Of a stretch of 64,000 nt of DNA, positions 1-64,000 are shown in pieces. The translations under genes and the position numbers were made by a program. The DNA is from Apoderus coryli (taxonomy: Eukaryota > Arthropoda > Insecta > Coleoptera > Attelabidae): assembly GCA_911728435.2 (NCBI GenBank), contig OU452209.1, forward strand, positions 12,692,869 to 12,756,868, written 5' to 3'. Position 1 is the stretch's first letter, and every line of letters starts with the position of its first letter. Under the pieces are notes generated by a model. That model saw only the letters and a program-made list of their open reading frames with translations, made no database searches and was not told where the DNA came from.

Positions 1-830
1 ATTTTCGAAAATTCAATTCATTCATTAACTAAACACATAATAAAACAAAAACATTTGAATTTACAAAGGCAAGTGCTCGAAATGGCGAATACAATTTTTT
101 TTCTACAGCACGACTTATTGTTTTGTTTGTAATTTATATTAAATTTCCATAAATGCGAATAATAACATTGTCTTCAGTGTTAGAGTAGGACATGGTAAAC
201 CGAATTTTTCAGATAACCCCAAAGCCAAAAGTCTATTGGGTTGATATCCGGAGTCCTAGAAGGCCAAGAAATAGGTCCTCCACGACCGATCCATTGGTGG
301 ACTTCGATTTAATATCTCTCGAACATTTTGAGAATAATGGACAGGTGCACCATCATGTTGGAACACAATATTTGGCCAGCAGGTAATATGTTATTGCAAA
401 AATGGGTATAGTTTTCGACTTAAAGTATCCTAGGTAGAAACTGTGGTTCCATTATCCTATTTCCCAAAAGACCAATCCACACGTTTAAGCTGCAGCGTGT
501 TTGCTTATGTGATTCTCTAATTTGGTGCGGATTTTCCTAATTCCAAACAATGCAAGTTGTGCTGATTGAACACTTCTTTCTGGTTAAAATGAGCTTTATC
601 ACTGCGTAGTTTGTAAAAGTCTTTAAAATCTACAAAATCGTAAGCGCAACTCATATCCCCAGGATGCAATTCTTGTACCAGCTTTAGATGATAAGGATGC
701 AGATTTTCTCTTTGCATGCTCGTAAGAACGATACGAAACGCAGAGTGTTCAATCAGAAGAGCCAAAAGAAAAAACCAATTCTCTGCATTCTTGTACATTT
801 TGACAGATTCCCAAAGTTTTGTTTGGATTT
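1..830 (-). mobile_element. Tc1/mariner-type transposase relic, copy A (cut by window edge)
   Basis: The minus strand reads as a degraded DDE transposase of the insect Tc1/mariner type. The N-terminal part (about 800 down to 517) carries the conserved stretch LHPYHLKLVQELHPGD that follows the helix-turn-helix domain. Further down, near 250-210, the third catalytic aspartate lies in a PDINP context followed by FWLWGYLKNSVY. The reading frame is broken several times, so it cannot be functional. Copy B at 38708-39863 matches it in the same orientation, including the A-rich C-terminal flank, so both come from one subfamily. Its left end is probably outside the window. Confidence 0.75.
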
Positions 831-1487
831 ATAAGGGGATATGCAGAGCCTCCTCAAGTTTCAGCTAAAAATCCAGATGGGATATTAGCTTACTGAAATT
901 ACAACTTTGCCGCAAACGACTAAATCCTAGTGAACCTCACCAATATCACTCATGTAACAAAAACAAAATTGGATTTCGAAAGCATGATGAGGGTATTATA
1001 ATGGACTGGACGAGTGTTACTTGAGCCTCATTTGTTTTGAATCTGTAACATCGTTGGGTATAAAAAAATAAACTAATTCATCCAAAATTCAATTAAGTTT
1101 ATTTAAAGCTATAAAATAATATAAAAAAGAGTGGAAACACAAGTATCTTTCATTAGGTTTCAAGGATTTCCTTTTTATATTATGTATTTATGCTTTTGGC
1201 ATTCTCCAGATTTTTATCTAACGGTTCGTGAGAAAGCTCATCGAGAAAGCGCCTATATTTCGAAACAAACGTATTAGATATTAATCCAATGGACAGGCGT
1301 AGTGACGCCCCACTATCTAGATACAGGCTGGAACCAAGAAAATCGCACTTTCAAACTATTTGGAAATAAATTGAAATAAAAAAAGCTCCATTTTGTTTAA
1401 GCAATGAATCAATGAAAGATGCGCATATCGTTTTGCTCTATGAATAAAGGCTATCACACAACTTGGAAAACCGTTGAATTACTCAAA
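831..1487. other. no gene recognised
   Basis: AT-rich sequence between two element relics. I see no supported coding frame, RNA gene or clear repeat boundary. Confidence 0.5.
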
Positions 1488-1860
1488 TCAGATTTTTATT
1501 CCAAAGTCAATGAACTCAATTATTTTGCTGGGTGTGCTTTCTTCAATACAAGAACACAATACATGTTGTGTCGTCTCATCATCTTCCAGGCACAATCGGC
1601 ATTCACAATTTTTCAAAAGGTCCAGTCTCGAGAGATGATGATTTAAACGACAGTAACATCTACTCATATCTATATATAACGAATGTATCCAACCTGAATA
1701 ATTCTGGAAAAAGTTCTGAACTTTTGTCCTCATCCAGGTTTTAAGATTTGACAGTGATAAATGCTATGCCAGTGGCGGGTTCTGGTCCGATAAATTCTCC
1801 TTCAGACCATTCTCTTGCCAGAGAGCGTCTAAACTAGCGCGGCCGGGGATCCAGAGTCAG
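1488..1860 (-). mobile_element. non-LTR retrotransposon: RNase H tail and C-terminal zinc-knuckle fragment
   Basis: Reading down the minus strand from 1860, a short stretch with EGEFIGPEP is typical of the region just after the RNase H domain of insect LINE polyproteins. After a stop the frame continues as an 81-residue ORF (1733-1488) that holds a CRLC...H..C..C zinc-binding pattern (CRLCLEDDETTQHVLCSC). That pattern normally ends these proteins. The 5' part (endonuclease and RT) is missing. Zinc-knuckle family recognition is good; the clade (R1/jockey-like with RNase H) is inferred. Confidence 0.7.
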
Positions 1861-2179
1861 AGTATTGTTTACCCCAATATTAGAGAGTCTGTTTTGAGAA
1901 TTCCATACTGTTCTTGATGTTTGTCTGGATGAACCTCAAAATCGATATAAATTGCTCACTGCGTTCAATGTATTCTCTTGTTACTAATAAAATCAATATT
2001 TGAAGCATTGACTGGCGTCCAGATCTCAAGAGCCCGCAGTTCCATTGTTATTCTTTCCATACCAGTAACATTATATTGAGAGAGACAGACGATAATTCAT
2101 AGCCCGAATTTATTGTTCAACATTTGTTTTTCTGACGAGTGTTCATTTTTCTTGAACGGCTGCTACTCGTCATACAATT

Positions 2180-2425
2180 ATTTCAAGATGTTTACATCAG
2201 AAGATAAACGTGTGGGTTGGAATTTATGGCGACTATATGGTTAGTCGTTTTTGGTATTAAATTGAGATGGACTACCTCCTCACTGTATCTTTGCTGTTTG
2301 TTCGTCAGTATTTTTATGAAACCTTTCATGATAAATGAATCAACCAAAAAGGATCAATTGAGTGGCCTGCATTGTCACCTAATATAAATCCTTTGCATTT
2401 GATTCTCTTGGTATAATTGACCTTT
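2180..2425 (+). mobile_element. Tc1-like transposase C-terminal scrap
   Basis: On the plus strand around 2357-2420 the translation IEWPALSPNINPLHLILL matches the WPxxSPDxNPxDxxLW block that holds the last catalytic residue of Tc1/mariner transposases. The aspartate positions are already changed (N and H), so the fragment is dead. Upstream the frame is broken and only weakly recognisable. Confidence 0.55.
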
Positions 2426-2512
2426 ATAAGGTACATATTGCAGAAAATTGCGTTCCTGTGTCCCTTGTTCACTAAAATAATAAGGTATAGATCGGCTGCA
2501 ATTCAACCTAAT

Positions 2513-2716
2513 ACAACACTTAACATGGGACAGGTTTTTGAACTTTTACAGTTTACTACACTTAACTTGGGACAGGTTTTTAAACTTTTACAGTTTGTTT
2601 ATAATAATAGTTCTTTCAAGTTCCAAGAATCTTTTTATAGAAAGATTTTAGGTTTAGCCATGGACTGTTTGTTTCCGATTTGTGCTAACATTGTTTTGTC
2701 CGAATTGCAGACTGTG
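2513..2716 (+). mobile_element. Penelope-like element reverse transcriptase fragment
   Basis: Part of a 113-codon ORF (2417-2758). Residues 66-98 (SSFKFQESFYRKILGLAMDC and onward to SELQT) resemble the RT block that in Penelope-like elements contains a conserved GxPMGSPLSP motif; here it has mutated. Just upstream a 42-bp in-frame tandem duplication (2513-2554 and 2555-2596) repeats the segment TLNxGQVFxLLQF. No endonuclease domain is visible. It could instead be another RT class, but the FY(R/K)xIxGLxM context favours Penelope. Confidence 0.5.
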
Positions 2717-2759
2717 TGTGTATTAACCAGCAGTAATGTTACCCCTATGTATAGTTAAT

Positions 2760-3244
2760 TTTTAATTAAAAACTAGGTAAATGTTATTGTTTGTGTTATT
2801 ATTATTATTTTTGTTGTGTCTTGAAGAGGCTTAATATAAGGCCGAATTGTTGGCAAAACACAAGTTAATAAAGATGGGTTAGATTTTTTTGTGAACTAAA
2901 CTTTTTCAAATTCAACCAGCATCTCTAGATGACACACGTCGACGGATTGAGAGAAGCTTTACTGTTTGGAATCAGAACTAGACCCAGTTTCCTTATTTGT
3001 ATCCGCCTAAGGCTAGGGGTACGTACTACAGAAATTGCAATTTTATAATATAATAATGTCTTTATTATGCATAAGTTGGTAAACGCATTATAAAATTTTG
3101 AATTCTGATCGAATGACGCATGTAAGATGGCCAATCAATACAAGGTTTCATCTCAAATAAGTTACACCCACAGGTAAAGGCAGTGTTTTCCATGGGGTTG
3201 TTTCTCATGGAATGGGGTGGGTCCTTTAAACTTCATTAATGACA
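2760..3244. other. no gene recognised
   Basis: AT-rich sequence with no supported feature. Short ORFs here resemble nothing I know. Confidence 0.45.
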
Positions 3245-3249
3245 TCATG

Positions 3250-4330
3250 GATCGATTTGTTGTGATTTGTGCATGAGAGCACAATACAAATTAGTTATAC
3301 ATTCAATATCACTAAATTCTTTGGTAACACGAAACAAAAAGCCAAGCATGCGTAGTGCATCCCGGGTAATACTTTGATTATGATAATTAAATGACAATTC
3401 AGTGTCGACGTAAACTCCAAGATCCCTGACAACATTACAACACTCAAGCGCAGTGTCACCCAGCTGATAGCAATATTCAAAAACAGTTTGTGATTTCGAA
3501 AATATGACAAACTTACATTTATTAATATTTAAAGGCAATTTATTTTAGTGACACCAATCTTCAAGCTTAGATAAGTCGCGCTGCAACAATATGCAATCCG
3601 AAGTGTCTCGAATAACACGATACAAATTCAGATCGTCTGCAAACTTCAAATGGTTGCTTGTAAGTTCCTGGGATATGTCATTAATGAAAATTGAAAATAT
3701 TAATGGTGCCAAACAGCTGCCCTGAGGCGCTCCGCTGGTGGGTGTGAAAGTTTCTGATTTATGAACATTGTATTCGACATAGTGTTGTCGATCAGACAAG
3801 TAGGGAGCAAAAAACGTTAAAAGATCCTCATGAAAACCCAACCTCGACATTTTCCGGAGGACAAGCCAATAATTCAGCTTATCGAAAGCCGTCGAAAAAT
3901 CCTTATAAATCGCATCGATCCGCACACCCTCTCCGAGGGCACGAAATACATCCTCTAGAAAATAGGTTAGGTTGGTTACTGTAGTGCCTGGAAAAAAACC
4001 GTGCTGCTGTGGATCAATCTGATGCTTAATTTGAGTAAATATTTTTCGGTGTAATGCCGCTTCAAAAACCTTCGACAAGTTGGGCAGGAGCGAGACTGGC
4101 CTATAATTTTCAACATGATCATTCTCAGCAGATTTATGGATTGGGCAAATGCGGGAGATTTTCCAAGCTTTTGGGAATATATTGAATCCCAGAGACCTAT
4201 TAAACAGAGTATGTAGTGGCACGGCGAAAACAGACGCATAATCTCGTAAAATGAAAACCGGGATGTCATCTGGTCCCGAAGTCATTTTGGGCTTTAATTG
4301 TTTGAGCGACATGAGAATATCATCGATATC
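3250..4330 (-). mobile_element. jockey-like non-LTR retrotransposon reverse transcriptase, 5'- and 3'-truncated
   Basis: A 255-codon ORF (4312-3545) shows the RT palm in order: TSGPDDIP (residues 11-18), ENYRPVSLLP (68-77), QHGFFPG, KDFSTAFD (137-144), GAPQGSCLAP (194-203) and the catalytic FADD (224-227). A single in-frame TAA at 3545-3547 (probably from CAA) separates it from a 97-codon continuation with the thumb sequence VRDLGVYVD. The 5' side ends near 4330 in simple AT-rich DNA. The 3' side ends near 3250, where the expected conserved C-terminus is lost. Because the only interior lesion in about 350 codons is one stop, this is one of the younger LINE copies in the window. Confidence 0.9.
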
Positions 4331-5405
4331 AACTGGATATTACTACAATATTTCCAGCTGATTGTTCGTTATTTTATTTGTTATTTTATTTAAATAAATA
4401 TATATATATACTAAATAAATATAGGAAATTTATTAAGCCAAATCAAATTTATTTATGATAATTGTCGTAATTTCCAGCGATGAGGATTTTGGCATTGTTG
4501 TCAGATTTAGTTTAAGCTGGTATAAAAATGAACTATATTTAAGAACGTTAATATTTTTGTAAAAATAAAATAAACCTTGCCTAATTTAGGTTTCCGGGTT
4601 AATTACGCATTTGGACTTGGGTTGGGGGTATAAATAGATGTCGGATTGCTCGATTGATTTCGGTATTACGCAATTAATGCGTACGTGACTGACGATGGTG
4701 AAAATTTTCAAATAAAATGTGGCATCCGTGGTTTTTGTAATTTTTCTTAGGTGTTGTCAAATTTTGAATGAATTGAATTGCATGAAATATAATTAATATG
4801 GAATTTTTTCAATAATCAAATTATTTTAGCAAAAGTAAAATAAAATAAACTTGGGGAAATTGAGTTTATGTTTAAATTAGCATCTTCACGTGTTTCGGAT
4901 GCAAATAGATTTCGGATTAACTACGCTATTGCGGAAATAATAAGTACGAGGCGTAGGATAGAGATAATTTCAAAGACAGCAAAGCATTGTGAGTAGGTAT
5001 ATTGTTTAACCGAGTAGATTCCATAATAAAAACACACAAATCTGTTTTCTTTTCTACTGACTTTACTTTAATGAAAAATGTGACGACATGGGAACTATTT
5101 TAAAAATGTTTCCCTTCAAAGAAGCCTCAACAAAAGTAAACGTTGCAGTGCGCTGACTATTTAAACGTGTGTTAAAACACATGGCATATTTTACACTTGT
5201 TTTGATTGTCAGAAATCCTAGCCTAGGCTTTACCCTGTTTTCGTTGAAGATTACAGTGAATAAGGGCTTACACAATTTATATTTCTTGATTTGTCTCGTA
5301 CACGCCGACAATGAACTATTGAACACAGGAGTGAACGGTATCTATCTACGTGTACGCGATAATTGTGACGTTTTAACCCATAATGGCGACATGCGCGACG
5401 AGATG
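4331..5405. other. AT-rich region with two diverged copies of one repeat
   Basis: No coding signal. Segments near 4560-4720 and 4830-4970 look like diverged direct copies: each has a run of AATAAA-type A/T followed by an 'AATAGATxTCGGAT' block and a 'TACGxxATTxxG' block. The alignment is by eye and rough. Confidence 0.3.
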
Positions 5406-5492
5406 CGCCTCGCAAGCGGAGAGTCAGAATAGTGTATTATTTATTATACTGTGGTACTGGGTTCGAATCCCAGCTCCGGCTATATTTTTTTT
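5406..5492 (+). tRNA. tRNA-like 3' half (probable tRNA pseudogene or tRNA-derived repeat)
   Basis: A perfect T arm is present: stem CTGGG (5457-5461), loop TTCGAAT, stem CCCAG (5469-5473), giving a canonical B-box. It is followed by seven acceptor-like bases CTCCGGC and then a T8 run (5485-5492) that could end Pol III transcription. A possible anticodon stem pairs 5432-5436 with 5445-5449, but its loop has 8 bases. I cannot find a matching 5' acceptor strand or a good D arm. It is therefore a degenerate tRNA or a SINE-type fragment, and no amino acid can be assigned. Confidence 0.35.
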
Positions 5493-6480
5493 CTTCTAAT
5501 TTTTTAATAAAGTAGTAGTAGTTAGTTTGTTACGTTAGTTTATTGGAAATAATGAAAATATACAATTATAATAATAACAATTATTGAAATTCTGTTTCGT
5601 TACGCGGGTCATATATCTTTGATTATATTACATCTTGTCGGCAAGGTTTTGGGGGGACACAACAAATTTTTTTATTAATAATTTTCATCACTATTTACCA
5701 TACTTTGAAATTAATAAAAATATCCGACCAGCTATCAGTATTAGCAACACAACCCCATATTCCAGTATGTATCTACAAATACACGGACGCTTGCTCGCGT
5801 CTCGGCGCCAAGGGGCGTCGGTTTAGAGTGAGGGGATTCTGAACCAGTATTTCCAAATCAACGGTGCGTGTAGATAAAATACGAATGTAGACGTAAATCG
5901 TATTACATCGAATACTTTTTTCTTCTACTTGCATGTACCGAAACATGGCATTTACGAAGTCGAATTGAGAGACAGAATTTTTTGCTTTTAGTCAGTGTCA
6001 CATGTTTTATTTTTATTTAGAAATGACAACAAATAATGTGCAAAGTTTTGTGCCGTATCTGGAATTAACTAAATGTATGTATGCTTTTAACTTTTTAGTC
6101 TATTTTAGGCACAGATAAATTAAAATAATATTTTTTTATTAAAATTAATTTATAGTTTAATTTAAATAAAAATATATTGTTGGAAAGCCTTATTTGTATA
6201 TATTTAGATACAGAGAATATAATTAGAATGAGTATGTTGGAACATAAATATATTTACCATTAATTAAAATTATTTAAAATGGACCAGAATGTATATTGTG
6301 ACTACTAAGGGTCTAAACACCTGTTGCGTTTATCAGTGAAATTTATTTTAATTAGATCTAGACATGAGAGTTTTTTTATTCCACAGGTCAGCGTGAAATC
6401 TGATTATTTTGTTTATGTTTTTAATTTTGCTCATGCAGAAACCGAAACATTTATTAGTAATATATTTTATTTAGTAAATG
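5493..6480. other. no gene recognised
   Basis: AT-rich, with short GC-richer islands (about 5780-5830). No supported coding frame. At 6480 a TACAGGGTGG motif, common at the ends of insect Tc1/mariner-related elements, marks the start of the next repeat. Confidence 0.4.
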
Positions 6481-6553
6481 TACAGGGTGGCCCAAGTGAG
6501 ACGTTTTCTTTTTGAATTTAAAATGGCTTTAAATTTAACAATAAAAAATCGAG

Positions 6554-7124
6554 AGTCGTATTGGAAAAAACCAAGCTGATAATGGTTTTTCAAAACTGAA
6601 ACGTCGTAGTGAAATTTTGTAAACCCTATCTTTTTCTCCCTAAAAAATAACAATGAGAACGTGCTTTCCATTTTTTATATTTGTAAAAATAATGTCAGAA
6701 ATAAAAACTAAAATCGCAAAAAATGTTTTTCGAAAAATTCTCGAAAGCGGCTTAATTTTGAAAACACCATTTCAAAGGTGTTTGAATTGTACAACTTTTC
6801 TCTAATTTAACCGATATTGTAACTCTTATCGTTTCCAAGAGTCCAGTGCTATCCCATTCTTACCTTGGACACACCTATATATAGTTCGTGAGGATGAGGA
6901 ACAGTATTCGTTCCCAAATCGCCTTCAAAGGTGCTCCGAAGTAGCCCTAAATGTCATAAATATATCAACTTTGGAGGCCTAAAATAATAAAAATTAGAAC
7001 TAGTTCATATGTGAAATTTGCATACGTAAAACTTGCATCCTTTTTGCAATTCCACTGGCAGCGCTTAGGGAAAGGTCTACATATAACCTCCAGGGCATAA
7101 CTTGTGATGGGCGAGTGTGGCTAC
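6554..7124 (+). repeat. dispersed repeat, copy 1 (uninterrupted)
   Basis: About 570 bp repeated at 7821-9047 in the same orientation with only scattered substitutions. No protein is encoded. It is preceded at 6481 by TACAGGGTGG, which may be its terminus. In this copy the bases around ACATATAACC near 7079-7088 are intact and give the empty-site version of the MITE insertion found in copy 2. Confidence 0.8.
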
Positions 7125-7394
7125 TCAAAAATAAAATAAACTGACGTCTTGTCTTGACATATATGCAAGTGGCCTTCAAATTCAAATAAGCCGTGCGCTA
7201 ATTTGTAATCGGAAGTTACGTCATTTGCGTACAGGCAAAGTTGCACCGATTTCAAATAAAGCCCCCCACATCAAATGCACTTGAGAGATCAAATAGAAAT
7301 GGAACCATTTTCCTAAAAAATGTGACCTGTGTTTCGTCTTCATTGAACCAGTCTGTATAATTATAATTGTAATACATTCCCTATAAAATAAAAT

Positions 7395-7480
7395 TTTTAC
7401 TTTCCCGCACAGGGAAAGTATTTTGACCGCGCGAAAAAAATTAAAATTAAGACGGAAGTCGGTCTGTGTGTGTCTGTATG
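7395..7480. repeat. hairpin-bearing repeat fragment
   Basis: A short palindrome, ACTTTCCC-gcaca-GGGAAAGT, is followed by a CGCG-rich purine stretch and a (TG)n-like segment (7465-7480). It has the look of a repeat-family piece between the two copies of the dispersed repeat. Function unknown. Confidence 0.3.
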
Positions 7481-7820
7481 TATTCTTTCACAATAGCACC
7501 TAAGCGCTTTACCCAATTGACTTAGATTTTGGTGTATGAGTTTGGGAGAGTCTTAGGATGAACCCGTTAGTATTTGGTTAAAATCGCTTCAGTCCTGTGG
7601 ACACAACCGCCAAATTTTCAAATAGCAGTAGGAATCGAGAGATAGAACATTTTAAAGCATTTTCTATCAGCTTTACAGCGATAGGTTACTTTGGATATTT
7701 GCCCCCATAATTCTCGAGGAAATTGCGTTTAAAATTTCACCAGTTAGATAGTTGGAACCTATTATTTTTATTGGAATCTAATAAAGTAATTTGATAAAGA
7801 GTTTTTGGCGTCATTGCTAG

Positions 7821-9047
7821 AGTTGTATTGGCAAAAACCAAGCTGATGATGGTTTTTCAAAACTGAAACGTCGTAGTGAAATTTTGTAAACCCTATCTTT
7901 TTCTCCCTAAAAAGTAACAATGAGAACGTACTTTTCATTTTTTATATCTGTAAAAATAATGTCAGAAATAAAAATTAAAATCGCAAAAAATGTTTTTCGA
8001 AAAAGTCTCGAAAACGGCTTAATTTTGAAAACACCATTTCAAAGGTGTTTGAATTGTACAACTTTTCTCTAATTTAACCGATATTGTAACTCTTATCGTT
8101 TCCAAGAGTCCAGTGCTATCCCATTCTTACCTTGGACACACCTATATATAGTTCGTGAGGCTGAGGAACAGTATTCGTTCCGAAATCGCCTTCAAAGGTG
8201 TTCCGAAGGAGCCCTAAATGTCATAAATATATCAACTTTGGAGGCCTAAACTAATAAAAACTAGAACTAGTTCATATGTGAAATTTGCATACGTAAAACT
8301 TACATCCTTTGTGTAATTCCAGCGCTTAGAGAAAGGTCTGCATAAGAGCCCTCTAGATGCAAAACTCGGTAAATGCAAAAATGGTGAAAATCGAGTTAAA
8401 TACCCTATCTTATAGCAAATTTTCGTCTCTATCCAAATATGCTGAGAAACATATACAAAACTTGCTTATTCACATACAATTTTCAATTCAAAAACAGCAC
8501 CTAGATGCATAACTCTCCTTATGCTTCATGCACATATGTGCAAAACTCGCTTTTTGCTCTTTGGCCAATGACAGGCTCTCAATTCCTCACGTGACTCCCG
8601 GTGTTTTCTGTTTAGATGTTTTTATTACGATTTACGAGACTATGTTATTATTAGCGCAATATTTATTATTATTACTGGTTCGTAAACATTTATTTAATTT
8701 TTATATTTTTTCTTAATAATTTTTTTTTTTTCAATAACCAGCGAAATATATTTTCTTTGACAAAAGGTTGCAAAACTAGGTTTTTGCTAGCGTTAGGGTG
8801 CACAACTTGGTGAATGCAATTTATTACTTGAATTTTCCGAGATTTGTTACTGTATCGAGGTTTTGGTTTATTATGAATTGAATCATGACCACTATTGCCA
8901 CCTAATATCAAAATATGAAAATGTTTTAACAAGAAAAACAGTTTTTTGTTAATTCCCAAAATTCGGATGTTTGCATTTATCGAGTTTTGCATCTAGAGGG
9001 CTCATATAACCTCCAGGGTATTACTTGTGATGGGCGAATGTGGCTAC
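7821..9047 (+). repeat. dispersed repeat, copy 2 (split by a MITE)
   Basis: Second copy of the 6554-7124 repeat. Similarity runs from 7821 to 8344, is interrupted by a 659-bp insertion (8345-9003), and resumes at 9004 for about 43 bp. A small deletion of about 8 bases near 8320 also separates it from copy 1. Noncoding. Confidence 0.8.
8345..9003. mobile_element. nonautonomous TIR transposon (MITE), about 659 bp
   Basis: Terminal inverted repeats of about 33 bp begin GAGCCCTCTAGATGCAAAAC on both ends. The internal sequence is noncoding and carries several further 'GCAAAACTCG/GCAAAACTAGG'-type subterminal motifs. The flanks read ATA on each side (8342-8344 and 9004-9006), while the uninterrupted repeat copy near 7080 has only one, which supports an ATA (or TA) target-site duplication. 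The superfamily cannot be assigned from this alone. Confidence 0.8.
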
Positions 9048-9289
9048 CCTAGCCACATTTCCATGGGCAAATATACTTTGTTGCCTTCAGTTCAGTTCCT
9101 ATTACTAATGCTAGTAAGTTTGATGATCTCCCATGGATCAAACATCAACATTCCAAATATTTCCTATAGGTACATCATTACTTTAGATTTTTGGCAATTT
9201 TATGCAAATCTTCGATTTCCCTGCAATATAATACACACATTTAAAAGTGGATTTACATTTAATAAACATCCAATTATCATATCATAAAG

Positions 9290-9780
9290 TAAGAAGACAA
9301 AACACATTACATCCAAAAATTTCAAAATTTGTACTTCAGTCGGCATCACGACAAGCATTGGTCAATCTAGAGGATCATGAAATAAATGGGTTATCACCGT
9401 AATTAGTTTTATGAAAGGGTACATCAAAGAAATGACCCATCCTCAGTGATCTAACCGGAATGTGGAATCCAACTTCACCCAACAAGAACATAGAGGACAA
9501 ATGCATACATACATACATTCAAAATTTTATACAGAGGTCAAATATCTTTCAAATTCAACCAGCAATTAAACGCGTCTTTGTAACGCTGGAGGATCTGACA
9601 TTATTGACATTCCTGAATATTTTTATATCATCCACGAACCTTAAACATTTAACAGCAATTATATCGTGAATGTCATTTACAAAAATAATCAACAAAAATC
9701 GCAAACTGAGAGGCACACCACACATCAGGAAAAATGCTTGCGACAAGCAGCCTATAAGAAACATAAATTCATATTTCAAC
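9290..9780 (-). mobile_element. jockey-like LINE fragment: RT catalytic block and C-terminus with internal deletion
   Basis: Minus strand from 9780: a GVP...FLLIIFVNDI stretch, then LRFVDDIKIF in which the catalytic FADD has become FVDD, so the RT would be inactive. After about 20 codons the sequence jumps to the protein C-terminus (VPFHKTNYGDNPF, with SRLTNAC following) that jockey-like ORF2 proteins end with, at about 9470-9310. The thumb region between is deleted. Confidence 0.75.
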
Positions 9781-9939
9781 ACTAGATAAGGGTCATCTCC
9801 AGTATCTTCATTGGGTAAGGATTGGATAAAATAAAGTGAAGTTATTGTTATGATCCCTATACCTAAATCTACCCGTTCGCGTTCGTCCAATTTTTGCGTC
9901 TTTTGCAAAAAAAAAGGTCATTTTGAAAAACATTCCGTT

Positions 9940-11464
9940 CGTTCATTTTTTTAGCTAAACTGTTAAAAATTTTAAAATGGCAAGTTAATAGGACATACAT
10001 TAGGTCGGTGTATAATAAAATTGTAAATATTGTACAGGGTGGTCACAATTTTTTATTGTTCTTATCAATCATATTTATTTAAATAACTTTCTTATTTTAA
10101 ATAGCACACCCTATATTTCATATCACCTGTCGATACTAATTAAGGTTCTCTATCAAATGGTATCAAGCTTGCCTATACCTAGCTGTCACCATTTCCCCAG
10201 AAATAATTATTTTATCTTATTTATTTTATTGATTTTACTTTTAATAGTACAACCTGTTCTAATTTACATTATTAAATTACTATTGGCTGATGGGTATTCG
10301 AATATTACAACGGTTTTCCGTAGGAAAATTGGAACATAAAAGTCAACAATGTTTCTCTACCATCAAGTATGAGACCATACTAATTGTTACGAATAGTTAA
10401 TTATTTTAAAGTATTATTATTTATATCACTTTGTATTTTTTTTTACTTCATATTATATCAAGTTGTTTAATGGATACTTACTGTCATCCAAAAAGAAAAA
10501 TTAATTTAAAATAAACGTCAGGGAATTTGTGCGAATTGTAACGGAAAGAAACAGAATTTGAGTTGTTGGTTTTATTGTATACCTACATAATATTAAATCA
10601 TACGTAAAACTACTACTGTGGTTCTATTTATTCGTTCAACAATTCCCGAAAAAGACGTTACTCACACTAATCGTACTTAAAAACTTTTACACTCCAATTT
10701 ATTGGTTACCTAATTCTAACAAACTCAGAAAGTTAAAACATAAGAATAATAGTATAGGTACAAATTTTTAACATTCAGTAACATATAAATAATTATTAAA
10801 AATTAACAACAAAAAAAGACTTAAGTACTTATACCATACATATTTACTAGCTACAAAAAATGCTCAAAATGTTGGCCGTTATTTTCAATACACAGTTCAA
10901 TTCTTTTTTCAAATGAATGTCTGACATTTGCTAATAATTGTGGTGTCAATTGTATCAAAAGCAGTTTTAATTCGCTGTTTCATATCATCCCGTGTTGTTG
11001 TTGGCTTATCATAAACAATGTTTTTAATATATCCCCATTACAAAAAATCTAATGGTGTTAACTCTGGAGACCTTGGTTTCAGTTTTATGGACCACCGCGG
11101 CCAATCCATTTCTCAGGAAATAAACAATCTAGAGTACGCTTTACTAGCCTATGAGAATGTCATCAAATCAATAAGACTAATACTTAAAATATTTTATTCT
11201 TTTCTTGGGAAACGGTAACAGTTAGGTATAGGGAAGCCTAATACCATTTGATAGAGAATATTAATTAGTATCGACAGCTGATATGAAATATAGGTTGTGC
11301 TATTTAAAATAATAAAGTTCTTTAAATAAATATGATCGATAAGAAGAATAAAAAATTGTGACCACCCTGTACAATATTTACAATTGGGCTATACACCGAC
11401 TTAATATATGTCCTATTAGCTTGCCATTTGAAAATTTTAAACAGTTTAGCTAAAAAAATGAACG
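9940..11464 (-). mobile_element. Tc1/mariner-type transposon with about 245-bp inverted repeats, internally deleted
   Basis: Positions 9940-10189 are the inverted complement of 11224-11464 with few differences. Inside each arm lies the sequence TACAGGGTGGTCACAATTTT (10031-10050 and its complement near 11371-11352), which looks like a classical element end. The inverted similarity continues another 90 bp outward to matching CGTTCATTTTTTTAGC termini. The interior holds only the C-terminal part of a transposase (10851-11150, minus strand). It is a deleted, nonautonomous derivative, or one element nested in another. Confidence 0.8.
10851..11150 (-). pseudogene. transposase C-terminal fragment inside the inverted-repeat element
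   Basis: Minus-strand translation gives FPEKWIGRGGP, then after a frameshift RSPELTPLDF, an in-frame stop, WGYIKNIVYDKPTTTRDDMK, a further frameshift, and RIELCIENNGQHFEHFL before a TAG. These are the standard last blocks of the insect DUF4817-associated Tc1/mariner transposases. The last catalytic aspartate has become glutamate. The first two catalytic regions are missing. Confidence 0.75.
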
Positions 11465-11480
11465 CACAGAATGCCTGATA

Positions 11481-11749
11481 TGTTTCGGAATGCGCTGATT
11501 GCCATCTTCATTGGCAATACAAAGAATCTTTATGGAAGCGATATGTTGGTGATTTAAACACTTCTACATTCATTTTGTGAAAAAAATGAACAATTCAGTT
11601 TAATCACAAAAATTTTGATATTGTATTAATATAAAATTTACAAAAAGAAACACAATGTAGTATAATGACTAATTGAAATCCCCAACATATTGCTTCTATA
11701 AAGATTCTTTGAGATGCCACTGAAGATGGAGTCAGCACATTCCAAATAG
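11481..11749. repeat. inverted-repeat (fold-back) element
   Basis: About 110-bp arms, 11481-11600 and 11640-11749, are imperfect inverted complements. Both contain GGAATGxGCTGA, CCATCTTCA and CAAAGAATCTTTAT blocks. The spacer is short and AT-rich. No ORF. It lies directly outside the right end of the 9940-11464 element. Confidence 0.65.
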
Positions 11750-12421
11750 AAGATAAAAATATCCCACTCCTCTTCGTTATGGATTACTTCAAGAGATAAT
11801 ACTATTTTGTTTCCTAGTGTGAGCTAAGTGTATATTAACAGTTTTGTCAAAATTTAATACCAACCAAAAACCAATAACCTTAAATCAAGTAAACATTAAG
11901 GAATTATGTGACTCCATATATCTCCAGTATGGCGGATTACGACGACTAATGTACATTACAGTGTAAAAGCTATAATTTTATCGCCCAATTTTTCATAGCC
12001 TAAGTATCCGGAGAAAACTGCTGTATATTTTATAACTATATATTACGCTATTTACGTACGTACGAAAACCGATTACCGGGTGATTGTTTGCACGTTTTAT
12101 TATCTCCGGAACACTCACAAAATTTTGAATTCAGTATGGTGTTTGTTGTGCCTTGACTAGGATTCCAGCGCTCAATTTGACCTCATATTGTGATGGAAAT
12201 TTATTCGAATGTCTATGACTTGTGTGGTACTGGAGTGAGTCTTCAGCTTACGGTATTCCATAATATATTTTTCAAGGGTCCAGAATGCAAGCAACCAAGA
12301 CATTAGAATAAATAAAGGAACATTCAAATTGCTTACTACTACTACTACTTAGAATACGTTATCAAGCTACGCTTAAATGCACCTGAATCATGGTGATAAC
12401 TATTAGACCACCCATTAACTA
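11750..12421. other. no gene recognised
   Basis: Noncoding as far as I can tell. Contains a short (ACT)n run at about 12336-12350. Confidence 0.4.
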
Positions 12422-12811
12422 CTCCTGAACAAAAGCTCCATTGGTCATCCTACTGCTATGCGTGTGGTTTTGCCTCAAGTTCTCCGCCATGCATAAGTTA
12501 TTCGGGTTATAAAAGCCGTGTTCAAAGACACTTAGAATACCTTCTTCGTCTTTACACCACAGAACATCTCTAACCTCCAACATCTCCTCAAATAAAATGA
12601 ACCACCCGTATGGGTCTCATACCATTATATTGAATAAAAGGTCGTTGGCTGTCATTATCATGGTGTGGCCGATGTATCTCACATCTGAATAACTCGCTCG
12701 CAGATACTTTTCCGGCAAAACATAGGTCTTAATCCTATTAATTCTTGGTATTTCTTTATAGGTTCTTAGGGTGTCTTTTATGGGTTTAAGCGTTTCTAAA
12801 TTTGTGCTAAT
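12422..12811 (-). pseudogene. unassigned coding remnant, 130 codons with one internal stop
   Basis: One minus-strand frame stays open from a TGA at 12814-12812 to a TAG at 12421-12419, interrupted only by a TGA about halfway. In DNA this AT-rich an unselected frame would hit a stop far more often. The translation has balanced composition, no RT, transposase or integrase motif, and a Tyr/Arg-rich block (RIKTYVLPEKYLRASYSDVR) followed by a hydrophobic strand. It does not join the LINE fragment at 13145-13330. A decayed viral structural protein, possibly of parvovirus (densovirus) type, is one idea by general appearance, but I cannot support it from the sequence. Confidence 0.4.
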
Positions 12812-13144
12812 TCAGTGCTTTTGTACAGAGATTATATAGGTGTGTAGAGGAAAGCCCCTTGATCTTCGGTTAAGTTAGGGAATCTTACTGAGCTGTGACT
12901 AAGCGCCTAACTTTGTTGACCGCACTTCAGATTTCTATGTTAAATCTTTTTTTTTTTTGTTTAGAAAGACTAGTTTCTCAGTTTCCCTGCCAACTCGCGA
13001 TACTTATGCCACCCACATTATCAACGCTGTGCCCTCTAAGGGTCAGTGAGTTCAGTTTTGTATTGGGTGCCCAAAAATAGCTTGTCACCTTCATTTAAAT
13101 GCTTTAAATTCACATATTACCTTGCAGGTCCCCTGTCTTATTCG

Positions 13145-13330
13145 TGAATAGTCCTTGGAGCTCCTTTTCATGAGCTCCCTCACTGTTATTTCAGAAAATC
13201 CCAGTGCAGGCTCCAGACGACTGTCTAGCCAGACAATTTGCTCTCGCATTGGTCACTCTCTCGTTTCTAAGTCCCCAGGAACCTAAGTAAGGTTAGCTCT
13301 GTTTTTGTTTCCCAAACATACCGAGACTTA
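13145..13330 (-). mobile_element. LINE RNase H C-terminal scrap
   Basis: Minus strand shows VPGDLE, NERVTNARANCLARQSSG (a degraded GNExAD...LAR block of RNase H) and, one frameshift later, EPALGFSEITVREL, the usual linker after the domain in LINE polyproteins. Too short and too broken to assign a clade. Confidence 0.5.
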
Positions 13331-13489
13331 TTTTATGAAGTTTATTTTCCACGGATTCCTTCTTTTCTCCGCACATACAATCTATCCATAGCAGCCTTTG
13401 TCGATCATCTGTCAAATCTCTGAAGATTTGAGAATGTCTAATACTCTCAGGAAATTTATAATCTTAATATGTACGAGTATTGCGCGATT

Positions 13490-13895
13490 AGGTTCAAATT
13501 ACATTGGTTTTCGTAAATATAAAATAAATAACAAAATACAAATATGACATCGCAACAACCCAACTAACAAACAAAAACAAATTAATTCAAAATAAACAAT
13601 GTATGTACATAATATATTAATTTGTTTTTGTTGTTAGTTTGTTACAATTTGATGTTTGTAATTATTTTATTTTATATTGAGGAAACCAATGTACTAACAA
13701 ACAAAAAGAAATTAATACAAAAAAAAAAACAATATATGCACATCAAGTTTTTAAAAATTCAGAAGTACAGATAATAATATTTTTGTCAAATTAAATTGGT
13801 TTCCTCAATATAAAATGAAATAAATAACAAAATACAAACATAAAATTGTAACCAACTAAGAAACAAAAACAAATTAATACAAAATAAACAGTATG
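13490..13895. repeat. cluster of alternating inverted repeats
   Basis: Two modules recur in both orientations: an 'AAATTGGTTTxCxxAATATAAAAT' type block (about 13495, inverted near 13660-13690, direct again near 13790) and an 'ACTAACAAACAAAAACAAATT' type block (about 13562, inverted near 13610-13640, direct near 13692 and 13850). Together they form overlapping fold-backs. Noncoding; likely nested copies of a MITE-like element. Confidence 0.6.
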
Positions 13896-14099
13896 ATATG
13901 CACTAATAGCAAATCAACCCTCAAGACTCTACAAGCAACGTAAGTTCTCAAATTAGTCCGTTGCACTATTTTTTATTTTGACATGCAGGCTGTCTTATTG
14001 TCGAATACAAAAACTAATTATGTTTCAAATTTAGAGATGATTAGCGATACAAGTTCCAGTTGTCTTTCTTTTATTATCATTTCCGCGAATGAACTCTAT

Positions 14100-15020
14100 A
14101 AGATTAACTATATAGAGCCTGTTAGGCTATTATACTTAAAAAAGAACGATCTGATTTACCCGGGCTCTGCATCGAATAAGCCTATTTTGGACACTCAATC
14201 TTATGCTGGAACCCCCAAACCCAATATCATATCTCAGTCTGCTCTCCACCAGAGCATAGTACAAATCCAGCAACTGGCCCATCTCCCCAACACCGACCTG
14301 AGACTGGTCATTGATCTTTGGCACGAAAATATCACAATGCTGATGCCACGTAAGTGTTTCATCAACCGTGAGTCCAAGAAAAGTTGCCATTTTAGCTCTC
14401 TCCAGAAGAACCTCATCAGGGCAAACAGCCAAGTGAGCATTATTCCCATTCTAATAGGTGCGAAAACGGATATAACACGTCTTGTTTCGGTTGAAGTAGA
14501 GAGAAACCAATCCGACATACAACTGTAAACACTCTGGCACTTACCCTTCAACAGGTCTAAACGTCCATTCTTTACCGATGCCAAGGCAGTAGTCTCATCT
14601 GCATCCTCGACCAAAGAGGCGTCTGGTAAGCATCGCGGTAAATCGTTGGTATACAACACAAATTGCAGGGGACACAGCATAGATCCCTGAAGCACCCCAG
14701 ATCATAGGATTCTGATAGGACAGCTCGACAAACTGTTATCTGTCCGTCAGATAACTCTCCAGGTAACACAGTGCCGGATCCCGTGCACCATAGTGTCCGA
14801 GTCTCTCCAATAGGGTCGTACTCAATCAAAAGCACAACGCAGGTCGCGGAATATTCCCACCGGACGTCTACCGTAATCAAGGATATCAAAAAGCTTTGAG
14901 AAAAAAGTCTGCAAAGCCGTAATATTAGACCGATCAGGTGGAAAACCGTGTCGAAAAAATCTTGAGGGCTCTCGAGCATACAGAATTCAAATATTTTTGA
15001 AAAGCTACTAGTCAATGCTA
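14100..15020 (-). mobile_element. non-LTR retrotransposon reverse transcriptase, frameshifted
   Basis: Minus strand in several frames: GIFRDLRCAFD (RT motif A region, about 14860), a degraded GVLQGSMLCPLQFVLYTNDL block (about 14700-14640), EDADETTALAS in place of a YADD block (about 14610), MSDWFLS, then FLGLTVDETLTWHQH and LVESRLRYDIGFGG (14400-14200). The order matches a LINE RT from palm to thumb. The catalytic YADD is destroyed and at least three frameshifts are present. Confidence 0.8.
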
Positions 15021-16249
15021 TCGTACGGTACTTCTCTATTTTAGTTTGCTCATGATACAGTAATTTCTAGTTGAAATCTCGTTTATTCTCTATCTAGGGT
15101 ATTGATATGAGCTTACAGCTACTTTATAGGAGCCACTCAGTATAACTTATGTATAGCGGGTACATCAGCGACGCTTACCGCATCTGCTCTAATATCTTTA
15201 ACGCTTTTTCAAAACCACGTAAATTGCTTTTATATGAGTTTCCCACTCTAAGGTGTCTATTTTTAAACGCATTTTCTGAACATCAGAATGATTGATGTGG
15301 GGGTGAGCTTTTGTTTTATTTCTTCTCTGAGACTGGGTAGGTGTTACTGTACTTTGTTTTTTCTTAATACGTGTACCCTGGACTTGATTGTCATTTAAAA
15401 GCTCTGCAGCTTTAATTAATATTCATATGTATTTTACTTATTTTTGACCGTTCACATCAAATAAATTTTAATATCTAATTTGATAGAATAATGTTTATAA
15501 AGGGCTGATTGATCCTTGAATATTTTGTTAGTTTTAGAGTTTTTTTTTGAGCTATTTCAGTTTATTTAAAAAAAATAGAATTTTAATAATTAAATTAATA
15601 ATAATAATAACCTTAACAAATCAAACAAATATGTCATCGAAAATTTCATAAAATCCAATCTAGTGATTGGTTGATTTCTATAAAGAAAACTGGCACCGTA
15701 GCCATTGAGTGAATTGTTTGCGTGCACGCAAGTAGGGATGAACACGTTTAAAAGCAATTTCAAATAAACAAATCAATGTAACTTTGCGACCCCGTAAATA
15801 TTCAAATAACCCCCTCAGTTTGTGTAATCATTTTGCCACATTCAGATGACTAGCGGCGTAGATACAAGTAGTTCCTTTAAATAATTGTAGAAAAAAAATA
15901 GGAGGGTACTACGCAAAACCAAAAGTTCTCTTTTTCTCTAGCCCATTCAATTTAAAACAAAAAGCGCCTTATGGTATTTTTTCATATCTCGTACAATTTT
16001 GTCGTAATTTTGAAATTTCTAAAGTACTGCAAAAGGGATTATGTTGGTATTTAAAATAAACTAAATACCATTTGATTGTTTAAGGTGACATCTAAATATT
16101 TCGAAGAAAACCCAATTGTATACTGTTAAGAAACTAGTGAAACAAATTCTAAGATATCGCGCGTTTTCCAATGACACATTTCAATCTGCGATTGGTAAGA
16201 ACCAATAGGACATACATGCCGGATTTTGCTAGTAAACTGTAGATTGTGC
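15021..16249. other. no gene recognised
   Basis: AT-rich DNA, with an AAT-rich simple stretch near 15590-15611. It probably includes the noncoding flank of the transposase copy that begins near 16250. No coding frame supported. Confidence 0.4.
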
Positions 16250-17000
16250 CTATCATATGCGATTCCTTAGATCCTCCAAATTTTCCACAGGATTAGCGTA
16301 ACCAAAGGACTTCACGTGGTCCAACATGAAAAAATCCAGCGGGCTCAAATTCGGGGAGGTCCACATTCCTGCGATTTACATATGCTATGTTGAAAACTCA
16401 CCCGACTAAAATGCGCTGGTGCACCATCGTGCATACACCAAATTGCATTTATTATTGCCAATGGAACGTTTTCCAGAAAGCCAGGAAGCGTGTGTTCCAG
16501 AAAGTCGTGCTATACCTCTCCGGTATGTCTTCCTGGCAGAAATACGGGTCCAATTAAGCAGTTACCCACAATTCCAATCTAAACGTTCAACTGATGTTGG
16601 AAATAATCCACAAGAAATAACGCATGCGGATTTTCGTCGCATCATAAATGGTCATTATGAAAATTCCTGATTGAAATTCTTAAAAATCTCGCTTCATCTG
16701 TAAAGTATCTGAAGAATTTCAACAATTTTGTGCAAAAGCCATTCTCAGAAAGAATGCTATATGCGTGGAGGTAAATCAGCAGGAAAAAGTGCTTGAACTT
16801 AAGAATGCGTCAAACAGTACTATCACTTAACCTCAGCTACTTTTCGAGTAGAATTACCTGGAGTTTCTTCAACCATGTTCGGCACATCCTCTTCCAGCTC
16901 TACTGTTCTTGCTGTGTTTGGCCTTCGTGATCCTCCACTTCGTTTTAGTGGTCCTGTTTCATGCGAAGGCGTCGATGAATGCTTTCGAAAATTTATCTAT
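16250..17000 (-). mobile_element. Tc1/mariner-type transposase relic, nearly full length
   Basis: Read on the minus strand from 17000 down: RSGGSRRPNTARTVELEEDV (the linker after the helix-turn-helix), STRKVAEV, FTDEARFLR (first catalytic Asp), ENPHALF, GNCLIGPVFLPGR, MHDGAPAHFSR (second Asp, in a HDGAPAH box), and TSPNLSPLDFFM (third position, Asp to Asn) followed by HVKSFGYANPVENLEDLRN. At least four frameshifts or stops break it. The family is the same as copies A and B. Confidence 0.85.
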
Positions 17001-17667
17001 CAGGAGCCATTTTTGGTCTTTATTAACAGTGAGTTACCCAATAGTCTCAACACAATTTAAGACACAGTCTACAGTTTCCCACGACTTTTTTTTAAGGGAA
17101 AATATTTCTTAACTTTTCATAGGACTAAACATACACCGCACTGCATTAGCTCCAAAATCGTCGTTCAAGTTTACCTGGCAAATCTCAGTGCTTATAATTA
17201 CAAGCAACTATACAATGCTTCAAAGTTTGAACAGCTACTCTGAGAAAGTTTAAGTTTACGTTCGGTAGTTAGCAATTATCGTTTTATATAATGTATGCAT
17301 AATATATACACACGTAAATACAGCTATTAGCTTCTTATCACGATTTAGCAATAATGTATTTTCAGTATCAGTATTTAGTTAAACTTCCAACAATTTATTG
17401 TATATGCATACGAAGAGTTATTTTAAGTTAATTGCACGTTCTAGCTCTTTGTTCGTAAATATGTATTGTACAGTTAAATTTGTTTTAAAAGTCCTGAACA
17501 TTGTGTAATATAATTTCGCAATAATGTTTAACTAGTTTTAGTTTTGTAAATCTATACTCAGTGGCATTGAAACGAATAATTTTTTGAACCTGAACTTGAA
17601 CCAATGTGGTAGATTTACGTCGAGAATTAAACGATAACATTTGCAATAAATTTACGCGTTGTGTATA
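17001..17667. other. no gene recognised
   Basis: AT-rich DNA between the transposase relic and the left terminal repeat of the next element. An ORF at 17799-17485 crosses the element boundary and is probably chance. Confidence 0.4.
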
Positions 17668-20600
17668 CTGCCCTGTTAATTCAAATGACCGTATCTTTTT
17701 GATATATATTGATATATATTGATATATATATATTGGGGTTAATTGGTAGAGCATACTCCGTGTGAACTTCCCCCTTTTTTTGACAATTTTTTGGTACATT
17801 AAGATATAGAATTATACATTTTCTGTTTTTTTTTGTCAAAAAATAAAGGCATTATTATTATTATTATTATTATATTTGAACGTGAGAAAAATCGATTTTT
17901 CTATTTTTTTGTAGGCCGTCCTGGTTTTCGAAAAATTTGACGCATTTTTTTAATGAGTGCTATTAAAATGGTACTTGTTTTTTATTACAAATTATAATAC
18001 ACCACAAAGTAGAAATAATCATACTTTTGACAGATACGCCTTTTTCATCTAACATTGTTTAAGCGACTTCTATATTCAAAGAGACGTAACTACATGACTT
18101 AATGGAATATATTTATTTATATTTTGATAACCTGTGTAACAAAATAAACATATTTATGCAGATTTATAAATAAAACTAAAATATGATTTATGTAATATAT
18201 TTGAACAAAAAAAAAACCAAATGGAACTCCACAACTTAAAAAATTATAATTTATCTAGTAAGTAACAACATGAGAAAACCTAGGTAGCCGAAATTAATGT
18301 TGGGAGAGTCTTACAGTTATTACAATTAATTGTCATCAATTGATTCTTGATTATTATTAACTGGAATACTTTCCCAGAATTTCAGTCGATTCTCTGGAAT
18401 TATGGGACAAAGTTTTTGGATTATTGCTTCTTTTCTCTCAACTGTTATCCCGCGTGGTTCACTTTTAATATCAGGTTTTCTTATGCCACTCTTATGACAA
18501 TTAGCTTTTAAAAAATTAATAACATTAACTGGGCCATCAAAACTAGTTTTATAGGATAACGTGTTTACACCTCTGGTGAACTTAACTTCCACCATTCCAT
18601 TGAGATAGGGTCGCGGAACTAGCCTTGTTAACTTATACTTAGATGACTCATCTTTCCATAGGTAAAAATCGTCAACTGCCATTTCTATTACTTCGGTATT
18701 ATGCGATGACTTTCTAACCGCATCAACAAAATCGTAAACCTTACCTTTTCGTTTAAGCGACTACTCTACTCTATGATGAAATGAGTCAGCTGCCATAAAA
18801 GTATGTCCAGACTCAAAATCTCTCAGGATAATAGTTTTGACGTTAAGTTCACCTGAATTTACAGCGTAAACAAAATATGTGTACAAACACCAATTTTTGT
18901 TCTGGCCTGAACAGTTATCCAACCAAATTACGACATTCTCTAAATCCCTGATTTTCTTTAAAAAAGCAAAAAAGGTGCTGACGATGTCTTCTTTCTTCCG
19001 ACCAGCGATAGCCTCATGCCACAGTACAGCAACAGGAGGGTATTTTGAAGTACCAGCAGGGACAAAACTTTCATTAAATGCAATAATTCTTGGCGTGAAC
19101 AGTATTTCTTTAAATGTATCGCATCGTGGAAGCATGATCACCTAGAGAAATATACATTTCTGTTATAGTTATAATACTAAAATTGAGAAATCATAAATTC
19201 GTACCTTCTGCAAGTCAGCTGTGTAGACTCGTGAATTGCTTGAAGTTTTGGAATCTAAAATATACATTTCTCTGGCCCTTGCATATTTCTGTTTGTGATT
19301 TTTGTAAGAGTCACACTCAAGACAAGCAAGATCATCTGTATCTAACATATGTGTGGTTTGTTTTCTATGAATTTTATACTTCTCGCAACTAAAACATTCT
19401 TCATGCCCAAGCTTCGCAAATGATACTTTCATTTCATCAACAATTTGACGATATAAAGAGTACGAGCAGAAGATATTGTATTTTGCTTTAAAACATTCAT
19501 ACATCAACTTAATGTTCACGTCACTTGGCAGATATAATCGGTTCGGTGCATGTTCTCGTCTATAATGTGATGTTGTAGGATTGTAGGACTTTATATGACT
19601 TATAATTAGTTCCCTATCAAACTTCTTCGAACTACCACCCCTTTTATCTTTTTCAGGTTTAAGTGATAAGTGTGAATACTTTAGAACGGTCCTAAGGGGC
19701 TTATCATTTTTTTCATGATGTCCCAAAGTTGTTAAATAAAATATTTTACAGACATCTTGATATCCACCTTCTGAATCTTTTAATCTATAACTAAAGGTGT
19801 ACAAGCGTCTAGATTCCTCTGAATATCCCGTTGTGGATCGTTTTTTCGGTATTTTTGAAATTTAACTTAGGTAAAAACTTTTCTGTTCTTCAGATGATAG
19901 ATTCCAGAACTGGTTATTTATATCCTGGCGGCGAAGACTTGAAATTTTGTTGTTGCTATTTTTCCTACAATTTCCTGCAGAGCTGCTGGTTATTTTGTGT
20001 TTGCTAATGAGTTTTTGCTTTTTATTTGCACGTCGTTCCGTCACACTTTCTTCTATTATTCTTCTTTTTCTAGGCAGTCCGCTTTTAGTTAATGTGTTCC
20101 TTTCTGATTTATCTACTGCATTCTGAACAAGATTCTCAATAATCTTGGAAATAAAGTGCACTTTGAGTCAGAATCAACAGAAATATTTTTGCAAACATTA
20201 ATGGAATTTTCATTATAATTATCGACTTTTGTTGTGCTTGATGGAGCTTTTCAAACAATGTCGTTAATTATTGTTATTTTCTTAGCAATTTTTTTTGTCA
20301 GTTTTTAGTTCTGACTTCCGAGACCCTTGGCTAGAGTTTGAACTAGGCGACGAAGGGATATAATCCTTGTCCCTGTCATCAGATACGTCTGATTCAGCTT
20401 CCGAAGCAACTTCCTCGAATATTTCGTAATTTTCTTTTCTAGGGATGGATAGAGCCAGGTCTAGCAACATTTTACCACGAGATTGTTTCTAAAAAAAATT
20501 TCTTATTCAGAGACTTGCACTAGATAAGTAAATAATATTTTTGGTCATGAAAGTTTTTAGTTGCAAATAGTGCTTCTCCGTTTAGTACGCGCACGCATCT

Positions 20601-21087
20601 TTTTATGAACGTTTAAGTCATTGCCTACGAAACATACCCAAATAAATAAGTAATTAATTTGTACTTACCATTTTTCAAATGAGTTTTCTTCACATTTGCA
20701 AAGAACTCTTTGCGACAACACATCACAATTAATAATAGTTTCGTTGGAATTTAAATATGTAAACAAAAATTATAGGTTAGAATTTAAAGTGACAGGTCTC
20801 ATAGCGGCAGTAACTGCAAGCAGCCTAAAACGAAATGTTAGGTGGAAAAGCCGCATCTGCAGTTACGCCTTTTATCAGTAACATTTGTAGTTGCTGCTTT
20901 TCGATTTAATAAAAATCGAGAAAAATCACTTACGCCCATATTTCTAAGCGAGATATCTTGGGTTTTATCGAAGATACGGCCATCAAAGTTACAGACATGG
21001 ATAAAGAATTCATTGTTGCCTTGTGTACTGGTCATATCTCTATTTCAAGGAATATTGTAGTTACGGCCATTTGAATTAACAGGGCAG
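17668..21087 (-). mobile_element. 3.42-kb TIR element carrying a DUF7869-type gene
   Basis: The left end 17668-17695 and the complement of the right end 21087-21060 agree at 26 of 28 bases, starting CTGCCCTGTTAATTCAAATG. Both are flanked by TATA (17664-17667 and 21088-21091), consistent with a 4-bp (or TA) target-site duplication. The only gene inside is the minus-strand DUF7869-like pseudogene 18326-20671. The right 250 bp contain several GTTAC/GTAAC-centred subterminal motifs (GGCCGTAAC, GGCGTAAC, GCAGTAAC). A (GATATATATT)n stretch lies just inside the left end at 17700-17733. The layout suggests a DNA transposon whose candidate transposase is this protein. The superfamily is not one I can name. 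Confidence 0.75.
18326..20671 (-). pseudogene. DUF7869-type family protein, intron-containing and broken
   Basis: Exon 1 ends exactly with ATG at 20671-20669, followed by a GTAAGTAC donor. Intron 1 (20668-20489) ends in a T8-AG acceptor. Exon 2 opens with KQSRGKMLLDLAL and an acidic Ser-rich region. Then come a basic segment, a DKRGGSSKKF block, paired C..C...H modules (CFSCEKYKIHR and CLECDSYKNHK), and VYTADLQK at the exon 2 end. Intron 2 (19204-19142, 63 bp, GT-AG) joins in phase to VIMLPRCD. The last part holds IWLDNCSGQNKNW and DSFHHRVE. Possible DDE-like residues: Asp 19216-19214, Asp 18919-18917, Glu 18766-18764 (spacing 77 and 50), which is inference. Damage: about two frameshifts near 20285 and 20160, a TGA near 20233, TAA at 19864-19862 and TAG at 18763-18761. 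The family name is from memory of the motif order. Confidence 0.7.
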
Positions 21088-21819
21088 TATACTCCTCAAT
21101 AGTTGTGAATAAATTATTTTTTTATTTTTCTACACGTGTCAAATAAACAATTAAAATAAGACCAACAACAATCAGAATATTTCCAATTTTTTAAAACCCA
21201 TGAAAAACAATACATATTGTTGTAAAAACAGATATGGCAAAATTACGAAAAATTATAAAAATTCTGTTAATTAAAATTTTGACCATCAAAACTGCCATAG
21301 CAGTTATCACAGATGCCTGGAAATCTGATTTGGGGACAGGATTCTCAGTATACTATAAGATTAAACAAGATATCGCTATTTTTACTACGGAACAACAACG
21401 CAATAATTGTATTGACTGCGATTAAAAAATGGACAACCCATTCTACTCCTATCATAATAAATATTGTGACCTTGCTGAAACACCTTACAAACTTCACCCA
21501 ACAATCCAAAAGAATGACGATTGGCACAAAGGACACACTATGCCCCGTTGAATATACTCTGTTATTTCTAGATTAGAATTCAATCACGGCACTTGTTTAA
21601 GCTGGGCTCGAATAGTGAATATAAGTGCGTAGGCGTGGTGAAATAGGTTACATCTTCAACTATTCAAATGCATAAATTTCCAAAATAATGGTACAGATCT
21701 ATCAGAGAAAATCATTCGTCTTGGTTTTCAATCTGCTCTACACATAAACAATATCTTGGCCTCAAATAGTATCGACGTTTTAAAGTTGATATGCAATTTC
21801 ATAGAACGTTGAAAAATTG
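21088..21819. other. no gene recognised
   Basis: AT-rich. Part of it (from about 21640) may be the degraded 5' portion of the following LINE, but I cannot confirm it. Confidence 0.35.
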
Positions 21820-22590
21820 TCAGGATCGCAATCAAGCAATGAATATTTTCTACAATAAAATGTACCTATATATATTTGATAACTGTATCCCCAAGCAAAG
21901 TTGAATAAGAAAAAATATCCTCCCTGGTTCACCCCCGAAATTATACTGAACATAAAATCAAAAGAAAGAAGCCTAAGAAATAAAAAAAAAAACAAATCCA
22001 CAACAGTCTCGCGGATTACACACACCTTAGAGCTAAAATAAAGAGAGATATTAAACCTGCATATAGACAGTATAATTCTGGATTTGAAAGTACACTACAA
22101 GAAAATCCAAATTAGTTCTGGAACTTTATAAATTCAAAGCGCAAGAATTGTGTAGATTCGCCTTTTGAGCTACATTTAGGAGACGAGACTTACTGTGGTG
22201 CAGGGGAGATTACTCAATCTTTTGCCAATTATTACGAAAAAGTGTATTCACGGGCACAAACGACAAACGTGTTCAGGGATGTGGATTTAAGTACAGAATC
22301 CTGCTTTTCAATAGAAAATATAAAAAAACTTAAGCCAAAGAAATGTGTAGAACACGATTTAATACCCAGATTCGTTCTAAAGGGCTGTAGTAAATTTCTA
22401 AGGGAACCCTTGCAAATAATCTTTAACTTATCCGTTAAAAAGCAGATGTTTCATGATCTCAAAATAGCAAGAATTACACCGATATTCAAAAATGGCGATC
22501 GATCCAATATTGAAAATTATCGACCTATTGTAATTATCTCTAATATATCTACTGTTTTTGAACTCATACTATCAGCTAAAATAAATAAAA
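21820..22590 (+). mobile_element. jockey-like LINE: endonuclease-RT linker and N-terminal RT
   Basis: Plus strand: PPWFTPEI near 21920 is the conserved linker after the endonuclease domain. Then ENPxxFWNFINSKRKNC, GEITQSFANYYEKVYS, and a 132-codon ORF (22242-22640) with KLKPKKCVEHDLIP, a PLQIIFNLSV stretch and the RT motif region ARITPIFKNGDRSNIENYRP. The copy stops at about 22585, before the palm motifs. One stop and several frameshifts lie in the linker half. Confidence 0.8.
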
Positions 22591-22639
22591 CTATTTATTT
22601 CATTATAATTTATAGGTCAGAACACTGTTCTCAACGATG

Positions 22640-22800
22640 AACTATTCACTTCATTACTGATTGTCTGTCCCTCTAATACGTAGGCTGTTTATATGGTTTT
22701 TCTCCTTTCTCGAACGCTTCCAGCAAATAGTAGTTTGTTTTACAAATTTCTGACACGCGTAAGTCCATTCCAGATCTACACTGTAAGAGAGGCACATTCT
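22640..22800 (-). mobile_element. LTR-like fragment related to the LTR at 49330-49670
   Basis: The segment 22683-22780 aligns by eye with 49523-49610: both read AGGCT..TTATAT, then TTTCTCGAAC, CTTCCAG and TCCATTC in the same order. In the minus orientation each includes a TATA-like ATATAAA. It is therefore probably a remnant of the same LTR family. No internal region is attached. Confidence 0.4.
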
Positions 22801-23105
22801 ACCAAATTAACAGAGCGCTGCGCCGGACGAGGTATAGCCTATTAAATAGGTACAGAGTCGCCCCCGGTTAATTTGAGCCGCGAGCTTTCGAGAACGATTA
22901 GATCTGATTACAATAGTATAGCCAACGTGGTGTTGCCGGATGTATTTATTTATCTCTAGGCGTAGGGAACATTTTAATATACGTCACAATATTAATAAAT
23001 AGGAATGTTAGGAGCATGCCAAATATTGAGAATACCGGTGTATCTCTACGACTAAATATATTGAGCATTCTATTTCATCAATAGTAATTCATATCAAATT
23101 TTTCA

Positions 23106-23520
23106 TATAGCACCTACCTTAGTCCTTGGCTATCTGCTGTTACCTATCAAAAGCACATCTGGAGCACCATCATACATATTAGCTCAAAAATGTAATAACG
23201 CAACACGGTAGTCGAACAAAAGGTAGATCAAACGGCCCTTTAAATAATGAAAAACGCAAAAACTATTATTGAATTGAAAACTAATGGTTTTACTAATCGT
23301 AATTTATAACAAATTAGTCATATTATAGCACCTAACTTAGTCTTTGGCTATCTGCTTCCTATCAAAAGTAAATTGGAGCACCCTCTTACATATTAGCTCA
23401 AAAATATAATAACGCAAAATAGAGTAGTGGAACAAAAGACAGATAAAACGGCTCTTTAAATAATGGAACACAAAAAAACTATTATTGAACTGAAAACTAA
23501 TGATGAAACTAATGGAAGCA
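23106..23520 (+). repeat. tandem duplication, 218-bp period
   Basis: A unit starting ATAGCACCTA at 23106 repeats at 23324 with clear similarity over most of its length (AGTCxTTGGCTATCTGCT, ACATATTAGCTCAAAAAT, ATTATTGAAxTGAAAACTAA in both). The copies differ by substitutions and small indels, so the duplication is not recent. Noncoding. Confidence 0.75.
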
Positions 23521-24236
23521 AATTGACAACACAACAATTAAAATGCACTCTTCACAAGTATATAACAAATTGCATTCTCTATTATCAACAGCTTTGATGA
23601 GCGAGCCTCACTATATTATTAACTACTGTCTTTTGTTCTACGGTACGACCTGATGCTATTTATATTATATTTTTAGCCCCAATAAGAGCACCATATTCAA
23701 ATAATAGCTTAATAGCTATTGTTTTTTTTTGTATGTAGAGAGAGTATTGTTATAGGGTTATATTGAGTTGCGACAAAAGTTCTTCATAAAAAGCGAAACA
23801 ATATCCACGTCAGTAAAAAAAATTATCATGACGGCGAACACAAAGCCCTAATGTATTACCGGCGCGGCCGTAGGGAAATCTCGTCAAAAGATGGCACAAA
23901 TTATTTTCCAATGAAATTTTGCGTAAATTCCCTTTTAGTTTAATGATTGATTTTGACATAATATAATGTCATGTCATCAATTTAATTGACATAATATACC
24001 GGTTGAGAAGGTCCTATTCAAAGTTTACTTTGGTTTGGAATAAGGAATTTTTTTTCTTAAAATATTTTATACAGAAAACCATGCAGAGGCTTTAGGAAAA
24101 AATATGGAAACGTCGTTGTAGTACATACTGTCTCTTCGAGGAGTAAGTGTTAACTTTAATAAGTGCTCTGATTCCATACAGTATCTAATATAGGTTGGTT
24201 CCAAAGCTTAGATTATATTTATATTCGTAGTATAAC
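23521..24236. other. no gene recognised
   Basis: Nothing supported apart from scattered short matches to the preceding repeat near 23690. Confidence 0.35.
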
Positions 24237-24480
24237 AGATTCAGCCAGTCACATTGATTCTTGCAGATAGCCTAAACTTGAATGTTCGTGCTCGTTTTCG
24301 ATTCCTTGGAACATTAGTTTTCTGGATGATAGTTTCGCGAGTTTTTACTATCAGAGATACACAACTTTGGGAAACACCGAATTTTGCAGCAATATCAATT
24401 TTTTTTGCAGACTTTATCAACGTCCTCAAAAACATTAATTTTCTCAGCTAAACTTAAACACACACGCTTGGACTTCTTAC
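24237..24480 (-). mobile_element. pogo/Tigger-type transposase N-terminus (CENP-B HTH)
   Basis: Minus strand from 24480: KKSKRVCLSLAEKINVFEDV, then after one frameshift in an A-run KKIDIAAKFGVSQSCVSLIV and RETIIQK, ending in a basic NRKRAR segment. This order is the first helix-turn-helix of CENP-B/pogo-type proteins. The second HTH and the DDE domain are absent. It is a 5' fragment of a pogo-like element, or less likely of a CENP-B-derived gene. Confidence 0.65.
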
Positions 24481-24499
24481 TTGATTCTTAAACAACCCA

Positions 24500-25164
24500 A
24501 CCCAACTGAACCTAAATTTGCGATTTATTAGGCCTCGACTATAAAATGGGTTTCTCACAGAAATCTACCTCCTTTATTACCTACCATTTGGCGTTATGAA
24601 CGCGTTAAGAACATTTTCAAAAGACTGCGATATTAAAATATCAACGGGAAACCCGAAAAAGCTAAGATCGCAATAAATGCTAAAAATTTATACATAAAAG
24701 TCCGGTAAAAATTTTATTATAGAGTGCTAATACTTATTTAAGGGTTCACTATAATATGCATGGCTTTTTACTTTAAATTTCATTAAAATATTCTAGGTTT
24801 TGAAAAAATTGCACTGGAAAAAGTTTTTCACTATATAGAGTTTCATTATAAACAGTGTCGACTCTATAGTATCTAAATCAATTAGAGAGTTTTCTTATAG
24901 GAAAATTTGAGTAGAAGACTTAGGTGTAGGATATAATACACAAAGTCTAGTTGAAATTTTACGTAAAACTTACGTATCGATACCAATACCATGTAATTGA
25001 ATATCGATACCGGTCTAGGGTTAATAATAAAACAAATCTTACATAATAAGCTGTATTAAATATTAAAATAGTATTTTTGTACAACTAAAATCGATATTAA
25101 AACAAAATATTTCTCCCAAACATATTTTGTTAGAAAAAACACTTCGGATAATTTACATCTTCAA
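24500..25164. other. no gene recognised
   Basis: AT-rich. Several ATCGATACC-type motifs between 24970 and 25100 are noted without interpretation. Confidence 0.35.
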
Positions 25165-25400
25165 GATATTGTCATACCCGGTATATTGCAATAAAAATAT
25201 TGCATCCGGTCGAAGTAAGTATTTTTCGCTGATTAATAATTTATAACAGTTCATAAAAGTTCATCACTCTAACATCGGTATTGTATCTACTAAATAGACA
25301 AAATTTGCTGATTGACATTTTTTCCACAAAAGCGGTAGGGCGACGCCACGATAAACAATTTGATTGGTCGATATTCGAAAGAGTGGAAAAAAGTAATAAT
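25165..25400 (+). repeat. dispersed repeat R, copy 1
   Basis: Matches 43815-44045 in the same orientation: CCCGGTATATTG, AAAAATATTGCATCCGGTCG, a GATT-AATAATTTATAA-AGTTCAT run and TTGGTCGATATTCG occur in order in both. The left part forms an imperfect hairpin around ACCCGGTATATTGCAAT / ATATTGCATCCGGT. Noncoding. Confidence 0.65.
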
Positions 25401-26668
25401 AATAATCGTCTTTTTTGATTGAAATACATGTGATACAATTTTAAAAAGAAATAAAATAAACAATATTATACAAGGTAATATTACAAAAAAAAAAAAGAAA
25501 AAACAAATGGTATGTCTTCAAACAAAGGGCGAAGTCTACCAATTATAATGCTATTTTTTCCTTAACCCAACAGCTAATAAACATATTTTAATTTTTCTTA
25601 AAGCCTACTTATCTATTATCTAGCTATATTTACACTCTCCAATAACTTTAGGTTTATTAGGGTTATTATAGATTACCCAAACATGGAAAAACAAAGATAA
25701 AGACAAAAAAACAATAATAAAATTAAAAGCACGATAATAATTTAAATTCCTATGATGCATTTTGAACTGCAACCAATTTTTTTTTTTTTTTTCAGCATAA
25801 ACCTAAAAGTAGTAGACAGAAGTAGTTTTAGCGTCGATTCCAAGTTATTACACAGTTTTACAGCAATGTAAGTGAATAATAGCTAACATACTCGTCCACA
25901 TAATGCAAGGATCATACCTGACTATGGAAATCGCTGTCCGGTTGCCTGTCCTGTTCGCTCGCATTGCCTTACACGTCTTGATTTTTGGAGTTGGGGAATA
26001 CAATTTTCACTTTTGCCCGAACAATTTGAAAACCCCTGTAGATATTTATAATTTCGATGTAGTATCTGGTAGGCCCCGGAATTTCTCCCATAAACCAAAA
26101 TTGTAACTCTTCCCTAAGTAGTTACTTTCATCTTTTATCTTGGAAACCCGATATAGTATAGGAAAATAATTTTCTTTCTGCTTTCCGGGCTTAGGTACAG
26201 AAAAAAATATTTCCAATTTGAATTAACAAATAATATTGCTATTATTACCATTTTTTTTTTTCAAAGCCAAATCCATTTGCCATATCGCAAACCAATAACC
26301 AAATAATTATTGTTGTCTATACATGTTATAAAAAAATAACCCGATGCAAAATAACAATTATTATTAATTTATAAACAAATATAGCATCACCATTATTATG
26401 AATAATAATTATAATTCAAACCATTTATATATTAACACACAATCTATTAAACTGAGCATCCATAATTAAATATTTGGAGTTAAAATTTTAATTTTAATAA
26501 TTCAAATATGATTAAATATTAAATTAGATATAATTTGTTGCATTAGATATTAAAAATACCCTGTTAAAAAAATAAACGTCATCCAACTTTCCTATAATAT
26601 TATGGAATCATATCCCAATAAAAATAATTAAGAGAAATTATATATATTTTCCGGTATAACCGGAAGAG
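25401..26668. other. no gene recognised
   Basis: AT-rich with A and T homopolymers. A 67-codon ORF at 25903-26106 has no recognisable domain and I do not call it a gene. Confidence 0.4.
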
Positions 26669-29600
26669 CTAGATTCTTGAAAACATTTTAGCCGAACACA
26701 CTAAACAAAAAAAATAAATAAATATTTCAAATTCTTATATATAGTAGATATTAGTAATAACAATGTATGTATAAAGATACAACCTATATATTAGAATATT
26801 AGAAAGTGGCCATCAGTAAAATATCTAATGCGGCCGTTTATTTGTTTGCTGGAATTTTGTGTTATTGAAGTAAACAAAAATAAATTCGCTTTAATAGAGT
26901 AAAAATAGGCGACTCTAAATTGTTTCCTCTTATTTTTTGCAGCTATTGAAAACGCAGCTCCCGAAAATTCTTAAGTTTTCAAGTTTCCATTTACAGAAAA
27001 TATTATAAAAACAGGTTTGTTGACTTTAGTGACAATTTTCTTCTTAAACGCAATTAAAATTTATTTTCCTTTTATCCGAAAGAAAATAAATTTTAATTTC
27101 AGTCTTAATATTTGAAAAAGGGAAAAACCAAGCAGGTTTCTAGGGAGTCTCCCTTCTCTGGTTTACGTTTAGAGTTTTAATTTGTTTAGTGTGGCACTGA
27201 AAGCATACCGAGTGATTGATTCTCCAAGGTATCAACGATTATTAACAAAAAAAACTTAAAACATAAGATAATTACAAAAATTCAGACAATCTGAAGTGTT
27301 CTAAATGTGAAATGTCCACTTGAATGCAAGTGTCACATTGACAAACTAACGATCTGGTCATTCACTTAAGAACATCCTTGTACCTCTTTGGCTATCCTAG
27401 AAACACCTGTTTTTTCCCAGCCTTCATGGTGCTTTTAATAAAATATCCGCGCTCGCTTTTTCCGTGTTGACGCTAAGCTTTGAATAATTAAATCATCACT
27501 GTAATGGTAAATTATTGATTTCCCGAAGAAGAATTGCGATTTCATTATAAGAAAACATGGTTGGCGTTCGACCCGCTGTCTTTGTTTCGCAGTCATGCTA
27601 GTATAGTGCTTGCGACTCACAGTAAAAAGAAAATTGCTGATTAGAGTAAAATCATGGATGAAACAATATCATTATCAAAGGAAAGCGTATCATAGGAGTA
27701 TTTAATATTGAAAGCTCTAGTTTAGTGTTCGGAAGTTTAAAATTGCAGATCGGTGTACTTTGCATAAAGAGTAAATGAATTCACTATGGAAACCATTAGG
27801 AATTTTAAATATGGAAAGGAAATTTAACTTTGTACCATTATTTTATTTGCTGTAAATTGAAAAAAGTTGCTGATGTCAATCGAATTTGCATAGTAACTTG
27901 TTTGTTGACTGTTACTTTGATGGTATAAGAGTGGCTTAAGTTTATCGGTAATATTTCTTGTCTTAAAATAGAAGCGTATGATTTGACTAGCTGTAAAATC
28001 AAGCCATTCTACTTTCTAAAATACTGGAATAAGACACCACGCCACTGGTATTATTTATAGGTACTAGTTGGGTAATTTTATGGATATTTTCTATTAGTTT
28101 GGGAAATATAATATTTTTGTGAATATTATTTTAAGTAGATTGTTAACAAATGTTCCTAAACTGTCCTTTTAGTCATACAATTTAAGGGTCTGTTTTCTAT
28201 CTATCTTATCGTTTATTGATTTGGGTTATACCAAGAGCAATAAATACGTCTACAAGTCGATACATGAATAACAAAAATATATAATTTTTGTCTCTTTTCT
28301 TTGTTCAACTTTTAGAAACAGATGGACCGTGTTTTCTTGTTCGAAGAATGACATGTTTTAAATATAGAGTGGACTCACTTTTGATCCATCGAAATACCTT
28401 CATGTAAATTATCTGTCGGACTTTTATTATTATATACAGAAGGAGTAGTTGGAAGGTGTCATATCAAATAATATATATAAAGGGCGAATAAAAAAACAAT
28501 GAGTTTTTGTCCAGCCGCTGATTCGGGAGATTGAGAAGTCATTATAAAATCGTATTGTTTCTTACTTCCAACATAAGATACCTAAGTATTACAGTCGACA
28601 TAAAAACGTATTATATTTCTAAGACGTAAACTACTATTCACCCTGTAGCTGTATTTGTATAGGAATATATTTTAAAAATGCTCTTTTCTTATTGGCCATT
28701 TTGTAGTACCTACTTGTCATTTTTATGAAGCAATTTCGGAAAGGCGATAGGACTTTCAGATTAGATTCGTTTTAGCCTTGGTAGAGTCTAGATGTGATTT
28801 CAAATTGTATAACGTTAAATTAAATATTTTAATTTGTTTTTGGACTTAGTAGATTTTTCAATTAAGAATTATTTTTTAGTTTTGTTTTAAAGTACACCAG
28901 TATACAGACTAAGTCCATTTCTTTTTCATTCTGAAATAGTGAATTTTTCTAAAGTTCAAGTTCAGTCAGTTATTTGTTAATTCTTTTAATTGAAGGCCTT
29001 TTTGTTTCCAATCAATTTGTATAAAGATTAAGTTGTTTCTTTTAGTAATTGAAATAAATTCAGTTTTCAATTGTAATTAAAGTTTTTTATGGGAATTATT
29101 ATAATTATTCGCAATTATATTAATTTTCCTATTTTAGGTTGTACATTAATGAATAAGATTTTCTTCTAAATTTTCATTATCGTTTAATTGTTTCATCCTT
29201 TTTTTTATTTATACATATTTATTTCTTTATTGTTATTAATTTTCGTTATTAGTTTTAATTATTAAATTAGTTGTTTTGAGCGCAAACTTTTGCATTTTAT
29301 TTCAAATAAAGTTTTCGTTATGTTGTTGACAGAAGGGTCATTTAATTATTGTTTTCCTTTTAAATACAAAGTGGGTGACCGACAGAGATCCAGAATTATA
29401 AAAGGTGAGTAATTTTACATAACTTTAATACAGATTAATAAAGTTGATATTCTTTGTTTGTTCTTCTTTAATTGAAACCGCTCGTAAAGCTTGAATCGAA
29501 CCCGTAACAATTTGAATAGCATATTGGGATTCATTTGGATTGAGCTATAAAATTAGTATTCTTTTTGAATGTAAATAATACCCGCTAATTCAAAATGGTT

Positions 29601-29733
29601 ACAATACCGGGTGTAGCACCGGGAAAGGTTTCGATCGATTATGGAGAAACTACAACGTGGAGGAAAGGAAAATCTGGTGTAGTATACTTACGTCGACAGG
29701 GCCATTTCGGCTAAAATGATTTCAAGAATCTAG
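26669..29733. repeat. 28-bp inverted pair bounding about 3.07 kb of noncoding DNA
   Basis: 26669-26696 and the complement of 29733-29706 match at 26 of 28 bases, beginning CTAGATTCTTGAAA and ending TTTTAGCCGAA. The similarity stops on both sides. The interval encodes nothing I recognise and contains the first copy of the 28.0/30.1-kb duplication. No target-site duplication is visible, so a transposon is possible but unproven. Confidence 0.5.
28029..29440 (+). repeat. large noncoding direct duplication, copy 1
   Basis: Starts at AAGACACCACGCCACTG and aligns by eye with 30135-31300 through blocks such as CTAGTTGGGT, ATTCACCCTGTAG, AGACTAAGTCCATTTC and GAAGGCCTTTTTGTTTCCAA. It contains about 250 bp (roughly 29130-29395) absent from the other copy. 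No ORF. It could be an LTR-like or other noncoding mobile element, or a local duplication. Confidence 0.7.
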
Positions 29734-29739
29734 TAAGGA

Positions 29740-29764
29740 CAGTGCAACCTCTTTAATCCGATAG
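29740..29764. repeat. possible pogo-like terminal repeat, single end
   Basis: CAGTGCAACCTCTTTAATCC starts just outside the 29733 inverted repeat and resembles the ends of many pogo/Tigger elements (CAGTxxAACCTC). I found no matching inverted end nearby. Confidence 0.3.
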
Positions 29765-30134
29765 CGCTCCAACGCATATTCGTTAGTCCGAACGCTGCGC
29801 TGCCTGCAGAGACTATAGTTTGACGCTGCTGGCTGATATGGCCGATGCCGCCAATGCCGCGATTTAATGCAAACAGCGGTGGTACTGTACTGTTCACTTT
29901 ATTTTAGAGTGCATAATATGTTTAAAAAAATAATAATAATAATAAAAGGAAACACGTAACGTTAAAATTAAAAAAGAGAGGCAATCGTTTAAAAATCAGA
30001 CTAGGGAATTTGCAAAGCTAAAGTTATACTGTTCTATCAGAATTCAAAATATGTCCTACTTCTCTTTATACACAACTAACGGCAGAGTTAACAGCCGTCA
30101 AAAGGGGTGGTCCTGCAAATGTTTTTTTTTTGTA

Positions 30135-31300
30135 ACAAGACACCACGCCACTGATATCATGGACACTAGTTGGGTGGTTTATAGATATTTTCTCTTAGTT
30201 TTATAGTTTTATACCTAACGTGTCTAAAAGTCTAATATTTTTGTAAATATTATACACCATCTGTAAGTAATTAATTTATTATCTCTGGTGCCTTTACCAA
30301 ATGTTCCTAAAAGAATTAATACCTAGAAAATGCCCTTTTTAGTCTCTGCAAAGATAAAGTGGACTAGAAACCGATGGCTATGTTTTCTTGTTCGAAGAAG
30401 GACATGTTTCAGTTATAGGATGGTCAATCTTCACATTCAACATTATCGAGATACTTGCCGATTAAATGTCAGACTATTCTTATAATATATAGATAGGTAG
30501 TTGGGGAGTTAACAAGGCTTCCCATATCAAAGAATATATATTAACGGGCCATTATAATATGGGTTTTCATCCAGTTAGCTTTTCTGAAGATTATAGAGTC
30601 ATTATATAATCGTATTGTTCCTGACTTTACAAACGGTAGTGTCTTCTTGATCTTCTGAAAAATCTCCAACATAAGACATCTGAGTAATCAACAATCATTA
30701 TTACAGCCGACATAAAAATGTATTTTATTTCTTAATATATTCACCCTGTAGTTGTATTTTTATAGGGATATATTTTAAAAATGCCTTTTTCTTATTGGCT
30801 ATGTTCAGGATATAGTACCTACTTCTCATGTTTGTGAAGCGTTTTGAAAACACAATTGGACTGGCGAGATTAGATTCCTTTTAGCTTGAGTTCTGTTCAG
30901 ATGTGATTTCTAATTTTATAAAGTTAACGTAAATATTTTAATTTGTATTTGGACTTGGAATTTTCACAGTTAAGAATTATTTTCTAGTTTTTGTTTTAAA
31001 GTATACCAGTATAAAGACTAAGTCCATTTCATTTTCATTCTGAAGTAGTGAATTTTTATAAAGTTTCTTAATAATAATTGACGTTAAAGTTTCAGTAAGT
31101 TTTTTGTTAATACTTTTTAATTGAAGGCCTTTTTGTTTCCAACTCATTTTTTAATAAAGATTAAAGTATATTTCATTTAGTAATTGAATTATATTCAGTT
31201 TTCAATGATACTTAAAAGTTTCGTATAAGAATTAATATAATTATTCGTAATTATAAAAATAAAAGGTTAGTAAATTTTACATTACTTTAATACAGAATAC
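30135..31300 (+). repeat. large noncoding direct duplication, copy 2
   Basis: Diverged second copy of 28029-29440, separated from it by about 700 bp and lacking about 250 bp of it. The shared segment ends with an 'AAAAGGTxAGTAAxTTTTACAT' type sequence in both. Noncoding. Confidence 0.7.
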
Positions 31301-32489
31301 AGAAAATGTCCATAGTACTAAATATTTTCAGATTTTATTTTTCAACTTTATTACCCTGTATTTCCAATCCAATTTATTCGGCTTATTTTGAGCTCACAAA
31401 TCTGTGGTAAGATTTTGTACAGGCCTTTTAGAGACATCCTGTATAGAATTGTATTTCATTATTACTTATTTTGAACGTAAACAAGCTAAGTTAAAATTTG
31501 GGCCTCTAATTGCGGGACACCCTGTATATTTAGTATTAATTATTAGCCAGAAAATACACAATGCATTTTATAGTGTTGCATTTTATTACTGCGACTACAA
31601 AACCGATTTATTTGAAAAGGTAATGAATCGGTCGAATGCGACTTGCAGCGCTGTCTAAATGAAAAATACCGCTTTACATTTCTTTTCCACCGTGTTCCAG
31701 ATATCTAAACAGCTTTCAAGATTGGTCTAGCTGGGAATACCGCTTTAAATAAACGTCTCGTATGCATCAATCTTGTCAAAAACGGCCATTTTTCCAAGCA
31801 TAAATCGGCGCCACAGTTTCACATACTTGCAAGGGTGAAACGAAAACTTTGCACGTACCGACTGGGTGTTTAAATTTAAAAATGGATGTAACGTCGTTTA
31901 TAAATAAATATCGTGTAACGTTTTTCCTAGATAGATTGCAGCTTTCAAGTTTCGGTCTAGATACAGAGTTGGAGTTAGGCTAAAGTTGTGCTTTTATGAA
32001 TTTGTGTGAAATACTGATTCTTAGATCACTTTTCCCGTAGAACTCAGATACTCCTTCGAAATTAGTATACAGTGTCAGGTCAAAACGATATCGAACCCTA
32101 CTTTATTTTATTTAATGGAACACCCTGTATATTTATAGACTATAAAACTTGTCTTTTTTTTTTACTTTTTCAAAAATATATAATAGTATGCTCTTTTTCT
32201 CAGAAAAACGGAAATAAATGACAATTTTTTAAAATTAAAGGCATAATTTAATAGTATGACAATAATAAACAATTTACATATTGCTAACGAAGAATTGGGT
32301 ACCTTTTTTTTAAAAAACAGTAAATTGGTATCAACAGTTTTGTAGCAAAAAGTAACAATATAACCAACACAAAAAAAAATATTTTTTTAAGGGGATATTG
32401 AAATTATTGACGACCATTTTCCCTAATGCAAGGAAGATTGGTACATTTTTGTAATTCTTTGGATACCGTTAAAAAGAACCATTTCTCTC
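31301..32489. other. fragments with Tc1/mariner-like ends, no gene
   Basis: Several same-oriented CACCCTGTATA motifs (about 31520 and 32113) look like ends of Tc1/mariner-related elements. They do not pair as inverted repeats here, so only truncated element ends can be inferred. No coding frame. Confidence 0.4.
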
Positions 32490-33170
32490 ATGCACAGATT
32501 TCGAAAGGCTAAATGAATTGCTTCTCGAAGTTCTGCTATGCCGTAATATCGTGCTTTATATTATACTTCATTTAGTATATAGCCCTATAAAAAAATCGTG
32601 GAGGCCATCTGACAGATTCGTTGGTACCTATCCATCTTTGAGGAAAGTTATGATGAAGAAATTCTCTTAAGAGCTAGAGTTATGATTTGAGGCACCATCT
32701 TACTGTAGGTATGCAGCATTATATTGAGCTAATGGAATATCTTCGAGCAGTTCTGGAATAAGTTCCTCAAGGATTACTAGGTATCTAGACCTCCTTTAAA
32801 AATCCGATAAACTATATGTCTGCCCAAAATAAAACATGACACCCCAACTCCAAAGCATCCTTTTTGTGCCCTCTCAAACATTAAATATTGGTGACTTTCA
32901 CCCAGTTCTTGGTAATTTGACGACCAAAAATGCCTGCACTTGAAAAAAGCATTCGACTGACCAGATGACAAGGCTGCTAAATAAATTGTTAGCATCGATT
33001 TGTTGCAAATACCACTGGCAAAACAGTGCTCGGGGCTCGACATCGCCAGGATGCAACTATATTAAATTCGTGTGGATCATGCTTATATTACTTCAAGATT
33101 TTAGGACCATCAGTTTTTGGCACACCATTTTCCTTCACAATTTTTCTACATCTTTTTGGACGCGGGTGAA
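32490..33170 (-). mobile_element. Tc1/mariner-type transposase relic
   Basis: Minus strand: LFCQWYLQQIDANNLFSSLV, a degraded first-Asp block (IWSVECFFQVQAF), FERAQKGCFGVGVSCFILGR, ILEELIPELLEDIPLAQYNA, DGASNHNS (second Asp in place of HDGAPAH), then FPQRWIGTNESVRWPPR before the third Asp, which is lost. A GGTGTCCCG-type end lies at about 33400-33411 and may be the 5' terminal repeat. Stops and frameshifts are frequent. Confidence 0.75.
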
Positions 33171-33499
33171 CAAATGATTCTCTACGAAATTTGCTTTTAG
33201 ACAAGCAAATATCTCAAAAAACGGTTGCTTTGTTTTTCGATACCAAATAAACACAAACTTATAATGATAATAGAGATTTTTATAGCCATAATAGTTTACT
33301 TACCTTTGGAAATATAATTCCGAAGCTTCTTTAGAACTTTAATTATACTTTGTATAATATATTATCGGCAGATTTTATTTTTAGTTTTACGAAAAAGGTG
33401 CCAAAACGGGACACCCCGTACACAATATACTATTATTCAAGAACAGGGAAGTTTAATGAAAATAACTCCAAATCAAATAGGGTGGTTCATTCACCAACT

Positions 33500-34780
33500 A
33501 ACAATAAGGTAAGGTCACACCTATCTTGAAGAAAGGCAGTCCCATGAGACAAGTAATTCTAGACAGATTTCTATTATCCCTATTACAAGCATAGTAATTG
33601 AAGTGCTTTTAAAAAACAACTGAATCAAATTTGAGAAAAATAATTCCATTTCCCAATATGCTTTCAGTTGTGGAAAGTTCACGACGAAGGGTTGTGGAGG
33701 ACATAGTTACATGTCTTGAAGAAGGTTCCTGATGCGCATTGTGACTCTGTGATCTGACAAAGGCTTTTGACTGCGTCTCTCACACCATACTCTTGGATAA
33801 ACTCAGGCACTATGTTGTTAGGGGTGTTCCTTTATATCTTATTGAAAGCAATTAAAAAAAAACCGACAGGAAAGGGTTTGTTTTCAGGATTGCACTTCAG
33901 GCGTAAGGGTAATCTCCCATGGATTGCCACAGCGGTCGATTTTCTATGACCACTTCTGTTTATCGTTTACATTAATGATTTATGTAATTATATGAAACCT
34001 GTTAAATTGATTCTATTTGTAGATCATCAAGGAAGGGTAAATCAGTAACTCTTCTTGGTGTGGTGATTGAGGATTGTCTGTTCTCATTGACTTTGAATAT
34101 TTGACGATGTGTTTTATAGTCATTTAAATTATGCTGTCATTCTATGGGGAAATAGCCCCCATTCTTTCAAAAATTTTAAATTGCAAAAGAAAGTTATCAG
34201 GATCTTGGCTGGTGTAAGCTATCGAGAAAACTACCGTCCTCTTTTTATTCGCTTCGGTGGTCTGCCTGCCTTGTGTGTACATCTTGGCAACCCTAACGGA
34301 GATTCATTCTAATGTGAATAATATTGAAAGGACCTCGGATTCTCGCAGCTACAATACCCCAAATAGGAACGATTTAAGGCCGTCCTATTATAGATTACCA
34401 AGTCAATAAAAAATACAGTTAATTTACATTTATATAACTTGTTGCCTGCACAAGCCAGGGCGTTGCGTGGCAGATCTTTTAAATTTACAGTCTCACCGTC
34501 TTTGCAAAGATACTGATAATAGATGAATATATAATAATAATTTTTATTGATTGAAGTAAGTGTACAATACCCTAAAACCACCTTTTACCTAATGGATGCT
34601 TAGCGGATCCGGACTTCTGTGTCCATGTTATGTAGTGTTTGTTCTTTAATATATATTTGCTATAATTTTTATTTATCTCATGTGTTTCTATATGACGAAG
34701 TGTACTTATCTTTTGACGCAGCTTTATAGGAAAATGTAAATCATTCTAAGGCTAAACAAATAAATAATAATAAAATCGAA
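33500..34780 (+). mobile_element. jockey-like LINE, RT to 3' tail, heavily decayed
   Basis: Plus strand: YRQISIIP (about 33565), FSCGKx[14 protein letters not shown] in pieces (33750-33780), a HGLPQRSI block in place of GVPQGS (33920), and an intact 67-codon stretch 34109-34312 with YSHLNYAVILWGNSPHSFKN and LQKKVIRILAGVSYRENYRP (RT C-terminal region). The C-terminus (LLPAQARALRGRSFKFTVS) follows at about 34440-34500, and an AATAATAAAA tail at about 34765. The YADD is deleted. Confidence 0.75.
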
Positions 34781-35493
34781 TAAACTTTTGCTTAGTTTTC
34801 CCAACACTTCTAATGTGCCATTACCCTTCATCTATCTAATAGTAACATTGACATTATCCTAAATAGAGTAATCCTAGCATTATTTATTCAACATTCGTTC
34901 TCGTTGAAAATACTGGAGAAAAACCATCGTTCATGAGGTAAACTTTCTCGCGAATGCGATGGGAATATTGATTTCGGGCTTGGATATACATAACATAAAT
35001 TGTATAATTCACAAAACTTATAAATGGCAATAGATATGTCTTATCTAGCGAACAGTCCGGTGAAATTGCAATTTATGAAGGTAGAACGTAAAAAGGGATA
35101 TAAAGTTTTTTTTTTAACCTTAGGATAATCCCGGCTATAAATTTTATTGGACTGACTAAAAGTAAAGTGAATTGGATACAATTTTTCGTTTTCGATCGAA
35201 CATACAGTTGCAAGTCTTGATAAAATAGTTATAGTCTAGGCAATAATGAGGTTGCTTATACCTAAATCCGATTGATGAAGGTTGCCTCTGGTGATTGCGA
35301 GTTCCCACCATCGAGGAGTGTATTAATCTTTGATATACAGGGTGTCCGATGGTGACGACCTATTAGAATATGTAAAAATATTGTATGTGGTTTTTGAAAC
35401 TAATTTTTGATATACCTACCTAAGTGAGGTTAATAATTATTTAAATTTTTTATGAAATAGTCCATAACCACGAGGAGTATATATATTATGATA
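34781..35493. other. no gene recognised
   Basis: AT-rich. A TATACAGGGTGTCC motif at 35335-35348 is a Tc1/mariner-like end without a visible partner. Confidence 0.4.
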
Positions 35494-35577
35494 TGGAATA
35501 AAAATACGTCAACTCTACAAAACTCTACAAAATCTAATCTAGATAAGATTTTGTTGAGTTGACGTTTTTTTATTCCA
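35494..35577. repeat. 84-bp hairpin
   Basis: TGGAATAAAAATACGTCAAC... at 35494 is inverted at ...GTTGACGTTTTTTTATTCCA ending 35577, with a short centre near AATCTAATCTAGAT. The left arm has a small internal duplication of AACTCTACAA. Confidence 0.7.
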
Positions 35578-35840
35578 AATTATTTTAAATATCATAGAAA
35601 ATCTTAGATTATGATATGTAGTACACCTGAAAATATGAGTATCATTAGAATCTTAATGATAACAATTAAAATGAACTTATTTTGGTGTGTTAGAGAAGAA
35701 TTTGAATATTATTTTAAACCAAATCGATGAACAAGTGCGTATTTTAAATGAGGAAATTTTTAAAAGAGTAAATGGAACACATATTATGTCAAAGATTCGA
35801 TTTTATTGAGTGTACAATTCTTAAGAGCATTGCATCCTTT

Positions 35841-36085
35841 ATATTAAATTTTAAATAATGAAGTTCGAACTATTAAATAATGTTATATATGATTCTATTC
35901 TTAAATTGTGTTTATTTGAACTGTCCAACCTCCCCTCACATAACTTATACATCATTTTGCTATAAACACAACACCATTGCTAAACTAATTATATAATTTG
36001 AACAGTTCTAACAAACACAATTTAATAATAGATTCATATCTCACATTATTTAATAGTTCGAACTTCATTATTTAAAATTTAATAT
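35841..36085. mobile_element. MITE-like inverted repeat, about 245 bp
   Basis: Arms of about 80 bp start ATATTAAATTTTAAATAATG on both ends and share GTTCGAACTATTAAATAATG in inverse orientation. The loop of about 80 bp is noncoding. No clear target duplication beyond AT-rich flanks. Confidence 0.65.
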
Positions 36086-37449
36086 CTGAGTTGTTTGAGA
36101 TGAGACTGTATTTTCCAACGTAATGAATTCGCCATTCAATATAATTGAGTTTTTTCATGAAACTTCTTAGGTACCAATAAAAAGAAATGTATATAGGTAG
36201 GTACTTTTGTTCCTTTGTACTCTTCAAACTATTTAATCCGGGTAAAAAAAAGAAGGTTTTTTTGATCCGTAATTCTGTTAGAATTGCTTAAACTATGTAA
36301 CCGTATTATCCAACTGATTAAGTACGTATAAACTGAAAATGTTTGCGTTCGTTCATAAAACGATAACTTTTATTCTTGATTAAAAATTTTGAAATTGAAA
36401 ATAAATTAATAACGGTTTGGTAAATACAGAAATTTTACGTAAAGTAATAAAACTTCGCAATTACAGAAAAAATGTCGTGCCCAACGGCTGGAAAATTCCG
36501 TGTTGAATAGAAGGAAAAGAAAATATAATCGAGGCCAATTTAATATTGGTTAGAAGGAGCCGTATTACCGGATGTAATTTAGATGATTTTCGTGTCGGAC
36601 TTCCTGATTTGGCGGTTCATAAAATTTTACTCATTTTACGGGAATACGCTGAAGTTTAAGTTATTTATGCAGAGGTTTGTAAGAGACATTACACATCTTT
36701 TTATAAAAAATTTATCATAAAGATAGATTGATTTAGCGAATTTTCTAGACATTATATAATGAATATACGAGGCTCATCCGCAGAATGAGTTATATGACTT
36801 TTTGAATTAAACAATGTCTTTTTAATTTTTGCTTAAAAAGGTTGCAGACTATCCCGTAATTACTTCAAAATCAAAGAATTCCACTGTTATTTATAATTGA
36901 ACTGCTACACTGGTGAAACTAAGAACTGTTTCAATTTTCCTTTTAACTAAAGCCTACAATTTTATAATGCGAAAGTCGGAATTGCTTTTGTTCGCCAAAG
37001 TAACGAGTTTCACAAAATAATAATCTCATTACAACATTCAAAAGCTAGAACAAAAGTTTTAGCGTAAAAACCATACCAGGCAGTATTTTGATCTTAGCTA
37101 ATGTTTAATATTGTGTACGAATTTCTACGCGAAAGAAAAATAAAATATGAATTAAAATCAGTGGCGTACGGTTTTGATTAGTTTTTGTTTGTGGAAGTGA
37201 TAATTGACCATATTCCACTATAAATGTTTTTGCAGATTATTAGAAAACAAATGGAAACAATTTTAAGGGATGATTGATTTTTTGGAAATAAAGGGTAGTT
37301 TGTCTTATAAATATAAGGTCACAACTTTACCATTACAGAGTTATCGGGCAGCAAAAACGCCGGGAAATTCAAGAAAAATGAGAGAATGCTACGACTTTGA
37401 GAAAATATTACTGACATCCCCACAATTTGTTTTAAGGTGTCTTTAAAAA
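36086..37449. other. no gene recognised
   Basis: Noncoding, AT-rich. Nothing supported. Confidence 0.4.
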
Positions 37450-38620
37450 ACTTCTTAACCTGGTTAGTAGATGTTGAAGAAGAGGATGATGAAACCGTAT
37501 CAAAACTTACTTCATCACTAATGAGATCATTCTCCTCCCCATCTATAACTGTTTGTTAAGTGCCTGGCTGAACATTATTATTGTCATCATCACTATCTGA
37601 ATAATAGAATTCACTATTTTCATAAAATGGTTTTCAAAAGTATATCTATTTCGCCTAGAAGTTTTATTAGAGTTATTTTCTTTAACTATATATAAGAGTT
37701 ATGATTAAACCTTCTACAAACAATTCTTCGGATCCAAATATCTTCATTTTTTATATAAATTTTTTCACCTTCAGAAAAGATTTTTAAGTTTTTTATATTT
37801 CTATCATAATAAGATTTTTGAGTCTTTTGTCGTTTTTGTAATTATTTTCTCTGTTTTTGAAAATTAATTTGTTTTGATTTTAGAGATAGAAATTTGTTCG
37901 TAAAATCCTCTAATTTTTCTACAAAATAGGTTGTGATGGTGATTTTATTGTTGATGAAATATTCTAAAAAAGTCATATTTAAATTAGAATTTTCAAACTT
38001 ACATTTTTTAATCATATTTTTAATTTTTTGAATGCACCTTTCTACCATGCCGTTAGATTGAGAATATAGGACTAGAGGTATTATGTTTTATATCCCAAGT
38101 TTTACAAAAAGTTTTAAATTCGCTACTCTTAAAACAAGAACCGTTATCCGAAAATATTACAAAAGGAATTCCATGGATAGAGAATATTTCCTGTAAATAT
38201 TTGATTACTGTTTGAGAAGCTAAATTATTAATTTTCGTAATTTTGACAAATTTTGAAAAATAATATATCAAAAGCAGAAGATAGTGTTTATTAATTTCAA
38301 ATAAATCTATACCTACTTTTTCCCAAGGATATTTAGGTTTTGAATGAGATTTTAAAGGTTGTTCACTATTATTTTTAGCAGAACGACTACATACTGCACA
38401 ACTTAAAACTGTGTTTTCAATAGTTCGGCTTATTCTAGGCCACTAAAGTATTTCTGAAGCTTTTATTGGAGTTCTTGTGATACCTAAGTGATTTGAATGA
38501 AGAATTTTGAACATATATCTTTTTTTAAAGTTGTGGGTACTGCTACGGAATTATCTCTATATAATAAATTATCTATCAAAATAAGTTCATGTCTAATATT
38601 CCGAAATGATTTTGATGGTC
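37450..38620 (-). mobile_element. Ty3/gypsy-type integrase region, decayed
   Basis: Minus strand from 38620: LLYRDNSVAVP, then ILHSNHLGITRTPIKASEIL and CAVC of the integrase zinc-binding domain, PWEKVGIDLFE (first catalytic Asp), YFSKFVKITKI, IPFVIFSDNGSCFKSSEFK (second Asp), and after a frameshift the SNGMVERC block (catalytic Glu). A C-terminal GEKIYIKNEDIWIRR segment lies near 37760-37730, followed by an acidic Ser-rich tail (37620-37450). The protease, RT and LTRs are not present nearby. Stops and at least two frameshifts make it non-functional. Confidence 0.85.
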
Positions 38621-38707
38621 TTTCACAATTAGTTCTATTTTCTGGTCAAGCATCCTGAACCATCATACCGACTGCGCCATATAATATTTGGAATTTTATT
38701 ATCGTGG

Positions 38708-39863
38708 ATGTGTTGAATGAAACAAATAGGGACTATTCCCCACTCTTTGGGGGTAGAATCTACTACGACCAAAAATAAGACGAAAATCACTTATGTCAAA
38801 ATGCTGAAAAATGTCTACTTAAGAAATTATGACCATTTTGAATATTAAAGTGAAGTAATTTTCGAAAATCAAATCAATTGCTCACAATCAAATCATTTAT
38901 TAACTAAACACATAATAAAACAAAAACATTTCAATTTACAGAGGCAAGTGTTCGAAATCCTCAGCATTTTGTTCAATGCATGCATACAAAACGGCGAATA
39001 AAATGGTTTTCTACAAGGCATATTGCTTCATTTCTAATTTGTGGTAAAGCTCCATAAATGCGAAGAATAACATGATCTTCACTGTTGGGTAGGACATGGT
39101 ATTTTCCAGATAACCCCAAAGCCAAAATGGTTGAGATCCAGGGATCTAGGAGGCCAAGAAATAGGTCCTTCACGATCGATCCATTGGTTGAGAAAACGTC
39201 GATATAATATCTCTCAAACATTTCGAGAATAACGGGCAGGTGCACCATCATGTTGAAACACAATATTTGGCCGCTGTGCTAACGGAGTTTCTTCTAGTCG
39301 AGTTGGTACTCTGTTATCACAAAAATTGGCATAGTTTTCGGTGTTTAGTATCCTAGGTAGAAACTGTGGTCCTATTATGATATTCCCCAACAGACAAATC
39401 CACACATTTAAGCTCCAGCGGGCATGATTCTCTAATTTGGTGCTGCTGCTGATTTTCGTAATTCCAACAATGCAAGTTGTGCTGATTGAACACTCCTTGC
39501 TGATTAAAATGGGCTTCATCACTCCACAGTACTTGTTTAAAAAGTATTCATTTGCGTCCAGGCAATTTAAAAAAATGTACAAAATCGTAAGCGCAACTCG
39601 CTATCCCCAGGATGCAATTCTTGAATCAGCTTTAGATGATATGGATGCAGATTTTATCTTTCCATCAATCGGTTTTTATCGAGGATGACTAGATTTAAAT
39701 TATTGATTCGAAGTGAAAGATTTGTCTAATTTCAATATTCAAAATGCTTATAATTTCATAAGGAGACATTTTTCGAAATTTTGACATAAATGATTTTCGT
39801 CTTATTTTGGGTCGTAGATTCAACCACCAAAGTGTGGGGAATTTTGTTTGAGACACCCACAGA
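38708..39863 (-). mobile_element. Tc1/mariner-type transposon, copy B, with about 125-150 bp TIRs
   Basis: The left flank (38730-38860) and the complement of 39720-39865 are imperfect inverted copies: both carry TTCCCCAC.CTTTGG, AAAATAAGACGAAAATCA and TGAAAAATGTC-type blocks, and the right end reads GGGTGTCTCAAAC outward. Between them lies a transposase on the minus strand: LHPYHLKLIQELHPGD-type text in pieces, WSDEAHFNQQGVFNQHNLHC (first Asp), WICLLGNIIIGPQFLPR, FQHDGAPA (second Asp), WIDREGPISWPPRSLDLN (third Asp) and CIEQNAEDFEHLPL. Several frameshifts are present. Same subfamily as copy A. Confidence 0.85.
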
Positions 39864-41109
39864 ATAGGGAGTTTATATGGCCCTAAATAGATCAAAATCC
39901 TTAAGTCCAATAAAAAAACCAATAACAAAAATGTACGCCAATGACTCTAATTTAATTTCGATATTCTCCTGAGATAAAACAACTTATAGTACAACTTTTT
40001 TATCTCTTTTATTTTTGTGATAAGTTGCTTCGTTTACAAAATAAAAATTAAAAACCTTTTACAACATAACAAGAATATTTGCGAACATATTAACTAAAAA
40101 TAACATTAACATTTCGAGGCAAGATAAAAATAAATAAATAAATAAAATTAACATATTTACCTAATACAAAAAATTACAAAAACTCATCAAATGAATGCTG
40201 TTGATGATGACTTAATGAGTTTAAAATATTTTTGATGAATCACAGATTCCAATTTATTACTTACTAAATAAATAGGAAGTTTTCCATGAATGAAAACCAA
40301 CTCCTACAACTTTTATTTTTTTAATGTTAAAGGAATATAAACTACAATAGCTCGGAATATAGTTCTCACAAGTTACGACATTTGACACTCCACTAAAATA
40401 TAGCCAGCGGGTCAGATCATTAAAAGTCCCTGATATCTTCTCCCAACTACAAGTTCAGCTCTCTCTCCAAAAACTTTAAGTAAACGTTAGGGAAACTTTA
40501 ATAAAAGCCATACTGGGATATTTATTTGAAAAGTTTTTCCGCTACTTCTAGTGTTTCAGAGTGAATAAAATACAATAAAGTTATGACATTTTTTATATAA
40601 CTGTGTGGTATAAATGTCTGCTTGAGCTTGAAGCGAACGTGTCCGGTGTATTAAAAGTTATATTTTTACAACTTTTGCACATATATTGTTTTATTTATAT
40701 TTGCCATATTCTGCCTTGTATGTTTGAGTGTGTATTGTACTGGTTTACAACATATTTCACATGAGCTAGGAAATGTTGTAGTGGTTTCAGAAGGTGAGGG
40801 TAAACTTTTGTAACAAATTGAAAGTGAAAATCTAAGATGAAAATTATTAGGAAAATGTTCATGTCTGTATCTTCAACAAAATTTTAACTTCATTATGCAT
40901 GATGAAGTTATCAATACAAATAGGCTACATTGCTTGAGAAATAAATAGATCTACATAGGTACAGGCTGGGCAATAGGTACTCGATGTCCGAGCTCTGTTA
41001 AGAGAAACTGAAAAACGATAGAATAATAATTCTGAAAAGAGGTTCTTAATTGGGATTAAGTAAGCTCCAATTTAACCCACATTTCATTTGATCCCAATTT
41101 ATAAACTGA
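39864..41109. other. no gene recognised
   Basis: AT-rich (one short (AATA)n stretch near 40130). No supported coding frame. Confidence 0.4.
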
Positions 41110-41860
41110 AGTAAAAAATGACCTCATCAACTTTTTATCAAGATTGGAAACGGAATAGGGATGAAAAATTGGTATTAGAGTAAATTCTGACAATACTGTT
41201 TTGCAGTATTTTGAAGATCATCCACGAAACTCGATTCGTCAAACTTGTTGTGAGTTAAATTTAAAATTTAGTTCGGTACGATACATTTTGAAAGAAAATT
41301 GTTATCACAATTATAAACTTCACAACTTACATCATTTGTCACATCAACATCAATAACGAAGAATCCATTATGTTGCCAAAGTGATGGTAAACTTGGAGAA
41401 TAACGACTTTTAGCATGTCTTGTGGACAGACCAAAGCCGTTTTATTACTAACGGTAAGTCAAATAAAAAAAAATGAACACTATGGGCCACTGAAAATCCG
41501 CATTTTGTCAATCCGATTCAAAACCATGGACATTTTGACAGCATTAACGTTTGGTGTACGATTATTAACGGGCATTGATTTTACGAAGGTGTTTTATGCA
41601 GTGAACAATATTTACAGTATTTTCAAGAGCAACTTCGTGTGCTTCTCGAAAATGTGTCATTGCAGGTACGAGAAAATATGCATGACGGAACGCGGCCATA
41701 TAAAGCAGGAATCGTCCAAGAACTTTTAAATGATATTTTCGGGAAAATTGGATAGCTATTACTGATTCGATACAGTGGCCTCCCAAGTCACCTAACTTGA
41801 CCCCATCTAGACTTCTTGCTGTGGGAAACGCCAACCAATAACTTGGAACATTTAAAGCCA
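41110..41860 (+). mobile_element. Tc1/mariner-type transposase relic
   Basis: Plus strand: YFEDHPRNSIRQTCCELNLK and SSVRYILKENCYHNYK (HTH region), NLENNDF, VLWTDQSRFITNG (first Asp), WATENPHFVNP, SINVWCTIINGH, LRVLLENVSLQVRENMHDG (second Asp context), VQELLNDIFGKIG, then QWPPKSPNLTP (third Asp changed to Asn). Frameshifts and stops separate the blocks. It belongs to the same broad family as copies A and B but to a different subfamily. Confidence 0.75.
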
Positions 41861-41865
41861 AACAT

Positions 41866-43290
41866 TAATAATAATAAAATAATAATAATAAAGCTCTTTA
41901 TTTTCAACAGGTAACAAGACCCACTTACAGAAAATTCAAATTCATTTTTAGAATAAAATTACAATTTGAAACTTAAATAAAAAACAAAAACGACAAATTC
42001 ACAATTATACAAATCAGTTAAAAATGCTAAATCTTATCAGTAAACAATTATAATTAAGTACAACGTTTTAAACAAAAATAATCAACCAAAAAAATTAAAC
42101 ATTCATGTGGCTCAAAATACCAGACAGAGAATCCACACCAATATCCGACCCCGATCAATAGTCATTAAAAACGGAGCAGATAAAATATACAGGGCTCTGC
42201 AGCAAAACATTGGATCTAGCCATGCTCAGATAAAAGGTGTTATCAGACCTCGACCAGTTCTAGGAATTCGAAACCGAAGACAGCCAAGAAGAAACGCACA
42301 ATCGATTTTATTATGCAATAAATTATACAAAAACCTGACGGAAGAGACCATTCGCCGCATCCACAAAGATGTAATGTCAAATGTTGAAAGCAGGACATCG
42401 TGATCTGCACCCCTCGCTGGATATACTCCAAACTCCCTAAAATATAAATACTTTACGAATCGCCTCTGCACAGACTCTAATGCACGTGCATGGCACTGAT
42501 ACAAGGGATTCCACACGATCGAACAATACTCAAGTCTAGCCCGCACAAATGAAAAATATAATAATTTAATGGTTGAAATATTTCTAAACTTTTTAGTGTT
42601 TCTGATCACAAACCCCAATATACGGGATGCAGATGCGGACAAGTGCTCATAGTGGAGAACAAAGGTTAAAGCTTCATCAAACCATACACCCAAGTCTCGA
42701 ACCTGCAAAAGTCTTTCAATGGGTACAGCTCCAATAGTGTAATTCCAAATTACTGGGGTTTTCACTCTGTGAAAGCTAACAACGTTACATTTAGGAATGT
42801 TCAAATAGAGCTTATTTTGATTGCACCAGTTGTCGACAACTCGCAGTGCGTTTTGGAGTACCACGCAGTCTTCTATGGAGTCAATCCTACAAAATATCTT
42901 TAGATCATCAGCATAAGCCAATTTGGGACATTCTATAATTTCAACAAGATCATTAATAAAGATGTTAAACAATAGTGGGCCAAGGTTTGATTCCTGTGGC
43001 ACACAATGCAATGTTGAAGCAAACTTTCTGGACTTATAACCTTCACACTCAACAAACTGCGTGCGATCGACAAGGTAAGATTCAAACAGCTTAACAAGCC
43101 CATTGGAAAAACCAATCCTATCTAAATGCTTCAAGAGTATATAATGGTCAATGCGGTCAAATGCCTTACGGAAATCCGTATATACCTACAACATCTACCT
43201 GAGATCGATCATCCAGGGCCTCACATATGCTATGTGAAAAGGAGGACAAGTTAGAAATGCATGCAATGAAGTCTCAAGAGAAATGTTGTG
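41866..43290 (-). mobile_element. jockey-like LINE, RT to 3' end with (TTA)n tail, 5'-truncated
   Basis: A 302-codon ORF (43134-42226) encodes the RT with YADD (residues 74-77) intact; the usual GVPQGS is degraded to CVPQES (44-49). Upstream in the same strand after one frameshift are YTDFRKAFDRIDHYILLKHL (motif A) and ICEALDDRSQVDVV, to about 43290. Downstream, one frameshift after ITPF, the C-terminus continues (FYLSMARSNVLLQSPVYFIC) to a TAA near 42093. A noncoding 3' region of about 200 bp ends in a TTATTATTA-type tail (41866-41893). Few lesions, so a relatively young insertion. Confidence 0.9.
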
Positions 43291-43814
43291 TAAGGCTCAA
43301 AAAGAGAAGTAAGGCGGAGATTATACAAAAAAAAAAAATTTAATTTGAAGAAATAGGTAGCATATTTCAGAGTGGAGTTGTTTGTTATATCTTAGAAATT
43401 AAAGTCTTACTTTACATAATTCTAAAGGCAACATTTTTCGAAATTTGCACATCCCATCGTCAGTGGAATATACAAAACAGTCAAAAAGTTAAATTATATT
43501 TCTTATGTCATCAATCTGGTTAAAGTTAATCCTGAAGAAAAAAACAAATGAGTAAGTATTATGTCTCATATGATTTCATTCAAATAAATTACTGTAAATA
43601 ATATAGAGATTTTATATGTACCTAACTTTTGGTACTGTAGAGGAAAAGTTAGTAGTTTTGTTCACCCTGCCAAAAAATTGCCAATTACGTTTACCATGAA
43701 ATAATGTCGACCATAAACTGGATGAGTTAAGAGCTCTTTTGCGTAAAATAATAAAACAATATTGTACGAAAAATACTAAAGAACGTATCGTATAGCTCAA
43801 CTTCTAAAGAATAT
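43291..43814. other. no gene recognised
   Basis: AT-rich. Nothing supported. Confidence 0.4.
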
Positions 43815-44045
43815 TATAGTCACACCCGGTATATTGTAATAAAAATATTGCATCCGGTCGAACTAGCTATTTTACGCTGATTTAATAATTTATAAAAGTT
43901 CATCAAAGTTTATACAAGTTCATGACTGTAACATTGGTATTATACCTAATAGACAAATTGCAAATTCAACAAAAAATGGTACGACCGACGCTAAGGATAG
44001 ACAATTGCATTGGTCGATATTCGGAAGAGTGGAGAAAATCAAAGG
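43815..44045 (+). repeat. dispersed repeat R, copy 2
   Basis: Same-orientation partner of 25165-25400, sharing CCCGGTATATTG, AAAAATATTGCATCCGGTCG and TTGGTCGATATTCG in order. Noncoding. Confidence 0.65.
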
Positions 44046-44277
44046 TTATAAATTTTTACGCAACAGGAAAAAACTGGGTCTTCTCTCGAACCTTGGCGAA
44101 GTGAACGTCGAGTCTTACTAGCGACAAAAAGCACTAATCACCCCGTTGGGTAGTGTCTTAAGATTTATAGTTTATTTAAAGCGATTAGAGTTTTAATTTG
44201 AATCATTATAAATATTCAATATTTTATTAACGCGAAAGAAATATCAACTGTGTCGGCAATGAAGATAATTGTAATGT

Positions 44278-45679
44278 AAGTACTGATTTTTAATACACAC
44301 ATTAACTATTCATACATTGACGCACAAATTCTGGAGTCAGAAGCGATCGCCTTTGCTCTCTGAGAGCTACAATTGGCTAGCCAGCTATACAAATAAAATA
44401 CAACAATACGAATCACTGCCAATTTATCAAAGGGAATACGAAATATTCAAAAACACTCCAACAATTACAATCAAAACTAACTCCATGGACTGCGATAGTG
44501 ACTATCGCAGTATCTGGAGTCATTTGAAGGCTACTTGGAGAAATTATGAATATTTATATACAGATGGAACGATTATGGATGGAAAAACGGGTTTTGCGGT
44601 GTATCATCAGAATAGAAATTTGGAGAAGAAATTCAAACTACCATCTAATACATCAATCTTCACAGCAGAACTTGTAGCAATAAGAGAAGCGATTAGGTAC
44701 TGTATTGTATTTGAACATAATAATAAATTTGTTATTTTCTCGGACAGTCGTTCAGCAGTAGAAGCTATAAAGAAGGCTACCCAATTAAATGTTTCAAATT
44801 ATATTATTTTAGACATTCTGGAATTATATAATAAACTGTTGAACAATAACAAAATCTTAGAAATTGCTTGGATTAAATCACATGCTGGTATAAGTGGCAA
44901 CGAAAAAGCTGACATACTGGCCAAAGAAGCAACAAAAACAGGACAAATTATTAGAAACTTTAAATTACCAACAACTGACATTATACCTTTGGCCAAAAAG
45001 AAATTAAAAGTAAGTTGGCAACAGTTATACTCGCAGTCACAGACTGGTCAGAAATTCAAAATTCTAGAATCATGTATTCGGACAAAACCTTGGTTTTATA
45101 ATAATCAAAACAGAACGTTAATTAGGACCATATGTCGGCTTCGAAGTATCCATGCTCTATATCCAGCATATAAATATCGAATAGGATTGCAGCAATCAGA
45201 AAATTGTGAATGTGGAGAGATTGGTAGTATGGAACATGTAATATTCTAGTGTATTGATAAACAATGTCATATTAATGTATTATATAACCGTATTGTACAG
45301 GCGGGAGTTGCGCTCCCCACAAATGTAATGCAAATGTTGAAATGCAACAAACTTTATATACACATCTATGATTTTTTTGTAAATAGTCAAACAAAAATTT
45401 GAAAAAAAAATAATTATTATACTTACAAAAAAAAAACAAAAAAAAACCTGAATAATGATTTTGATAAAATTGAAACCAACATTATCTTATTTCATATTTT
45501 AACTAGGTAAGTTGAACAATTTCTGAATAGAAATGTTTTTTTGTATATAAAAGAAAAATGTAACAAGACCGATCATCGGTGTGTTCATGTTAGCGATATA
45601 AGTAACTCCTAAATTGGAGAGTTGGCCAGTTGGCTTTCGCCAGTGCCATTAACAAAAAAAAAAAAAAAGTACTGATTTT
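44278..45679 (+). mobile_element. LINE insertion with RNase H ORF, poly(A) and 13-bp target duplication
   Basis: AAGTACTGATTTT occurs at 44278-44290 and again at 45667-45679, directly after an A-run, so the insert is 44291-45666, 5'-truncated. Its 310-codon ORF (44317-45249) carries an RNase H domain with all catalytic residues visible: Asp83 (YTDGT), Glu118 (FTAELVAIREA), Asp143 (FSDSRSA), His189 (KSHAGISGNE) and Asp199. A C-terminal C.C......H zinc-type end (CECGEIGSMEHVIF) follows. A TAG at 45247-45249 interrupts the frame, which continues another 50 codons. The RT part is missing. Confidence 0.9.
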
Positions 45680-45760
45680 ATATATTGTAATTTTGATGAA
45701 TTTATTTTGAAACTTGTTTTTTTTTCACCGAATTGATTTCCTTATATTTTAAATAGTTGA

Positions 45761-46508
45761 TTTAATAAATAATAGTTAGTAAAATGTATTTGACTTTCTT
45801 TTTATTTTTAAATAGTTTTCTAAATTTAATCAAGTAACTATTAACTGAGAGACGCCGCTCTAATACAGACCGTCCCTCGTTTACGAGGGAGAATCAATAA
45901 GATCCTCTTTCGTGAGCGTGATGTAAGTGGGCGATCCTCGAGTAGCTAAACAAGCCAAGCGAGTAACTTAATAAAACTCAATCCTTACTTTCTAATTCTT
46001 ATTGCAACATGGTGAAGGTACCGTTCCTATTAAATCCATATTTTTATACATTCTAATACTTTTGTGACATTATATTCTATCGTCACAATTTCATCGGTTT
46101 ACAGTGGCTTTTTGTCATCTTCCAAAGGAAAATATTTAATAAATAATAGTTAGTAAAATGTATTTGACTTTCTTTTTATTTTTAAATAGTTTTCTAAATT
46201 TAATCAAGTAACTATTAAATGAGAAACGCCGCTCTAATACAGACCGTCCCTCGTTTACGAGGGAGAATCAATAAGATCCTCTTTCGTGAGCGTGATGTAA
46301 GTGGGCGATCCTCGAGTAGCTAAACAAGCCAAGCGAGTAACTTAATAAAACTCAATCCTTACTTTCTAATTCTTATTGCAACATGGTGAAGGTACCGTTC
46401 CTATTAAATCCATATTTTTATACATTCTAATACTTTTGTGACATTATATTCTATCGTCACAATTTCATCGGTTTACAGTGGCTTTTTGTCATCTTCCAAA
46501 GGAAAATA
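45761..46508 (+). repeat. 374-bp tandem duplication, nearly identical copies
   Basis: Unit 1 is 45761-46134 and unit 2 is 46135-46508. By eye they differ at about two positions (near 45856-45862 versus 46230-46236). Each unit holds a CCCTCGTTTACGAGGG hairpin, an AATAAA and TTATTGCAACATGGTGAAGG. The AATAAA followed by ...CAACATGGTG is reminiscent of an LTR end plus primer-binding site, but no internal region is attached and this is speculative. Confidence 0.85.
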
Positions 46509-46779
46509 TTTAATATACCTATATCCACTTTCTTGTATTTTTCTTTTGAGTTTAGGGAAAGCGAGCTCATACATGCTTCCCAAGCGGTATTTAAAACGTT
46601 TTTGGAGCAGTTTTTATAATTAATTTTAATCTATAAATAAAACTTAGCTTGATGCAAATTTTGTAATGCTTTGTTACTTATGAATATTTTAACACCAAAC
46701 TTACACTGTTTTTATGATTTTTTTTCCATATGGGCATTGTGTTTGGTTACAGTGGAACAAAAACAACAATGAACTAATG

Positions 46780-47290
46780 AAAAAACGATTGTCAACTAAG
46801 TAGAGAGGAGAGGAAGGAGTCTGTCCAAAGCCTCCGAAGCAGGAAAACTCGTCGCCGCTATATTTTGCCACACTCGCGGAAATTTGCTCATCGACTTTCA
46901 TCCAAAAGTCAACTACTACATTGCATTGTTGAATCAATGTGACAATACAATCAAGCAGAAAAGAAAAAGCCGCTATTTCACCAAGGCAATGCATTAATCT
47001 ACAAGTCGATGAAAATTATGGTGAAACTAAACCATTTACGATTTGAAACCATCCAAATTCACCAGATGTGGTCTATCAGACTTCTACCTGTTCGCAAATC
47101 TCAAAATGATGCTCCAGGGAGAGAGATGTGTCTCCGATGATGAGGCTATAGCCGAACTGAATCCTATTTTAAAGCGAAAGATAAATAGTTTTATAAGAAA
47201 GGTATCCAAAGTTTACAAAACCGTTGGAGTGGATCAAAGTCAAATTTTGCAAATAAAACGTGTAAGAAAATTGCCACGTTAATCTGGCGT
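46780..47290 (+). mobile_element. mariner transposase C-terminal relic
   Basis: Plus strand: FHQGNALIYKSMKIMVKLNH corresponds to the mariner block holding the second catalytic Asp (here Gly). Then an 80-codon ORF (47043-47282) has SDFYLFANLKMMLQGERCVS with the third Asp in place, DDEAIAELN, and a C-terminal helix-rich end. Upstream (46800-46950) are weak matches to the preceding region. Classic mariner (DD34D) type, distinct from the other transposases here. Confidence 0.75.
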
Positions 47291-47769
47291 TGAAATATTT
47301 GTTACCAATCTGTGAATTACATGAATATTACCTTGAACTAGAAACAAAGTTAGGTATCATAATGCTGCAGCAACAAAACGATAAAATAATGTATTGCGAC
47401 CCCTAACTCTAGTAGATTAAAGCACACATATTAAATGATCTACAAACATATTTGCATATAAACGTTAAAGTCACCAGTTTCATTATGAAATAGCCAGTAA
47501 TGGCTGCAATAAAATTTAAATAATTTATAAATTACGGAACACTTTAATTTACGATGGTGTAACATTATTGCAGGAAAGTGTTGGGTGAAGTTATAAATAA
47601 CTCAATTTGCATCTTACTTTATCATCAGTTGGTTTCTGTTTTCATTTTATTATTCTAAGCTATGTAAGATATTATTAACATAATTACAGTAGCAGAATCG
47701 TGTCCTTAGTGCTCTTATGTTTTGCAAATTGCTTCATAAGGATACAAAAAAAAATAGTGCCACATTCAA
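47291..47769. other. no gene recognised
   Basis: AT-rich, with no supported feature. Confidence 0.35.
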
Positions 47770-49320
47770 TGACATTTTATGAGTACATTCTGTAACAAGT
47801 GTCGGCGGAATCAACTCGTAGGTTTGTTTCTCCATGAATGTTCGCCTGTTCTCCTGTAGCCGTACGAAGTCTCCATATGGTATGTTGAATTATAGTGTTC
47901 CCTATTTGTGGTCTGATGATGGTTCTCGTTGCTCCCGTATCAACAAGTAGCGAAACCTGTTTATCGTTGAATAAACCGTCGACAAACACACTATTCGGTC
48001 TATGCTTTATTGAAGCAACTAGTGCACAATTTTTGGGGGCTTCACCGACACTTATTAGTTTTTCGGCGGCCGAGGTCCCTTGCTGCCGGCTTCGGAGATG
48101 ACCCTCTTCTCAGCAGTACCCGCATCGACCTCTGTTTGTTTCAGCGCACGCGCAGAATCTTAATTTTCTCCATCCAATAGATGAACGCGCATAGTGACCC
48201 TGGAATTCTGGCAGCTTCGATTTCACATGCCTTCGTTCGCGCGTCTAATAGCATTCTCGGTCTGGCTAAAGGCAGCGCCTCACTTACCGTATAGTCACGA
48301 ATCCCGTCGCAGAAAGCCTGTACTGCCAACCGATCCAAAACATTCGCTGGGGTACCGCAATACAAACCAAGTACTGTTGTTGCACGAAAGGGTCAATGTT
48401 GTCCAAATTCTCTGAAATGTATTTCCCAGGGTGTCGTCCCATCGAATTGAGGTGCCTTGATTTTCATCTTTACTATTTCAGAGCTTGTACAAATATTCGA
48501 TGCTCTGGATGCATCTGAGAATTGTACAGTTCTCAGCGGAGTTTCTGTATGTAATTGAATTCTCGATCTGATATCGTGTGGCTGACTCATTAATGATAAA
48601 TTTTCAATGGCAGCAAAACGTTCTTTAATTTTATTTATTTCCATTTCGAGGCCGCAAACTTTATCGCCCAAGCCGGTAAATTTATTGTCCAATATTCGAT
48701 AATCTTCTTTTACTTAATAATAATAATAATAATAATAATAAACAGTTTATTTGCAGTCATATACAAAGAAAAATTTACAATGCATAACGTGTAAACATAA
48801 TAAAAACGCAATCACAATATAGCAACCGTAATCATAACTAATGCCAAAAAATAACTGCAAAAGGGGTTAGAAGGCAGTAAAACTGATTTTGATATTCTAA
48901 CCCGTACGGAAAAATTCACACTTTATACTACTAGATCTATAACAGTTCCCGAAAACTTACAATTAACTAAATCAATTTGAACTGCAATGAATACAAAGAA
49001 AAAAAAAACTTCATCTAATGCTACATATATTTTTTGTTCTAAATTTTGGCGGTGTTTCAGTAATTTTTTGTTCTAAATTTTGTCAATTTTCATTAATTTC
49101 TTGTTTTAAATTTTGTTTTAATTTATCATAACCATTCATAAATAGGTGCGTTTCAGGATCCTTACCTTCGTCCAATAAAGCATCACATAAACGATTTTGT
49201 AGAACTTCTTTCTTACCCGAAGTTTCCAGATTTCTTTCTTCCAATTCAGCCTTTAGTTCTACTACCTTCAACTCCATTAATGCAGCACCACTCTTTAGCG
49301 ACATTTTTACTTCCATTTAT
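47770..49320 (-). mobile_element. Ty3/gypsy-type Gag and protease with SAP domain, truncated and interrupted
   Basis: Minus strand: an ORF at 49316-49083 begins the Gag and holds a SAP-like domain (LKVVELKAELEERNL, residues 17-31, with GKKEVLQNRL). Then, beyond a LINE tail insertion, 48692-48393 has a coiled-coil-like start and KAPQFDGTTPWEIHFREF. After a stop and a deletion, LAVQAFCDGIRDYTVSEALP (about 48340) represents late capsid. A CGYC.EEGHLRS zinc knuckle (about 48125) and the protease LLVDTGATRTIIRP (47940-47900, catalytic DTG) follow. The polyprotein ends near 47770, so RT and integrase are missing. SAP-containing Gags are known in insect LTR elements. The copy is inactive. Confidence 0.85.
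48716..49010 (-). mobile_element. LINE 3' tail inserted in the gypsy Gag
   Basis: A (TTA)n tail in minus orientation (AATAATAAT at 48716-48741 on plus) followed by 'CAGTTTATTTGCAGTCATAT' resembles the 3' end layout of the LINE at 41866-43290. It separates two Gag segments that otherwise read in order, so it is a short 5'-truncated insertion. The right boundary (about 49010) is approximate. Confidence 0.55.
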
Positions 49321-49329
49321 TTAGGTTCA

Positions 49330-49670
49330 GTTTATATAGTCTCTTATTTATTTTTCAATTAATCTTTAATTTTAAAGTCCACTATTTTTTATATACTAGT
49401 CTATTTTTTATTTATTTTATCTAATGTCTATTAACTAAATAATGTCTTACTCAATGCAGTTATTAAACTTAGTCCACTCTGTATTTCACACCCATATATA
49501 TGATTACTTCATAGCTGTTGACAGGCTTTATATATGATTTTCCCTCTTTCTCGAACCCTTCCAGAGAGTAGTCGAACATTCTGGAAAACGTATGTCCATT
49601 CTAGATTCTTGGCGGTCGACACAACAACACAACTAGCTCGAGACGTGGAGCGGTGTTGCCAACAGGTGTA
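49330..49670 (-). mobile_element. 5' LTR of the gypsy-type element
   Basis: It lies immediately upstream of the Gag start in minus orientation. It reads TGTTGGCAACACCG at about 49665 (a usual LTR start), a TATA-like ATATATAAAGCC (49535-49524) and an AT-rich leader. A related fragment occurs at 22640-22800. The exact 3' boundary and primer-binding site cannot be fixed by eye. Confidence 0.45.
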
Positions 49671-49804
49671 TATTTTCTTGTCGCTTTGTGTGCTCGCAGT
49701 ACACATTAGGCGAGAGCGCAAGAGGTTCATTGTTTTGTTGGGCCTGTATCGAGCATTACTAGGTACAATAGAGTGGTTCGAAGAAAATGTTATTAACATC
49801 GAAG

Positions 49805-50545
49805 TCTGAAGATGACATTCGAGTACGCAAGTATCGATGATGAAATTCAGCATCATATATGATGGGCAAGCGCATTTTTTGGCCGACTGAGGACGAGAGT
49901 CTTTGATAATCATAACATCAACGTTCGAACTAAGTTGCGAGTGTTTAATGCTATTGTAGTTCCTACCTTTACGTATAGCTGTGAGTCCTGGACTATTTAA
50001 CGGAGGCGTAGCGGAAATCTAGAGAAGTACCATCAACGATGTCTTAGAAGAATTCTTGGAATCAAATGGCAGGACCGACGAACAAACATCAGCGTTCTGG
50101 AGGAAGCTGAATCAACTAGCATTGAGGCGATGATTCTGAGGCACCTGCTGCGATGGACTGGATACGTAATCCACGTGTCAACGGAATGTCTCCCAAAGAG
50201 AATTCTTTATTCACAGCTTAACGTCGGCTCACGAAATGAGCAAACGAGGTACAAGGATATTCTTAGGACCAACATGAAGAAGTGTAGCTTAGATTTAAGG
50301 AAAAACTGAGAGCAGATCGCGAACGACCGACCCAGATGGAGGCGTACCATTTCTAAGTGTCATCGAGGTTTTGAAGAGCAGCATCAACAACATGAGGATT
50401 CAAAGAGACAGCATCAAAAGGAGAGAGAACGCACCGATAGGGCAGCGCCCCTACAACAGCCGGTAAATTGTGGTGATTGGGTGTGTCAATCAGGTTTGCG
50501 GCTCCGTCTGTTTAGCCATCTTAGAGTTCACAACACAAATCCCTG
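49805..50545 (+). mobile_element. LINE (RTE-like) C-terminal third
   Basis: Plus strand: FGRLRTRVFDNHNINVRTKL, VVPTFTYSCESWT, HQRCLRRILGIKWQDRRTNI, LEEAESTSIEAMILRHLLRW and a LYSQLNVGSRN block, ending in a C...C....LFSHLRVHN zinc-finger-like tail (about 50510). The frame is open across most of it, with two or three stops. This is the post-RT part of an RTE/CR1-like LINE. The RT lies outside or is deleted. A second copy in inverted orientation is at 54485-55025. Confidence 0.8.
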
Positions 50546-51604
50546 AGTTGGAATAATTCATACTCGTTATCGAGTCAATGCTGATGGTTTTTTTCTTGTC
50601 ACACAAATTTATCATCAACAAGAAAGCTTCACGCGTCACCGAAACGGCGTAATATGTATCTCGCGACAGAGACATGATTGTTGCTATTAAAAATGTTTGT
50701 CGGTTTCTATGGATCGTGAAGAGTTTCTCAAAATTAATAATTTCAAGAAGCGCGATGAACGCCTTCAACAGCAAGCATATGTGAACGTACCTTAAGGTGT
50801 AAAATGAAACTTATGGGCATCTATTTGATGTTATTTTCTTGACTATAGACTTTTTGTTCATATAAGGACTACCAATAACAAACAAGTGCATCTGATAGTT
50901 ATTGTGTTTTCATGGGACTTATGTCAAGTTTTTCAATAACATTTCATATTATATCAGCAGTTCCTCGAACCAATATGATGATTCTTTTTCCGTTCTGTAA
51001 AAAAGCATTGTATATAGTTTTCTATAAAACACAGCCAAAGCCAGTCAATAATCCAACGCTTTTAACTCAAAAAAATAAGTTTTTATTTTCAATTCAATGA
51101 AAAAGGAAAAACCAGATGTAGTTTATCTGTCTGTAATGGAATAAAAAAGATATCGACATGAATGTTACATGAGAAAAATATATAGCTTAAAAGCTGGGCG
51201 ACTTTTTATTATAACTTTAATAAAAACCAATAAAATACGTTTAGTGGAGAGAACAGGACATGGGAATTTATCGTTGGAAACAATAGTTTCCGATTTTGCG
51301 AGGCCAATAACATATTTTGAAATGCGTATGTTTTTGAACGTTATAACATGATTCCGTTTAATTTAGAATTTCTTAAATGTTCGTTTTATTTAGATTGTAC
51401 TTGTTTGAAAAGCTTTTGAGATTAAGGTGTAATGAATGGACCATTTGCTGATTTAATTTCGTAGTACCCATTATTTGAAAGAAATGCGTTCGTGATTTAT
51501 TTCAAAAAATGTATATTCATATCTGCCATAATCAATTGGGTAGTATTTTCTAAGCATAGGGTAATTGTGATTTTATTCAGAAACAAAAAATAACATAAGA
51601 TTTT
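50546..51604. other. no gene recognised
   Basis: No supported coding region. ORFs of 60-94 codons here carry no domain I recognise. Confidence 0.4.
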
Positions 51605-51850
51605 TGTTCAATACACTTTTTGGCACAGCTATCTGAAGCTCTTCGACAATAGCGTAACGATTTTTACACACCTCGTTCTCCAGAACGCCTGACAAACAAA
51701 TCCATGGTTTTAATGTCTGGAGATCAGGAAAAAGAATATTGTGGGAAAAAACACTATCTGGCGATCAGCTAAATTAAAATAATGATTAAAAAACTCTGTC
51801 ATATAAGGCCGAACCAAACATTTAAACTGGAACGTATCTGTGGATTACAT
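51605..51850 (-). mobile_element. Tc1/mariner-type transposase scrap
   Basis: Minus strand contains SLNVWFGLI, then SPDIKTMDLF (third-Asp block) and, in another frame, ENEVCKNRYAIVEELQIAV, the C-terminal helix that follows it. Short and out of frame; call based on the order of blocks. Confidence 0.4.
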
Positions 51851-51898
51851 GATAAGGTTCTCATTACTCCCGAAATTATATTTTTCAAGTTATCTTCT

Positions 51899-53765
51899 TC
51901 AAGTGCCATCTCCTTTTAGAAGGTTGGGTAGCACCATAGCTATTCTCACGTTTGATGCTCTTAGGTTATTTAACCAGGAAATGCGTCTTCCTCGTCTGCT
52001 TCTTTTTCCCTGTATCTTTCCTTGCATAATATACCGCACCAATACGTATTTCTCTCCCCTCATCACGTGGCCGAGATATTGCAGCTTCCTTATTTTAATT
52101 GTGTTCAATATTTCATTTTCCTTTCTCATTTTTTCCAGGACCTCTTCATTCGTTACCATGTCCACCCAACTTATTCTTAAGATCCTTCTGTATGACCAAA
52201 TCTCAAATGCTTCCAGTCGATCACTTATATTAGCTTCGTTCGCGGCCACGATTCTGAATTGGTTCTAGTTCTCTACGCTTGCGCAGTTTCGATTTCGGCG
52301 TTCGCGGTGAAAAAATTATCGGACTACTAGTAATAGAATCAAACAGTTTGGCGTTCGCGGTGAAAAAAGAATCAGTTCATTACCGGTTCTGAATCGATTT
52401 TGCAGTTCTACGGACCGAGGAAGAACTGTTGGTTCTGACATGCGCAGTCTAGCTAACCAACAATTATACACTGGTTATATTTATTTTTTGTTTATGCTTT
52501 ATCCTTGTAGGTATATAAGAGCATTGTTTTTATAAAGAAAATGATATGGGTTTTAGACAGTGTCAGTAACTGCAAAGAAGAAGACATCCTAGAAAGAGTA
52601 GAATAGGGGATGAAGGAATTTATTTTTTCAGGTAGATAGTATATAGTATAGTATAGTATTATAAATAAAAGCAGAAATGTTTTGTGTCTGTTATTTTTGA
52701 AGTTTTACTTTTTATTTCTTATGAACTATTTAGTGACGTCTTGGAAAAAAACAACAAAAATAAAATAAGTTTTCAATTAAACAACGTTTCTTGTTTCCAT
52801 TACTTTATTAAAATGTTATTAAAAATTAAAATGTGCTGCAAATCGCTGCGCAAGGTCTTTTGTCATTATTTAAATGTTCACGATATTCTTCTTCACTAAA
52901 TTGCGGGAGAGTATCTTCATAATAGGGATAATATTTGAATGAACTGGACTGAACAGTGATTAAAGATTGAACACGTCAACATAAAAATCGAAAATATAAC
53001 TCAAATTTCTTCAAATGTCTAACTTTTATTAACAACTGTTGAACGACGACAACAGAACATACAACGTAAAATTAAAATATTCCGGCATCCAGCTATGCGA
53101 TTCTATTTTGGTTCTATTTTGCGTTCGCGGTGATTACAGTTCTGAACGCATTTCGAACCGCGCCTGCGCTTTAAAACCAGTTCTGTGACGTCACGATTCA
53201 ATTCAGAATCAATTCAGAATCGTCACCGCGAACGAAGCTATTCTTCTTTAACGTCCAGGATTTCATCTATATAGTAACACCGCAAAACGTAGCAACTCAA
53301 TATTCTGACTCTAAGCTGTAAGTTAAGATCTCTACTGCACAACACACCTCTCATTCTGTTAGATATGGTTCTGGCTTGTCCAAATCTTGATTTAATTTCT
53401 TCAGTGTACTCATTACCTTCATTGACAGTTGCTCCTAACTGACCTCGTCTACTAGTTCTTTGTTAATGCATAGGTTTTCCTGTTGCTAGACTGATTTTAT
53501 AATGGTCATGAATTTGGTCTTTTTGATATTTAAGGTAAGTCCGATCTTCTCGTTGCTCGTCACTACTTGATCAACCAAGCTCTGTAAGTCTTTTATTGTT
53601 TCGGCAATAAGTATCGTGCCATCTGCATACCGGATATTGTTAATGGGTATTCCACTAACCTTTACTCGTGGTTGTTGTTTCCTCCAGTGCTCTCTGAAGA
53701 TAAAATAATAGCGGCGATAGTACACCACGTTGTATTTTTACTTCTTCTGAGAGTTAATTATCCAC
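51899..53765 (-). mobile_element. RTE-like LINE RT and C-terminus, split by a MITE
   Basis: Minus strand from 53765: IQRGVLSPLLFYL (PQG block), NNIRYADGTILIAETIKDLQ (53650-53590; YADD changed to YADG), LNIKKTKFM, then VSQLGATVNEGNEYTEEI, RTISNRMRGVL and RVRILSCYV down to 53243. After the 52232-53239 insertion, the frame resumes as ISDRLEAFEIWSYRRILRIS and WLNNLRASN to a stop at 51899. With the insert and one ATT copy removed in silico, the reading frame across the junction is continuous. One catalytic residue is lost, so the copy is inactive. Confidence 0.9.
52232..53239. mobile_element. 1008-bp nonautonomous TIR transposon with 3-bp target duplication
   Basis: Ends are inverted: AGCTTCGTTCGCGG at 52232 and its complement ending at 53239, with similarity extending through an ACGATTCTGAATTG block (about 30 bp). 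ATT lies on both sides (52229-52231 and 53240-53242). The motif CGTTCGCGGTGA recurs near both ends (about 52303, 52353, 53123 and, inverted, 53220). The interior is AT-rich and has no recognisable ORF. PIF/Harbinger elements use 3-bp targets, but usually TWA, so the class is open. Confidence 0.85.
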
Positions 53766-54484
53766 TTTGATATTAGCCATCTGATTGTAGTTAGTCATAT
53801 AGTTAAAATTAGATTAGCTCTATAAAATTAGGAAATCGGGAATGACGTTTTTACATTCAGAAACTATCGTTAAATTGCCATTTGACTTTCTTGGTCGGTA
53901 AAACGACACTGAGTTATTCTGGATTTATACGGAATGTATGTACCTACTATTACGTTTTTCCAAACATTCCGAATAATTCCGAAATACAGTCCACTATGTC
54001 TCATGCAACTTCGTATTGATTTTTCACTTTTTCTTTCTGTTTCTTCAAATGCTTTCTCTAAGGTGAACAAAAACTGTTTCATTTGATCTGAATTTTCCGG
54101 ATATTATTAGAAAATATCTTCGATTCTGGAAACATGACGTTATATCGTTCAAGAGCATAGTCATTATCCTAAAAACCATTGTAATAATTGAGCTAAACTG
54201 CCACTAAAATCTGCAATTCTCTGAGAGAGATAAACACGTGAAACTGACAATTTTGCCCCACTTTCCTGGATGAGTAACAAACAAAAATCAGAGAAAACAA
54301 TTATTGATAGTAGATACTTATTTTAAGCGACCTCGTAGATTCATTAAAAATAGAGTTAGCAGTAGTGCCGACTTAAGTTGAATCAGCCTTCATTCAGCAA
54401 TTTGCACAATAAGCCCATAAGGCTGCAGTGAAATCAGGAAATTCCAATCCCAAAAAAAGGTCTATAACTTCTCAGGGGTGTAAC
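53766..54484. other. no gene recognised
   Basis: A 70-codon ORF (54082-53870) has no known domain. Otherwise noncoding. Confidence 0.35.
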
Positions 54485-55025
54485 TTAATACCATCTTCAG
54501 AATTCACTCGCGAAATTACTCCAACTAAGGGATTTCTGTGGTAAACCTTAAGATGACTAAACAGACCGATCCTCGAGCCTCAAATTCCGTCACATGCCCC
54601 ATCGAAGCGTTCTATCTCCTTGCGATGCTGTCTCTTTGCATCTTCATGTTATCGACGCTGCTCTTCAAAAAATTGATGACCCTCGGAAATGGTACACCTT
54701 CATCTCGGTCGGTCGTTCACGATCTGCTCCCAGTTGTTCTTCACATCTAACCACACACTTCTTTATGTTACGAAAGACAATTCATTGTATATTTGCGGCA
54801 CGTTATATGAGAAAGATCTTTCCAAGACATCGATGATTGTACTTCTCTAGGGTTCGATAAGACTCACAGCTATACGTAAAGGTAAGAACTACAATAGTAT
54901 ACACTCACAACTTAGTTCGAACGTCGATGTTATGATTATCGAAGACCGTCCTCAGACGGCCAAAAGATGCGCTTGCCCATCTTATACGATGCTGAGTTCC
55001 ATCATCGATATTTTCAACAATGATC
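54485..55025 (-). mobile_element. LINE (RTE-like) C-terminal copy, internally deleted, inverted to 49805-50545
   Basis: Minus strand repeats the order FGRLRTVFDNHNIDVRTKL, TFTYSCES, YNHRCLGKI, then a deletion, then FFEEQRR-like and HRKEIERF segments ending with RIGLFSHLKVY. It matches the plus-strand copy at 49805-50545 closely at DNA level, so the two form an inverted pair about 4 kb apart. Confidence 0.8.
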
Positions 55026-55066
55026 TGCACTACTAGTCGTGGACTGGTGAAGGACAAATCGGCTCT

Positions 55067-55399
55067 GCCGGCCAGACGCTTGAAAGTAGCTACATGTAGG
55101 ATGACACGCCGGTCTCCGGCGGGCGACTTTTACGCAACCTCTTGCGTTCAACACGCCGGCACGCCAACTAAGGCCCATTCTACACGAACCACAAAAACGC
55201 GACCGTTTGCCGGCGAGCCACACGCGTTTGTCACATAACCACAGAGTGTTAATGAGGCATACTATACGGGCAACTTTGCGGTCGCGTGTGGACGCGTCCG
55301 TTGGCGTGCAGGCGTGATGAACGCAAGAGGTTGCGTAAAGTCGCGCGGGAGACCGGCATGTCATTCTACATGTAGCTACTTGCAAGCGTCTGGCCGGCC
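55067..55399. repeat. 333-bp palindrome with about 100-bp arms
   Basis: 55067-55168 (GCCGGCCAGACGCTTG...) is the inverted complement of 55300-55399 with few mismatches. GC-rich relative to the window. The 131-bp centre is the terminal segment of a Harbinger element (see 55172-55996), so the palindrome probably arose by insertion or duplication involving that element end. Confidence 0.8.
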
Positions 55400-55996
55400 G
55401 ATAGAATTTTTATTATTAATTTAGCTATCCTGGTCTTATTTATGTTAATTTTAAGTAATAAGTAATTGTTGTAAAAGTTTTTTGAACCTGTTCTAATTCA
55501 TCATAAAGTTTTATGTCATGGACTGGAGTTGCATTAAATCTGCATAAAAATGTTTATTATTATTTCTTCAAGTTGAAATGTTACAGTGTTCTCATAACTG
55601 TGTTTGTTGTTGCTATGAATGGAGTGATTAATCCCAAAAGTTCGTCAAATGTCTCTACAGACATCCGGTAGTACTGAAAAAACTTCTCAGGATATTTCCG
55701 AGGTTCTGCGAAGTTAAGATGAAACACCCCTAAGGTCAGGCGATTAGCACCAACTGGGTGTACCCACCAACGTCTTTTTTTGTACGTTTTTTGGCCAACA
55801 AACTTAATAACGTTAATTGGTGAACAGCGATACACCCAACTTGTACGGAATCCATAGCCAATATGAGGCGTTTTGTCGCTAGTCTAGAATGGGTCCCGTT
55901 TCACTCGCCGGTTATACGCTCGTATAGAATGGGCAAAAATTTCAGGCGACTGAGCGACTAACCGGTCGCGTGTTTGTGGTTCGTGTAGAATAGGCC
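55172..55996 (-). mobile_element. PIF/Harbinger transposon, deleted, with TAA target duplication
   Basis: Left end GGCCCATTCTACACGAACCA at 55172 and the complement of the right end at 55996 (GGCCTATTCTACACGAACCA) match over about 33 bp. TAA flanks both (55169-55171 and 55997-55999), the target site typical of PIF/Harbinger. Inside is an 84-codon N-terminal transposase piece (55835-55581). An inverted copy of the left 125 bp lies just outside at 56000-56121, so the locus is nested or rearranged. Confidence 0.8.
55581..55835 (-). pseudogene. Harbinger transposase N-terminal fragment
   Basis: The 84 codons contain RRWWVHPVGANRLTLGVFHL, then PEKFFQYYRMSVETFDELLG, the conserved region at the start of HARBI1-like DDE nucleases, before the catalytic domain. 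The rest (three catalytic acids) is deleted; at the C-terminal end the frame runs into unrelated sequence. No MADF/Myb partner gene is present. Confidence 0.8.
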
Positions 55997-56124
55997 TAAC
56001 GCGTCCACACGCGACCGCAAAGTTGCCCGTATAGTATGCCCAATTAACACTCTGTGGTTCAGTGACACACGCGTCATGCAGGCAAACGGTGACGTTTTTG
56101 TGGCTCGTGTAGAATGGGCCTTAT

Positions 56125-56872
56125 AGAAAACACCCTGTAGTTTGCAACAATCTAAAAAATTTAATAATAATCAAGATTTCCATTCGAATTCACAAACAAA
56201 AATTTATAATCCATAGCACTTTGTGTCAATATTTCTTTCAGTGGGAACAACATTTTCACACTTGCCAAGTTTTTACCAACGCATCCGCCCTAAATCTTGT
56301 TAACCTAACCCTTTTTAATGCCCTCTGGTCGCAATACAAAACCAGCTATCGAGGTCGTTTTTATACAAAATGCAAAAGTAATGGCAGCACATTTGCTCGA
56401 TCTATTCACGTTTTTTTACAGTTAATTGAGACCTCTGATAAGTTAATTTTTTACGGAATCGCCGAACATTTGTTACCTCTATTTGGCACGTCCGTCGCAT
56501 CGGTCGGAGGCTACCTCCCGGTAATCTAGCATTTGGAACGCTCGCCGCAGGGCCAAATAAATCTCGACTGTATTTTTATCCCCAACAGAATTTTAGAGAA
56601 TCCAACGGGTGTGGTGCTCTAATCGGTAAAAGATTGAAAACTTGCCGGGAGAATCGTTTGAATGGCTATTTTTAAGCGAATAAAATATTGGATTAGATGA
56701 AAAAATATTGCTTATTCTGCGTTTTTATTCGGCAGTTTTGTACAAATTAGGTTAATAGCCGTGGGAGTTGCTTTGGGAAGTTTACAATATAATTTATAGG
56801 GTCCTGCGAGGATTTTAAAACACATATATATTACTATGGCACCTGTATTTTGGATTATTTTTTTATTATACA
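56125..56872. other. no recognised gene; one unassigned ORF
   Basis: A 102-codon ORF at 56221-56529 has no domain I recognise and may be chance. A TATACAGGGTGTCC motif at 56871-56884 is a possible 5' terminal repeat of the transposase element that follows. Confidence 0.35.
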
Positions 56873-57423
56873 GGGTGTCCGGATAAAGGAGGTCAATCCG
56901 TTAACCACAGATTCCTTGAGCAAAAATAATATGAGTTGTAACATGTAATTTTTCATTTTAGCCCTCCCTGTTCGATATACAGGGCGTCAAAGTTGAAAAT
57001 TTAAAACCACTATTTTTAAATAATTCTAGTATTTATTGAGATATTGGATTCAAATTTAGTGTGTTGCTTCAGCTACTTCTTTCCAAAAAACCTACTGCCC
57101 CCCCCCCAAGTTTTTATTACGTACGCCAATACTTTTAAACTATTAAGTATTTATAGGTTACTATGTATTTGTGATTATTTTTTAACTCTTATAAAATTTA
57201 GATAAAATCATTTGTTTTTGAGATATTTCGAAAAGTATTGGATCTTGTTTGATGCCTCGGCGGCTCTGGCTAATCTTATAATGTTGAAATATCAAGCAAC
57301 TCTGGTGTTACCTTGGATACCTACTTAAGCAATGTTTTATTGTTGTCACAATTTGACAGTAGTTTAAGGTTTAAAAGTTAATTACATTAATTATCGGTAA
57401 TTTTATAAGTAAACACAACGAAA

Positions 57424-58532
57424 ATGGATCGTAGACGAAACAATTTTATATGTTTTTCGGAAATGACGGATATGATTTTAATCGTGGGTAAGATTTAAAG
57501 ACATTTGAATGATTATAATCAGTTAAATTGTATTTTTGTTTATTTACTAGGAAAATGTAACTCTAACGCTAGTTTAGCCGATAGGCGGTACGCAGAAAAG
57601 TTCCCTAATCGAATTGTGGAAGTCTTAGGGAAGACCATAAAGGGAACTGCGGTCGACCCCGTCTAATTCAACCGGAAAAGGAGGAGAGTATAAGCATCGA
57701 GGAGACACCAAATATTAGCACCAGAGTTCTTGCCCGACAGGTTGAAAATATTGGGAAATCTGAAGTACACCAGATTTTAAAAAGACAGCAGCTTTACCCC
57801 TACCACATTCAAGAAGTACAATCTCTGCTGCCTCAAGACCTTGAGCTGAGATCTAGTCTATGTAGGTGGATATGCGAAATGCATGACAAAGATATACACT
57901 TCATCAAAAATATTTTGTTTACGGACGAAGCTACCTTTACTAGAAACGGGGTCACAAATATTCATAATACACATATCTGGGCAGAATAAAATCATCATGC
58001 CGTAGTAGAGGCACATCATCAAGTAAACTTTAAAGTCAACGTGTGGGTTGGTGTCGTGGATAATTTCTTTTTGGGTCCTGTAATTTTACCAGGGAGTTTG
58101 ACTGGTGATTCATTTTTAGCATTTCTTCAAAACATACTACCCGATTTACTTGACGATTTGCCTCTCTTAATCAGACAAAACATTTGGTTTCAACTTGATC
58201 GTGCACCAGCACATTTTGCTAGGAATGTAAGGAGATACTTACATGGAAACTTTCCCCAACGCTGGATTGTTCGAGGCCAAGATGCTCCTGTTAAATGGCC
58301 ACCCCGATCCCCAGATCTTACTCCCTTGGACTATTCAGTCTGGGTTGTATGAAAGATTTTGTTTATAAGGTTCCGATTTTGAGTTAAAATCATTTAATAG
58401 AGAGAATCTTACAAGTTGGGGAAGACTTTAGGTTGAAGCCTCATATTTTTTCAAAGACTAAGATTTATTTTACTAAAAAGAGCTCGCATATGCATTGAAA
58501 AAAATGGGGGTCATATCGAGCAATTTCTTTAG
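57424..58532 (+). pseudogene. Tc1/mariner-type transposase with one spliceosomal intron, near full length
   Basis: Exon 1 (57424-57487) starts MDRRRNNF and ends MILIVG. A 63-bp GT-AG intron (57488-57550) follows, and exon 2 continues in frame as GKCNSNASLADRRYAEKFPN, the DUF4817-type helix-turn-helix. A stop near 57663 and a TAA near 57987 (after HIWAE) interrupt. The catalytic blocks are FTDEATFTRNG (first Asp), WFQLDRAPAHFARNV (second Asp; HDG changed to LDR) and PPRSPDLTPLDY (third Asp). After a frameshift the C-terminus RARICIEKNGGHIEQFL ends at TAG 58530-58532. Possible element ends are TACAGGGT at 56873 and its complement near 58807, which is weak. Confidence 0.85.
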
Positions 58533-59999
58533 ACTGGTAGTTTTTCTAATGTTTATTTAGTTACTTTTTCAAGTTTTTAAAATAATATGTTTAAATAATT
58601 AATATGTGACTATGATGCTTCAAATAAAAAACAAAGAAAATTGGGCAAAAATCAATACGAGGTTCAAGAAAATAAAATAAATTTATAATATAGAAGGTAG
58701 GGGAGAATGCATGCTATTTTCATACGCCTAAGCTGAGAATACTATTAAAACAACGATGTACTTTTGCTCTACTAAACCGTCCCGTTAGTGGTGATTTACC
58801 CTGTAGTATCTATCGATAATCAAAGGCGTAGAAAGCGGTGCTTTCTTTGTAGCTCTGTTTTATATATTATAAACTTGCTTAAATTCAACCAAATTGACCC
58901 GTTACAGGTAGAATAGAGATTGTATAACGTTTTTTCCATAAAACTAGAACATTTTTAAGTTGTTTCATATAAACATACAAACAAAAAAAAAAGATTAGAC
59001 TATATGAATGTATCGTTCGTGTGTATATGCAGAAGATTTAGTGCCGGCGGTACCGGAAAACTAATAAAAATTAATAATGTCATAGAGAAAGGATGTGGAT
59101 TAAAATCCTGCAAAGTATTATTACAAAAAAGCTTAGCGGAGTTTTGCGTTTCGCGAGATGAAATTTATACTCTCGTCACCCTTTTTATGTGGACCCGCCT
59201 GTTAAATTAAAACACGTTCATTTATTATTTTTTTATAATATAGAGTTACGTTTTAGGTTTGTCAAAAGAATATTTCTGTGCGTATTTTTATTGCATTTAT
59301 TTTTCAAATTAATGAATATGTGGTTTGATTAGTTTGTGGCCTGAATCAAGATGGTTTGTTACATTTGTATTACGTGCTATTCTATGCAAATGACAATGCT
59401 GTATGTATGTATAGCCTGACAATGACATAATAGTTTCATGTTATTCATAGTACAATGGTGTTTGTACAAGGTATTTATTACATCATGAATTACTATTAGA
59501 AACTTATAAGCTCTTTAAAATGTCTATTTATTTAACGAAATATAAATGGTTTGTTATCGTTTTTTTCATATCATTTAAATTGCTTCATATAGGTACTCAT
59601 ATCTAAACTCAAACGTTATAAACTACCCTGGAATTCAAGTAGGACGGGTGATGTGTCATTTTATACCAGAGGCGGGTGCCGTTAACCTTTAAGTACATAC
59701 AAATTTTGAGCTGTTTTATATTTTTCTATATATTACCTTACCCTAGTATCCATTTACAATATAAAACACTGAAGATCATTCGTAAGTTTTCCCAAAAACC
59801 AATTAAAGTGCAAAGGATCCTTGGCATTGTTTATTAAATTGATTGATTAAATTTTTTGTTACTTGATATTGTCTTATATTTACTTAAATATAACTCAGAT
59901 CAAAAATCTCCCAAATAAATATTGTACAGATTTGAGTGCTCTATAATAATATGTAAAATTGGTATTTGCTGCTAACAATGAAATAAATATGATTTCTTT
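58533..59999. other. no gene recognised
   Basis: AT-rich. A 68-codon ORF at 59004-59210 shows no known domain. Confidence 0.4.
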
Positions 60000-60790
60000 T
60001 AACTTTGACAGGACATCATAAACATTTTTTTAGAGCAAAATGGCCTTTATAGCAATTATCGAAAGCTAAACAACTTTGCCTTATGAATTTTGAATGAATT
60101 CGGCTGGCGGCAGGGGTGGTTTTATAAACATGTTTAACAATAAAATGATCTTAATAAAATATAAGGGGGATTGAATGATCTACAAGTTTGCTTTATAAAA
60201 ATATTTTTCAGCTCTTATACACGTATTTAACGGGTTACAAATTAATATAATATGTGAGGGATTCTAGAACTAAACGACAGGTATCGTTAGTGAGTAAACG
60301 GGATACTCCGCGAAAGCTTGTGGCAAAATTACAACAGTGTAATAACAATTTTGCAAACCCAGTACTTGCTCGCATAAACAATGTACAAGATCTATGTGCA
60401 TCTCCATTTTATGACAAAACGTTTATCATCATCTTCGAAATGCTTGTCCAAAAAAAAAGAGGTCTAACTCGAAGCATTAGAGCTGCAAAATTTATAAGGC
60501 AAAATTGTTCAGCCTTTGGTCCTCTAAACCATTTAATTTCGATGTAAAAAATGTTTACAAAAACACCCCTGTTCCCGGCATATTCTCGTCATTTGACGTT
60601 GTTGAGTATTTGAGCTGCAAAAAAAAATATAAGCCAAAGTTGTTCAGCTGCTCTAAAACTTTTATTAAGGTCATTTTTTGTAAAACCACCCTCGTCGCCA
60701 GCGGAATCCTCATTTAATAGCTGTAACTCGTTAAGTAGTAGAGCTAAAATAAATTCACAACGCAAACTTGTTCAGCCTACGATCCTGTAT
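60000..60790. repeat. degenerate repeat cluster, direct and inverted copies
   Basis: A motif of the type 'GAGCTGCAAAATTTATAAGGCAAAATTGTTCAGC' appears near 60480-60520, 60610-60650 and (weaker) 60740-60780, and inverted near 60045-60085. The 97-codon ORF 60254-60547 lies across it and has no domain, so I treat it as noncoding. Confidence 0.45.
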
Positions 60791-61139
60791 ATTTGTTCTG
60801 AAGGCCGTTTTGCTCTAAAAAATATTTAAATTTTTTTTTGGTAATCCTGAACCTTTTTTTTTATTTTTTTTTTCTTAAATACTAAAACTATTTAAAAATT
60901 AGAATTACGTATAGGTTATTCTACATATAATACGAGCACATTTTTAACTCCAATGGAGTTGGATTTTTTTTTGCACAACCGACAACAACTTCCCTGGACT
61001 ACTATACATATAGGCATTATCATAAAAACAAAATTATTTTTTGGTAATACTTCTGAATAATCCTCGGAATTTTTCATTGTAAATGCTTTTTAGGGTAAGG
61101 TATTTTATACTTACAATAAACCCGTTCAAACATGTATTT

Positions 61140-61617
61140 ATAGGACAAGGATAGTGAGTTACAGGACTTCGTAAGAAAGTACATTTAATTAGTAGTCAGC
61201 GTCGTTTCGCGGCTTTATTTCCGCTTTTCTAAGATAAAAAAAGTTTGTTCTTTTAATAATTATTAAAGTTTGTCAGAAACATTGGGTCAATTAACAACCT
61301 GGGGGTCCTATCAAGTTTTTTTTGACGTCAGGTGGATCACTAGGTCCACACAACGGGTCATATTTGCCATTTTGATAAATTCTATTTGATCTTTAAGATA
61401 GTGAGTTAGAAAGTATACTCAGCCACGTTTCCCGGCTGTATTTCCACTTTTCCAAGCTATTTTTTGTTTTCTTTTAAGAACAAAATTCCAAACAATTTAA
61501 AAACAAAACATCGAGTACAATTCAATATTTATAAAGCTGTTCGAAACACCAATAAACACAAACAACGCCACGAAACGTCGCTGACTAACTAACGAACTCC
61601 TTTAACCCACTATCCTA
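61140..61617. repeat. diverged repeat units flanking the hAT insertion
   Basis: Blocks 'GGATAGTGAGTTACAGGA' and 'TCAGCGTCGTTTCGCGGC' occur at about 61150-61215, again in direct order near 61400-61460, and inverted at about 61570-61617 continuing after the MITE. The third copy is the target of the hAT insertion. Noncoding. Confidence 0.5.
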
Positions 61618-62191
61618 CAGTGGCGGCTCGTGGGTAATTTTATTAGGTAGGCACTAAGTAAAAAATGGATATGACGTAAATGGCTAATTTTTTAGATTGT
61701 CAAGGTCAAGCGCCTTAGATGAAAAGTAGAAAATCATCAAGGTAAAAAAGAACACGTTAAAATACGGGTTTCGTAAGGTAATTCTTATTTTTTTTATTTT
61801 TAAAAATTATGCCCCATTCACTGCTGTACGAAATCCAATACATAATCAAATACAAATAAAATACAAAACTATTTGTATTGAATAAACATTAATATTACTA
61901 CCTAATTACTACTTAGCGCTACCGCAACAAGTCGTGCAGCACAACCACTACACTTTACTAGTACTAGTCAAAATATTATTAGTATTATTATTAAATAATT
62001 AAATACATACACTTTTTAATCAATGGCACTAGTATTTAAACAACAAACGAACAAATAGTTCAAACGTAATGTAATAAAACAAAAATACCTAACGTACAAA
62101 TCGAAATTCGTGCAAATAGTATACCTACCTATCTACAATAGATTTAAAGGTAGGCGGTGCCTACGTTGCCTACCCCGACCAGCCGCCACTG
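61618..62191. mobile_element. 574-bp hAT-type MITE with 8-bp target duplication
   Basis: Ends CAGTGGCGGCT at 61618 and its complement ending at 62191 (AGCCGCCACTG). Both sides are flanked by CTATCCTA (61610-61617 and 62192-62199), an 8-bp duplication typical of hAT elements. The interior is AT-rich with no ORF of note, so it is nonautonomous. The perfect duplication suggests a fairly recent insertion. Confidence 0.9.
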
Positions 62192-62199
62192 CTATCCTA

Positions 62200-63666
62200 A
62201 AGACAAGAGTGAACATCCTCAAATGTTGTCTTTCAATCATTTCTCGTTGTACAGTGATTGAATGTAGCAAGTTTGTTTTTTGATGAAAATTATGTAAAAC
62301 TTAAGGGCCCTGTAATGTTTTTTTTTTATTTTTTGTTAAATCGATGCCATTTTATTAAATTCTGCTTTATTCTTATTGATTATATTGTTCGACGTCAGTA
62401 TACTGGTGGATAAACATTTGTGTATCCTTGGATTTCTAATTAGGCTTCATGCTTAGCCGATATCCCATTAGTAGCTAAAGCTTGTTCTGTGGGAGTAGGC
62501 ATTGTTGTGTGTAAGATTTCTGCATGTGGGTCTCTGCCAAATTTACCCTATCTGGAACAATACAAACAAAAGTACAATTAAGTCTCTATATAACTAAATC
62601 AAATGGTTTATTGGATAGAAAGTTCCATTCCAACATTTAATTGTATGATACAGCATACAACGTTTTTTTTTTTGTTTTCCTACTATAAAAAATGACATCA
62701 ACTTCTAATTATTCACAGTTCATCAGAACAAAAATCATAAACAATTCCCAGGAATACAGATGTCACCATCCTTTTATCCCGTGCTGCAACGTTAATTACA
62801 TGAAACATAAATATGCGAAAACTCCCCTGAAATTACCTGCATACAGTGTAAGGTAGTAGTCGCGAGTTGTTTAACCAAAACTTCAAAATTTGAATAGAAA
62901 ACATTGGGTTGTATATTACATTTTTTAACTTCTTGTTTAGAGAAAAAGCACACATGAACACAGCACTCAATAATTATTAAAGTTAAACGACTATTCGGAA
63001 GATTTTAAACCATAATAATTTTTTAACCGTCAAAATGTTTTTCCAATCTGCATCCAGCATTCAATCTTTGGCTTCTTCCTCAAAAACCGTTTTCCCAGCA
63101 ATTTATTCTTGGATAACAACGATAAATTTTGCCAAGGCTCAAAATATAAATAGTTGCCTTCGTAATTAAATTTTGGATGAAGAAGTATTGTTTCTATAAG
63201 TTTCGTTGCCTGTGGAAGTTTTCTGTCTAAAATATTTAAATCAAGTCCACGTCTATTTTTATTAGAAAATAGTAATAATCATAAACTGAACAGAAAAGAT
63301 ACAAAATTGATTTTGAATGAACAAATCGGGAACTTTAAGCAATTGCTTGAAGCTTACAAAAATTAATTCCCCAAACCAACCATCCAAATTTCAGCTCTAT
63401 AGAACATAAAACACTGGGTATTATACCATAAAATACAACTACGCATAACATAAGATTACAGAAATTTCAAAAATAAGACAATATATCAGATCACTATAAA
63501 AATCTCAGATTAACGCTGCCACTGAATATCCGTTTGCGCGCAACGCTAAACTAGACTAAATTGCGTGTGGCGCCTCTGTCTAAACTCAGTACGTTATCGA
63601 ATCCCTCTGCGCCAATGAGGTGCGCAAACTAGCTGCGCCCACCAGACATAATATTCTCTACCTTAG
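62200..63666. other. no gene recognised
   Basis: Mostly AT-rich. A GC-richer segment 63510-63660 sits just before the last ORF; a promoter is conceivable but nothing proves one. Confidence 0.35.
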
Positions 63667-63933
63667 TTGTTCTCTGATCATAGTGAGTGCAAAATGGTCC
63701 TGAAAAGACACATAAGCCTTTCAAGGCTGAATTACGCCATTCGTATACGCCGGGGGCTCCAAATAAGAGCGTACCGAGGTGTTGTGAGAGTGGAGGACCA
63801 GAAGGATGAAAAAAAAATTGGGCGTCCGTTTAATGAGACTCATTTCTCAAATTTAAATTTTTGTATGATATATAAAAAGAAATCTAAATGTATAAGGCTA
63901 GCTAGGGCCTGTGCTCAAGTTCGTTTTCGATAA
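63667..63933 (+). CDS. unassigned ORF at right edge (possible first exon)
   Basis: An 88-codon ORF. The internal ATG at 63694 (context GCAAAATGG) starts a very basic N-terminus (MVLKRHISLSRLNYAIRIRR). It has no domain I recognise. The coding-like composition and GC-richer upstream segment are the only arguments; it could equally be chance or an element fragment. Confidence 0.2.
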   Translation: MFSDHSECKMVLKRHISLSRLNYAIRIRRGLQIRAYRGVVRVEDQKDEKKIGRPFNETHFSNLNFCMIYKKKSKCIRLARACAQVRFR

Positions 63934-64000
63934 AATGTTACAGAACTTGTTTATATAAATAATTTTATAAAAAAGAGAAAAAAACTCCACATGACATGTT

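Follow-up and report, generated by a model that had tools for sequence, protein, structure and literature searches.

Mariner elements duplicate TA on insertion, and piggyBac elements generate a 4-bp duplication and rely on a DDD set of catalytic residues. The Sola superfamily and its Sola2 group reportedly go back to Bao et al. 2009. According to the accessible text of PMC7351741, piggyBac integrates at TTAA, and the accessible text of PMC10741241 describes Sola elements as having a DDD transposase, 4-bp duplications, sizes mostly of 2-9 kb and inverted repeats of 11-1124 bp. For Sola2, the available part of PMC3627910 reports A/T-rich AWWT duplications and mentions a putative 888-residue Sola2-type transposase. 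The element described here is, with good probability, a cut-and-paste DNA transposon with a DUF7869 transposase, most likely a Sola element and nearest to Sola2 by published description.

Within the window, that is the whole 64,000-nt stretch of DNA analysed, positions 17668-21087 are flanked by 28-bp inverted ends matching at 26 of 28 bases, with TATA outside both, as the initial annotation had reported. The left terminal inverted repeat (CTGCCCTGTTAATTCAAATG...) occupies 17668-17695 on the plus strand and the right one 21060-21087 on the minus strand, and the two TATA target-site duplications (no strand) lie at 17664-17667 and 21088-21091. Inverted arms at 17663-17696 and 21059-21092 are 94% complementary, and for 28-bp ends matching at 26 of 28 bases a simple independent-base model predicts 0.0003 pairs within 6 kb per 64 kb. 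The size of 3.4 kb given at first holds for the window copy but not for its siblings, because it includes a retroposon-like insert of ~167 bp with an (ATT)n tail (17705-17871, no strand) that the siblings lack: in the genome search their matches skip from element position 37 to 205, and the five other long copies measure 3.0-3.3 kb. About 140 bp of this retroposon recurs at 89-99% identity in at least 27 other places of the genome, where the match to the element is confined to about positions 26-213. Elsewhere in the window, open frames resembling reverse transcriptase or RNase H pieces of non-LTR retrotransposons were noted by eye at 3545-4339, 14572-15066, 22116-22640, 42226-43185 and 44287-45249, the second being the least certain by the same judgement.

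We searched the host genome (428 Mb in 129 contigs, the window lying in contig C18) using TATA and the adjoining 20 bases of the element end as query, allowing up to 3 mismatches. This search returned 22 matches, corresponding to the two ends of nine copies (18 matches) and four single ends, while the reversed query, used as a control, matched nowhere in forward and once in reverse orientation. All nine paired copies are bounded by identical 4-bp, A/T-only duplications (TATA in four, AATT in two, then AATA, TATT and ATTA). The initial annotation had expected TATA or TA flanks: TATA is indeed found at the window copy and in 4/9 copies, but the duplication is 4 bp long and not TA, since the AATT of two copies contains no TA. 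The siblings carry the same gene as well as the same ends, as had been anticipated. Long siblings are 95-97% identical to the window copy and shorter or older pieces 84-91%, and three siblings are 99.2-99.6% identical among themselves. Ends lacking the gene had been named as a sign of a different family; what we observed instead were internally deleted derivatives of the window family (~2.0-2.3 kb) in which most of the gene is gone, namely three of the nine paired copies and one single-end match. In three of these four (L012, L016 and L027) the internal breakpoint is identical or almost so, which fits a non-autonomous subfamily moved in trans. One further sibling (L008, C20:12688153) is rearranged, its right end lacking the last bases, and by eye shows AGTA on both outer sides.

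To look for unoccupied sites, we joined the two flanks of each of the nine copies and used them as genome queries; 86 matches were listed and 40 of 4256 candidates scored. For the copy at C1:12165175-12168395, 54 of the 86 matches listed cross the junction at 82-89% identity and thus represent unoccupied paralogous copies of a repeat. When this locus was aligned to eight paralogues, all eight ran through without the element and had TATA at the site. These unoccupied sites are 2-4 bases shorter at the junction than the joined flanks, so that they confirm the insertion site, while it is the flanks, and not the paralogues, that give the exact duplication. Empty sites, also predicted beforehand, could be recovered for this copy but not for the other eight, which had no match among those listed. 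The repeat hosting one of the element copies also forms tandem-like runs with a spacing of ~330 bases (G000:C11:25960973-25963451 and C11:9074473-9075930).

The element gene encodes a DUF7869 protein of ~700 residues on the minus strand, and reading the window copy by eye revealed no other gene inside the element. VYTADLQK, WLDNCSGQNKN, DSFHHRVE and the other motifs named in the initial annotation are all present in its frames, which score E 0.01 against the Pfam DUF7869 profile and do not pass its cut-off. The main upstream exon (19205-20488, minus strand) encodes the Cys-rich N-terminal modules and the first conserved Asp (DLQK); it has a stop at 19862-19864, and its frame is broken between 20282 and 20167. 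The following exon (18326-19141, minus strand), which carries the C-terminal part and the two remaining acidic motifs, WLDNCSGQNKN (second) and ADSFHHRVE (third), contains a disrupting stop at 18761-18763. In the window copy the gene is a pseudogene, and the copy itself is dead. Between the two exons lies a putative 63-nt GT-AG intron (19142-19204, minus strand), at which relatives read DLQK|VIMLPR without an intron. A second intron is probably present at 20489-20668 (minus strand), and the start codon would probably be 20669-20671 (minus strand), closing a short first exon, as suggested by ATG|GTAAGT upstream and, at the following exon, TTTTAG|AAA. In the sibling L003 both main exons are open, with frames of 442 and 274 residues and a 63-nt GT-AG intron between them. 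One Cys pair present in the window copy and in L005 is missing from L003, which therefore may not be functional.

The profile PF25273 gave 380 candidate places in the host genome, of which 150 were scored with all rows listed exceeding the cut-off, and it matched in none of 14 control genomes. From these we picked five further families with copies similar enough for their ends to be located, a choice that does not sample the 150 at random. The five families have their own inverted repeats and matching 4-bp, A/T-rich duplications in 36 of 37 copies, and their proteins all exceed the DUF7869 cut-off and keep the three conserved Asp. Related genes without the ends of the window family, a possibility raised at the outset, do exist elsewhere and have different ends; still, inverted repeats particular to the family were seen in every one examined. 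In F645 (P0122; GAAGCGYTCGGGGGAACAAGG...), 23 copies are 99.9-100% identical over their shared part, and with both ends read in all 23 the duplication matches in 22 (AATT 16, ATAT 3, AAAT 1, ATTT 1, AACT 1), L047 being the one mismatch. Duplications match in 8/8 copies of F760 (CGACGGGTGC...; ATAT 3, ATTT 3, AATT, ATGT) and in 2/2 copies each of F695 (CGTCGGCTTG...; ATTT, ATAT), F885 (CGCTACCATA...; ATTT, AAAT) and F497 (GAATCGGTGA...; both AATT). AWWT is found in 21/23, 7/8, 2/2, 2/2 and 2/2 copies of F645, F760, F695, F885 and F497, respectively, and in 2/9 of the window family, where the other seven duplications are A/T-only. Across the six families, elements measure about 2.4-4.0 kb, with terminal repeats of 28 to about 46 bp, and the 4-bp duplications match in 45 of the 46 copies with both ends read. 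The F645 copies (L035-L057) are ~3.15-kb elements with an open frame of 645 residues. Judging from the near-identity of these sequences, F645 transposition would be very recent and is possibly ongoing; its 23 copies are perhaps still mobile, which makes them a natural subject for excision assays.

Two AlphaFold models have an RNase H core resembling integrases and the mariner transposase, in line with the fold proposed initially, and Foldseek alone returned no match at E <= 0.001. Based on predicted secondary structure, which also served to judge whether the acids cluster as first proposed, the conserved acids sit on the corresponding strands and helix. The first conserved Asp, D428 (DLQK; window codon 19214-19216, minus strand), is found in 237 of 239 homologues, and the second, D527 (18917-18919, minus strand), is D in 234/234. 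For the third position the initial annotation had chosen a Glu 50 residues further on, giving a DDE set. We favour instead an Asp 43 residues on from the second (D571 of P0121; 18785-18787, minus strand), so that the fold and the first two acids of the original proposal stand while the third changes. This Asp is D in 230/230 homologues, is invariant in alignments A1 and A3, and occupies position three of the final core helix in each model (residues 569-584 and 456-471), the place at which integrase carries its catalytic Glu. A catalytic Glu is doubtful: Glu578 is kept in 226 of 231 homologues and lies on the same helix, two turns beyond Asp571, but it is absent from 5/231 proteins, and F497 has Lys there. 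Conservation and models together make a predicted DDD set, with Asp as third acid, more likely. The DUF7869 protein itself is very probably the transposase of the element, as first suggested, because siblings share both ends and gene, because deletion derivatives share the ends (three with both ends read, one with a single end), because the five further DUF7869 families have inverted repeats and 4-bp duplications, and because an RNase H fold is predicted. That it might be a passenger, with an unrelated transposase supplied in trans to move the element, could be argued from the broken gene of the window copy and from transposase activity being a prediction; we regard this as highly improbable, given that no other gene was seen by eye in the element, that DUF7869, inverted repeats and 4-bp duplications recur together in six families with different ends, and that the protein has a DDE-type core fold whose acids are invariant or nearly so. 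With DUF7869 as transposase, the Cys-rich N-terminal half would probably recognise the terminal repeats, and the three Asp (DLQK, WLDNCSGQNKN and ADSFHH) of the RNase H-fold core would hold two metal ions. From its fold and conservation, the enzyme would cut both element ends out of the donor and, at A/T-rich sites, link them to phosphates of the target strands that lie 4 bp apart; gap repair would then generate the 4-bp duplications. Deletion derivatives would be mobilised in trans.

The initial annotation had put forward an undescribed class of DNA transposon. This is not supported, because the predicted DDD transposase with its RNase H-like core, the 4-bp A/T-rich duplications, the element sizes and the short inverted repeats are all marks of Sola and Sola2 in the accessible parts of the published descriptions, making novelty unlikely. 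For the AWWT form described for Sola2 the picture is mixed: the five sister families show it in most of their copies, but in the window family TATA, AATA, TATT and ATTA do not fit. Hence the DUF7869 elements most likely belong to Sola and are nearest to Sola2, a likeness drawn from published descriptions. It is unlikely that they form a separate, undescribed DDD/DDE cut-and-paste superfamily, Sola-like only in the length and target of the duplication: the AWWT misfit of the window family would agree with this, as would the fact that no open-licence paper searched names DUF7869 and that the listed relatives are nearly always called hypothetical, unnamed, uncharacterized or DUF7869 domain-containing, but the traits shared with Sola and the AWWT sites of most sister-family copies speak against it. 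We consider equally improbable the wider proposal of a large, animal-wide and recently active DDD superfamily distinct from Sola1-3, annotated as host genes and having a mollusc branch in which an OTU-type protease is joined to the transposase.

Apart from the favoured Sola assignment, other known systems were compared. Pfam and PDB sequence searches gave no match between DUF7869 proteins and a described transposase superfamily. With Tc1/mariner (Mos1, Metnase domain) and retroviral integrases, the likeness is the predicted RNase H core fold; Tc1/mariner was set aside since AATT, ATTT and AAAT duplications here do not contain the 2-bp TA. PiggyBac shares the 4-bp duplication and DDD, but none of the 45 matched duplications is TTAA, and no Pfam piggyBac match was found in the element proteins scanned. 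A Ginger or retroviral-type integrase was rejected as well, DUF7869 being the sole family above cut-off in Pfam scans and the similarity one of fold only. Finally, the CxC3 module of KDZ transposases has a weak match in P0247 of the host genome (E 0.011, below the curated cut-off), but Pfam scans gave no match to the KDZ transposase domain.

Among the matches listed, the closest named protein relatives come from the beetles Ignelater, Photinus and Gonioctena, which makes a beetle the probable host, and DUF7869 homologues are also found in molluscs and a fish. From the linkage seen in six families of one genome, the proteins that insect and Hydra annotations call "DUF7869 domain-containing" or "uncharacterized LOC" are very probably transposases. 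None of the open-licence papers among the matches listed links DUF7869 to transposition, and this link looks new; through it, a Pfam domain of unknown function becomes an enzyme open to testing, and many false host genes would be removed. Exceptions in naming among the listed relatives are two Ignelater proteins with a P-element domain, one mislabelled polymerase subunit and one OTU name. Three predicted beetle proteins (P0001, P0003 and P0184) join DUF7869 with P-element (PF21787) or piggyBac (PF13843) domains and are probably chimeras produced by gene prediction running across adjacent transposons. In single predicted proteins from metagenome contigs (P0266, P0267, P0305, P0323, P0327 and P0335), PF25273 occurs together with an OTU-type protease domain (PF02338); P0321 of Littorina and P0359 of Mytilus also have PF02338, and their DUF7869-like match is seen by profile alone. 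In P0362, PF04843 is found together with PF25273.
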